From: Terriglobales bacterium | GTDB taxonomy: Bacteria > Acidobacteriota > Terriglobia > Terriglobales > Acidobacteriaceae | Direction of reading: 5' to 3' | DNA: 38,508 bases | NCBI GenBank assembly: GCA_035691485.1 | Contig: DASSIZ010000114.1 | Location: 1-38,508 of the forward strand | Shown here: positions 1-38,508 of the stretch, piece by piece | Layout of the letters: the number at the start of each line of letters is the position of its first letter | Numbering within the stretch: the first letter of the stretch is position 1 | Program-made: the position numbers and the translations under genes | Notes under the pieces: model-generated | Told to the model about the DNA's origin: nothing | The model's input: only the letters and a program-made list of their open reading frames with translations | The model's database searches: none

Positions 1-1854
1 CTTCTGAGTGGCATCCCACTGCAGCGAAGCATCGCCGCGGTTACGAACGCGCGTGGCCTGGTCGGGCATGCGCGCGTACACGTTGCCGGTGTCGAGTTCG
101 TAGGCGCTGGCGCCGCCTTGCGGCAAACGGTTCTGGTGACGCCCGGAAACCCGCAACAGCAGATGCTTGCGCAAGTGCATGTCGAGGGCGCCGTACACCG
201 AGTCCTCGATGCTCTCCTCAACTTCGCGGCCGGTGCGGTCCATCCACCCCCGCTGATAGCCGAACTTCACCGAGTTCTTCTTGGTGAAGAACCAAGTGCC
301 GCCCACGTCGAACAACTTGCTGGTGAAGGAGGTTTGTTCGCCTGGACAGTAGTAGGTGTAATTCGAGTTAATGACATTCTCGCTGCTGGGGCCCACGACC
401 GGGTCATAGCATCCTGCGGTAGAGCCGTGGAAGGAGCCACTGGTTAAAAATATAGTGTCCGCCACGGTGGGCCGCATCAGCAAATCCGGAGTCTGGTTAT
501 CGTAGTTGTAATACAGGTATTTCGCCACGAAGACCAGGCTTTTTGTGGCCTTGAATACGCCGGTATAGTTCATGGCCAGCGTGTCCACTTTGCCGCCGAG
601 ATTGGACGCCGGCACAAAACTGGGATAGCCGGCCGGCGGATTTTGGGCACTCAGATAAGGGTTCGTAGTCAGAGGCTGGAAACTAGCGGTCTGCGACATC
701 CAGCCAGGAGTGACATTCACCATCAAGTGGATGTTCTTGCCAAGGTCGACCGCACCCTGACCGACAAATTGCTGGTACTTGTTGTCCGGGTACAGGTCCA
801 TCCGTCCGGTGGCGGGGCCCATCCCCGTAGTGTTCCCGTTGGGGTTCGACGCGGTAATGCCGGCGTCGTACACGGTCGAGAACGGGTTCATCACCAGCAT
901 GTTGGGAATATTGTTCTGGAAGAAGGAGCCCTGATACCCGAGGGAAGCGTCCCAGTGCTTCTGCCCAAACTCGCTGGTGAATTTGACGGTATTGGTGTAG
1001 TAGTCGATTGACTCCGGTGTTTCGGCGATATAGCCGGTGGACGAGGAACCCATCACGAAGCCGATGGGCCGTGTGCCAACCTGGTGTTCCCGCGAGAACA
1101 AGCCGGAGAGGCTCACGTTGGGATTGAGATTCCAACTCATCAAGCCGGTAATCGCTTTCCGGTTCTCCTCTTGAGTGAACGGCTGAACGCCGGAAACGCC
1201 TCCCACCAAGCCGCCGGCCACCGCGTTACTGATGTTGGTCGAATTGAGAGCCACCAAGGCGCTGGTACTTAGGGAGCTGGTGGAGCATTTTCCGACCTTC
1301 GTCGCGCCACCGGTTGTCAAAACTCCCCCGCACAGGGTGTTGAACAACTTACTCTGCAGGGCAGGATCAATGTTCCAGGTTCCGTTGCCGCCGCTGAACA
1401 AAGTACGAGTGGTGCCGCTGAAAACGTGCGGCGTCTCGTCGAAGCGGAACTGCGCCTTGTAATGGCCGTATTGGCCAAGGGTAACCAAGACGCTCTGATC
1501 CCGACTCAGACTTCCTCCGTCCTGGAAGGCGAAGCCGTTACTGGCGGATTGAAGCCGAAGATAGCTGTTGGAACCGAGAAAATTGTCGAGGTGAACGTTG
1601 ACTTTAGGAACGTAAAAGGCGTTGCGATAATCGGAATAAACGTTAAGCGGAGAGTCCGACAGATTGGGACTGAAACTCGTTCCGGGTAACGCGGTTGATG
1701 CGGGGAAGGTTCGACCGTAAACCTCACCGGTGACCCCGCGGAAGCCAAACTCCACGACGCCGCGCTCGGGAGCGGCTTGTTCCTGGGCGACTGCAGCCGG
1801 AACAAGCAGGAGCGCGAGCAGTGTACTAATTGCAAGCAGTTTGTAGGTTTTCAT
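1..1854 (-). CDS. MtrB/PioB-family decaheme-associated outer-membrane beta-barrel protein (partial)
   Basis: The minus-strand frame is open from an ATG at 1854 to the left edge (618 codons, no stop), so the C-terminus is missing. Residues 1-23 are a signal peptide ending AVA before Gln24. The mature part is rich in Tyr, Ser, Asn and alternating aromatic residues, as in a beta-barrel. The early segment GQYGHYKAQFRFDETPH, followed by a TRTLFSG stretch, resembles the MtrB/PioB family. Family members form a barrel that sheathes a periplasmic decaheme cytochrome so that electrons can cross the outer membrane. The start lies 16 nt after the decaheme gene and has a strong AGGAGAGAGGAG ribosome site, so the two are co-transcribed. 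I saw no N-terminal CxxC as in Shewanella MtrB. A TonB-dependent receptor is less likely, since no plug or carboxypeptidase-like domain is seen. Confidence 0.85.
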   Translation of the reverse strand, partial: MKTYKLLAISTLLALLLVPAAVAQEQAAPERGVVEFGFRGVTGEVYGRTFPASTALPGTSFSPNLSDSPLNVYSDYRNAFYVPKVNVHLDNFLGSNSYLRLQSASNGFAFQDGGSLSRDQSVLVTLGQYGHYKAQFRFDETPHVFSGTTRTLFSGGNGTWNIDPALQSKLFNTLCGGVLTTGGATKVGKCSTSSLSTSALVALNSTNISNAVAGGLVGGVSGVQPFTQEENRKAITGLMSWNLNPNVSLSGLFSREHQVGTRPIGFVMGSSSTGYIAETPESIDYYTNTVKFTSEFGQKHWDASLGYQGSFFQNNIPNMLVMNPFSTVYDAGITASNPNGNTTGMGPATGRMDLYPDNKYQQFVGQGAVDLGKNIHLMVNVTPGWMSQTASFQPLTTNPYLSAQNPPAGYPSFVPASNLGGKVDTLAMNYTGVFKATKSLVFVAKYLYYNYDNQTPDLLMRPTVADTIFLTSGSFHGSTAGCYDPVVGPSSENVINSNYTYYCPGEQTSFTSKLFDVGGTWFFTKKNSVKFGYQRGWMDRTGREVEESIEDSVYGALDMHLRKHLLLRVSGRHQNRLPQGGASAYELDTGNVYARMPDQATRVRNRGDASLQWDATQK

Positions 1855-1870
1855 TGCTCTCTCCTCTCTC

Positions 1871-2890
1871 CTAGCGCACAAAGAACTTACCCGACGGGGC
1901 GTTGGTCCCGTGGATTTTGGCGTGGCAGTTAGCGCAGCCACGGTTGACGGTTTTGTTGGGATATCCCATGGGCTGGCCGGCGTTGGAGACATTGCCCAGG
2001 GGGTAGCCAATGGTGCCCGTGCCGTGCGCGAATTCGTTGTGGCACTCCTGGCAGAGCCTCGGAATGCGGGCTTTCAGCAATTGCGGATTGAACGTTCCAT
2101 GGGGCTCATGGCAGGTGTCGCAGTTTTCCGTCACCGGCTGATGCGCCCACAGGAAGGGACCGCGCCGCTCGGCATGGCAGCTGTAGCAGTTCTCGTTGAC
2201 CGTGGCCTGCTTGAGCTGTGCCGGGTTGGGCGAGCCATGTGGGTTGTGGCAGCTGGTGCAAGTCACCTTGCCTTCGCGGAACGGCATGTGCGAAGAGCGC
2301 TGCAGTTGCGCGCGTCGCATCTGGTGGCAGGAAAGGCAGAGCTCGGTCTGGGGCTTAAGAAGACCGCCGACGTCGCTCACACTCTCGGCGAGAAATGCCT
2401 CGCCGCTTAAAGACTTGGTCAGCTGCTGCTTGATATTGTGGCAATCGACACAGCGCATGCCGCGGGTTTCGTGCGGGCTGCCGGCCCAGAACATGCGGTT
2501 GCCTCTCTTGTGGCATTGCACACAAGAATGGTTCTGTTCCTCGACCGAGTTTTTAGTGTCTTTGCCATAACGGATGGGGATGGTGTCCTTGCCGCCGCCG
2601 GCCTCGACGTGGGCCTTTCCGGGTCCGTGGCAAGATTCGCATCCGAGTTTTTCGTCGGCGGTGTGGGGTTTGGCAAAGGCCTTGCCCATCACCGTGTGCT
2701 TGAAGCGACGATCTTGATCTTCATGGCAGGTGACACAGGTGTCGCTGCCGGCATAGTCGCTACTGACCCCCGCTGCGGGAGGCGCCTTGGGTGTCTCGCC
2801 CGCGGCGCAGATGCCGGTCACTGCCAGAGTGATCAGCATCACAGCGGCCAGGCAGATCGCGAACCGCTTATGATTTTTAATTTGGTCCAT
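1871..2890 (-). CDS. DmsE/MtrA-family decaheme c-type cytochrome
   Basis: A 339-residue protein with a signal peptide (about residues 1-30) and exactly ten CxxCH heme sites, starting at residues 52, 84, 123, 147, 185, 211, 235, 257, 280 and 319. Length, heme count and the spread of distal His residues match the DmsE/MtrA decaheme family, which carries electrons from the periplasm into an MtrB-type barrel. The next gene downstream is such a barrel, so the pair forms an MtrAB-like conduit. The ATG at 2890 has an AGGAG site 9 nt upstream. A perfect CRP-type palindrome lies about 90 bp upstream, in the promoter region. The electron source and the terminal acceptor cannot be read from the window; no outer-surface cytochrome or DMSO reductase gene is present here. 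Confidence 0.93.
   Translation of the reverse strand: MDQIKNHKRFAICLAAVMLITLAVTGICAAGETPKAPPAAGVSSDYAGSDTCVTCHEDQDRRFKHTVMGKAFAKPHTADEKLGCESCHGPGKAHVEAGGGKDTIPIRYGKDTKNSVEEQNHSCVQCHKRGNRMFWAGSPHETRGMRCVDCHNIKQQLTKSLSGEAFLAESVSDVGGLLKPQTELCLSCHQMRRAQLQRSSHMPFREGKVTCTSCHNPHGSPNPAQLKQATVNENCYSCHAERRGPFLWAHQPVTENCDTCHEPHGTFNPQLLKARIPRLCQECHNEFAHGTGTIGYPLGNVSNAGQPMGYPNKTVNRGCANCHAKIHGTNAPSGKFFVR
2828..2843. promoter_or_regulatory. CRP-like palindrome inside the 5' end of the decaheme gene
   Basis: AGTGATCAGCATCACA has the GTGA-N6-TCAC core. It lies within the signal-peptide codons of the decaheme cytochrome, 151 bp from the perfect site at 2979-2994. It could be an auxiliary operator, or chance within coding sequence. 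Confidence 0.35.
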
Positions 2891-2978
2891 TGCTATTAGC
2901 TCCTAGGCAGAACCGGGGAGGATCCGCATCGGACCCCGGACGGCAGGCATAGCATCGGACATTGACGGGCGGGAGGGC

Positions 2979-2994
2979 TGTGAGTTCGCTCACA
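2979..2994. promoter_or_regulatory. Perfect CRP-type operator upstream of the decaheme/MtrB operon
   Basis: TGTGAGTTCGCTCACA is a perfect TGTGA-N6-TCACA palindrome, identical to the E. coli CRP consensus half-sites. It lies 89 bp upstream of the decaheme start. A weak -10 candidate on the minus strand (GATGCT, 2951-2956) would put the site centre near -42, a class II activation geometry. The neighbouring Crp/Fnr gene encodes a recognition helix that should read this sequence. Confidence 0.7.
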
Positions 2995-3095
2995 TCCCAT
3001 CGTGACGTTGCTACCCAGGCGGATTCCGGTCATGTGGAAATCCAGCGGCGCCGCTGGCGAGCCCCACCGCGGCAGAAGGCGAGAGTGCCTCCCGG

Positions 3096-3122
3096 AAAAG
3101 AAGACGCCCGCCGGAGCGGGCG
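3096..3122 (-). terminator. Rho-independent terminator after the HTH-less crp-like gene
   Basis: On the minus strand a 7-bp GC stem (CGCCCGC/GCGGGCG, 4-nt loop, 3105-3122) is followed by TCTTCTTTT. It lies 22 bp past the stop at 3145, so the short reading frame has its own normal 3' end. Confidence 0.85.
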
Positions 3123-3144
3123 TTTCGCGATCCCAACGAAGGTG

Positions 3145-3651
3145 TCAGTTGGCGGACACCGCGGCATGGGCCAGATGAGGACGACGCGCGCGCGCCAGCC
3201 CGATCGAGCGTACCCGGTCATAAGCCTGGTGCAGGTCCTGGCTGAGCAGGTGGACAACCTGCAGGCAGGCCACCCGGTGCTCGCGCAGGAAATGCAGCAG
3301 GTCCTTGCGGCGGACAAATGCCACCTGCGACGTGTCCAGCATTTCGGCGGATACCTCGTACGGCCTGCCGGCCATGCTGGCGCTAAGGCCCAACACTTCG
3401 CCAGGTCCGGCGACGCGCAGCATCAGACGCTTGCGCGAGTCGGAACAGACGGAGAGCTTGGCGCGACCTTCGCAGAGCACGTAGACACCGCGCGGCGTTT
3501 TGCCTTCGCCGAACAGCATCGTGCCTTTGGGTACGATGGTGGTGGTCTTGATGGCGTCGAAGGCCTGGAGCGCTTCGGCCGGCAGGTCGCAAAAAACGCG
3601 GTCCGGCCGCATCTCGCAGGTGAAGCAGCTCTGGTTGTTGGCGCTCTCCAT
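3145..3651 (-). CDS. Crp/Fnr-family sensor protein lacking the DNA-binding domain
   Basis: A 168-residue protein from the ATG at 3651. It aligns along its whole length with the full-size Crp/Fnr protein encoded just upstream: an N-terminal Cys cluster (C9, C12, C21), a cyclic-nucleotide-binding-type beta-roll (about 30-115) with the GEVLGLSA loop, and the long dimerisation helix (about 118-150). It stops after RSIGLAR, where the winged helix-turn-helix should begin; about 80 residues are absent. A terminator follows 22 bp later, so no HTH remnant can lie downstream. The loop lacks the Arg-Ser pair that binds cAMP in E. coli CRP, so cAMP is an unlikely ligand. No clear ribosome site precedes the ATG, and a -10-like CATGAT (3661-3666) could give a near-leaderless mRNA. 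It may dimerise with its neighbour; a decaying gene is the alternative. Confidence 0.8.
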   Translation of the reverse strand: MESANNQSCFTCEMRPDRVFCDLPAEALQAFDAIKTTTIVPKGTMLFGEGKTPRGVYVLCEGRAKLSVCSDSRKRLMLRVAGPGEVLGLSASMAGRPYEVSAEMLDTSQVAFVRRKDLLHFLREHRVACLQVVHLLSQDLHQAYDRVRSIGLARARRPHLAHAAVSAN

Positions 3652-3687
3652 AACACTGGAATCATGCTTGCGGCGCGGTTGTAAGAC

Positions 3688-3703
3688 AGTGACTGCTATC
3701 ACC
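3688..3703. promoter_or_regulatory. CRP-like operator upstream of the HTH-less crp-like gene
   Basis: AGTGACTGCTATCACC keeps the GTGA-N6-TCAC core of the CRP site. It lies 37 bp upstream of the ATG at 3651, where it could control transcription of the truncated paralogue. Confidence 0.55.
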
Positions 3704-3817
3704 GTTTGTAGTGATGGATAACCGCAATGGAGCAGCAGAAGCGGGGGCTGGCGAGCAAAGACGGGTGCCCTCCGCCGCACAGCGCTAGTTGCGGCGGGGC
3801 AAATGCAACAGGAGCCG

Positions 3818-4537
3818 CTAGCTGCTGGCCAGCGCTTTCAGGGCCGCCTTGTTGCGGATCATCAGCGTCGAACCCTTGGCGTGCACGATCTGCCGCTTCT
3901 TCAGTTCCGCAAAGAGGCGGGTGACGGTCTCACGCGAAGTCCCGATCATTTGCGCGATTTCCTCGTGCGTCAGCGCCATCTTCACGCGCGGTTCCTGCTT
4001 GGCGGCTTCGCCGTTCTTCGAACTCCATTCCAGCAGCAGCTTGGCCAGCTTTTCGGCCGCCGAGTGGGAAAGCCCGAGCGAACGGATTTCGTGGCAAGCG
4101 GTGTTGTACTTGTCGCTCAATTGCTCGGCCACGCGGAAGCAGGCTTCACTGTGCTCGCGCAGGAAGCGCAGGAAGTCTTCGCGCTTGACGAAATTCACCT
4201 GGCAGGGATCAATGGTCTCGGCGGTGAGTTCGTACGGTTTGCCGGAAACGGTGGCGCTGAGTCCGAGGACTTCGCCGGGTTCGGCGATTTTCAGGATCAG
4301 CGTTTTTCCGTCCGTGGCGCAGATGGAGAGTTTGACCCGGCCTTTGCAGAGCACGAAGATTCCGCGTGGAGACTGGCCTTCCACGAAGAGCACGGCCCCC
4401 TTGGGATAAGCGCTGGCATATTTGATGGCTTCGAAGGATTGCAGGGCGGCTGTGGGCAAATCGCAGAAAATTCGGTCGGCCCTCAGCTTGCACGTAAAAC
4501 AGCTTTCTATGATGTCCAGTCCATACGGTGATAACAC
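3818..4537 (-). CDS. Crp/Fnr-family transcriptional regulator with CRP-type recognition helix
   Basis: A 239-residue regulator. I chose the GTG at 4537 because AGGGGG lies 7 nt upstream; no in-frame ATG exists before the conserved region. Cysteines C13, C16 and C25 (CX2CX8C) recall the FeS ligands of FNR; another Cys (C112) lies near, but not exactly at, the FNR C122 position. The beta-roll spans about 35-120 and lacks the cAMP-binding Arg-Ser pair. The dimerisation helix is about 122-155, and the winged HTH about 160-230. The recognition helix reads TSRETVTRLF (residues 200-209); Arg, Glu and Arg match CRP R180, E181 and R185, which contact TGTGA, rather than the FNR pattern that reads TTGAT. 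Sites of this type precede this gene, its truncated paralogue and the cytochrome operon. An oxygen/redox sensor of the electron conduit is my inference. Confidence 0.88.
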   Translation of the reverse strand: MLSPYGLDIIESCFTCKLRADRIFCDLPTAALQSFEAIKYASAYPKGAVLFVEGQSPRGIFVLCKGRVKLSICATDGKTLILKIAEPGEVLGLSATVSGKPYELTAETIDPCQVNFVKREDFLRFLREHSEACFRVAEQLSDKYNTACHEIRSLGLSHSAAEKLAKLLLEWSSKNGEAAKQEPRVKMALTHEEIAQMIGTSRETVTRLFAELKKRQIVHAKGSTLMIRNKAALKALASS

Positions 4538-4588
4538 GACACAACCCCCTGTGACATTCCATCTTACGCTCAAGGTCAAGAGAAAAAA

Positions 4589-4604
4589 TGTGAGCGCCGT
4601 CACC
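4589..4604. promoter_or_regulatory. CRP-like operator in the promoter of the full-length crp/fnr gene
   Basis: TGTGAGCGCCGTCACC differs from the perfect palindrome at one position. A -10-like TAAGAT lies on the minus strand at 4561-4566, which would start transcription near 4554 and centre the site close to -42, as in class II CRP activation. Positive autoregulation is an inference. Confidence 0.6.
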
Positions 4605-4752
4605 GTTCCCCGAACGGACGTTCGACGGAGCAGGCGGCGGACCGCATGAACGCAGGCGATCTCCGGACCCGCTCGGGAGAGGCGACGGTGCTGGCGGGGC
4701 CGATTCCGGGCGCAACGAAAGGGGTCGGGCAAAATCCGCCGTCGCTTCCCGA

Positions 4753-4768
4753 TGTGATCCTGCTCACC
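4753..4768. promoter_or_regulatory. Second CRP-like palindrome upstream of the crp/fnr gene
   Basis: TGTGATCCTGCTCACC is another TGTGA-N6-TCAC site, 164 bp upstream of the one at 4589. No gene starts next to it. It could be a distal operator of the regulator gene or serve an unrecognised transcript to its right. Confidence 0.4.
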
Positions 4769-5250
4769 ATCCCGGCGGACACGCAAAGCGCGGCAAAGGC
4801 GCATGAAATCTGGGTTTCGCGAGGTTGCCGGCGCAGGGAAGAGGCCGGTTGAAGCCGTGCGACGCCCTCGCCACGGAGCGCCCCACCCGAGTCAACGAAA
4901 AATTCGATTTCGTGGAGACGTCGGGTTCCCGAAACGGGAAAAAGCCCCCATCGGCAATAAGCCGCGTCGTTGAAGCAGCGCAGAGCGCGAGTGTAAGCCG
5001 GGCCGTAGCCGCTCGGCGGGCCACCCAGAGGGCTCCAGAAAGAGGACCGCGATCGCTGACGAAGGTAACTGGCATGCGATTACGACCGCTATCTTTTCCC
5101 CTACCTTGCTCCGCGATAGTGTTGCGGCAATTCGGGTCCAACACAACAATCGTCGCTCGCAGGGCCAATGGATGCGGCCCGGCTGAAGACCGCCTGGCCG
5201 CGTCCGACCACGATTCCTTGCAGCGCCGGACCGATGGCAGGGGGGCGGTC
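4769..5250. other. Intergenic stretch without a recognised gene
   Basis: Open frames exist on both strands, but their composition (rich in Arg, Ser, Ala and Pro, no domain) looks like chance coding. The 4,960-5,100 part is GC-rich with several self-complementary runs (around GGCCGTAGCCGCTCGGCGGGCC), so a structured RNA is possible, but I could not match it to a known family. Confidence 0.4.
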
Positions 5251-5358
5251 ATGTGGAGAAGCATTTACTTCTGGATGGGAGTCGTGCTGGCGCGTTACCT
5301 GTTTCGCCGGCGCAATGTGCAGATCGACCTGGAACAGTTGCGCAAAGCCGGCATGTGA
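5251..5358 (+). CDS. Possible small membrane-associated protein (35 aa)
   Basis: The reading frame starts at ATG 5251 after a purine-rich AGGGGGG and encodes 35 residues: a short hydrophobic N-terminal segment (FWMGVVLARYL), then a basic RRR patch and a polar tail. It could be a small peptide anchored at the membrane. Nothing else supports it, and I do not recognise the family. Confidence 0.25.
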   Translation: MWRSIYFWMGVVLARYLFRRRNVQIDLEQLRKAGM

Positions 5359-5452
5359 GCATCAGCAATTTCAGACCTTCACTGCATTCGCGTCACGCGC
5401 AGAAGGAAGAAACAGCGACGGGAATCATTAACGTGCGCTAAGTGCGCCGCCG

Positions 5453-6334
5453 TTAGCCAACGGCCGCTGTTTTTCTCCGATATCTCGAAAACTGATGATC
5501 GCCGCCCCTGCGGCAGCTGATCCAGCGCCACCAGGGCGCGTTCTGGGCGGTGAACCCGGGCGCGTTAAAGGTGGTCGGACGGTACAACGAAGGATTGCGT
5601 TCGTCGGCGCCTGACTTCTCCTGTTCGGGAGGCACCAGTTGACCGACTTCCACCGGAGATATGGTCACGAACTTCTCGTCCACGAGCTCGGCGCGCGACA
5701 AATAGCCATAGAGCGTCGGACCGCCTTCGCATAGCAAGTGCTCGATGCCCAGCTCGCGGCGCAACAGGGTTGACATCTGGTGAAGGTCCACGAATCTGTC
5801 TTCGCCGGCGACGATGATCCGCACCTGCGGATGAGGTTGTTTTTCGGCCAGGCGCTGCGCACCGGCTTTCGTGGTGACCACCACCGCATCCACCAGTTCG
5901 CCGTCGAACAGCCGGTACGCGGAGAAATCGATTCTCCCCGCGCCGGTCACGATGATATTCATCTCCTTGCGCTTGCCAAGTTTCTGGCGCAAGCGGCGCA
6001 ATTCCGCGTCCATGATGCGGAACACGGGACCGCGAGGCCTTTCGCCGAGCTCGGTTTCGTCCAGCAAAGTGTTCACCCCGACCAGCACCGCATCGGCGTG
6101 CGCGCGCAACAGGTCCATCAGCCAGCGGTCCTCCGGGGAGCGTGAGATGTCGGCCCCGGCCGCATGTTTGCCTTTGAACGAGACGATACCGTCCAATGAC
6201 TGCACAAAGTTGGAGCAAATCCAAGGCCTTGCCTGCGGCGCGGGCGGGAATCCCAGACGCCCGTAGGGCGCATACGCCGCATCCTCCAGCGGCGACGGCT
6301 CGGCTTCGTCGAACAGCACGTCAAAGTTGTGCAT
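5453..6334 (-). CDS. RibD C-terminal / dihydrofolate-reductase-like family protein
   Basis: A 293-residue protein from the ATG at 6334. It has the features of the RibD C-terminal (pyrimidine reductase/DHFR-like) fold: a first strand with SNFVQSLDG (41-49), the helix RWLMDLLRAHADAVLVGVNT (70-89), and a late LLCEGGPTLYGYL loop typical of NADPH binding in this family. Homologues use NAD(P)H to reduce a pterin- or pyrimidine-like substrate. No deaminase domain is present, so it is not a full RibD, and no riboflavin genes adjoin. The C-terminus has an aromatic WWRW followed by Cys and many Arg residues. The frame extends further upstream, but that part looks non-coding. It is transcribed divergently from the DehI-like gene. 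The substrate is unknown. Confidence 0.8.
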   Translation of the reverse strand: MHNFDVLFDEAEPSPLEDAAYAPYGRLGFPPAPQARPWICSNFVQSLDGIVSFKGKHAAGADISRSPEDRWLMDLLRAHADAVLVGVNTLLDETELGERPRGPVFRIMDAELRRLRQKLGKRKEMNIIVTGAGRIDFSAYRLFDGELVDAVVVTTKAGAQRLAEKQPHPQVRIIVAGEDRFVDLHQMSTLLRRELGIEHLLCEGGPTLYGYLSRAELVDEKFVTISPVEVGQLVPPEQEKSGADERNPSLYRPTTFNAPGFTAQNAPWWRWISCRRGGDHQFSRYRRKTAAVG

Positions 6335-6486
6335 GACAAGATTGTAAGTTGCGGGTTGAGAGTTGGGTAAGGTTGTCTGAAAATTTCCCGCCCGCTCGCG
6401 CCACTCACGCTTGAGACTCACGACAGAGCGTCCTAAGGCCGCAAATTTCTCCAACTCAAAGTTGGACAAACATCATCTAGTCAGAT

Positions 6487-7395
6487 GTGGCGTGGAAAAA
6501 AGGAAACCGGTTGCACCTGCTGTCGGAGGAGGCCATAGACGACGGGACCCGCCAGCTGCTCGCGAAAATCCGGCATTCGCTCGGCCTGCCCGCCCTCTTC
6601 ATCTACTATCCTGCCCTGGCCGCATACCCGCCATTTCTGCGACTGCACTGGCAAATGATGTGCTCTGTGGTGGAGACCGCGAATTTTTTCGCCTGTGGCG
6701 ACCGGCTCCGCGCCGATGCCTATACTCGCACGCACAACTATCTGCACATTCCCGATCTGTGCGCGTGGCTAGGACAATCGCGCTTAAGCGTCGCGGCCCG
6801 GCAGGAACTGGCGACCTCGCTCGACCTGTTTCACTATGCCAACCCGCTGCTGCTGCTGTTGTTCTGCGCACAACTACAGGCGCTGGAAGGACCTATCGGG
6901 GAAGCCAAGGGGACGGTCCAAGCAGCAGTCCACCCGACTTATGTCGAAAGCCCGCTGCTGGGAGTCGAGGAGAATATGCCGGCCGCGGTTCGCCGCCGGT
7001 ACGAGGAAATCCGCCGCGTTCTCGAAATGCCGTATGTCAATGTGGAATACGAAGCGATGGCACGGTACCCCGACTTTCTCAACTTTTATTGGGAGCTGCT
7101 GAAAGGCCTGCTGCAATCGCCGCTGTACCAGGAGTCGCAGTACGGCCTCCGCGAGACTGCCTGGAACCTGGCGCGGGAGCTGCCCGGCCCGCTGGAACTT
7201 TCCGTCGATCAACTGCTCGAGGCCGGCATGAAGCAGGAAGAGATTGCCTCGGTGGCACGAATTTTGGAGCTGTTCGTTAAGAATCTGAGCGGGCTGTTGA
7301 TGAATGTGGCGATCGCGAAAATCGCGCTCGAAGGCGGGAACATCGTCGCCGAACGCAAGTCTGAAACTAAATCCGACTCGGAACGCGTCGCGTAA
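6487..7395 (+). CDS. DehI-family (halocarboxylic acid dehalogenase-like) protein
   Basis: A 302-residue, all-helical-looking protein made of two similar halves. Each half carries a motif of the form LGLP/EMP, then an aromatic patch and A-x-YP-x-FL-x-x-x-W (ALAAYPPFLRLHW near residue 44; AMARYPDFLNFYW near residue 190). This tandem arrangement is that of DehI, whose known members hydrolyse 2-haloacids. Where many relatives have VNxDY in the second half, this one has VNVEY; if that Asp is the catalytic one, as I recall, dehalogenase activity is doubtful. GTG 6487 has a weak ribosome site; TTG 6511, preceded by AAGGAAACCGG, is an equally good start. The Lys/Glu/Ser tail is polar. It stands alone between opposing genes. 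Confidence 0.65.
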   Translation: MAWKKGNRLHLLSEEAIDDGTRQLLAKIRHSLGLPALFIYYPALAAYPPFLRLHWQMMCSVVETANFFACGDRLRADAYTRTHNYLHIPDLCAWLGQSRLSVAARQELATSLDLFHYANPLLLLLFCAQLQALEGPIGEAKGTVQAAVHPTYVESPLLGVEENMPAAVRRRYEEIRRVLEMPYVNVEYEAMARYPDFLNFYWELLKGLLQSPLYQESQYGLRETAWNLARELPGPLELSVDQLLEAGMKQEEIASVARILELFVKNLSGLLMNVAIAKIALEGGNIVAERKSETKSDSERVA

Positions 7396-7438
7396 TCAAC
7401 AGCAACTCCTGTCCGGGTACAGCCCAGGCTCCTCCCGC

Positions 7439-8056
7439 TCACACCTGCTTGACCGATAGTTGCTCTCGCACGAAATCCGCCAACTCGTCGCTCACATAGT
7501 GCGGCGGTCGAATGCGGAACACTGGCTTGCCCTGGATTAACTTCAGGGAAACGCCGCTCCACGCGGGCGGCGTATCGGCGGGTGCATCGTGCAGAACGAC
7601 CGCCGAGGCCAAGTCCAGGTATTCGCGCGCGCTCGGCTTGAAATCCGCGGTGCCGTAGTCGAGGACCGACATGTAGATGTCGGGCCGCAAGAACTTCATC
7701 ACGCTGTTCGATTCGATGATCACGTTCTCGGCGTCCGCAAGCTGTTTGCGCAGCGCCGGCATCGCCTCGGCCAGGTTTCCCTGCCGCGTGCGGACCCACA
7801 ATGAGCGTCGCGCCCCCGCAACCAGGAAACGCGAAGTGTCGCTTTCGCCGGAGCGGTCGCGCTCTTCGACAATGGCCCAGGAATCGTCGCCGGTGGCGCA
7901 GTCGCACAACTCGGCGCTGGCCGAGCAAACCCCGTGGCCGAACTGCGTGATCTTGACCGCAGTCCAGCGCCGCTCGGGCATGGCGGCAATCAGACCCGCC
8001 ACCACGCTGGTCTTGCCGACGCTTCGTGAATGCCCGCCAATGACGACGATGGCCAT
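7439..8056 (-). CDS. P-loop NTPase, MobB-like
   Basis: A 205-residue protein from the ATG at 8056. The N-terminus is a beta-strand followed by the Walker A motif GGHSRSVGKTS (residues 7-17), the layout of MobB-type GTP-binding proteins that assist molybdenum cofactor synthesis. Later parts (SNSVMKFLRPDIYMSVLDY) resemble the region that follows the switch segments in such NTPases. It lies 82 bp downstream of lpxD on the same strand. No other molybdopterin gene is nearby, so the role in cofactor synthesis is unproven; it could be another small GTPase/ATPase. Confidence 0.6.
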   Translation of the reverse strand: MAIVVIGGHSRSVGKTSVVAGLIAAMPERRWTAVKITQFGHGVCSASAELCDCATGDDSWAIVEERDRSGESDTSRFLVAGARRSLWVRTRQGNLAEAMPALRKQLADAENVIIESNSVMKFLRPDIYMSVLDYGTADFKPSAREYLDLASAVVLHDAPADTPPAWSGVSLKLIQGKPVFRIRPPHYVSDELADFVREQLSVKQV

Positions 8057-8060
8057 GACT

Positions 8061-8138
8061 AATTGTTTCGAAGGTTGCAAAGGTGTGAGATGTTTTCGGA
8101 CGTTTCACCACTTAGCGAAACCTCCACACCTCCGAAAC
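8061..8138. repeat. Dispersed 3'-end repeat, copy A (after lpxD)
   Basis: The gap between lpxD and the MobB-like gene carries TTTCGGACGTTTCAC, then GCGAAACCTCC, flanked by GGTGTG and CACACC that can pair. The same ordered blocks recur at 12,020-12,090, again directly after the stop of a minus-strand gene. It may be a REP-like hairpin at mRNA ends. Confidence 0.55.
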
Positions 8139-9125
8139 TTATTTCCGTGCCAGTCTCGCCAGCACCGCCAGCTCCTTCAAATACTGTCGAATCGGCCGAG
8201 CCGGCGTTCCCCAAAACAGAATTCCCTTGCCGCGAATCACCTTTCCGCTGGGCACGCCGCACTGCGCGCCAAGGACTGCCCCGCTCTCGATGGTGACATG
8301 ATCCGCAATCCCCACTTGCCCGGCAATCACTACGCCGTCCTCGATTACGGTGCTGCCGGATATTCCGGTCTGGGCGGCAATCACCACGTCCTCGCCGATG
8401 CGCACGTTGTGCCCGACGTGCACCATGTTGTCCAGCTTCGCTCCCCGTCCGATCAGGGTGGCGTCCAACGCGCCGCGGTCGACGGTGCAGTTGGCGCCGA
8501 TCTCGACGTCGTCGCCGATCTCCAGCCGCCCAATCTGAGGAAACTTCGTGTAGCGCCCCCCCGATTCGTCGCGCACAAAACCGAAACCATCGCTGCCCAG
8601 CACCGTCCCGGCATGCACAATCACGCGGTCTCCTACCGTGGTGCCCGGATACATGGTGACATTTGCTTTGATGTCGCAGCTTCTTCCGATGCGGACACCA
8701 TCGCCCAGGAATACGCTCGCGCCAATAGCACAATGGTCGCCGATATTGACATTCTCCGAAATGACAGCATACGGGCCGACTGCCAAGGCCTTCCCCAAAA
8801 GCGCGCTCGCGGAGACCACGGCGGTTGGGTGGATACCAACCTCCACCTGTTGTTGCGGGCTTAACATCTCCGACGCCTTGGCAAACGCCAGCCGAGGCTG
8901 CTTCGCGATTATGAGCGGCTTGCTGTGGTGAACCTCATCGGACACAAAATCACCCGCAATCACGGCCCCCGCTCTCGATGCCAGTGCCGCCGCCAGACGC
9001 TTCCCGCTCTCCACGAAAACTAAATCTCGCTCGGTTGCCGACACAATGGATGCGAGTCCACTGACCTCAGTGTCGTTGCCCACTAATCGTCCGCCGACAT
9101 GTTTTGCGACTTCGCTGAGCTTCAT
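8139..9125 (-). CDS. lpxD: UDP-3-O-(3-hydroxyacyl)glucosamine N-acyltransferase
   Basis: A 328-residue LpxD from the ATG at 9125. The N-terminal uridine-binding domain (about 1-95) is followed by a long left-handed beta-helix of hexapeptide repeats (about 98-300) and a C-terminal helical segment. The motif DNMVHVGHNVRIGE contains the catalytic His region. LpxD adds the second hydroxyacyl chain to UDP-glucosamine in lipid A synthesis, on the cytoplasmic side. It follows an lpxL-type gene by 58 bp on the same strand, so both probably belong to one lipid A operon with the P-loop gene behind. The usual partners lpxA and fabZ are not here. Confidence 0.95.
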   Translation of the reverse strand: MKLSEVAKHVGGRLVGNDTEVSGLASIVSATERDLVFVESGKRLAAALASRAGAVIAGDFVSDEVHHSKPLIIAKQPRLAFAKASEMLSPQQQVEVGIHPTAVVSASALLGKALAVGPYAVISENVNIGDHCAIGASVFLGDGVRIGRSCDIKANVTMYPGTTVGDRVIVHAGTVLGSDGFGFVRDESGGRYTKFPQIGRLEIGDDVEIGANCTVDRGALDATLIGRGAKLDNMVHVGHNVRIGEDVVIAAQTGISGSTVIEDGVVIAGQVGIADHVTIESGAVLGAQCGVPSGKVIRGKGILFWGTPARPIRQYLKELAVLARLARK

Positions 9126-9183
9126 GTCCGAAACCAAAGCGACTCACACAATCCATTCAACCTTCAATCGCCAGTGTCCTCGA

Positions 9184-10083
9184 TCAATAAAGAGGCTTTC
9201 CACCTTCCGGCCGTGTCTTCCACCTGCGATGAACCCACAGCCACTGCTCCGGATACTTGCGCACGTACTCCTCGATCACGCTGGTGAAGCGCTGCGTCGC
9301 CTGAATGACATCGCGTTCGTCATCCCCAGTACGCTCCAGCACCACGCGCGGCGCAAAGGTGATGCGGTATTTCCGCCGCGTATCGTCCCAAATGGTGAAC
9401 GCAGGCACCACGGAGGCATCGGTCCGCAATGCCACCCTGGCGATGCCGCTGGCGGTGCACGCCGGTATGCCAAGAAAATCAACGAACACGCCCGCCGGCG
9501 GGGTCATGTTCTGGTCCATGAGCAGGCCGACAGTTTCGCCGTCACGCATTGCCGAAATCAAACCGCGCGCGAAATCCTGCTTATCGAAGGTGGAATTGCC
9601 GTGCAGGGTGCGATAGCGCTCCACCATGCGATCGAGGTAAGGATTGTCAAGCGCGCGCACGACGATCCGCAGCGTGTGCCCGTGGATGGAATGCACGAAG
9701 GACCCGATCTCCCATCCTCCCAGGTGCGCGGTGAGAAACAGCACACCCTTGCCGCGACGCCGCGCCTCATCGAAATTCTCAAAGCCCTCGTACACCGCGA
9801 CCTGGGAGACGTTCTCGCGCGTGTAGCTTGGAAACCGGCAAAATTCCGCCAGTTGCCGTCCCAGCGACACAAACACGCCGCGCACAATCTTCCTGCGCTG
9901 TGCCGCCGGCATCTCCGGATACACGATCTCGAGGTTGCGCAGTCCGACCCTTCGCAGCCGGCCATGCAGGTGGTAGACCGCGCCTGCCAACAATATCGCC
10001 ACGGCGCGCGCCATCGGACGCGGCAAGGTGCCCAGCAGCTTCACCACCGGCCAGAGCAGCGCATACTCTATACGATGACGCAT
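9184..10083 (-). CDS. Lipid A late acyltransferase (LpxL/HtrB family)
   Basis: A 299-residue inner-membrane protein from the ATG at 10083. A hydrophobic N-terminal helix (about 12-42) anchors it. The acyltransferase signature LTAHLGGWE has the family's His-x4-Glu pair; MDQN and the late KYPEQWLWVHRRWK motif are also typical of LpxL/LpxM enzymes. These move an acyl chain from acyl-ACP onto the lipid A precursor. Its place directly upstream of lpxD supports a role in lipid A. LpxL cannot be separated from LpxM on sequence alone. The partial divergent space to the cytochrome c gene (10084-10240) should hold both promoters. Confidence 0.88.
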   Translation of the reverse strand: MRHRIEYALLWPVVKLLGTLPRPMARAVAILLAGAVYHLHGRLRRVGLRNLEIVYPEMPAAQRRKIVRGVFVSLGRQLAEFCRFPSYTRENVSQVAVYEGFENFDEARRRGKGVLFLTAHLGGWEIGSFVHSIHGHTLRIVVRALDNPYLDRMVERYRTLHGNSTFDKQDFARGLISAMRDGETVGLLMDQNMTPPAGVFVDFLGIPACTASGIARVALRTDASVVPAFTIWDDTRRKYRITFAPRVVLERTGDDERDVIQATQRFTSVIEEYVRKYPEQWLWVHRRWKTRPEGGKPLY

Positions 10084-10240
10084 TCGGCAGGATGCACCGG
10101 ACGCTAGCACCCGACCCCGACGCTGTCAAACCGGTCTTGGGCGCCGCCCATGACCGCCCGCTGACAAACAGAAGCCGGCAATGGACAAGTGATCTCGTAA
10201 CCTTTGCGCCAAGTGACTATCATTTCCTTAGAGGATCGAA

Positions 10241-10813
10241 ATGGTCAAAATTCGCCGCTCCTGTTTTCTTGTCGCCGTAGCCGCCGCCGCCCTCGTCTCC
10301 TGCCGCGCCAGCGCTCCCGGCAGTGCCGAAGCCCGCTTGGTCGCGGAAGTAAAAAGAGAGACCATCGGCGGTAGGAACATGGCCAACCCGCTGCCCGACA
10401 CTGCAGAAACCCAGAAGACCGGCGCCGAGCACTTCCAGCATCACTGCCAGATCTGTCATGGACTCGACGGCCACAACACCGGCGTGCCTTTTGCGGCGCA
10501 GATGTCACCCCCGGTGGCGGATCTCGGCGACAAGAGCGTTCAGTCCTACAGTGACGGGCAATTGAAGTGGATCATTCAGAATGGCATTCGTTTTACAGGC
10601 ATGCCAGGCTGGAACGGAATCCTCGAGGACAATGAGCAGTGGGCCATTATCCATTACATACGCCACCTGCCCACGAAGGGCGCACTCGGCCCGCCGCCGG
10701 TATTCAGCGAGGCCGAGGAGCAGCACCACCACGCCGAGGAGGGTGCCAGGTCGGGACAGGAGCACGAACACTCGCGAGAGCAGCCGCACTCCCAGCCTGA
10801 GCACAAACACTGA
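10241..10813 (+). CDS. Cytochrome c lipoprotein with His-rich tail
   Basis: A 190-residue protein from the ATG at 10241, preceded by AGAGGAT. The N-terminus is a lipoprotein signal: basic residues, a hydrophobic stretch and the lipobox LVSC with Cys21. One heme site CQICH (69-73) and a likely Met ligand in FTGMPGW (M121) make it a mono-heme class I cytochrome c. Residues 158-190 form a Glu- and His-rich tail with eight His, probably disordered and able to bind metal ions. It is probably anchored in the periplasm, where it could carry electrons. Its heme would be attached by the Ccm machinery encoded at 20-23 kb. No oxidase or reductase gene adjoins, so its partner is unknown. Confidence 0.85.
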   Translation: MVKIRRSCFLVAVAAAALVSCRASAPGSAEARLVAEVKRETIGGRNMANPLPDTAETQKTGAEHFQHHCQICHGLDGHNTGVPFAAQMSPPVADLGDKSVQSYSDGQLKWIIQNGIRFTGMPGWNGILEDNEQWAIIHYIRHLPTKGALGPPPVFSEAEEQHHHAEEGARSGQEHEHSREQPHSQPEHKH

Positions 10814-10877
10814 CAACGCCGAGTAATTGAGTTGTGGGCAAACTTCGCCCATCACTCACAACGCAAGACTCACGACG

Positions 10878-11609
10878 CTATTGTTTTTCCGGATCTTTAT
10901 CCGATGCCGTGGTTGGCGGCTTCGGCGTCTGCGCCATCACGGGCGCGTATCGCCGCAGGGTTTCCAGGAACGGACTGGCATCGGCCGGCGCTTCGTGGCC
11001 GCCGGTCAGCAGCGCCCGGTATGACACCATGCGACCGTAGAAGGCGCGCGTGTCATCACGGTCCTGCTTCATCACCGCTCCATTGAGGGAAACGCCGGCG
11101 AACACGCCGCGCGCCCGGGAATAGGTCAGCACCTGGGCACGCATCTTCCAGTCGGTGGCGCCTTCGGCATGACGGCCCACCGGGCCCGCCGCGACTGACG
11201 CATCGGCCCCGAGCTTGAACTTGCTCGACAGCAACGCCCGCATGCCGCGCTCGTTCATGATCACCATCACCAGGTCAACCGCCTGGCCGCCAATTTGAAA
11301 TCCGACGCTGCCGCCTTCCACGCGGAAGAACGCCGGCGCGCTCCAACCGTTCGAAGTCTTGCAACTGGCCACACCTTTGCCGTAGGCAGCACCGACGATG
11401 AATCCGCCCTTCAGCATCGAGGGCACCACCGCAATGCACTCTGCCGAACCGAGGATTTCCTCCGGGATGCCCTTATCCGGAGCAGCCATGATTTCGTTCA
11501 TTACCGTGCCTGCTTCCGAGACGCGATCCAGGACCTTGTCACGATCCCCTTCGGCCCAGCTCAAGGTGGCCAACACACACATCAACATGCCTACCAGTAT
11601 TTTTTTCAT
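10878..11609 (-). CDS. SYLF/Ysc84-domain lipid-binding protein
   Basis: A 243-residue secreted protein with a signal peptide ending near SWA (residues 1-19). The body matches the SYLF (Ysc84) domain: an N-terminal helix with VMNEIMAAPDKGIPEEIL, then AECIAVVPSMLKGGFIVGA, FQIGGQAVDLVMVIMNERG and a C-terminal SYSRARGVFAG-like strand. Family members bind phosphoinositide-type or other lipids in eukaryotes; the bacterial role is not settled. The tail (about 215-243) is rich in Pro, Thr and Lys. It converges with the cytochrome c gene. Confidence 0.88.
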   Translation of the reverse strand: MKKILVGMLMCVLATLSWAEGDRDKVLDRVSEAGTVMNEIMAAPDKGIPEEILGSAECIAVVPSMLKGGFIVGAAYGKGVASCKTSNGWSAPAFFRVEGGSVGFQIGGQAVDLVMVIMNERGMRALLSSKFKLGADASVAAGPVGRHAEGATDWKMRAQVLTYSRARGVFAGVSLNGAVMKQDRDDTRAFYGRMVSYRALLTGGHEAPADASPFLETLRRYAPVMAQTPKPPTTASDKDPEKQ

Positions 11610-11719
11610 GGGAAAGATTCTCCGTGGCGCGCTTTCAAATACTACCGCAGAGAACGGCTGCTTGGGCGGTGATGTGCGAATTGCGATGAGGAAAAAATGG
11701 CGAAGGGAGGAAACCCGGT

Positions 11720-11817
11720 GGTCGGTAATCGATGATCGGGAGTAAGAACCGGTGATTGCGGACGTTTTCCGGTTTGTTCCCCTTACCTGCCGATCACCGA
11801 CTACCGATCACCGACAG
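11720..11817. repeat. Imperfect inverted repeat with internal tandem unit
   Basis: TCGGTAATCGATGATCGG (11722-11739) pairs with CCGATCACCGACTACCGA (11790-11807) at 16 of 18 positions. The right arm is itself two copies of a 14-bp unit (CCGATCACCGACTA, then CCGATCACCGACAG). It lies in a 480-bp gap without a gene and may be a small non-coding mobile or REP-type element. Confidence 0.55.
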
Positions 11818-11819
11818 CT

Positions 11820-11855
11820 AAAAGAAAAACCGGGACGAGGCCCAGTTCGTCCCGG
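11820..11855 (-). terminator. Rho-independent terminator downstream of the receiver-HTH gene
   Basis: On the minus strand a perfect 9-bp stem (CCGGGACGA/TCGTCCCGG, 8-nt loop, 11830-11855) is followed by TTTTTCTTTT. It lies 235 bp beyond the stop at 12091, leaving a long 3' untranslated region or a separate small transcript. Confidence 0.75.
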
Positions 11856-12019
11856 CTTCCGTTCGGCCTCCGGCTAACGGTGTGTGCGCCGCGCCGGAGG
11901 ATACTGCTCTCCCAGGGTTCTGTGGTAGGTGAGCGCAGTATGATTGCAGGTCGGGAACCGCGCAAATGCCGCTGGTTCATGTCCGAAGGTAATTGAGAGA
12001 GTCTAGGGGGCTTTAGGGA

Positions 12020-12090
12020 GTTGTTTCGGAAGGCTCGGAGGTTTCGGACGTTCACTTCGCGAAACCGAAACCTGTGAAACCTCCGAGACC
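12020..12090. repeat. Dispersed 3'-end repeat, copy B (after the receiver-HTH gene)
   Basis: This copy shares TTGTTTCGGAAGG, TTTCGGACGTTCAC and GCGAAACC with the element after lpxD. It contains a perfect 12-bp inverted repeat, CTCGGAGGTTTC (12034-12045) with GAAACCTCCGAG (12076-12087), able to form a stem with a 30-nt loop. Confidence 0.6.
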
Positions 12091-12744
12091 TTACTTCGTG
12101 ATCAACGAGTGCGTAATCGCATGCACCGATAGCGCGATGCGATTCTGCACGCCGACCTTGCGCATCAACTTGGCGACGTGTGCCTTTACGGTGCGTTCTT
12201 CAATTCCGAGGGCGGCGCCGATTTCCTTGTTGGACCGGCCCGCCACCAGCATGCCCAGCACTTCTTTTTCGCGGTCGGTGAAGGCGACGCGGCCGGCGGG
12301 GAAAATTCGTCCTGGAGAAGAAGTCACGCGTTCGATAAAGATGGACAGCACCCGGCGGGGCGCCCACACCGAGCCCTGGTTGACGATGCGGATGGCCATA
12401 ATGAACTCTTCCGGGGTCGCCGCTTCATCCACGTAGCCCTTCGCGCCAGCTGCCAAAGCCTTCAAGATGGTCTCGTCATCGGCGCCGGAACCGCACACCA
12501 GCAGACGCAGGTCGGGCCGGGAGGCCTTCATGCCTGCCATGACGTCGAACAGGTTCTGCGAACCGTGGCTGCCCAGCATGACCATATCGAGGTCCGGCTC
12601 GGTCGCCAGCCTGTCCATCGCGACCGACACGATCTCGAACTCCGGTTCGGAATCAAACAGCGCGCGCAGGCCGATCAGCCGCAAGGGATCGGCTTCCATC
12701 ACCGCGATGCGAATCTTCGTTTTCTTGGCCGGGGCCGGTTTCAT
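12091..12744 (-). CDS. NarL/LuxR-type regulator with degenerate receiver domain
   Basis: A 217-residue protein; the ATG at 12744 is preferred because AAAGGAC precedes it (another ATG lies at 12762). Residues 11-120 have the receiver fold, and 150-212 a LuxR-type HTH with FTDREKEVLGML and GRSNKEIGAALGIEERTVKAHV split by a short loop. The phosphoacceptor position in the third strand reads MVMLGSHG, so Gly58 replaces Asp. The acidic pair is partly kept (E18, D20) and the Lys is present (K102). It therefore probably acts without phosphorylation, or responds to another signal. No histidine kinase is adjacent. A 5' region with palindromes separates it from a divergent secreted-protein gene. Confidence 0.85.
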   Translation of the reverse strand: MKPAPAKKTKIRIAVMEADPLRLIGLRALFDSEPEFEIVSVAMDRLATEPDLDMVMLGSHGSQNLFDVMAGMKASRPDLRLLVCGSGADDETILKALAAGAKGYVDEAATPEEFIMAIRIVNQGSVWAPRRVLSIFIERVTSSPGRIFPAGRVAFTDREKEVLGMLVAGRSNKEIGAALGIEERTVKAHVAKLMRKVGVQNRIALSVHAITHSLITK

Positions 12745-12795
12745 GGTTTTGTCCTTTTGCATGATTTGCGCGTAGCATACCCCAATTCGGCATTA

Positions 12796-12820
12796 GGACA
12801 ATGTACGTCCGGACATGTCC
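12796..12820. promoter_or_regulatory. Nested GGAC/GTCC palindromes between divergent genes
   Basis: GGACAATGTACGTCC is followed at once by the perfect palindrome GGACATGTCC (12811-12820). The pair lies 52 bp upstream of the receiver-HTH gene and 90 bp upstream of the divergent gene. It could be an operator for either; no known binding protein is implied. Confidence 0.3.
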
Positions 12821-12909
12821 AGAGGTCACAAGTTGGGTCCCTCCCACCTGTCGATTGCTGGTGGTTCGGTGCGCGAACAAACAAGGTCATCCCGCTTCCT
12901 GGAGGCGCC

Positions 12910-13353
12910 ATGAGAACTCTGCTGCTGGTCCATCTTGCCGCCATTGCCGCCCTCGCCCAGGGGGCGCCGCCACAAACCGCTGCCGACCAGCCTTATACGA
13001 TGGAGTATTACTACAAGGTGCAGTGGGGACATCAGCAGGAGTTCCTGCAGCTGTTCCTCAAGAACCACTACCCGCTGCTGAAAAAGAATGTCGAAAACGG
13101 ACGAATCATCTCAGTCAAGATTGACACCCCCGCCAACCACATGACTGAAGAAGGCCGCTGGGATTACCGCGTGACCCTGAAATTCAAGAACTCCACGGTT
13201 GCGACTACGTCGAATCCGCAGGAAGAAGCGTGGACGAAACAGCTCTTCCCGGACCAGGAAACGTTCAAGCGCGAAGAGCAGCGCCGCTTTGAAATACTCC
13301 TCGGCCACTGGGATGTTCCGGTGACGGAAGTCAACCCTGCCAAGGCACCTTGA
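12910..13353 (+). CDS. Secreted protein of unknown function
   Basis: A 147-residue protein from the ATG at 12910, preceded by GGAGGCGCC. Residues 1-17 are a signal peptide (ending ALAQG). The mature part is rich in Lys, Glu, Tyr and Trp, with YTMEYYYKVQWGHQQEF near residue 30 and an EEGRWDYRVTLKF strand near residue 80. The helix-strand pattern suggests a small alpha-beta barrel of the NIPSNAP/dimeric ferredoxin-like kind, but this is a guess. It lies 13 bp before the LLM-class oxidoreductase gene on the same strand and is probably co-transcribed with it. I do not recognise the family. Confidence 0.7.
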   Translation: MRTLLLVHLAAIAALAQGAPPQTAADQPYTMEYYYKVQWGHQQEFLQLFLKNHYPLLKKNVENGRIISVKIDTPANHMTEEGRWDYRVTLKFKNSTVATTSNPQEEAWTKQLFPDQETFKREEQRRFEILLGHWDVPVTEVNPAKAP

Positions 13354-13366
13354 AGCACGGCCACGC

Positions 13367-14383
13367 ATGAAACTCGACGTCGGTTTGCACAATTACGATC
13401 TCCGCCAGGTTGGCGAGTACGCGCGCGCGATGGAAGCGGCCGGCTGCGATTGTCTCTGGACCTCGGAAACTCAGCACGATCCTTTCCTTGCGCTCGGGGT
13501 CGCCGCCGCAAGCACTACACGTCTCAAGGTCGGCACCTCGATCGCGGTGGCCTTTCCGCGCAGCCCGATGATCCTGGCGTATACCGCATGGGACCTGCAG
13601 AAGTCCTCCGCCGGGCGCTTCATTCTCGGCCTCGGCTCACAAGTGCGGGCGCACAACCAGCGCCGGTTCTCGGTCAAGTTCGAAGCGCCCGGCCCCAAGC
13701 TGCGCGAGGTGGTCATGGCGCTGCGCGCCATCTGGGCGTGCTGGCAGGATGGCACGCCGCTGAACTTCCGCGGCCACTTCTACCAGTTCGACCTGATGAC
13801 GCCGTTCTTCAATCCGGGCCCGATCGCGCATCCCAAGGTTCCCGTCTTCATCGCCGGCGTGAACCGCTACATGTGCCGCGTGGCGGGCGAGGTCTGCGAC
13901 GGGCTGCACGTCCACCCTTTCAACACACCCAAGTATTTGCGCGAATACGTTCATCCCGCGGTCAATGAGGGATTGCAGGCATCCGGGCGCTCGCGCGCGG
14001 ACTTTACCTATGCCACGGCAGCATTTGTCATCGTGGGAGAGAGCGAGCAGGAGCGCGCACGCAATGCCGAGGCGGTCCGCCAGCAGATTGCGTTTTATGC
14101 TTCGACGCGCACCTACGAACCGGTACTCGCCGCGCACGGCTGGGAAGCGGTGGTTCCCGAGCTGCACGATAAATCCCTGCGAGGCGACTGGAAAGGCATG
14201 GCCGCGTTGATCACCGACGAGATGCTGGACACCATCGCCGCCAGCGGCCCTTTCGACCAGATCGGCCAACAGCTGCGCGAACGCTACGCCGGCCTGCTGG
14301 ACCGCATCGCGCTCTACATACCTTACGAACTGCCGCTGGATGCATCCCGCTTGAAGCTGCTGGCACAGCAGTTGCAGACCTGA
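13367..14383 (+). CDS. LLM-class flavin/F420-dependent oxidoreductase
   Basis: A 338-residue protein with the luciferase-like monooxygenase (TIM barrel) fold. Typical segments are ARAMEAAGCDCLWTSE near residue 20, TTRLKVGTSIAVAFPRSPM (about 51-69), GRFILGLGSQVRAHNQRRF (about 84-102) and KVPVFIAGVNRYMCRVAGE (about 160). The TIGR03617-type F420-dependent oxidoreductases share this pattern and length. Such enzymes use F420 or FMN to oxidise or reduce small molecules; the substrate is not shown. Whether this organism makes F420 cannot be judged from the window. Confidence 0.85.
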   Translation: MKLDVGLHNYDLRQVGEYARAMEAAGCDCLWTSETQHDPFLALGVAAASTTRLKVGTSIAVAFPRSPMILAYTAWDLQKSSAGRFILGLGSQVRAHNQRRFSVKFEAPGPKLREVVMALRAIWACWQDGTPLNFRGHFYQFDLMTPFFNPGPIAHPKVPVFIAGVNRYMCRVAGEVCDGLHVHPFNTPKYLREYVHPAVNEGLQASGRSRADFTYATAAFVIVGESEQERARNAEAVRQQIAFYASTRTYEPVLAAHGWEAVVPELHDKSLRGDWKGMAALITDEMLDTIAASGPFDQIGQQLRERYAGLLDRIALYIPYELPLDASRLKLLAQQLQT

Positions 14384-14427
14384 GGTCATGGCGCGGCCGC
14401 GCCGTAGTTATAGGCGTCACGCTTGCC

Positions 14428-14443
14428 TGTGACCCCGGTCACG
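14428..14443. promoter_or_regulatory. CRP-like palindrome upstream of a small Cys-containing protein
   Basis: TGTGACCCCGGTCACG has TGTGA and TCAC half-sites with the right 6-bp spacing. It lies 49 bp upstream of the ATG at 14492, a promoter position. It could extend the regulon of the Crp/Fnr protein encoded at 3.8-4.5 kb. Confidence 0.45.
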
Positions 14444-14491
14444 CCATGGCGGTGCGGAACGGGTACAAGCTTGTCCAGTCGAGGTCAAGCA

Positions 14492-14758
14492 ATGCCCATC
14501 AACCAACCCCCGACGTGGTACCAAAGCAACCGATACGCCGCCGAATCCGCCTGCGAGTATTGCCGGGGCATCATCCGGCACGAACGCTGGTGTGTCACAC
14601 GCAACCGCAACGTGCGCTATGCGTTCGACGTCGCCGCCGGCGTGGTTCCGCTCACCGTGGAGGACCAGTTGATCCTTTATGCTCTCGGCGTGTCCTGGAT
14701 CCCGGGAGGCAAAACGTCGCGTTCGCGGTGCGCCCGCGCCAGTCAACCCGCTGAGTAA
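14492..14758 (+). CDS. Small cysteine-containing conserved-looking protein
   Basis: An 88-residue protein from the ATG at 14492, with GAGGTC as ribosome site. The N-terminal half has CEYCRGIIRHERWC, which gives three cysteines and a His in a spacing suited to binding a metal ion. It is followed by a predicted helix, LTVEDQLILYALGVSW. I recall similar short proteins in acidobacterial genomes, without known function. The basic tail (SRSRCARASQ) is probably variable. A CRP-type palindrome lies just upstream. Confidence 0.6.
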   Translation: MPINQPPTWYQSNRYAAESACEYCRGIIRHERWCVTRNRNVRYAFDVAAGVVPLTVEDQLILYALGVSWIPGGKTSRSRCARASQPAE

Positions 14759-14842
14759 CATCCCTCAGCCGTTGCAACGCCTATTCCCACGCATGGCGGT
14801 TCTGCGATAGCTTGTATGTCGCCGCACTTGATGGGGTCCGCC

Positions 14843-15265
14843 ATGGGCATTCACGTCCGCATTGCCGCCGCCGTACTCGCTCTCACCGTTCTCGCCTCTG
14901 GGCAAACCACTTACACGCCGCAGTTCAAGGGTGATCCGGCGCATTCCACGACGGAAGCGGGCGCGCTCGGTTACATGCGCACCGCCATCATGGCGCAGCG
15001 CCTGTACAAGAAGAAGCACAACGAGTATGCGACGTCGCTGCAGTCGCTGGTCGGCTCCGGCTCGTTCACGCGGCGGATGACGAACACCAATCGCGGAGAC
15101 TACACGGTTCAATTCCATTCCACCGGCAAGGAATACTCCCTTTCGATGGTCCCCAAGCAGTTCGACAACGCTCATCGCGCATTCTTCGCCGATGACAGCG
15201 GAAGTATTCGGGTGGAGGACGACAAGCCGGCGACAGCATCCTCTCCCAAGCTCAAGGCGGAGTAA
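14843..15265 (+). CDS. Secreted pilin-like protein
   Basis: A 140-residue protein; the ATG at 14843 gives the best signal peptide (residues 1-20, ending ASG). Two in-frame starts lie slightly upstream. The mature part has a long helix (TEAGALGYMRTAIMAQRLYKK split by one residue), then NEYATSLQSLVGSGSF and strands with GDYTVQFHSTGKEYSLSMVP. This resembles the globular part of type IV pilin-like proteins, but there is no prepilin peptidase site with the conserved Glu. It may therefore be a stand-alone periplasmic relative. Its stop directly abuts the ATG of the VOC protein gene, so both are translated from one mRNA. Confidence 0.65.
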   Translation: MGIHVRIAAAVLALTVLASGQTTYTPQFKGDPAHSTTEAGALGYMRTAIMAQRLYKKKHNEYATSLQSLVGSGSFTRRMTNTNRGDYTVQFHSTGKEYSLSMVPKQFDNAHRAFFADDSGSIRVEDDKPATASSPKLKAE

Positions 15266-16000
15266 ATGATGCCTCGCGATCTCACACGCCGCGACGCCCT
15301 CAAACTCGGCGGCATGGCGCTTTCGGCCGCCGTCTGCAGTCCAAATTCGATTGGTGCTGACATGGCGCTCACCGATGCCAAGGACGCCTTCGACCACATC
15401 CTGGTCGGCTCGCCGAACCTGGAAGCGGCCATCGACTGGTTCGAAAAGAAGACTGGAGTGCGCCCGGTGGTGGGTGGACGTCATCCCGGGCGCGGCACTC
15501 GCAATGCGCTGGCCTCACTGGGCAAGCCGCACTACCTGGAACTGCTGGCGCCCGATCCCGAGCAGCCGAACGTGGACACGCCGCGCTTGCGAGTCTTTCG
15601 ATCGCTATCATTGCCGGCACCCTACACGTGGGCGGCCGCGACGCATGACATGGAGGCCACGCGCCGCGCGGCTGAAAAGGCAGGACTGAAGTTTGAAGGT
15701 CCCACGCCGGGTTCGCGCAAGCGTCCCGATGGCCGCCTGCTGGAGTGGTCCTTCCTGACGCCGGCCGACGACCTGAACGGGCTGCTGCCGTTCTTTATCG
15801 AGTGGGGAGCGCAATCGCTGCATCCCTCCGCAGACTCGCCACAGGGTTGCACCCTGAAGGCCCTGCAGCTGATTTCGCCTGACGCGAAGAAACTGGAGGC
15901 GGCATTACGCATCTTCGGCATCCGCGCCGATGTTCGCCACGGAGCAGCGCCCAAGCTGACAGTTTCGCTGAACACGCCCAAAGGTGTTCTGGAACTTTAA
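15266..16000 (+). CDS. VOC/glyoxalase-like protein with Tat signal
   Basis: A 244-residue protein. The N-terminus LTRRDALKLGGMAL carries twin Arg before a hydrophobic stretch ending near VCS, a Tat-type export signal, so the protein folds in the cytoplasm and is exported, perhaps with a cofactor. The body has two glyoxalase-like units: AFDHILVGSPNLEAAIDWFE (about 41-60), with HYLELLAP as the metal-ligand strand, and a second half with LKALQLISPDAKKLEAALRI. This fits the glyoxalase-like (PF13468-type) branch of the VOC superfamily. The substrate is unknown. It starts immediately after the pilin-like gene. Confidence 0.8.
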   Translation: MMPRDLTRRDALKLGGMALSAAVCSPNSIGADMALTDAKDAFDHILVGSPNLEAAIDWFEKKTGVRPVVGGRHPGRGTRNALASLGKPHYLELLAPDPEQPNVDTPRLRVFRSLSLPAPYTWAAATHDMEATRRAAEKAGLKFEGPTPGSRKRPDGRLLEWSFLTPADDLNGLLPFFIEWGAQSLHPSADSPQGCTLKALQLISPDAKKLEAALRIFGIRADVRHGAAPKLTVSLNTPKGVLEL

Positions 16001-16070
16001 GGGATTGTCGGGGTGTGCCGCCGCTTGCCGCGCTCTGCCGGTTGCGCTTGGCACTGGGGCAAAAGCAAGC

Positions 16071-16101
16071 TTGACGCGGGCCCGAAAGTTTTCGATAGAA
16101 T
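16071..16101 (+). promoter_or_regulatory. Sigma70-type promoter for the CTG-start gene
   Basis: TTGACG (16071-16076) and TAGAAT (16096-16101) lie 19 bp apart. Transcription would begin near 16108, just ahead of the GGAGG at 16115-16119. The spacing is longer than the ideal 17 bp. Confidence 0.5.
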
Positions 16102-16125
16102 TCCACGCGACTCCGGAGGATTGTC

Positions 16126-16413
16126 CTGAAGCTTCCCAAACAAAGCTATCGTGCCGGCGACCGCGTTTTCGCCATCCTGCAGCAACCCGATGTCGCGCTC
16201 CTGTTGACGTGCGACGCGCCTGCCAGCTGGACCGCCATGGTGTTCGACTTCGGCCAGAAAAAGGCCGTTGCCGCCGCCAATAACCATCCCTCGATCGCCG
16301 ATGCGCAGAAATACCTGATGGCGCAGGTGCGGGAGCACTACAAGACAGCGCCGCCGGAGGAAGCGATCCGGTGGCAAACGGCGATTAACCGCGCTGACAT
16401 CCTGCAAACCTAG
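16126..16413 (+). CDS. Small protein of unknown function with probable CTG start
   Basis: The frame is open from 16099 but holds no ATG, GTG or TTG before TTG 16204. A GGAGG at 16115-16119 stands 6 nt before CTG 16126, giving a 95-residue protein (KLPKQSYRAGDRVFAILQQP at its start). The upstream part looks coherent with the rest: a beta-strand-rich start, then ADAQKYLMAQVREHYKTAPP and AIRWQTAINRADILQ helices. A promoter lies at the right distance. If TTG 16204 were used, only 69 residues would remain. The stop overlaps the convergent gene by 4 nt. I do not recognise the family. Confidence 0.5.
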   Translation: MKLPKQSYRAGDRVFAILQQPDVALLLTCDAPASWTAMVFDFGQKKAVAAANNHPSIADAQKYLMAQVREHYKTAPPEEAIRWQTAINRADILQT

Positions 16414-16856
16414 TTGACGGCCAAACAGGTGAGCGAGTTGCGGTAGCGGCGGCAGCGCCACTGCCAGGTGTGCATGCCAGGATCGGCGTGGACGTACTCA
16501 AACATGTCAGGGCGGCGGGTTTTGCCCCAGTAAGTGACCGGCCAGACTTCGGGTGAAAATTCCGGGGTTCCGCCATTGACGCAGCCGAGAAAAATCATGG
16601 AACCATCGGTCTCCGGCAAAGCAATGCAGCTGCGCTCCTCGCCAACACTCCAATCAGCGCGACCGAAGTAGACCGTCGTGTCCTGGCGGTGCGGCACCAA
16701 GCCGGCGCGATTGGCGGCGTTGGCGAGGCCAAGACTTATACCTACGATGAGGATGATGGCAAAGGCCGCCATCCTCGTCTTGGCGGAATTATCCGGACCA
16801 TGGCCGGCACCGAGGTCCATGCTGGCGCTGGCCGGGGTGGTGATCATGGTCTCCAT
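16410..16856 (-). CDS. Membrane-anchored hypothetical protein
   Basis: A 148-residue protein from the ATG at 16856. Residues about 29-48 (MAAFAIILIVGISLGLANAA) form one membrane helix, with the rest outside. The outer part has four Cys (in RSCIALP, FLGCVNG, WRCRR and LTCLAV), which could form disulfides, and many Trp and Tyr. A start at the second Met (16847) has a better ribosome site (GGAG). It is convergent with the preceding gene and shares its CTAG stop region. I do not recognise the family. Confidence 0.55.
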   Translation of the reverse strand: METMITTPASASMDLGAGHGPDNSAKTRMAAFAIILIVGISLGLANAANRAGLVPHRQDTTVYFGRADWSVGEERSCIALPETDGSMIFLGCVNGGTPEFSPEVWPVTYWGKTRRPDMFEYVHADPGMHTWQWRCRRYRNSLTCLAVN

Positions 16857-16965
16857 CGAGGGGGATTGTAACGAGGAGGAGGAAGGAACAAGAGATTACG
16901 AGCGGCGGTGAACCACGGTGCTGATTGCGCTCGAAGCACCCTGGAGGTCCGGCAATTTCAGCGGC

Positions 16966-17700
16966 TTAGCGAGATCCCGACCGCGGCCCCGCAAGATAAG
17001 TCCCGGTAACGTAGCCGAGTGTGCCGCCAATGACGATGTCGGAAAAGAAGTGCTGTTTGGCGGGATAGCGCCCCAGGCTCACCGCGGCAGCAAGCCCGTA
17101 GGCTCCCCACTTGAGCCAGCGCTTATGCGGGTAGCGATGAGCAATGACGCTGGCCACGGCAAAGCTGGCGGCGGCGTGTCCGGAAGCAAAGGAAGTACCG
17201 CCTTCCCAGTATTCGCCGGAGCTGTTGTCCACGGAAGGCCGCTCGCGATTGGTGGCTTTCTTCAAAGCGTAGTCAAACACGGTGGCGGCACCCGCGGCTT
17301 CGAGGGCGGTCTGGGCGGTGGAACGCATATTTTCCCGATGCTGGCCGCAGCCGAGGGCGTAGCCGAGCCCGGCGCCGCCCAGTTCGACGGCCAAGCCAAT
17401 GGTGGACCAGCGGTCAGCCTGGCGCTGGAGCGTTGAATGAGACTGAATCAGGCGGCTGGCGGGGGAATCGCCGGTCGCAATCAAGATTCCCGTGGCCGCC
17501 GCAATGGGCAACTCCCATTTCAGATTGCGCAAGCGAATGGCGTTGCGGGGCGCCTCGACGAACCCGGTCCAGATCTTTGCGCCGTCCTGGCGCAACTCAC
17601 GGGAAGTGTTGTCCACGCATTGCGCGTGAGCGACGGTGCCCATGCTGGTTGCCAGCGCCAGCAGCAAGCAAGAAACCCGAGTTGACGAATGGAGGTTCAT
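16966..17700 (-). CDS. PAP2-family phosphatase, secreted
   Basis: A 244-residue protein; the ATG at 17700 gives a clean signal peptide (cleavage after AHA). Upstream in-frame starts exist, for example ATG 17712. The three phosphatase motifs are present: KKATNRERP (K-x6-RP), SFASGHAAASF (SGH) and SLGRYPAKQHFFSD (R-x5-H-x3-D). Hydrophobic helices lie between them. PAP2 enzymes remove phosphate from lipid phosphates such as phosphatidate or undecaprenyl pyrophosphate; the substrate here is not shown. It is transcribed toward the hypothetical membrane gene, with the tetraheme cytochrome gene upstream on the same strand. Confidence 0.88.
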   Translation of the reverse strand: MNLHSSTRVSCLLLALATSMGTVAHAQCVDNTSRELRQDGAKIWTGFVEAPRNAIRLRNLKWELPIAAATGILIATGDSPASRLIQSHSTLQRQADRWSTIGLAVELGGAGLGYALGCGQHRENMRSTAQTALEAAGAATVFDYALKKATNRERPSVDNSSGEYWEGGTSFASGHAAASFAVASVIAHRYPHKRWLKWGAYGLAAAVSLGRYPAKQHFFSDIVIGGTLGYVTGTYLAGPRSGSR

Positions 17701-17799
17701 GTCGGGAAACATGAACTTCGATGCGGGCGTTATCACCGGGGATTGCTGCCCAGAGTCGAACTGCAGTGCACTCACTGGTGAGCGGAGGCAGCGCAAAGT

Positions 17800-17833
17800 C
17801 CCCTTGTCACTCAAACGGTCGAGCGACAAGGGG
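17800..17833. other. Hairpin between the tetraheme cytochrome and PAP2 genes
   Basis: CCCCTTGTC (17800-17808) pairs perfectly with GACAAGGGG (17825-17833) across a 16-nt loop. No T-run follows on either strand, so it is not a standard terminator. It may protect the 3' end of the cytochrome mRNA. Confidence 0.4.
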
Positions 17834-17876
17834 AAAGGACGTGCTGTTGATCAGGTCAGCGGAACAGCAGCCGCAA

Positions 17877-18287
17877 TCAGGCGTTGGCTTTCTGGTGGCA
17901 CTCGGTACATTTCGTGGGCGCCTTCTTGCCCTTGGCATTTTGCGCCAGGTGGCAATCGATGCAGATGCCCTTCTTAGCGGTGGCGTCGTGGAAGGCGAGT
18001 TTGTAGGTGGTCTTCATCGGAGCAGCGGCTGTCTTGGCATGGCAGTCCTTGCAGGCCTGCGTTTTGCCGGTGGCGGCTTTTTCCGGCTTGGAAGCATGGT
18101 GGCACGTTTCGCACTTGATATTGCGGTCCTTGGCGTGAGCCGAGTGCATGAACTTCACGCCCCCCATGGGATTGCCCTTGAGGATGATGGTGGCGGGCGC
18201 CTCCTTATCGGCGGCAAAACCGGCGCCGCATAGCAAGAAGAGAAGAACCAGGCCCATGATGATGGCAAATAATTTCGAAATCTTCAC
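17877..18287 (-). CDS. Tetraheme cytochrome c (c3/c7 family), periplasmic
   Basis: A 136-residue protein with a GTG start (18287) and a strong GAGGAGG site. The signal peptide covers about residues 1-25. Four CxxCH heme sites start at residues 59, 79, 109 and 127; extra His residues (for example H48, H51, H100) can serve as second axial ligands, as in class III cytochromes. Such small multiheme proteins shuttle electrons in the periplasm between the inner membrane and outer-membrane conduits. A decaheme/MtrB conduit is encoded at the left end of the window, and a heme-attachment operon 2 kb to the right. A direct link is an inference. The family often has three hemes (c7) or four (c3); this one has four. 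Confidence 0.9.
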   Translation of the reverse strand: MKISKLFAIIMGLVLLFLLCGAGFAADKEAPATIILKGNPMGGVKFMHSAHAKDRNIKCETCHHASKPEKAATGKTQACKDCHAKTAAAPMKTTYKLAFHDATAKKGICIDCHLAQNAKGKKAPTKCTECHQKANA

Positions 18288-18449
18288 GTCGCCTCCTCGC
18301 GAGATGAACGACAGAACTAGCAGTCCGTGGCGGATTATAGAGGCGGGCGAGCGGGAAATTCAGTGATGAACAAGGAGGTCACGCGCAAGGGTGCGCGGCG
18401 TCACAAAGCAGTGGTTAATGGTCAGTAGTTAGTACTTAGGGGCTGGGTG

Positions 18450-18580
18450 CTAGTGGCTAGTAGCTGGTAGCGGTATCGGGTAGTTGGTGATTAGTGGCCA
18501 ATAATATTGCGACGTATTCGCGCGGCGAGTGGAATCATCGCCGCTGCCTCTGACACGAATCACCAGCCACCAGCCACTAG
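18450..18580. repeat. Imperfect inverted repeat in the gap after the RRM gene
   Basis: CTAGTGGCTAGTAGCTGGTA (18450-18469) pairs with CACCAGCCACCAGCCACTAG (18561-18580) at 17 of 20 positions. The left side also has a run of related TAGT-type words from 18,420 on. The 305-bp gap holds no gene; the repeat lies directly downstream of the RRM gene's stop. Confidence 0.5.
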
Positions 18581-18592
18581 CTGCCTTGGGTT

Positions 18593-18934
18593 CTAGTAGC
18601 CGCGGCCGCCGCCGTAACCCCCACGGCCGCCACCGCCGCCGCCACGTCCACCACGACCACCGCCGCCACCACCACCGCCGGTGCGTTCGGGCTTGGGACG
18701 GGCTTCGCTGACGTTCAGATTGCGGCCTCCGACATTACTGCCGTTGATGCCGGCGATCGCTTTTTCGGCTTCGGCGTCATTGGTCATTTCGACGAAAGCA
18801 AAGCCGCGTGGCTGCCCGGTATCGCGATCGCGAATCATGTTGACGCGCTCAACCGCGCCGTAACCCTCGAAAATCTGGCGCAGTTCGTCCTCGCTGGTCC
18901 TGAAGTCCAGGTTGCCCACGTAGATGTTCTTCAT
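18593..18934 (-). CDS. RNA-binding protein with one RRM and Gly-rich tail
   Basis: A 113-residue protein from the ATG at 18934, with GAGGA as ribosome site. The RRM covers residues 1-80: RNP2 is IYVGNL (4-9) and RNP1 is RGFAFVEM (about 43-50). The tail from about residue 86 is almost only Gly and Arg with Tyr at the end, like that of cyanobacterial Rbp and eukaryotic GRP proteins. Such proteins bind single-stranded RNA, and the Arg-Gly tail can promote condensation or unspecific binding. The upstream 250 bp hold no other gene on this strand and may form a long leader, as in cold-regulated RRM genes. No target is shown. Confidence 0.93.
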   Translation of the reverse strand: MKNIYVGNLDFRTSEDELRQIFEGYGAVERVNMIRDRDTGQPRGFAFVEMTNDAEAEKAIAGINGSNVGGRNLNVSEARPKPERTGGGGGGGGRGGRGGGGGGRGGYGGGRGY

Positions 18935-19188
18935 GTTGTCCTCGAGATTGAGGTCTGGCGATTGGGGCGTGCTCGGAAGCAGCGGAGGCAGTGCCGAGTT
19001 TGGCTCGCGATCTCTAGACCGAGTAGCAGTAATCGTCTCAGGCGGCTCTCTCTCCCGCCCAAGGCGGTTCAACTCTACCAGTTTCCCGAGGGAAGAGGAC
19101 GCAAAGCAAGAAAGTTTTTTCGTCACGCATGATGTCGCATTGGTTAATACCGAGTTCGCCATAGCCGGCCTGTGCTAGCCTCAACAGC

Positions 19189-19920
19189 ATGGGTGTGTAC
19201 GAAGCGGCGAGGCCGCCGAGTGCGATGGCAGAACCAGTGATGGTGCGTGTGCCCGAAGGCTGGTTCTGGATGGGCAGCGAGCAGGGACTGGATTGCGAGC
19301 GTCCGCGGCACCGCGTCTGGGTGGATGGGTTTGAGATGGCGGTAACACAGGTCACCAACGGCGACTACGCGCATTACTTGCGCGCCACCGGCGCGCCGGC
19401 GCCGCCGAATTTTGACGATCCGGCTTTCCATGATCCCGGCCAGCCGGTGGTGGCGGTGTCATGGTTCGAAGCAGTAGCCTACTGCAAATTTCTGAGCACG
19501 ACGACGGGACGGCGGTACCGGCTGCCGAGTGAGGCGGAGTGGGAGCGGGCCGCGCGCGGCGGAGTAGAAGACGAAACCTATCCGTGGGGAAACGAGCCGC
19601 CTCAGTCGCGTCCGGGATACGCCGCCAAGTGGAAGACCGGGCCGGAGCGGGTGGGGCACGGCGAGCCGAACCGATATGGTCTGTACGAAATGTGCGAGAA
19701 CGTGCACGAATGGTGCAGCGACTGGTTTGACCCGGGGTATTACGCGCAATCGCCGGAGAGAAATCCGCGGGGACCGGACGGTGGGACGAGGCGGTCATCG
19801 CGCGGCGGGTCGTGGCGGCATCACGTGAAGAATGCGAGATGCTACACGAGATCGAGTATTCCGCCGGAGTTTCAGTATGCGGATTATGGGTTCAGGATAG
19901 TGCGGGGTTCCAGTTTCTAG
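19189..19920 (+). CDS. Formylglycine-generating-enzyme-like (SUMF1) domain protein
   Basis: A 243-residue protein; a start at ATG 19225 is also possible. It has the FGE-sulfatase fold: VPEGWFWMGSE near the start, EMAVTQVTNGDYAHYL, VSWFEAVAYCKFLS, RLPSEAEWERAARGG, PWGNEP, GLYEMCENVHEWCSDWF, SRGGSW and YGFRIVR at the end. In human FGE two cysteines (C336, C341) form the active site. Here only the second is kept (ARCYTR); the first is Val. So it probably does not oxidise sulfatase Cys in the standard way and may bind ligands or modify another target. There is no signal peptide and no sulfatase gene nearby. Confidence 0.88.
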   Translation: MGVYEAARPPSAMAEPVMVRVPEGWFWMGSEQGLDCERPRHRVWVDGFEMAVTQVTNGDYAHYLRATGAPAPPNFDDPAFHDPGQPVVAVSWFEAVAYCKFLSTTTGRRYRLPSEAEWERAARGGVEDETYPWGNEPPQSRPGYAAKWKTGPERVGHGEPNRYGLYEMCENVHEWCSDWFDPGYYAQSPERNPRGPDGGTRRSSRGGSWRHHVKNARCYTRSSIPPEFQYADYGFRIVRGSSF

Positions 19921-19944
19921 GCTCTTACCGGTTTGGTACGAGCG

Positions 19945-20064
19945 TCAGCTGCGATGGAGGTCTTCGACATCGTCGCGCAGGCGCAGGTAGCCGCGAGTCA
20001 GGATCAGCAGGTAAACGATGTGGATCGCCCAAGCAGCGGCGTAGGCGGCATAAACCCACTTCAT
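19945..20064 (-). CDS. ccmD: CcmD-like small membrane protein of heme export
   Basis: A 39-residue protein. It begins MKWVYAAYAAAW, has one membrane helix (about 4-23), and ends in a charged tail (RLRDDVEDLHRS), the layout of CcmD. CcmD helps release the heme-loaded chaperone CcmE from the CcmABC complex. Its ATG overlaps the ccmC stop by 4 nt (ATGA), and it is the last gene of the operon. Position and shape, rather than sequence identity, support the name. Confidence 0.75.
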   Translation of the reverse strand: MKWVYAAYAAAWAIHIVYLLILTRGYLRLRDDVEDLHRS

Positions 20065-20759
20065 CTTGTCCCCCTTGCGGCGCCGGCAATGGCCTTCATG
20101 GCATGCGCTTCTTCGATTTGCTGGCGCAACCGCTCGAGCCGATAGCGAAGATAGAGCACCAGGGCGGCGAGCGCGAGAAATCCAAGCCAATTGATCAGCA
20201 AGGCGTGCATCATGCGGGGGTCGATGCCCGATCCTTCGCCCCCCCCGATGACCGGCTGCGGATGCTGGGTGCGAAACCAGCGGATCGCCATGTAAACAAA
20301 TACCACGTCGACGGCGCCGAAAATGGCGAGCACGGAGGCGAGCACAGGATTTTGGCCGGCGGTCGAATAGCGGCGCAAGATCAAGTAGCTGACATAGATG
20401 AGCCAGAGAACGAGGGTGGAAGTGAGGCGCGCGTCCCAGGTCCACCAGATGCCCCAGATCGGCTTGGCCCAGATGGGCCCGGTGACGAGCACGACGGTAG
20501 TGAAAACGACGCCCACTTCAGCCGTCGAGAGAGCGACCGCGTCGGCCTTGGGATTTCGCGATGCCAGGTACCAGACGGAAGCCACGAGATTGGCGAAGAA
20601 GCACAGGAACGCGGTCCATGCCGAGGGCACATGGTAGTAGAAGATGCGCTGCGCATCGCCCATCGTCACTTCGCGTGGCGCGACGATTAGCGCCTGGTAC
20701 AGACCGTAGGACAACAATGCCAGCGTAGCCAGGGCGAAGATGGAAAAAGCGGATTTCAT
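20061..20759 (-). CDS. ccmC: Heme exporter/transfer protein CcmC
   Basis: A 232-residue membrane protein with about six helices. It carries the heme-handling WWD motif, GIWWTWDARLT (residues 103-113), and two conserved His: H43 in YYHVPSAW and H185 in RMMHALLINW. CcmC binds heme in the membrane and passes it to CcmE on the periplasmic side. The start overlaps the ccmB stop by 4 nt and its end overlaps ccmD. The C-terminal extension (about 205-232) is helical and charged. Confidence 0.95.
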   Translation of the reverse strand: MKSAFSIFALATLALLSYGLYQALIVAPREVTMGDAQRIFYYHVPSAWTAFLCFFANLVASVWYLASRNPKADAVALSTAEVGVVFTTVVLVTGPIWAKPIWGIWWTWDARLTSTLVLWLIYVSYLILRRYSTAGQNPVLASVLAIFGAVDVVFVYMAIRWFRTQHPQPVIGGGEGSGIDPRMMHALLINWLGFLALAALVLYLRYRLERLRQQIEEAHAMKAIAGAARGTR

Positions 20760-21469
20760 TCAGCCTGCAAAACGGTTTCGAAGAGGAAGAATCCGACGAT
20801 CGTGAACACTATATCGTACACGGCGAGGAAGACCAGCGGCAGGTAGGGAGAGCTGTCGCCGGTGAGAACGGCAGTGGTGGCCGCCACCATGGCCAGCAGG
20901 GCGGGAATCGAAATGGGGAACAGCAGCAGCGGCAACATGACTTCGCGGCTGCGAGTCCGGATAGACATGGCGGCAAAAAAAGTGCCGTTCACGACGAGCG
21001 CCCATGTGCCTAAAGCAGAGGCGATGGCAAGCTGGTAAGCGGGTCCGACGCTGCGCAAGTTGTAGAAGACGACGAACAGCGGCGCCATGAGCGCTTCCAG
21101 GATGATGACAAACAGGAAATTGCCGAATGCTTTGGCCAGGAAGAGAGATTCGGCGGGCGCGGGCGAGACGCGGTAGGCGTCCAACACCTGGTTGCGAAGT
21201 TCGCGGGCCCAGGTCTGGTTCAACGCGACGACGGCGGCAAACAGCAGGGCTACCCAGACCAACCCGCCGGCGATGCGTCGCGATTCTTCGGCGGTAAGGT
21301 CAAAAGAAAAGCTGAAGATCACGACCACGAGCAGGGCAAAAAACAGCATGGAGTTGATGGCGTCCTTGGAACGCCACTCCAGGCGCAGGTCCTTGGCGAG
21401 GGTGACGCGAAGAATATCGAAGAACCCGGGAGCGGAAGTCCGGTTCCGAGCGACGCCGGCGGTGCTCAT
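20756..21469 (-). CDS. ccmB: Heme exporter membrane subunit CcmB
   Basis: A 237-residue integral membrane protein with six hydrophobic segments. The N-terminal amphipathic part reads LRVTLAKDLRLEWRSKDAIN, and the loop NQTWARELRNQVLDAYRVSP is typical of CcmB. It is the channel-like subunit that pairs with the CcmA ATPase and CcmC. I chose the ATG at 21469 because it overlaps the stop of the preceding methyltransferase gene by 4 nt. Confidence 0.92.
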   Translation of the reverse strand: MSTAGVARNRTSAPGFFDILRVTLAKDLRLEWRSKDAINSMLFFALLVVVIFSFSFDLTAEESRRIAGGLVWVALLFAAVVALNQTWARELRNQVLDAYRVSPAPAESLFLAKAFGNFLFVIILEALMAPLFVVFYNLRSVGPAYQLAIASALGTWALVVNGTFFAAMSIRTRSREVMLPLLLFPISIPALLAMVAATTAVLTGDSSPYLPLVFLAVYDIVFTIVGFFLFETVLQAE

Positions 21470-21990
21470 GGCTGTACCGCCGGTTTGCTTTTCAGGTCCT
21501 GCTGCCGGCTGAAGCGAGGAATCCAGCGCGGCACAGCGCGGCAATATTCGTCGTACGATTCGCCGAACTTTCGGCGCAGGTCGGGTTCTTCCAGATAGAC
21601 AACGCCGAGATGCACGGCCACGATCCAGGCTAAAGCAAACATCACGACGGAGGGAGACCGCAGGTACAGCCCAAAGGCGGCCAGCATCGCGAGCGCGCCG
21701 ATGTACATGGGATTGCGCACGTACTTGTAGGGGCCGGCAGCAACCACGCGCCGGGGCGCGTCAAACGGAGCAGGAGTACCGCTTCCGCGAAAAGAAAAAG
21801 CTCCGATGCAGAGCAAGTCGAGAAGCAGACCGGGGATGCCGATGACAAAGGCCAGCGCAACGCACCAGCCGGGTAGCGAACGGCCGGCGCGCGCATCGAT
21901 GCCGCTCACATACATCGCGAGCCAGCCCCAAAGCAGCACGAAACCGGAAGCGTAAACGAGGGAGCGAAGGGCGGCGAACAGGCGGCTCAT
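21466..21990 (-). CDS. Isoprenylcysteine carboxyl methyltransferase-like membrane protein
   Basis: A 174-residue protein with four to five membrane helices. It has the ICMT/phospholipid-methyltransferase signature: AAGPYKYVRNPMYIG (about 84-98) and EEPDLRRKFGESYDEYCR (about 133-150), which bind S-adenosylmethionine and the substrate in family members. It sits between ccmA and ccmB, with 4-nt overlaps on both sides, so it is made together with the heme exporter. Such a gene is not part of the classical ccm set. Its target is unknown; a lipid, a quinone or a protein of heme delivery are possibilities. Confidence 0.85.
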   Translation of the reverse strand: MSRLFAALRSLVYASGFVLLWGWLAMYVSGIDARAGRSLPGWCVALAFVIGIPGLLLDLLCIGAFSFRGSGTPAPFDAPRRVVAAGPYKYVRNPMYIGALAMLAAFGLYLRSPSVVMFALAWIVAVHLGVVYLEEPDLRRKFGESYDEYCRAVPRWIPRFSRQQDLKSKPAVQP

Positions 21991-22808
21991 CGCGGTACCT
22001 CCGCGCGGGCGCTTTCGCGGGCAACAATCTGGCCGGCGTTCATGATGACGGATTCATCGGCAACGCCATCGAGAAGCGCGGGCTGATGGGTCACCACGAA
22101 GACAGTCTTGCCGGCATCGCGCATTTCGCCGAGGAGGCGAACCATCTCGCGCGCGGAAATAATGTCCACGTTGGAAAAAGGCTCGTCGAGGAGAAGGATC
22201 GCCGGGTCATGGAGAACGCTGCGGGCGAGCGAGAGGCGCTGCCGCATGCCCTGCGAGTACTGGCCGATGCGGCGCTTGAGATCGGGGTCGAGGCCGACGG
22301 CCCGCATCACCCCAGCACAGCGCCCGTCGCCGCGAATGCCGTAAAGGCGGGCGAAGTAGCGCAGGTTTTCCATGCCGTCCAATTCGTCATAGAGGAGCGG
22401 CGCGTGCGCCATGTAGCCGATTTCCGAGGCAACAGAACGCAATCCAGTGAAACCGAGGACAGTGACATCGCCGCGCGACGGACGCATGAGGCCGGCAATG
22501 GCTCGCAACAACGTGGACTTCCCCGCCCCGTTATCGCCGAGCACAAGATAGAGGCGCCCGGCCGAAAATTCAGCGCTGATATCGCGCAGCGCGGCAAAGC
22601 GTCCGAACAGCTTGGTGACCTTGGTCAGGACGATGGCGGGCGCGGGTTGGGACTCGGTGGCAGTCAGACGCTCGGATTTTACTGCGACAGACCGGCGGTC
22701 GTCGTGCTTCCTGCCTGAGCTTTCTGCAGTGGCTTGGCGGGCGCGCTGGTAGGCTGCGAACCGGGCGCTCCGGGCTGATCGGGGGCGGGAGCGTATTTGG
22801 ACGCGCAC
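21987..22808 (-). CDS. ccmA: Heme exporter ATPase CcmA (start uncertain)
   Basis: The ABC ATPase domain is complete: Walker A GDNGAGKST, signature YSQGMRQRLSLA, Walker B ILLLDEPF and the switch His in VVTHQ. CcmA powers the CcmAB-dependent release of heme-loaded CcmE. The conserved region begins at AIVLTKVTKLFGRFAAL, about 22,630. The only ATG, GTG or TTG in frame before it is GTG 22808, which would overlap ccmE by about 130 nt and add about 60 unconserved, Arg-rich residues. CTG 22667, just after the ccmE stop, is an alternative start. It ends with a 4-nt overlap to the methyltransferase gene. Confidence 0.9.
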   Translation of the reverse strand: MRVQIRSRPRSARSARFAAYQRARQATAESSGRKHDDRRSVAVKSERLTATESQPAPAIVLTKVTKLFGRFAALRDISAEFSAGRLYLVLGDNGAGKSTLLRAIAGLMRPSRGDVTVLGFTGLRSVASEIGYMAHAPLLYDELDGMENLRYFARLYGIRGDGRCAGVMRAVGLDPDLKRRIGQYSQGMRQRLSLARSVLHDPAILLLDEPFSNVDIISAREMVRLLGEMRDAGKTVFVVTHQPALLDGVADESVIMNAGQIVARESARAEVPR

Positions 22809-23185
22809 TTGGCCTGGAGCTGGTTGGCATGGAAGACGCCGTCGCGGCCGAAACGGCCCTCGGCCATGGCCTGGGAATCGTCCTTGAAGGTATCCGGCGG
22901 GGCCTCGGTGCCGGTATAAACGACGGGCAACATGAGGTCGTTCTCCTTGAGCGCGAATTCGACACGCGAACCCTGGCGGCGAATGGAACCGGGCACCACG
23001 TTGCCGGCCACGCGCAGCCGCTTCGCGTAGCGGCTGTCGTTCATCTCGCGCAGCTCCTTGATGGTTACGTAGTAGCTCTTACTCTGCTGCACGCCGGTGA
23101 AGGCAAGATATCCGAGCGACACCAGGACGATCAGGATGGCGACGGCGAATCGGAGGTAAGTGGACCGATTTTTATGATCGAGCAT
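22679..23185 (-). CDS. ccmE: Heme chaperone CcmE, Cys-type (CxxxY)
   Basis: A 168-residue protein from the ATG at 23185. One membrane anchor lies at about 11-31, and the OB-fold domain at about 36-125 with RLRVAGNVVPGS and PVVYTGTEAPPDTF. In E. coli a His in HDENY binds heme covalently. Here the site reads CASKY (C127 to Y131), the CxxxY form known from Desulfovibrio and archaea, where Cys binds the heme. The tail (132-168) is rich in Pro, Ala and Gln. It is the first gene of the ccm operon. The classical partners ccmF, ccmG and ccmH are not in this window. Confidence 0.93.
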   Translation of the reverse strand: MLDHKNRSTYLRFAVAILIVLVSLGYLAFTGVQQSKSYYVTIKELREMNDSRYAKRLRVAGNVVPGSIRRQGSRVEFALKENDLMLPVVYTGTEAPPDTFKDDSQAMAEGRFGRDGVFHANQLQAKCASKYAPAPDQPGAPGSQPTSAPAKPLQKAQAGSTTTAGLSQ

Positions 23186-23284
23186 GCTGCCCCACTGTCG
23201 AAACTGTAACGCGTACGGCAAACCGAGGTCAACATCACAAAAGTCTGTGAGCGGCGTTCTCGGTTCGGAAACCAGGACGCGGGG

Positions 23285-24789
<1,505 letters not shown>

Positions 24790-24820
24790 GCCGCGAGCCT
24801 CACGGGCAAAAGTCAGGAAT

Positions 24821-24850
24821 GGCGTCGCGGGTGCGACGCCTCTCTTTTTT
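24821..24850 (+). terminator. Rho-independent terminator of thiC
   Basis: A perfect 8-bp stem (GGCGTCGC/GCGACGCC, loop GGGT) is followed by TCTCTTTTTT. It lies 32 bp after the thiC stop and also separates it from the convergent gene. Confidence 0.93.
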
Positions 24851-24867
24851 CTGTGACAATCTTTGCT

Positions 24868-26418
24868 TCAGTTCTCATCCGAGTAGCGCCGAACGCCGGA
24901 ACTCTTCTGGGCACGCTGGGCGGGTTGCGGAGTCGCCTGCAGGTGCCGGACAACAACTTCGTCGTCTGCGGAAGTGTCACGTTCAGTGGAGGTGAAACGG
25001 CGCCGATTCCGTCGCGACGCGGACTTGCCGGCACTGGGCTTTTGCCACACCTGGCTGGGAGCTTGCGCGGCCTGCTTGGTCAAACTCGGTCGCGGCAAAG
25101 CCGGCACAGCTACGCCTGCACCCGCGGCTTTTCCCACCGTGGAGACGTCCATCCGCGCGGGGCCGAATGGGACCTGCTGCTGCGCCTCGTTTTGCATTAA
25201 TGAGGCGGGAAGCGGAGTGTTGGGATGGCGATTTGCGGCGATGGCAAAACCGATCATGGCAGCCAAGGTAGCTATGGAAGCGACGAAGGCGGCGCGTTGC
25301 CACTGGCGCTCGCGCTGGCCAGGACGGCGACTTGCCGGCACCAGCCGCGGCGGGGACACGGGCATGGCGTCCGCGACAATCGCGTGCGTGACCAGCGCTG
25401 GAACCGGCGACACTCGGGACGGAGGCTGAGTTTCCACGTGGCGAGGACGAGCGGCGCGCTCGGCGGCGAGTGCTGCAGCGCGCTGTGCTTCCCGCTCCCG
25501 GATGACGCGGAGACGCTCCGCCTCAAGGGCAGCCAGGCGGAGGCGTTCTGGCTCGGCGGCATGAGCTTCCTCGGCGCGACGGGCAGCTTCGCGGGCCAAT
25601 GCTTCGCGTGCGGCACGTTCCTGCTCGGCACGCTGAGCGGAGTCCTGCGCCATCTGCTCGCGTAAAACACGCTCGCGTTCCTGGGCCGCCCGTTCACGCT
25701 GGGCGAGCAAGCTCTGCTTTTCTTCCGCCTGGCGTTGCAGCTCGACTTCATGCCGGCGGCGCTCCTGCTCACGCTCCAACGCGCGCTGCTCGCGTTCCAG
25801 GCGAAGAGCCTGCACAGTTTCAGCGCGACGCTGCTGAAATTCTGACCACGACTCAGTGACACGCTTGTAGACACAGGAAAGAGCGTCGCGGACCCCGGCG
25901 CTTCCATCGGCCAAGGCGGCACCAAGTTGCCCAACCCTCTCGCCGATCACGCCGCCCTCTTTGGATTCGCGCTCGGAAATTGATGGCGCTTCGATCTCGT
26001 CGGGCAAGCGTCGCTCCTCGCTCGCGCGAGCGTCAGCCGAATACGAAGTTGGAGTGGCCGTTGCAACAGATTCTTTCGCCTGCTTGAAAGCGGGCTCAAT
26101 TGACGGCGAACCGGTTGCGGCGGGAGTCGCGCCATGAGTTTCGGGCACATGCGAGGCGGCCGAGTCAGGACGCGCGGTCAGGACTCCCGGCGCGACGAAC
26201 AGGTCTGCACCGTCATCGCGGACCATCCCGACAGCCATTTCCAGGACGTCGTGCGCGGGAACCTCGCCAATTTCGACGAGCAGGTCGGGTTCGGGACCAG
26301 TTTCCTCGGGCGAGGCAATTTCAACCTCGTATCCGGCCGCCTGCAGCCGTTCAATGAGCTTGTTGAGTGCTTGGGAACTTTGGTCGATGTTGGGGGTAAC
26401 GATTCGCGCGACAGGCAT
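24868..26418 (-). CDS. Large coiled-coil protein with one membrane helix, unknown function
   Basis: A 516-residue protein in four parts. Residues 1-80 are a small alpha/beta domain (start MPVARIVTPNI, with LIERLQAAGYEVEIA). Residues 81-185 are a low-complexity linker. Residues 190-325 form a long, highly charged coiled coil rich in Arg, Glu, Gln and Ala. One membrane helix lies at about 376-395 (AAFVASIATLAAMIGFAIAA). The last 120 residues are rich in Pro, Ser, Lys and Arg. TolA-like or energy-transducing proteins have a similar composition but the opposite order (helix first). No known domain is recognised. The antisense strand is open over long stretches, a side effect of the GC-rich repeats. 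Confidence 0.75.
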   Translation of the reverse strand: MPVARIVTPNIDQSSQALNKLIERLQAAGYEVEIASPEETGPEPDLLVEIGEVPAHDVLEMAVGMVRDDGADLFVAPGVLTARPDSAASHVPETHGATPAATGSPSIEPAFKQAKESVATATPTSYSADARASEERRLPDEIEAPSISERESKEGGVIGERVGQLGAALADGSAGVRDALSCVYKRVTESWSEFQQRRAETVQALRLEREQRALEREQERRRHEVELQRQAEEKQSLLAQRERAAQERERVLREQMAQDSAQRAEQERAAREALAREAARRAEEAHAAEPERLRLAALEAERLRVIREREAQRAAALAAERAARPRHVETQPPSRVSPVPALVTHAIVADAMPVSPPRLVPASRRPGQRERQWQRAAFVASIATLAAMIGFAIAANRHPNTPLPASLMQNEAQQQVPFGPARMDVSTVGKAAGAGVAVPALPRPSLTKQAAQAPSQVWQKPSAGKSASRRNRRRFTSTERDTSADDEVVVRHLQATPQPAQRAQKSSGVRRYSDEN

Positions 26419-26574
26419 GCAGTCCTCGGGGCGCCTCGACGCGGGCGCTTACGACACGACGGGCTTCAATTTAGACGCAGAAGTGCAGGATTCAGTTGTC
26501 AATTTGCTGGTCTAATTGGTGGCGCAAGTCGGCGCTGGGCAAGGTTTGGACCGGTCAGCGCGGCCGGCGGGGGA

Positions 26575-26778
26575 TCAGTTGCAGCGTGCGAATTCCATGC
26601 CATCACAGGTTTGCATACCGGTAATGACCATGGCCTGATATTGGACGTCGAGGTAGGCGCGCAGAATCTCTATGTAGAGGTATTCGCGTTCCTGGGGCGA
26701 ATGGCAATTGGTGCGAAGCTTGTCGAGCTGTTGATAACGATCGTGCGCGCTGATGAACCGTTCAATAACCGTGTCCAT
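26575..26778 (-). CDS. Small hypothetical protein (67 aa)
   Basis: The ATG at 26778 has CGGAGAA 7 nt upstream. The 67-residue protein is mostly helical: MDTVIERFISAHDRYQQLDK, then REYLYIEILRAYLDVQYQA, and a C-terminal part with two Cys (TCDGMEFARC). It is soluble by composition. I do not recognise the family. The good ribosome site and regular amphipathic pattern support it as a gene. Confidence 0.55.
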   Translation of the reverse strand: MDTVIERFISAHDRYQQLDKLRTNCHSPQEREYLYIEILRAYLDVQYQAMVITGMQTCDGMEFARCN

Positions 26779-26851
26779 GGGGTTCTCCGAACCGATGCAT
26801 TGTCGGGTTTGCAGCCGCGCCGGAGAATCCTCGGAACACCTTAGAACCCAA

Positions 26852-27076
26852 TTAGTAATGCGCTGACGCAAGGTAGTGGCGGTCATTGCTGTCGCGCGTC
26901 CGCCTCCACTTGGCATGCAGCCAGACCAGGATACCGAGGGCGCAAATTTCCAACGGGCCGGCCGGAAATACCATTGCCCTGGCAGGAACCGGGCTGCTGG
27001 TGACGAAGTCGATGGACCAAACGATTCCAGCCCCGGCAATCAGGCTGGCAAACTGTTCTTCACCATGAATAGCCAT
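26852..27076 (-). CDS. Possible small membrane protein (74 aa)
   Basis: A 74-residue frame from the ATG at 27076 with two hydrophobic segments (about 10-25 and 40-54, the latter GPLEICALGILVWLHAKW) and a basic, polar tail. This is a plausible two-helix membrane protein. No clear ribosome site is present, and I know no family. Confidence 0.4.
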   Translation of the reverse strand: MAIHGEEQFASLIAGAGIVWSIDFVTSSPVPARAMVFPAGPLEICALGILVWLHAKWRRTRDSNDRHYLASAHY

Positions 27077-27164
27077 GCAGCGAAAAGGTAATACGGGGAA
27101 CCGTGGCGGGCCATGTCACCGTGGGGAATTGAACTTTGGTGTAGAAATGGCTAGAACGCGGTGC

Positions 27165-27848
27165 TCATGAACGAGCTTTCTCCCCGGCTGCCACGCGCAA
27201 CCGCTCCTGCCTTTCCGCTTCGACCCCGGCGCGGGCCACGGCGGCGCGCAAGGGGGGCGCCGGTAGCTGCGGCGGCTTCACTGAAACGGGCGGACTGGCC
27301 AGAACCGTTTGACGCGCGTGCAGGACCACGTACTTGCCCCGTCCGACAAGGTACTTGGCGAGCGTGACCGCAACCTTGCGTAGCAGCACGCGGGCTGCAT
27401 ACGGGAAGCCGTTCAGGCGATCGCTCTCAACGTCAATGACCCCGATCACATGCGCCCCGATCTTAATGGGCATCACCAGCTCGGAACGGGTTTCCGAAAA
27501 CACTTTGACGTACTGCCGATCACGCGACACGTCGGGCACGACCTTGGCTTCGCCCGTTTTTGCAGCTTGACCGACATTGCCCTCACCGAGCCGCATAGAA
27601 TCGCAGCGCGGCGCGGGTCCCGCGGAGGCCACGCGGAGCACACGTTCCCCGGCGGCAATGAACATGGTGACGGCGAAATATTGCCTTCCGCTTTGCAGTA
27701 GCTGGGCGAACTGTTCGAGCGGCGACTGCGGAAGGTGCGCGCCACGAATCGGGCGCAAACCACGAACGCGAGGCGCCATCCGAAGTTTCGGCGCCAGCAC
27801 TTGCTCGATGGCCACGAGCACTTCACGCGCAGAACGATAAGTTTTCAC
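27165..27848 (-). CDS. GAF-domain protein
   Basis: A 227-residue protein; the GTG at 27848 has AGGA 8 nt upstream, and the frame further upstream looks non-coding. The GAF domain covers about 35-170: QYFAVTMFIAAGERVLRVAS, the LGEGNVGQAAKTGEAKVVPD segment, and SELVMPIKIGAHVIGVIDVE. These are typical of the GAF core found in free-Met-sulfoxide reductase and sensor proteins. There is no output domain, so it may sense a small molecule and act by binding a partner. The C-terminal part (180-227) is rich in Pro, Ala and Arg. It is divergent from the DinB gene, with about 150 bp between them. Confidence 0.8.
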   Translation of the reverse strand: MKTYRSAREVLVAIEQVLAPKLRMAPRVRGLRPIRGAHLPQSPLEQFAQLLQSGRQYFAVTMFIAAGERVLRVASAGPAPRCDSMRLGEGNVGQAAKTGEAKVVPDVSRDRQYVKVFSETRSELVMPIKIGAHVIGVIDVESDRLNGFPYAARVLLRKVAVTLAKYLVGRGKYVVLHARQTVLASPPVSVKPPQLPAPPLRAAVARAGVEAERQERLRVAAGEKARS

Positions 27849-28001
27849 GGCGAGTCCTGGACGAGGGGAATAGGGGGTAAGTCTAATGGCGTAGAGAGGC
27901 AGGGTCAACGGAAACAGGAGTTGAGGCGCAAGCGTCAGGCTTCGGGCCGAATTGGGATTCCGATAGAATGCTTGGGCTGGTGCAAGGGATGAGGAGGCGT
28001 C

Positions 28002-28520
28002 GTGAAGAAGAAGATCGTACTGGCGCTGATTTGTTTGTGCGCGCAACCGCTGTTATCGCAGGTTCCAGAGGGGGTTGGACAGGGTTGGGACGGCGAATGG
28101 AAGCATGTTTCCAGCCAGTTGATCGCGTTGGCAGAGGCCACGCCGGCCGACAAGTTCGCCTGGCGGCCGGCGCCGGGTGTGCGTTCGACGAGCGAGGTGT
28201 ACATGCACATCGCGATCGCGAATTTCTATTTTCTGAGCGTGCTGGGCCAGAAGATGCCGGCGGAAATCAAGCAAGGCACAGAAAAAGAAATCACCGCGAA
28301 AGCCGACGTGATGGCGTGGTTGAAGCGTTCGCTGGATGCGGTACAGTCCGCCCATGCCGCTGAAAAACCCAAGGAAATGGAACGAAAGGTCACCTTTCTG
28401 AAGCGCGAGACGACGGCGGACGCACTGTATCTCCGCGCCATCGTGCACTCGAACGAGCACATGGGGCAGTTGGTGGCCTACGCGCGCACGTCCGGCGTTG
28501 TGCCGCCGTGGTCGAAGTAA
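28002..28520 (+). CDS. DinB-family protein, secreted
   Basis: A 172-residue protein with a GTG start (28002) and a strong GAGGAGG site. Residues 1-19 form a signal peptide (ending LLSQ). The rest is the DinB four-helix bundle: WKHVSSQLIALAEATPADKF with FAWRPAPGVRS, then VYMHIAIANFYFLS, and HSNEHMGQLVAYAR at the end. The three His-bearing positions normally bind a metal ion; H69, H149 and H153 fit. Known relatives include thiol transferases and metalloenzymes, but most members have no defined role. Export is unusual for the general family but common in this kind of genome. A TAGAAT at 27964-27969 may be its -10. Confidence 0.85.
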   Translation: MKKKIVLALICLCAQPLLSQVPEGVGQGWDGEWKHVSSQLIALAEATPADKFAWRPAPGVRSTSEVYMHIAIANFYFLSVLGQKMPAEIKQGTEKEITAKADVMAWLKRSLDAVQSAHAAEKPKEMERKVTFLKRETTADALYLRAIVHSNEHMGQLVAYARTSGVVPPWSK

Positions 28521-28530
28521 TCGTGGGCAT

Positions 28531-28842
28531 TTAGCTGAGGAATGAAAAACGATCGATGCGGACCGCGACACCCACCACGCTCTCGATGCGTTCCGTCCGG
28601 ATGATGGTGCCGCGACAGATTCCGGTGGCGACGCCGGCTTCGGTCACTTCCTCCGGCAGGTCGAGCACAAAGTCGATCTGCTTGCCTTCGCGCCAGTCGT
28701 TGGTCTCGGCGTAGAAATACACGCCCGCCGGGCTGATGTCCTTAGTGACGGCAAAGACGGTCCTGCCGGTTTCATCGGCCCGCCGCACGGGAATCTGAGT
28801 GGCTACACGGCGAGCGCGGCGGCGTTCGACATCCGACGTCAT
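28531..28842 (-). CDS. PilZ-domain protein (1 of 3)
   Basis: A 103-residue single PilZ domain from the ATG at 28842. The N-terminal basic motif ERRRARRVATQIPV provides the RxxxR pair, and KDISPAGVYFYAE gives the D-x-S-x-x-G motif; together these bind cyclic di-GMP in family members. The strands that follow (IDFVLDLPEEV, GTIIRTERIE, GVAVRI) complete the barrel. As a stand-alone domain it probably acts by binding a partner after taking up the nucleotide. It converges with the DinB gene and is divergent from the receiver-PilZ gene. Confidence 0.9.
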   Translation of the reverse strand: MTSDVERRRARRVATQIPVRRADETGRTVFAVTKDISPAGVYFYAETNDWREGKQIDFVLDLPEEVTEAGVATGICRGTIIRTERIESVVGVAVRIDRFSFLS

Positions 28843-29012
28843 GTTTCCGCCTTGAAAGAGAGTTCCTGGCTGGTGTGAACGTATCTTGCCACGGGGAAAA
28901 TGTCCATTCTGAGAACCTAGGCAATTACCAACTCTTCCCGATTTGCAACATCGCGGCAAGAAAAAACGCAAGATCGCGGCGCCGGCCCGTCTCGCATGCA
29001 GGGACCATACGC

Positions 29013-29768
29013 ATGCGGATCAACGCCCTTTTGTTCACCCGGGATTTCCTTCTGCAGCAAGCTGTCGAGCGGGCAGTACAGGAATTCGGCATCCAATCCG
29101 AACACCATGCCAGCGGACAAAAGGTCCTGCAGCGAGTGGCGGAATGGAAGTTCGCTTCCGTGATCACTGACTTTGATCATTACGACGGAGTCTCCCTGCT
29201 GGAGACGACGCGACTGGAAGGGCGTAACCGCAATACCATCGCCATTGCCCTGACTCGGCCGGGCTCGAACATGGGATCGGCATTCCGCAGCGGCGCCAAT
29301 TTCATGCTGGTGAAGCCCATCACTCGGGAGCGCGTCTCCCGCCTGCTGCGTGCCGCCTACGGCCTGATTGCGCGTGAGCACTTCCGCTATTTACGGCACG
29401 CGGTGGAGGTGCCGGTGACGGTGCGGTTCGCGACCAGGCTGTCGCTCCAGGCCACGTCGCGGAACGTAAGCACTCGCGGCATGGGATTGCAGTCGAATCT
29501 ATTGACAGGTTGGCCGTCCGGCGTCCGCGTCCAGTTCGTGCTGCCCGGGGCCAGGGCTCCGATTGAAGCCGACTGCGATGTGGCATGGGCCGATGCGTGC
29601 GGGCGCGCAGGCCTGAGGCTGTTGAATTTTTCGCATGGCTCCCGGCGGGAGTTTGAGGCCTGGCTGGCCGAGCGAAGTGAGGCACTGTACTCGGGATTGA
29701 AGCGGCCCGGTCTGCCGCAACACGGTGCTATGATGCCCCAGGATTATCCCCATGCCGCCTGTTCTTGA
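29013..29768 (+). CDS. Receiver-like plus PilZ domain protein (2 of 3)
   Basis: A 251-residue protein from the ATG at 29013. Residues 1-118 form a response-regulator-like domain: the phosphoacceptor strand reads SVITDFDHYDG (D53), Lys101 lies in MLVKPI, but the usual acidic pair near the start is reduced to D11. Residues 122-230 form a PilZ domain with REHFRYLRHAVEVPV and RNVSTRGMGL as likely nucleotide-binding motifs; the first lacks the exact RxxxR spacing. It may join a phospho-signal to cyclic di-GMP. Its end overlaps the next PilZ gene by 17 nt, so the two are co-translated. Confidence 0.82.
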   Translation: MRINALLFTRDFLLQQAVERAVQEFGIQSEHHASGQKVLQRVAEWKFASVITDFDHYDGVSLLETTRLEGRNRNTIAIALTRPGSNMGSAFRSGANFMLVKPITRERVSRLLRAAYGLIAREHFRYLRHAVEVPVTVRFATRLSLQATSRNVSTRGMGLQSNLLTGWPSGVRVQFVLPGARAPIEADCDVAWADACGRAGLRLLNFSHGSRREFEAWLAERSEALYSGLKRPGLPQHGAMMPQDYPHAACS

Positions 29769-30054
29769 GCGATGCCGCACGTGGTTCTCGGAGCATTTCC
29801 TGGCTCCCAGCCAGGTTGACCGGCGGCTTTCGCAAAGAACGGTTTTTCACGGTTCCCTGCTGGTTGCCGACAGCGACGGTTGCGTTTACCACGCGAGCGG
29901 GCGAGACCAGACCGCCGGCGGATTGGGAGCGATCGTGTGCGGCGATCTGGGAATTGGGGAAAAAGTGCTGGTCCATCTGGAAGGCCGCAAGGTGCGCGCG
30001 CTCGTGCTCCACCGCAATGGCTACCGCTACGGCCTTCAATTCCTCGAAGAGTAA
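29752..30054 (+). CDS. PilZ-like small protein (3 of 3)
   Basis: A 100-residue protein starting inside the end of the receiver-PilZ gene. Residues about 18-100 give a PilZ-type barrel: DRRLSQRTVFHGSLLVAD, then GGLGAIVCGDLGIGEKVLVH and YRYGLQFLEE at the end. The Arg pair is present (RRLSQR), but the D-x-S-x-x-G motif is replaced by QTAGGLGA, so nucleotide binding is less certain. Its overlap with the preceding gene suggests that both form one complex. It converges with the patatin gene, 11 bp apart. Confidence 0.75.
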   Translation: MPPVLERCRTWFSEHFLAPSQVDRRLSQRTVFHGSLLVADSDGCVYHASGRDQTAGGLGAIVCGDLGIGEKVLVHLEGRKVRALVLHRNGYRYGLQFLEE

Positions 30055-30065
30055 CGCCGGCGCTC

Positions 30066-30977
30066 CTATGCGGGCGATGGGGCCTTGACGGGCGGTGCCT
30101 GGGTCAACGCCACGCCCGCCGGTTGAGCGAACCATTGCCGGATCGCAGGCAGCGCCTGGCGCGCGGCGACTTCACCGGCCCGGATGAGTTCCGGAGCGCG
30201 GTCGAAGCCGTCGTAGCTGAAGCCGCGCACATCGGGCTGAAGAATCACGTCCGCGGCCGTTTCCCACAATCCTGACATCTTCGATTGCGCAATCGAAAAG
30301 CACTGGCCGATGACGTCGAAAACGTGGCGCGGCCCGTTCAGGTTCACCCAATGCGCGCTCAGGTAAACGGCGATCACACGTTGCGCACCCATTTGCTTCA
30401 ACGGCACGGTAGGCACGGCGTGGGCGAGCAAACCATCGACCATGAGACGTCCATTCACGTTCACCGGCAAGAACATGCCGGGATAGGCGCAACTGGCGCG
30501 CACCGCATCGACCAAAGGTCCGGAGCGAAAGACCACACCTTCGCCGCTGGCAAAATCGGTGGCGGCCACGGCGAGCGGAACTTTCAGCTCCTCAAAGGTA
30601 TGGCAGCGCAGCATCTTCTTAAGGAAGCGCTCCATGCGGTCGTTGCTGGCGAAACCGTAGCGCGAGAGCGTCCAGCGGGCAAAATCCTTGAAGCGAACCA
30701 GGCCGGCAATCTCCTCCAGTTCCTTGGCGGAGATGCCGCTACAATAGGCAGCCCCAATGACGGAACCAACACTGGTGCCGGCAATGAAATTGACGGGAAT
30801 GCCTTCTTCTTCGAGGACTTTCAGGACTCCGATATGCGCCAGGCCGCGGGCAAAGCCGCCGCCAAGCGCGAGTCCTACGGCAGGTGTGTCGGGCGCCACT
30901 GGGGCAAGCGGCGCTTCTGAAATGCGTTTCAGTCCGCCCACGAATGCGCGAACCGAGCGCTTAATTTTATGTAGCAT
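30066..30977 (-). CDS. Patatin-like phospholipase (RssA type)
   Basis: A 303-residue protein. The lipase features are complete: the oxyanion loop LALGGGFARGLAHIGV (about 36-51), the nucleophile in GTSVGS (Ser70), and the catalytic Asp in MVDGLL. This is the layout of RssA/YchK and patatins, which hydrolyse acyl esters of phospholipids. There is no signal peptide and no beta-barrel domain, so it is probably cytoplasmic or membrane-associated. The C-terminus is rich in Pro and Ala. Its substrate is unknown. Confidence 0.92.
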   Translation of the reverse strand: MLHKIKRSVRAFVGGLKRISEAPLAPVAPDTPAVGLALGGGFARGLAHIGVLKVLEEEGIPVNFIAGTSVGSVIGAAYCSGISAKELEEIAGLVRFKDFARWTLSRYGFASNDRMERFLKKMLRCHTFEELKVPLAVAATDFASGEGVVFRSGPLVDAVRASCAYPGMFLPVNVNGRLMVDGLLAHAVPTVPLKQMGAQRVIAVYLSAHWVNLNGPRHVFDVIGQCFSIAQSKMSGLWETAADVILQPDVRGFSYDGFDRAPELIRAGEVAARQALPAIRQWFAQPAGVALTQAPPVKAPSPA

Positions 30978-31130
30978 ACCGTGGCCCTGCTTCCGGATCC
31001 GGCCCCACTCGGACGTTACAATCGATATGATGCCCGGTGTCGCAGGAATGATGCAGCAGGAATGCCGCTTACGCTAGGTTACGGCGGTAACGGCCGTTGA
31101 TTCCCCGGTAACGCGAGGCGAGCCACTTTC

Positions 31131-31604
31131 ATGGAGCGCGAATTCTCCGCCGGAGGAGTAGTCCTCCGCCGCCGACAGGAGCGGTGGTGGGTGGCGGTGA
31201 TCGAACCACAGAGGCGCCAAAAGGCTGGGGTTCGCACCGCTGCCACTGTGCTCGCGCTGCCCAAGGGAAACGTGGACAAGGGTGAACAACCGGAACAAGC
31301 CGCCCTTCGCGAGGTGCGCGAGGAAACGGGCGTGGAAGCCGAGGTGGTCACCAAACTGGATGACATCAAGTACATTTACGTTCGTTCCTGGGGCGACCGC
31401 CAGCGCGTGTTCAAGATCGTGAGCTTTTTCCTGCTGCGCTACCGCAGCGGCCGGATCGGGCAGATCACGCCGGCGATGCGTCGCGAAGTACGACAAGCGT
31501 TGTGGTTACCCCTGGAAGAAGCGCCGCAAAGGCTCAGCTATCGCGGTGAACGAGACGTCATCAAGCTAGCGCAGGATTACCTGGCCGCGCATCCACAACT
31601 GTAA
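31131..31604 (+). CDS. Nudix hydrolase
   Basis: A 157-residue protein. The Nudix box is GNVDKGEQPEQAALREVREE continued by TGV (about 46-68), matching G-x5-E-x7-REVxEExGV. The N-terminus (SAGGVVLRR) and the later strand FKIVSFFLLRYRSG fit the fold. Members hydrolyse nucleoside diphosphates linked to other groups, such as diadenosine polyphosphates or damaged nucleotides. The substrate cannot be told from sequence. The VIT transporter gene follows after 13 bp and is probably in the same operon. Confidence 0.92.
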   Translation: MEREFSAGGVVLRRRQERWWVAVIEPQRRQKAGVRTAATVLALPKGNVDKGEQPEQAALREVREETGVEAEVVTKLDDIKYIYVRSWGDRQRVFKIVSFFLLRYRSGRIGQITPAMRREVRQALWLPLEEAPQRLSYRGERDVIKLAQDYLAAHPQL

Positions 31605-31617
31605 GAACGAGGCACTC

Positions 31618-32313
31618 ATGCCGCAGACACCGCACATCGAACGACATTTCACTTCCAGCGAAGCCGTGCGCGACATCGTGATCGGAATGGCGGACGGACT
31701 TACCGTGCCGTTCGCGCTGGCGGCCGGGCTTTCCGGTGCGATCAAGGCAACGCACGTGATCGTAGTCGCCGGACTGGCGGAGATCGCCGCGGGATCGATC
31801 GCGATGGGACTGGGCGGGTACTTGGCCGCCAAGAGTGACGCCGAGCACTACGAGCAGGAGCGGGCGCGGGAGTGGCGCGAGGTGAAGGAGATTCCGGAGG
31901 AGGAAGCGCGCGAAGTTTCGCAGATTCTCCAGGAATACGGCATGGCCACCGGCGAGGCGGATACGGTGGTGGCGGCGCTGGAAAAACGGCCCGAGGCCTG
32001 GGTAGATTTCATGATGCGATTCGAACTCGGACTGGAGCCGCCGGAGCCGGGGCGCGCGGTGCGCAGCGCGGCCACGATTGCCGGATCCTACGTCGCGGGC
32101 GGCCTCATTCCGCTGGCGCCGTACATCCTGCTGAACCAGGCTTCGATGGCGTTGATCGCTTCGGTTTGCGTGACCTTGATTGCGCTGGCGGGATTCGGCT
32201 ACATCAAAGGCCGCTTCACCGGCGCCGTCCCATTTCGGAGCGCGTCACAAACACTGGTGACCGGTGCACTTGCCGCCGCCGCGGCCTACGTGCTAGCACG
32301 GTTGATCTCGTAA
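31618..32313 (+). CDS. VIT1/CCC1-family iron/manganese transporter
   Basis: A 231-residue membrane protein. The N-terminal part reads VRDIVIGMADGLTVPFALAA and begins the first of five helices; AEIAAGSIAMGLGGYLAAKS is the second hallmark. A cytoplasmic, Glu-rich metal-binding helix region (about 75-130, with YEQERAREWREVKEIPEEEA) separates the helices, as in plant VIT1, where it binds iron. The last three helices follow. Family members move Fe2+ or Mn2+ out of the cytoplasm in exchange for protons. It lies 13 bp after the Nudix gene; a terminator follows 70 bp downstream. Confidence 0.92.
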   Translation: MPQTPHIERHFTSSEAVRDIVIGMADGLTVPFALAAGLSGAIKATHVIVVAGLAEIAAGSIAMGLGGYLAAKSDAEHYEQERAREWREVKEIPEEEAREVSQILQEYGMATGEADTVVAALEKRPEAWVDFMMRFELGLEPPEPGRAVRSAATIAGSYVAGGLIPLAPYILLNQASMALIASVCVTLIALAGFGYIKGRFTGAVPFRSASQTLVTGALAAAAAYVLARLIS

Positions 32314-32337
32314 GTACCTCGCTAGCAATGATTTATC

Positions 32338-32439
32338 TTGACCTGCCGAAATAGGTGGCGTACTCTCGATTCAACTTGATAAGGGCGCGTCGCTGCCATC
32401 CTCACCCCACATCTTGCGACGCGCCCATAATTTTTTTTT
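32338..32439 (+). terminator. Long-stem terminator with possible own promoter
   Basis: A perfect 11-bp stem (GGGCGCGTCGC, 32383-32393, with GCGACGCGCCC, 32416-32426) encloses a 22-nt loop and is followed by ATAATTTTTTTTT. It ends the Nudix-VIT operon. Just upstream, TTGACC (32338-32343) and TACTCT (32361-32366) are 17 bp apart, so a separate RNA of about 67 nt ending here is possible. Confidence 0.8.
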
Positions 32440-32629
32440 GGCAAAGATTGGTCATTCCTGCCCGGTCCGGCGGTTAGCGAGCGTGTTCCTGGCTACTTAC
32501 AGCTTCGAAATTCCCGCAAAAAGCGCTTCCCATTTACGCCGAATTTCTTTGCAACATTGACCCCTCGTGTCACAGGCCGGCACGCCTTCAAACTGCTATA
32601 TTGGCGCGGGGAATACCTGGATTACTGCC

Positions 32630-35050
32630 ATGATCAAACGCATTGATAAGGTCGCTGTCCTCGGGGCGGGAACCATGGGCGCGCGCATCGCCGCGCACCT
32701 GGCCAACGCCGGCGTCCCCTCTTACTTAATGGACATCGTGCCGCCGGATGCGGACGGGGAAGCTCGCAACCATATTGCCGCCTCGGGCCTGCAAGCGGCG
32801 CGCAAGTCGAAGCCGGCAGCGTTCTTCGAGCCCTCGCTCGCGCACCTGGTCACCATCGGCAATTTCGAAGACAACATGAAATTCATCGCCGAGTCCGACT
32901 GGGTGATCGAGGCGGTGGTGGAGAACCTCGAGATCAAGCGCTCGCTGCTGAAGAAGGTAGAGGAAGCGCGCCGGCCGGGGACCATCATGACCACCAATAC
33001 CAGCGGCTTGCCGGTCGGCAAAATCGCCGAAGGCTTCAGCGACGATTTCCGCCGCCACTGGTTCGGAACGCACTTTTTCAATCCGCCGCGCTACATGCGC
33101 CTGCTGGAGGTCATCCCGACGCCGGACAGCGATCCGGCCGCGGTCGAGGCGATCTCGCATTTCTGCGACGTGCTGCTCGGCAAGGGGATCGTGGTCTCCA
33201 AAGACACACCGAATTTCATCGCCAATCGGATCGGGACTTTCTCGGCGCTGAATGTCATGCGGCTGATGCAGGAGATGGACCTGACCATCGAAGAAGTGGA
33301 CGCGCTTACCGGCAGCGCCGTCGGCTGGCCGAAGATGGGGACGTTCCGACTGGCCGACATGGTAGGGCTCGACATCCTGGGACACGTCGTTTCCAACATG
33401 ACGAACAATCTGAAGGACGAGCGCAGCGATCTGAAGCTGCCCGACTTCTTCCAAGCGCTTATCGAGCGCAAGTGGCTCGGCGATAAGACCAAGGGCGGCT
33501 TTTATAAAAAGGCGAAGAGCGCCGAGGGCAAGGAGGATGACCGGCTGGGACTGGATTGGAAGACCCTGGAGTACCGGCCGCGTCAAAAGCCCAAGTTCCC
33601 TACCCTTGAAATGGCAAAGCAGATCGATGACACGTCGCAGCGTTTGCGCACCTTGCTGGGATTGGATGGCGGCGGCCCGCAGAAAGGCGATAAAGCCGGG
33701 CAGTTCCTGTGGTCGGTGCTCTCGGATTTGTGGACGTATTCCGCCAACCGCATCGGCGAGGTCTGCGATTCGCTGGTGGAGATCGACCGCGCCATGCGCA
33801 TGGGCTTCAACTGGGAGATGGGACCGTTCGAGTTGTGGGACGCGGCCGGCGTAGAGCCGACTGTGGCGCGCATGAAGAAAGAGGGGCGTCCGGTTGCCGC
33901 AAATGTCGAGCGCCTGCTCGCCTCCGGTAAGCCGACCTGGTACACGAACTCCACCGCGCCCTCCGGGGTGGCGTACTTCGATGTCGCCAATGCCGGCTAC
34001 AAGGACCAGCAGGTCCGGCCGGGGATCTGGTCGGTGCAGGTGGTGAAGAAAGCCGGCGGCGTGGTCAAGAAAAATGCGGGCGCGACGCTGCTCGATTTGG
34101 GCGACGGCGTGGGCTGCATCGAGTTCCACACCAAGATGAATGCCATCGGCGGCGACATCATGCAACTGGTAACGCAAACGCTGAAGGCCGGCGGCGGGGG
34201 CGACAACTTCGACGCCTTCGTCATTACCAACGACGGCCAGCACTTCTCCGCCGGCGCCAACATCATGCTGCTGCTGATGGCGATCCAGGAGGAGGAGTGG
34301 GACGAGATCGACATGATCATTCGCCAGTTTCAAGGGATGACGCAGGCGATCAAGTTTTCTCCGAAGCCGGTGGTGGTGGCTCCGTTTGGCATGACGCTGG
34401 GAGGCGGTTGCGAAATTTCGCTGCATGGCGCGGCGCGGCATCCGCACGCCGAGTTGTACATGGGACTGGTCGAGGTAGGCGTCGGACTGCTGCCCGGCGG
34501 CGGCGGATGCAAGGAAATGACGCTGCGCGCCGTGGACGCGGCAGCGTCGATCAGGCCCGACGGACGCGGCGAGTCAGTGGAACTCATGGAGGCGATGAAA
34601 AAAGTGTTCGAGACGGTCGCCATGGCGAAGGTCTCAACCTCGGCGGCGGAAGCGCGCGGCTTCGGTTTCCTGTCCAACGCCGACCAGGTGACGATGAACC
34701 GCGACCGCGTGCTGGCGGACGCCAAGTCGCACGTAGTCGAACTACTGCGCTCCTACAAACCGCCGCGGCCTCGCACCGATATTCCGGCTCCGGGCGAGAG
34801 CATTTTGGCGACTTTGAAACTCGGCGTGCATCTGATGAGGCAAGCCGAATACATCAGCGACCATGAAGTGAAAATCGGAAACAAGGTAGCCGAAGTATTG
34901 TGCGGAGGTAACGTCACGCCCGGCACCCCGGTGGGTGAACAATACCTGCTCGACCTGGAGCGCGAGGCGTTCAAATCGCTCTGTGGCGAGAAGAAGACGC
35001 AGGAGCGGATTGCGTTCACGCTGAAAACGGGGAAGCCATTGAGGAACTAA
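32630..35050 (+). CDS. fadN: 3-hydroxyacyl-CoA dehydrogenase / enoyl-CoA hydratase fusion (FadN type)
   Basis: An 806-residue two-domain enzyme of beta-oxidation. The N-terminal half is the NAD-dependent dehydrogenase: VAVLGAGTMGARIAAHLANA (8-27) binds NAD, and WFGTHFFNPPRYM and SKDTPNFIANRIG are family motifs. The C-terminal half is a crotonase domain with FSAGANIMLLL and GGGCEISLHGAAR as the oxyanion region. This order is the reverse of E. coli FadB but the same as Bacillus FadN (YusL), and the next genes also match fadNAE. It oxidises 3-hydroxyacyl-CoA and hydrates enoyl-CoA in the cytoplasm. An upstream TATATT at 32597-32602 may be the -10. The start is ATG 32630; a longer frame exists upstream but is not conserved. 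Confidence 0.94.
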   Translation: MIKRIDKVAVLGAGTMGARIAAHLANAGVPSYLMDIVPPDADGEARNHIAASGLQAARKSKPAAFFEPSLAHLVTIGNFEDNMKFIAESDWVIEAVVENLEIKRSLLKKVEEARRPGTIMTTNTSGLPVGKIAEGFSDDFRRHWFGTHFFNPPRYMRLLEVIPTPDSDPAAVEAISHFCDVLLGKGIVVSKDTPNFIANRIGTFSALNVMRLMQEMDLTIEEVDALTGSAVGWPKMGTFRLADMVGLDILGHVVSNMTNNLKDERSDLKLPDFFQALIERKWLGDKTKGGFYKKAKSAEGKEDDRLGLDWKTLEYRPRQKPKFPTLEMAKQIDDTSQRLRTLLGLDGGGPQKGDKAGQFLWSVLSDLWTYSANRIGEVCDSLVEIDRAMRMGFNWEMGPFELWDAAGVEPTVARMKKEGRPVAANVERLLASGKPTWYTNSTAPSGVAYFDVANAGYKDQQVRPGIWSVQVVKKAGGVVKKNAGATLLDLGDGVGCIEFHTKMNAIGGDIMQLVTQTLKAGGGGDNFDAFVITNDGQHFSAGANIMLLLMAIQEEEWDEIDMIIRQFQGMTQAIKFSPKPVVVAPFGMTLGGGCEISLHGAARHPHAELYMGLVEVGVGLLPGGGGCKEMTLRAVDAAASIRPDGRGESVELMEAMKKVFETVAMAKVSTSAAEARGFGFLSNADQVTMNRDRVLADAKSHVVELLRSYKPPRPRTDIPAPGESILATLKLGVHLMRQAEYISDHEVKIGNKVAEVLCGGNVTPGTPVGEQYLLDLEREAFKSLCGEKKTQERIAFTLKTGKPLRN

Positions 35051-35057
35051 AGCCGAG

Positions 35058-35081
35058 GATGGCCGATGGTCGATGGCCGAT
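35058..35081. repeat. Short tandem/palindromic repeat between fadN and fadA
   Basis: The words GATGGCCGAT, GGTCGATGG and GGCCGAT recur in this 24-bp stretch, in the 50-bp gap after the fadN stop. It resembles the small GGTCGAT-type repeats in other gaps of the window. No function is implied. Confidence 0.3.
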
Positions 35082-35100
35082 TAAAGGCTAAGAGCTATTT

Positions 35101-36279
35101 ATGAGAGAAGTTGTTATCGCAAGTTCTGTTCGCACGCCAGTAGGAAAGGCTTACAAAGGCACGCTGCGCGCCACGCGCCCCGACGAACTCGGTGCTATCG
35201 CCATTCGCGGCGCGCTGGAAGGGGTGCCGCAACTCGATACCAAAGAAATTGAAGATGTCATCATGGGTTGCGCCATGCCCGAGGCGGAGCAGGGCATGAA
35301 CGTCGCCCGGATTGCGTCGTTGCGCGCTGGCCTGCCGGTGGAATGCTCGGCCATGACCATCAACCGCTTCTGCTCCTCCGGGCTGCAGGCGATTGCCATG
35401 GCGGCGGAGCGGATCATGGCGGGTGGCGCGGAGGTAATCGTCGCCGGCGGCCTGGAATCGATGACCATGATTCCGATGGGCGGGCACAAGGTTTCGGCCA
35501 ATCCCTGGCTGGTGGCAAATTATCCCGACGCCTACCTATCCATGGGCCTGACAGCAGAGAGGCTCGCAAAACGGTTCGGCGTCACGCGCGAGATGTCGGA
35601 CGAGTTCTCGCTCAACTCGCACAAGAAGGCGCTGGCCGCGATCGAAGCCGGACGTTTTGAAGACGAGACCGTCCCGGTACCAGTCAGTTTCACTACTCCC
35701 AACGGCTCCAAGCCCAAGCGGCAGGAGATCATATTCAGGGTTGACGAAGGACCGCGCGCCGACACGACGATGGAAGCGCTGGGCGCACTGAAGGCCGCAT
35801 TCCACGCGCACGGCATTGTAACCGCCGGCAATTCCTCGCAGATGTCAGATGGCGCGGCGGCGGCGGTGGTCATGTCCGCCGAGCGGGCGAAACAGCTCGG
35901 GATCCGACCGCTGGCGCGCTTCGTGTCGTTTGCCACCGCCGGCTACAAGCCGGAAGAGATGGGCGTCGGGCCGGTGTTTGCGATTCCCAAGGCGTTGAAG
36001 ATCGCCGGCCTCAAGTTGTCGGATATCGACGTGGTTGAACTGAATGAAGCTTTTGCCGCTCAGGCACTTTGCGTGATCCAGGAAGCGGGGTTGGACCCTG
36101 GGCGCGTGAATCCGAATGGCGGCGCGGTCGCACTCGGGCATCCCCTGGGCTGCACCGGCGCCAAGCTGACGGCCACCATCATCCGCGAACTCAAACGGCG
36201 CAATGGACGCTACGGCATTGTGACCATGTGCGTCGGCGGCGGCATGGGCGCAGCGGGAATTTTCGAAAATGTTGGTTAG
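35101..36279 (+). CDS. fadA: Acetyl-CoA acyltransferase (thiolase)
   Basis: A 392-residue thiolase. The nucleophile is C91 in [10 protein letters not shown]; the other catalytic parts are NEAFAAQ, the His in [15 protein letters not shown] and the Cys in [11 protein letters not shown] near the end. It cleaves 3-ketoacyl-CoA to acetyl-CoA and a shortened acyl-CoA, the last step of beta-oxidation. It follows fadN by 50 bp on the same strand. Its stop codon TAG lies inside the first inverted repeat (TTAGCCACAGAG) of the GxxExxY insertion, so the C-terminus (FENVG) may have been changed by the insertion. Confidence 0.95.
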
Positions 36280-36287
36280 CCACAGAG
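36276..36287. repeat. Left 12-bp inverted repeat of the GxxExxY insertion
   Basis: TTAGCCACAGAG pairs perfectly with CTCTGTGGCTAA at 36716-36727. It supplies the stop codon of the thiolase gene and is followed by the related word AACACAGAGAG. Confidence 0.75.
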
Positions 36288-36305
36288 AACACAGAGAGAA
36301 AAACA

Positions 36306-36734
36306 ATGCAGGTCAACGACCTCACTCATGCCATCATCGGTGCGGCAATGAAAGTCCACACCGCACTCGGGCCGGGGCTGTTGGAAAATGCGTACAAAGT
36401 CTGCCTGATGCATGAACTTCGCTCCTCTGGAATAAAACTTCGGACAGAAGTTGAGCTTCCTGTCGTTTACAACGGTGTGCGAGTCGAATTGGGATACCGG
36501 CTCGACATGCTCGTCGAGGATCTGGTCATCGTGGAACTGAAATGTGTCGAGTCATTCACTCCCTTGCACAAAGGCCAATTGCTCTCCTACCTGAAGCTCA
36601 GCAACAAGAACGTCGGTCTTTTAATTAATTTCCAGACGGCTCATTTGAAGGACGGAATCCAACGGCTTGTCTACGGACGTGGTTGGGACAGGCCTGACTA
36701 TTCTGCCTCTGTGGCCTCTGTGGCTAAGAATTAG
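36306..36734 (+). CDS. GxxExxY protein (PD-(D/E)XK nuclease-like)
   Basis: A 142-residue protein. The signature GLLENAY (about 21-27) gives the family its name, and RLDMLVEDLVIVELK carries the Asp and the ExK of a PD-(D/E)XK nuclease fold. The later LLSYLKLSNKNVGLLINF is also typical. The function of this family is not established. It lies between fadA and fadE, which are otherwise adjacent in fadNAE operons, and is bounded by 12-bp inverted repeats. The last residues (SVASVAKN) are encoded by the right-hand repeat itself. The ribosome site is weak. The gene looks like an insertion into the operon. Confidence 0.9.
   Translation: MQVNDLTHAIIGAAMKVHTALGPGLLENAYKVCLMHELRSSGIKLRTEVELPVVYNGVRVELGYRLDMLVEDLVIVELKCVESFTPLHKGQLLSYLKLSNKNVGLLINFQTAHLKDGIQRLVYGRGWDRPDYSASVASVAKN
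36716..36727. repeat. Right 12-bp inverted repeat of the GxxExxY insertion
   Basis: CTCTGTGGCTAA is the exact reverse complement of the left repeat. A second copy of CCTCTGTGGC lies directly upstream, so the word is tandem here. It encodes the C-terminus of the GxxExxY protein. Confidence 0.75.
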
Positions 36735-36745
36735 GAAGGTTGAAC

Positions 36746-38508
36746 ATGGCGACAGCGACACCTGTATCGCGCAAAAAGGTTACCGGCGGAAGTTTCCTGA
36801 TTGAAGAGCGAAACCTCGATGAAGTCTTTACGCCCGAGGATTTCACCGACGAGCACCTCCAGATCGCGGCGACCACCGACGAGTTCGCGCTCAAGGAAAT
36901 CGCGCCGGCGGCCGAGAAACTGGAGAAAAAAGACTGGGCGCTCACCCGCGAACTGCTGAAGAAGGCCAGCGAACTGGGGCTGACCTCGGTGGAAATTCCC
37001 GAAGCCTATGGCGGCATGGACATGGACAAGGTCAGCGCGGCCATCGTCGCCGAGCACATCGCCAAGTATGGCAGCTTTGTGGTGACCTTTGGCGGGCACT
37101 CCGGCATCGGCACACTGCCGATCGTTTACTTCGGCACGGAAGAGCAGAAGCAGAAATACCTGCCCAAGCTGGCGACGGCGGAGTTTGTCGGCGCCTATGC
37201 ATTGTCGGAGTCCTCCTCCGGTTCCGACGCGCTGAACTGCCGCACCAAGGCCGTGCTCTCGCCCGATGGCAAGCACTACATCCTGAACGGCGAAAAGATG
37301 TGGATCACCAACGCCAGCTTTGCCGACGTGTTCATCGTATTTGCGAAGGTGGATGGCGATAAGTTCACGGCATTCATCGTCGAGAAGACCTTTCCCGGTT
37401 TCGCCGTCGGCGCCGAAGAACACAAGATGGGCATTCGCGGATCATCCACCTGTCCGCTGATTCTCAACGACTGCAAAGTGCCGGTAGAGAACCTGCTCGG
37501 GGAAATCGGCAAAGGGCACATCATTGCCTTCAACATTCTGAACGTCGGACGCTTCAAGCTGGGAGCGGGATGCGTCGGCGGCACGCGCACCGCGCTGCAG
37601 GACGCCATCGCCTACGCCAAGCAGCGCAAGGCGTTCACGACTACGATCTCGCAGTTTGGGCTGATTCGCGAAATGATCGCCGACATGGCGGTGGACATCT
37701 GGACGGGCGAAAGCGCGGTGTATCGCACCGTCGGCATGATGGACGTCGCGCTCGGCGAAATCGACAAGCAGTCGCCCGAGGCGGCCAAGGAAATTCGCAA
37801 GGCCATCGAGGAGTACGCGGTCGAGTGCTCCATCATCAAGGTCTGGGGATCGGAAGCGCTGGACCGCGCGGTGGATACGACCGTGCAAGTGTACGGCGGC
37901 TACGGCTTCGTCGAGGAGTACCCGGCGGAGCGTGCCTACCGGGACTCGCGGGTGAACCGCATTTTCGAAGGCACGAATGAAATCAACCGGCTGATCATCA
38001 CCGGCTTCCTGATGAAACGCGCCATGACCGGGCAGTTGCCGCTTATGCCTGCCATCAAGCGGCTCATGGATGAGGTGCTCGGCGGCCCGTCCATGTCGGA
38101 AACGCCGGAGGGTCCGCTGGGCGCCGAGAAGGCGATCTTGGCCAACGCCAAGAAAATCGCGCTGTTCACCGCCGGGGCCGCCTCGCAGAAATACATGCAG
38201 AAACTAGTGGACCAGCAGGAGATCATGGGGGCGCTGGCCGACATCATCATTGAAACCTACTGCATGGAATCGGCGGTGCTGCGTGCGGAGAAGGTTTCCG
38301 GCCGCGGCAATGCTGAACTTGCCATCGCGATGACGCAGGTGTACGTGGCGCGCGCCATGGAAACGATCGAAGCCGCGGCGCGCAAGGTGATCGCCGCCAT
38401 CGCCGAGGGCGACATGCTGCGCACGCAGATGGCAATCCTGCGGCGGCTGCTCAAGTACGAACCGGTGAACACCATCGCGCTGCGGGAAAAGATTGCCGCG
38501 CGCGTGAT
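36746..38508 (+). CDS. fadE: Acyl-CoA dehydrogenase FadE type (partial)
   Basis: The frame is open from the ATG at 36746 (AGGAAGG 8 nt upstream) to the right edge: 587 codons with no stop. The N-terminal helical part is followed by the FAD-binding middle domain (YALSESSSGSDALNCRTKA, KMWITNASFADVF) and the C-terminal helices with RVNRIFEGTNEINRL, which contains the catalytic Glu region. A long C-terminal extension (about residue 420 on) is as in Bacillus FadE, about 594 residues, so only a few residues are missing. It makes the first oxidation of acyl-CoA in beta-oxidation and passes electrons to electron-transfer flavoprotein. It completes the fadN-fadA-fadE set. Confidence 0.94.
   Translation, partial: MATATPVSRKKVTGGSFLIEERNLDEVFTPEDFTDEHLQIAATTDEFALKEIAPAAEKLEKKDWALTRELLKKASELGLTSVEIPEAYGGMDMDKVSAAIVAEHIAKYGSFVVTFGGHSGIGTLPIVYFGTEEQKQKYLPKLATAEFVGAYALSESSSGSDALNCRTKAVLSPDGKHYILNGEKMWITNASFADVFIVFAKVDGDKFTAFIVEKTFPGFAVGAEEHKMGIRGSSTCPLILNDCKVPVENLLGEIGKGHIIAFNILNVGRFKLGAGCVGGTRTALQDAIAYAKQRKAFTTTISQFGLIREMIADMAVDIWTGESAVYRTVGMMDVALGEIDKQSPEAAKEIRKAIEEYAVECSIIKVWGSEALDRAVDTTVQVYGGYGFVEEYPAERAYRDSRVNRIFEGTNEINRLIITGFLMKRAMTGQLPLMPAIKRLMDEVLGGPSMSETPEGPLGAEKAILANAKKIALFTAGAASQKYMQKLVDQQEIMGALADIIIETYCMESAVLRAEKVSGRGNAELAIAMTQVYVARAMETIEAAARKVIAAIAEGDMLRTQMAILRRLLKYEPVNTIALREKIAARV

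Follow-up and report, generated by a model that had tools for sequence, protein, structure and literature searches.

An HTH-less Crp/Fnr paralogue, conserved downstream of a full-length paralogue in Acidobacteriaceae, is probably a brake or modulator of electron-transfer genes

The window analysed here (a stretch of DNA of 38,508 nucleotides, contig C114 of a 3.84-Mb draft genome) carries on its minus strand, in order of transcription, a full-length Crp/Fnr paralogue, a short Crp/Fnr paralogue, a multiheme cytochrome gene and an MtrB/PioB porin gene that is cut by the contig end (Table 1). A sequence-only reading of the window had described the short gene as a 168-residue open reading frame with a sensor domain and dimer helix that ends before the HTH, and its coordinates, length, Pfam match and AlphaFold2 model all agree with that description. 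Pfam found cNMP_binding alone in the short protein (PF00027, E 5.3e-15) and cNMP_binding plus HTH_Crp_2 (E 3.7e-18) in the protein encoded directly upstream, which had likewise been read as a full-length paralogue; 166 bp separate the stop codon of the full gene from the ATG of the short gene on the same strand, and the two proteins are 54% identical across residues 7-161. We take the recognition-helix letters RETVTR of the full-length protein to be CRP-like, and assume the name DmsE/MtrA-like for the cytochrome gene.

Table 1 Features of the locus around the short Crp/Fnr gene
Feature	Coordinates	Strand	Basis or remarks
HTH-less Crp/Fnr paralogue (short), 168 aa	3145..3651	-	CX2CX8C, cNMP-binding beta-roll, dimer helix 126-155, basic tail from R154
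Full-length Crp/Fnr paralogue with HTH	3818..4537	-	GTG start picked by conservation; recognition-helix letters RETVTR
Palindrome AGTGACTGCTATCACC, short's promoter, 52 bp 5' of short ATG	3688..3703	.	exact GTGAN6TCAC
-10-like block CATGAT, conserved distance to palindrome	3661..3666	-	column conservation, offsets 37-42; function inferred
Terminator-like hairpin and T-rich tail, 3' of short	3104..3123	-	21 nt past short's stop
Palindrome TGTGAGCGCCGTCACC, 5' of full-length gene	4589..4604	.	site scan; exact core there in 17/30 loci
Perfect palindrome TGTGAGTTCGCTCACA, 5' of multiheme cytochrome gene	2979..2994	.	site scan
Multiheme c-type cytochrome, first gene past short	1871..2890	-	Pfam Paired_CXXCH_1, NrfB-like
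MtrB/PioB-type outer-membrane porin, contig-end cut	1..1854	-	PF11854, E 2.3e-46

No HTH was found past the stop codon of the short gene, in any frame and within 900 bp, when the window and 21 relatives were searched by tblastn with the HTH of the full protein (contig L022 ends before 900 bp). The search used one query, which a very divergent HTH could escape, and returned only two chance matches (E 2.1 and 2.6); it was thus empty at E below 1 in 22/22 loci, and it detected the neighbour's HTH upstream in 20 of the 22. The earlier statement that no HTH is hidden in another frame is borne out by this result, which makes an HTH concealed by a frameshift hardly credible. The AlphaFold2 model of the short protein (44 rows, mean pLDDT 82.4) consists of a beta-roll, a helix at 126-155 and a tail with values below 60, and the model of the full-length protein has a matching helix at 128-154 followed by the HTH domain. 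The nearest solved folds identified by Foldseek are Crp/Fnr proteins, namely TtCAP 4ev0, Clr 7pza, GlxR 4cyd and FNR 9qly (E 2e-12 to 1.5e-9). The short protein therefore has the beta-roll sensor domain (PF00027; Foldseek) and the long dimerisation helix (model helix 126-155; conserved helix columns) that characterize Crp/Fnr proteins and lacks their C-terminal HTH; since none is present in Pfam or downstream, we regard it as derived from the family and not as a DNA-binding member of it.

An HTH-less protein beside a full-length one at dmsE/mtrB-type genes proved to be conserved among the relatives searched. A profile of 15 short proteins retrieved 50 loci from GTDB genomes, and 34 of these were counted as orthologues (L039-L069, L072, L074 and L079). 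All but one (33/34) read 160-181 aa without an HTH, its absence being judged by length in the 33 intact genes and by search in 22 loci; the remaining one, L068, is broken at a contig end. A full-length paralogue lies just upstream in 31/34 loci, a count that includes L060 (full match from query residue 41), L065 (pair disrupted and overlapping) and the broken L068, and the gap is 78-254 bp in 30 of the 31. At L069, L072 and L079 no full gene occurs within 1500 bp upstream of the short one. A separate peculiarity of L065 (9381-10498) is a full-length frame that runs into the short gene, with a match that stops early, representing either an assembly error or a natural fusion.

The same arrangement was examined in 100 genomes of the family (own genome included), a set that overlaps in part with the GTDB loci. 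The top 20 matches of a protein search had 55-84% identity and frames of 165-206 aa (one of 314), and the next-ranked matches had mainly 51-57% identity and frames of at least 240 aa, most of them close upstream of the short matches. Across the 22 family loci that were read (window included), the end comes 160-177 residues after the start of the match. A search with the full protein gave a match of at least 81% in 24 of the 100 genomes, and a short homologue lies directly downstream of the full gene in 23 of these 24, among them G096, where an assembly gap truncates the short gene at about residue 114. The sole exception is G028, with a full-length gene and no short one. Its locus (L105) holds the full gene, two cytochrome-type genes downstream and a GTGAN6TCAC core site, and would be a natural case free of the putative brake. 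The short gene occurs without a full orthologue in four genomes: G068 (that of L069, 74% complete), the L079 genome (unrated), G014 (that of L072) and G011, the last two 97 and 99% complete; locus and genome labels were equated by identical contig coordinates. A divergent pair in G013 (full 70%, short 40%) shows the same layout. Full-length orthologues of the short gene in close relatives, which the sequence-only reading had named as the sign of a recent local deletion, were looked for in the 100 family genomes and the GTDB loci, and none was seen.

The distribution of the paired type is broad within the family, and short homologues were present in at least 20 of the genera represented among the 100 genomes. 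Orthologue records carry the taxon names Terriglobia, Terriglobales, Acidobacteriales, Acidobacteriaceae and Acidobacteria/Acidobacteriota, and one is labelled Blastocatellia. Among 299 genomes of the class, matches above 270 bits were confined to the own family (6/299 genomes, own included), a level below which divergent shorts such as that of G075 score; outside the family, none of the matches listed exceeded 183 bits, and nearly all of the listed frames were longer than 230 aa (exceptions 194 and 211 aa). Spread on plasmids was considered and rejected: 14 plasmid records match, all at less than 60% identity (best-ranked 30.9%), and no sign of mobility was present.

Genes for electron transfer recur downstream of the short gene. 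Crude ORF clustering across the 34 loci and the window placed a multiheme cytochrome-b fusion on the same strand in 24 loci, a NapC/NirT-type gene in 20, an MtrB-like gene in 8 and a DmsE-like gene in 7; the window's own cytochrome and porin fall outside the small MtrB-like and DmsE-like clusters. A radical SAM protein is likewise encoded downstream on the same strand in 8 of the 9 loci that have it, and upstream on the other strand in the ninth. Cluster identities derive from Pfam on one or two members each, and the MtrB-like member of L043 had no match. A terminator had been placed soon past the short gene; its stem is indeed there, but by itself it does not rise above chance, with a generic terminator scan giving 2 sites in a 2-kb stretch versus 1.9 expected. 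A stem plus T-run within 150 bp past the short gene's stop was found in 17/35 loci versus 5/105 comparison pieces, which were taken upstream and are in many cases coding.

The promoter of the short gene carries an exact GTGAN6TCAC no more than 110 bp from the start codon in 35/35 loci (34 plus the window), so that the palindrome first read in the window is a general feature of these genes. In 28/35 loci the distance from the first base of the 16-mer to the chosen start codon is 48-53 bp (exactly 49 in 16), and in the other seven it is 45 or 61-64 bp; one of these seven (L051) has an in-frame ATG at 49. Information content across the aligned promoters is 2.0 bits at each of the eight core positions and drops below 0.4 bits in 16 of the 20 columns that make up offsets 17-36; it rises again in a TATYA-like block (offsets 37-42), five of whose six columns reach 0.7-1.2 bits. 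In class II Crp/Fnr promoters the site is centred near -41.5, at a constant distance from a -10 element. Provided that transcription begins at the start codon or directly beside it, the short gene's promoter would resemble this class, its site lying at about -41.5 and the TATYA-like block serving as the -10 element; this conserved class II-like position lends indirect support to the earlier suggestion of promoter feedback. Tandem palindromes (at about -72 and -50) occur 5' of the short gene in L042, L044, L048, L053-L056 and L068, and are apparently clade-specific.

The same core is found elsewhere at these loci and in the genome. It occurs past the short gene in 24/35 loci and before the full gene in 17/30, leaving 13/30 in which the full gene's own promoter is without an exact core; looser-score shuffles for each locus gave p <0.05 for the short gene's promoter in 24/35, for the full gene's in 19/30 and for the 600 bp past the short gene in 23/35. 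The window's own genome contains the core 159 times in 3.84 Mb versus 13 for a reversed control pattern, and the 10-letter form TGTGAN6TCACA 13 times versus 0. Genes near these 13 sites (L092-L104) include hemB, an FTR1/FtrD iron permease, a 4Fe-4S protein, a histidine kinase, purH and the window cytochrome, which are candidate regulon members by position; the remaining sites fall within crude frames or have no recognisable neighbour. No core was found within 200 bp of 16 other HTH-bearing Crp/Fnr genes with guessed starts (0/16), a sample that includes two genes of the paired full type (L070 and L071), a type in which 17/30 do carry it.

Crp/Fnr proteins bind palindromes as dimers, and for that reason an HTH-less subunit that keeps the dimer helix should act as a dimer poison; the regulon-type site 5' of the short gene further suggests that an active regulator raises its own brake. 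The reading we prefer, though we judge it an even call, is that the short protein is induced as part of the regulon, pairs with the full-length protein and holds it in check. It starts from the conserved loss of the HTH, the linkage, the promoter site and the purifying selection (below), all of which are observed; from there we infer the identity of the site-binding protein, activation, heterodimerisation and inhibition. The active full-length neighbour would bind GTGAN6TCAC centred at about -41.5 and switch on the short gene along with the multiheme-cytochrome genes. The short protein would then build up and pair through its dimer helix with full-length subunits (of the neighbour or of other Crp/Fnr paralogues), giving mixed dimers that carry one HTH and could not hold the palindrome. 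Negative feedback with a delay would result, fixing how strongly the electron-transfer genes are expressed and governing their shut-off. Counting against a simple brake of this kind are the unlinked relatives, the basic tail and the shorts without a full orthologue, each of which is considered below. Further points against this reading are the full gene of G028, which has no short partner, the 13/30 full-gene promoters lacking an exact core, and the dN/dS of shorts, which exceeds that of fulls in 10/11 pairs.

A serious if somewhat unlikely alternative is that the short protein works as a homodimer, either as a stand-alone sensor or effector acting on another protein or as a signal or cluster buffer, leaving the full-length dimer untouched. 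Conservation of the short protein over 12-residue windows peaks in the dimer helix (137-148) and the beta-roll (77-92), and the end of the helix differs by class, reading DLHxAY(D/E)RVR in shorts (34) versus KYNxAC(H/R)E(I/V)R in fulls (29, the fulls of L060 and L065, with match incomplete and locus disrupted, and of L068 being omitted). L140, H141 and A143 occur in 34/34 shorts and D139, Y144 and R146 in 33/34, and at positions 139, 140, 141, 143, 144 and 146 the fulls have K, Y, N, A, C and E, respectively, in 29/29. The class-specific letters L140, H141 and Y144 favour a homodimer. The conserved helix and its class-specific letters count equally for the heterodimer, as does a reversal of charge between short and full at two positions (K/D and E/R). 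We presume these two positions to flank the helix core, on coiled-coil geometry and not on a dimer model. D139 is lost in L072 and G011, both without a full orthologue, and kept in L069 and L079, also without one in their assemblies; as an argument for a partner it would stand at two cases against two.

The cysteines of the short protein can also be read in favour of a homodimer: C9, C12, C21, C60, C69 and C129 are each present in at least 33 of the 34 shorts. The three N-terminal ones (CX2CX8C) are present in 33/34 and absent from L072 and from a divergent copy in G003, and are thus dispensable for the HTH-less state; the divergent shorts of G003 and G014 have lost them yet keep helix and tail, which speaks against the homodimer. 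Their spacing presumably differs from that of the E. coli FNR [4Fe-4S] ligands. C112 and C148, invariant in the 29 fulls, have no counterpart in the corresponding columns of the 34 shorts; the G074 short (L029) does have a cysteine at the C112 position. In the cAMP pocket of CRP the loop is followed by Arg-Ser; in the short protein G84 and E85 are conserved in the alignment and the loop is not followed by Arg-Ser.

HTH-less relatives that are often alone in the genome, and the shorts without a full orthologue, are likewise consistent with a homodimer. The own genome encodes a second HTH-less protein of 154 aa (G000:C122, L089:6044-6529) with a core upstream, and a family search with it gave many further small Crp/Fnr frames apart from any full gene. 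We took 20 listed small frames of the non-paired type (205 aa or less, L157-L176), and as they were chosen for a short frame, their lack of an in-frame HTH follows; a search of the 500 bp past each stop likewise gave no HTH (0/20). Because the lack of HTH was built into the choice, it is the promoter core that provides independent evidence for this set: in 17/20 an exact core lies no more than 200 bp upstream, at a distance of 51-87 bp in 16 cases and 184 bp in the remaining one. With many HTH-less proteins lying away from full genes, adjacency is dispensable, and a paralogue other than the neighbour may be the real partner. On the other side, the linkage of the paired type to one full-length gene (23/24) fits a partner role better than a homodimer.

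Where the hinge and next helix should be, the short protein has an Arg-rich tail, with R154 in 33/34, R156 in 33/34, R/K at 157 in 28/34, a net charge of +2 to +8 in 34/34 and two acidic residues in all. This basic tail could mean a role other than passive titration, and raises the improbable alternative of a heterodimer that still binds DNA, with its one HTH on a half-site and the tail of the short protein on the backbone, with changed specificity or co-activation as the outcome in place of inhibition. Basic tails in the unlinked G000:C122 and G055:C24 proteins are in line with this, but not every unlinked HTH-less protein has one, and the tail is a low-confidence part of the AlphaFold2 model. 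Taking the linked and unlinked proteins together, we propose, doubtfully, that the family may run a combinatorial Crp/Fnr network in which a few DNA-binding and several HTH-less sensor subunits, mostly under GTGAN6TCAC, would mix as heterodimers so that many inputs tune one regulon, the Arg-rich tail of the paired type perhaps allowing a novel mode of DNA contact by heterodimers with one HTH.

The short proteins form one clade (SH-aLRT 100) in two quick trees without bootstrap (81 and 95 rows), for which a single loss of the HTH would be the simplest account. L068, its frame broken, was left out of the trees and the short protein alignments, and the second tree omits L002, L005, L072, L082, L083 and L084. 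The own-genome C122 protein falls inside the clade on a very long branch (2.3), and its placement is unsure. The trees do not resolve the sister group, and the helix of the short protein also resembles that of the G000:C75-type paralogue; the adjacent full gene would be one candidate for its origin. In 11 hand-chosen close pairs, with dS above 1 in some, pairwise dN/dS was 0.016-0.179 for shorts and 0.005-0.098 for their fulls, and higher in the short in 10/11. The short gene is under purifying selection, weaker than on the full gene in those 10 pairs, and with values far below 1 it is constrained and not decaying. A recent local deletion, a decaying pseudogene or a frameshift-hidden HTH is hardly credible: the higher dN/dS of the short gene would fit decay, but homologues in at least 20 genera, their single clade, the low dN/dS and the lack of any downstream HTH match at E below 1 in 22/22 loci contradict it.

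Our data describe a short protein that is old, selected and syntenic with its likely partner, in a circuit readable from sequence, and that is probably a built-in brake or modulator of electron-transfer genes. A regulon-type site precedes the putative brake, often the regulator, and the multiheme-cytochrome genes, and control of such genes in these soil Acidobacteria becomes directly testable in E. coli. If the wider set of HTH-less relatives acts alike, they would add a new layer of Crp/Fnr regulation.

No published HTH-less Crp/Fnr protein was found in the literature searched, including that on Crp in Acidobacteria, with subscription journals largely outside its coverage. The solved structures nearest to the short protein (TtCAP 4ev0, Clr 7pza, GlxR 4cyd and FNR 9qly) share its sensor fold and dimer helix but continue into an HTH, whereas the short protein stops at the hinge. 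Eukaryotes offer familiar examples of dimerisation-only brakes: Id proteins and LITTLE ZIPPER microProteins are dimerisation-only relatives of transcription factors, some induced by that factor, and act as feedback brakes; these are bHLH and HD-Zip proteins without a sensor domain, unlike the short protein. The bacterial counterparts in the literature searched are single proteins from other families, and the short protein, as an HTH-less paralogue of a dimeric regulator, has the makeup of antagonists of the CerN/TrlR type. TrlR, a truncated TraR of Agrobacterium, reportedly forms inactive dimers with the full-length regulator, a pairing of truncated and full-length proteins like the one proposed here, but it is a plasmid-encoded member of the LuxR family and the short protein belongs to Crp/Fnr. 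FUR2 of Desulfovibrio desulfuricans is, like the short protein, a paralogue without a DNA-binding domain, for which inactive heterodimers or no function were suggested (PMC545781); it is a Fur-family protein, presented in the passage concerned as a single case without an argument from conservation or sites (PMC545781). CerN, an HTH-less LuxR homologue of Cereibacter sphaeroides, is a measured bacterial example: with the autoinducer present it weakens DNA binding by its full-length partner CerM (PMC11655674). Like the short protein, CerN is an HTH-less paralogue of a dimeric regulator, but it belongs to the LuxR/AHL family, whereas the short protein is of Crp/Fnr type, adjoins its likely partner and has a conserved regulon site.
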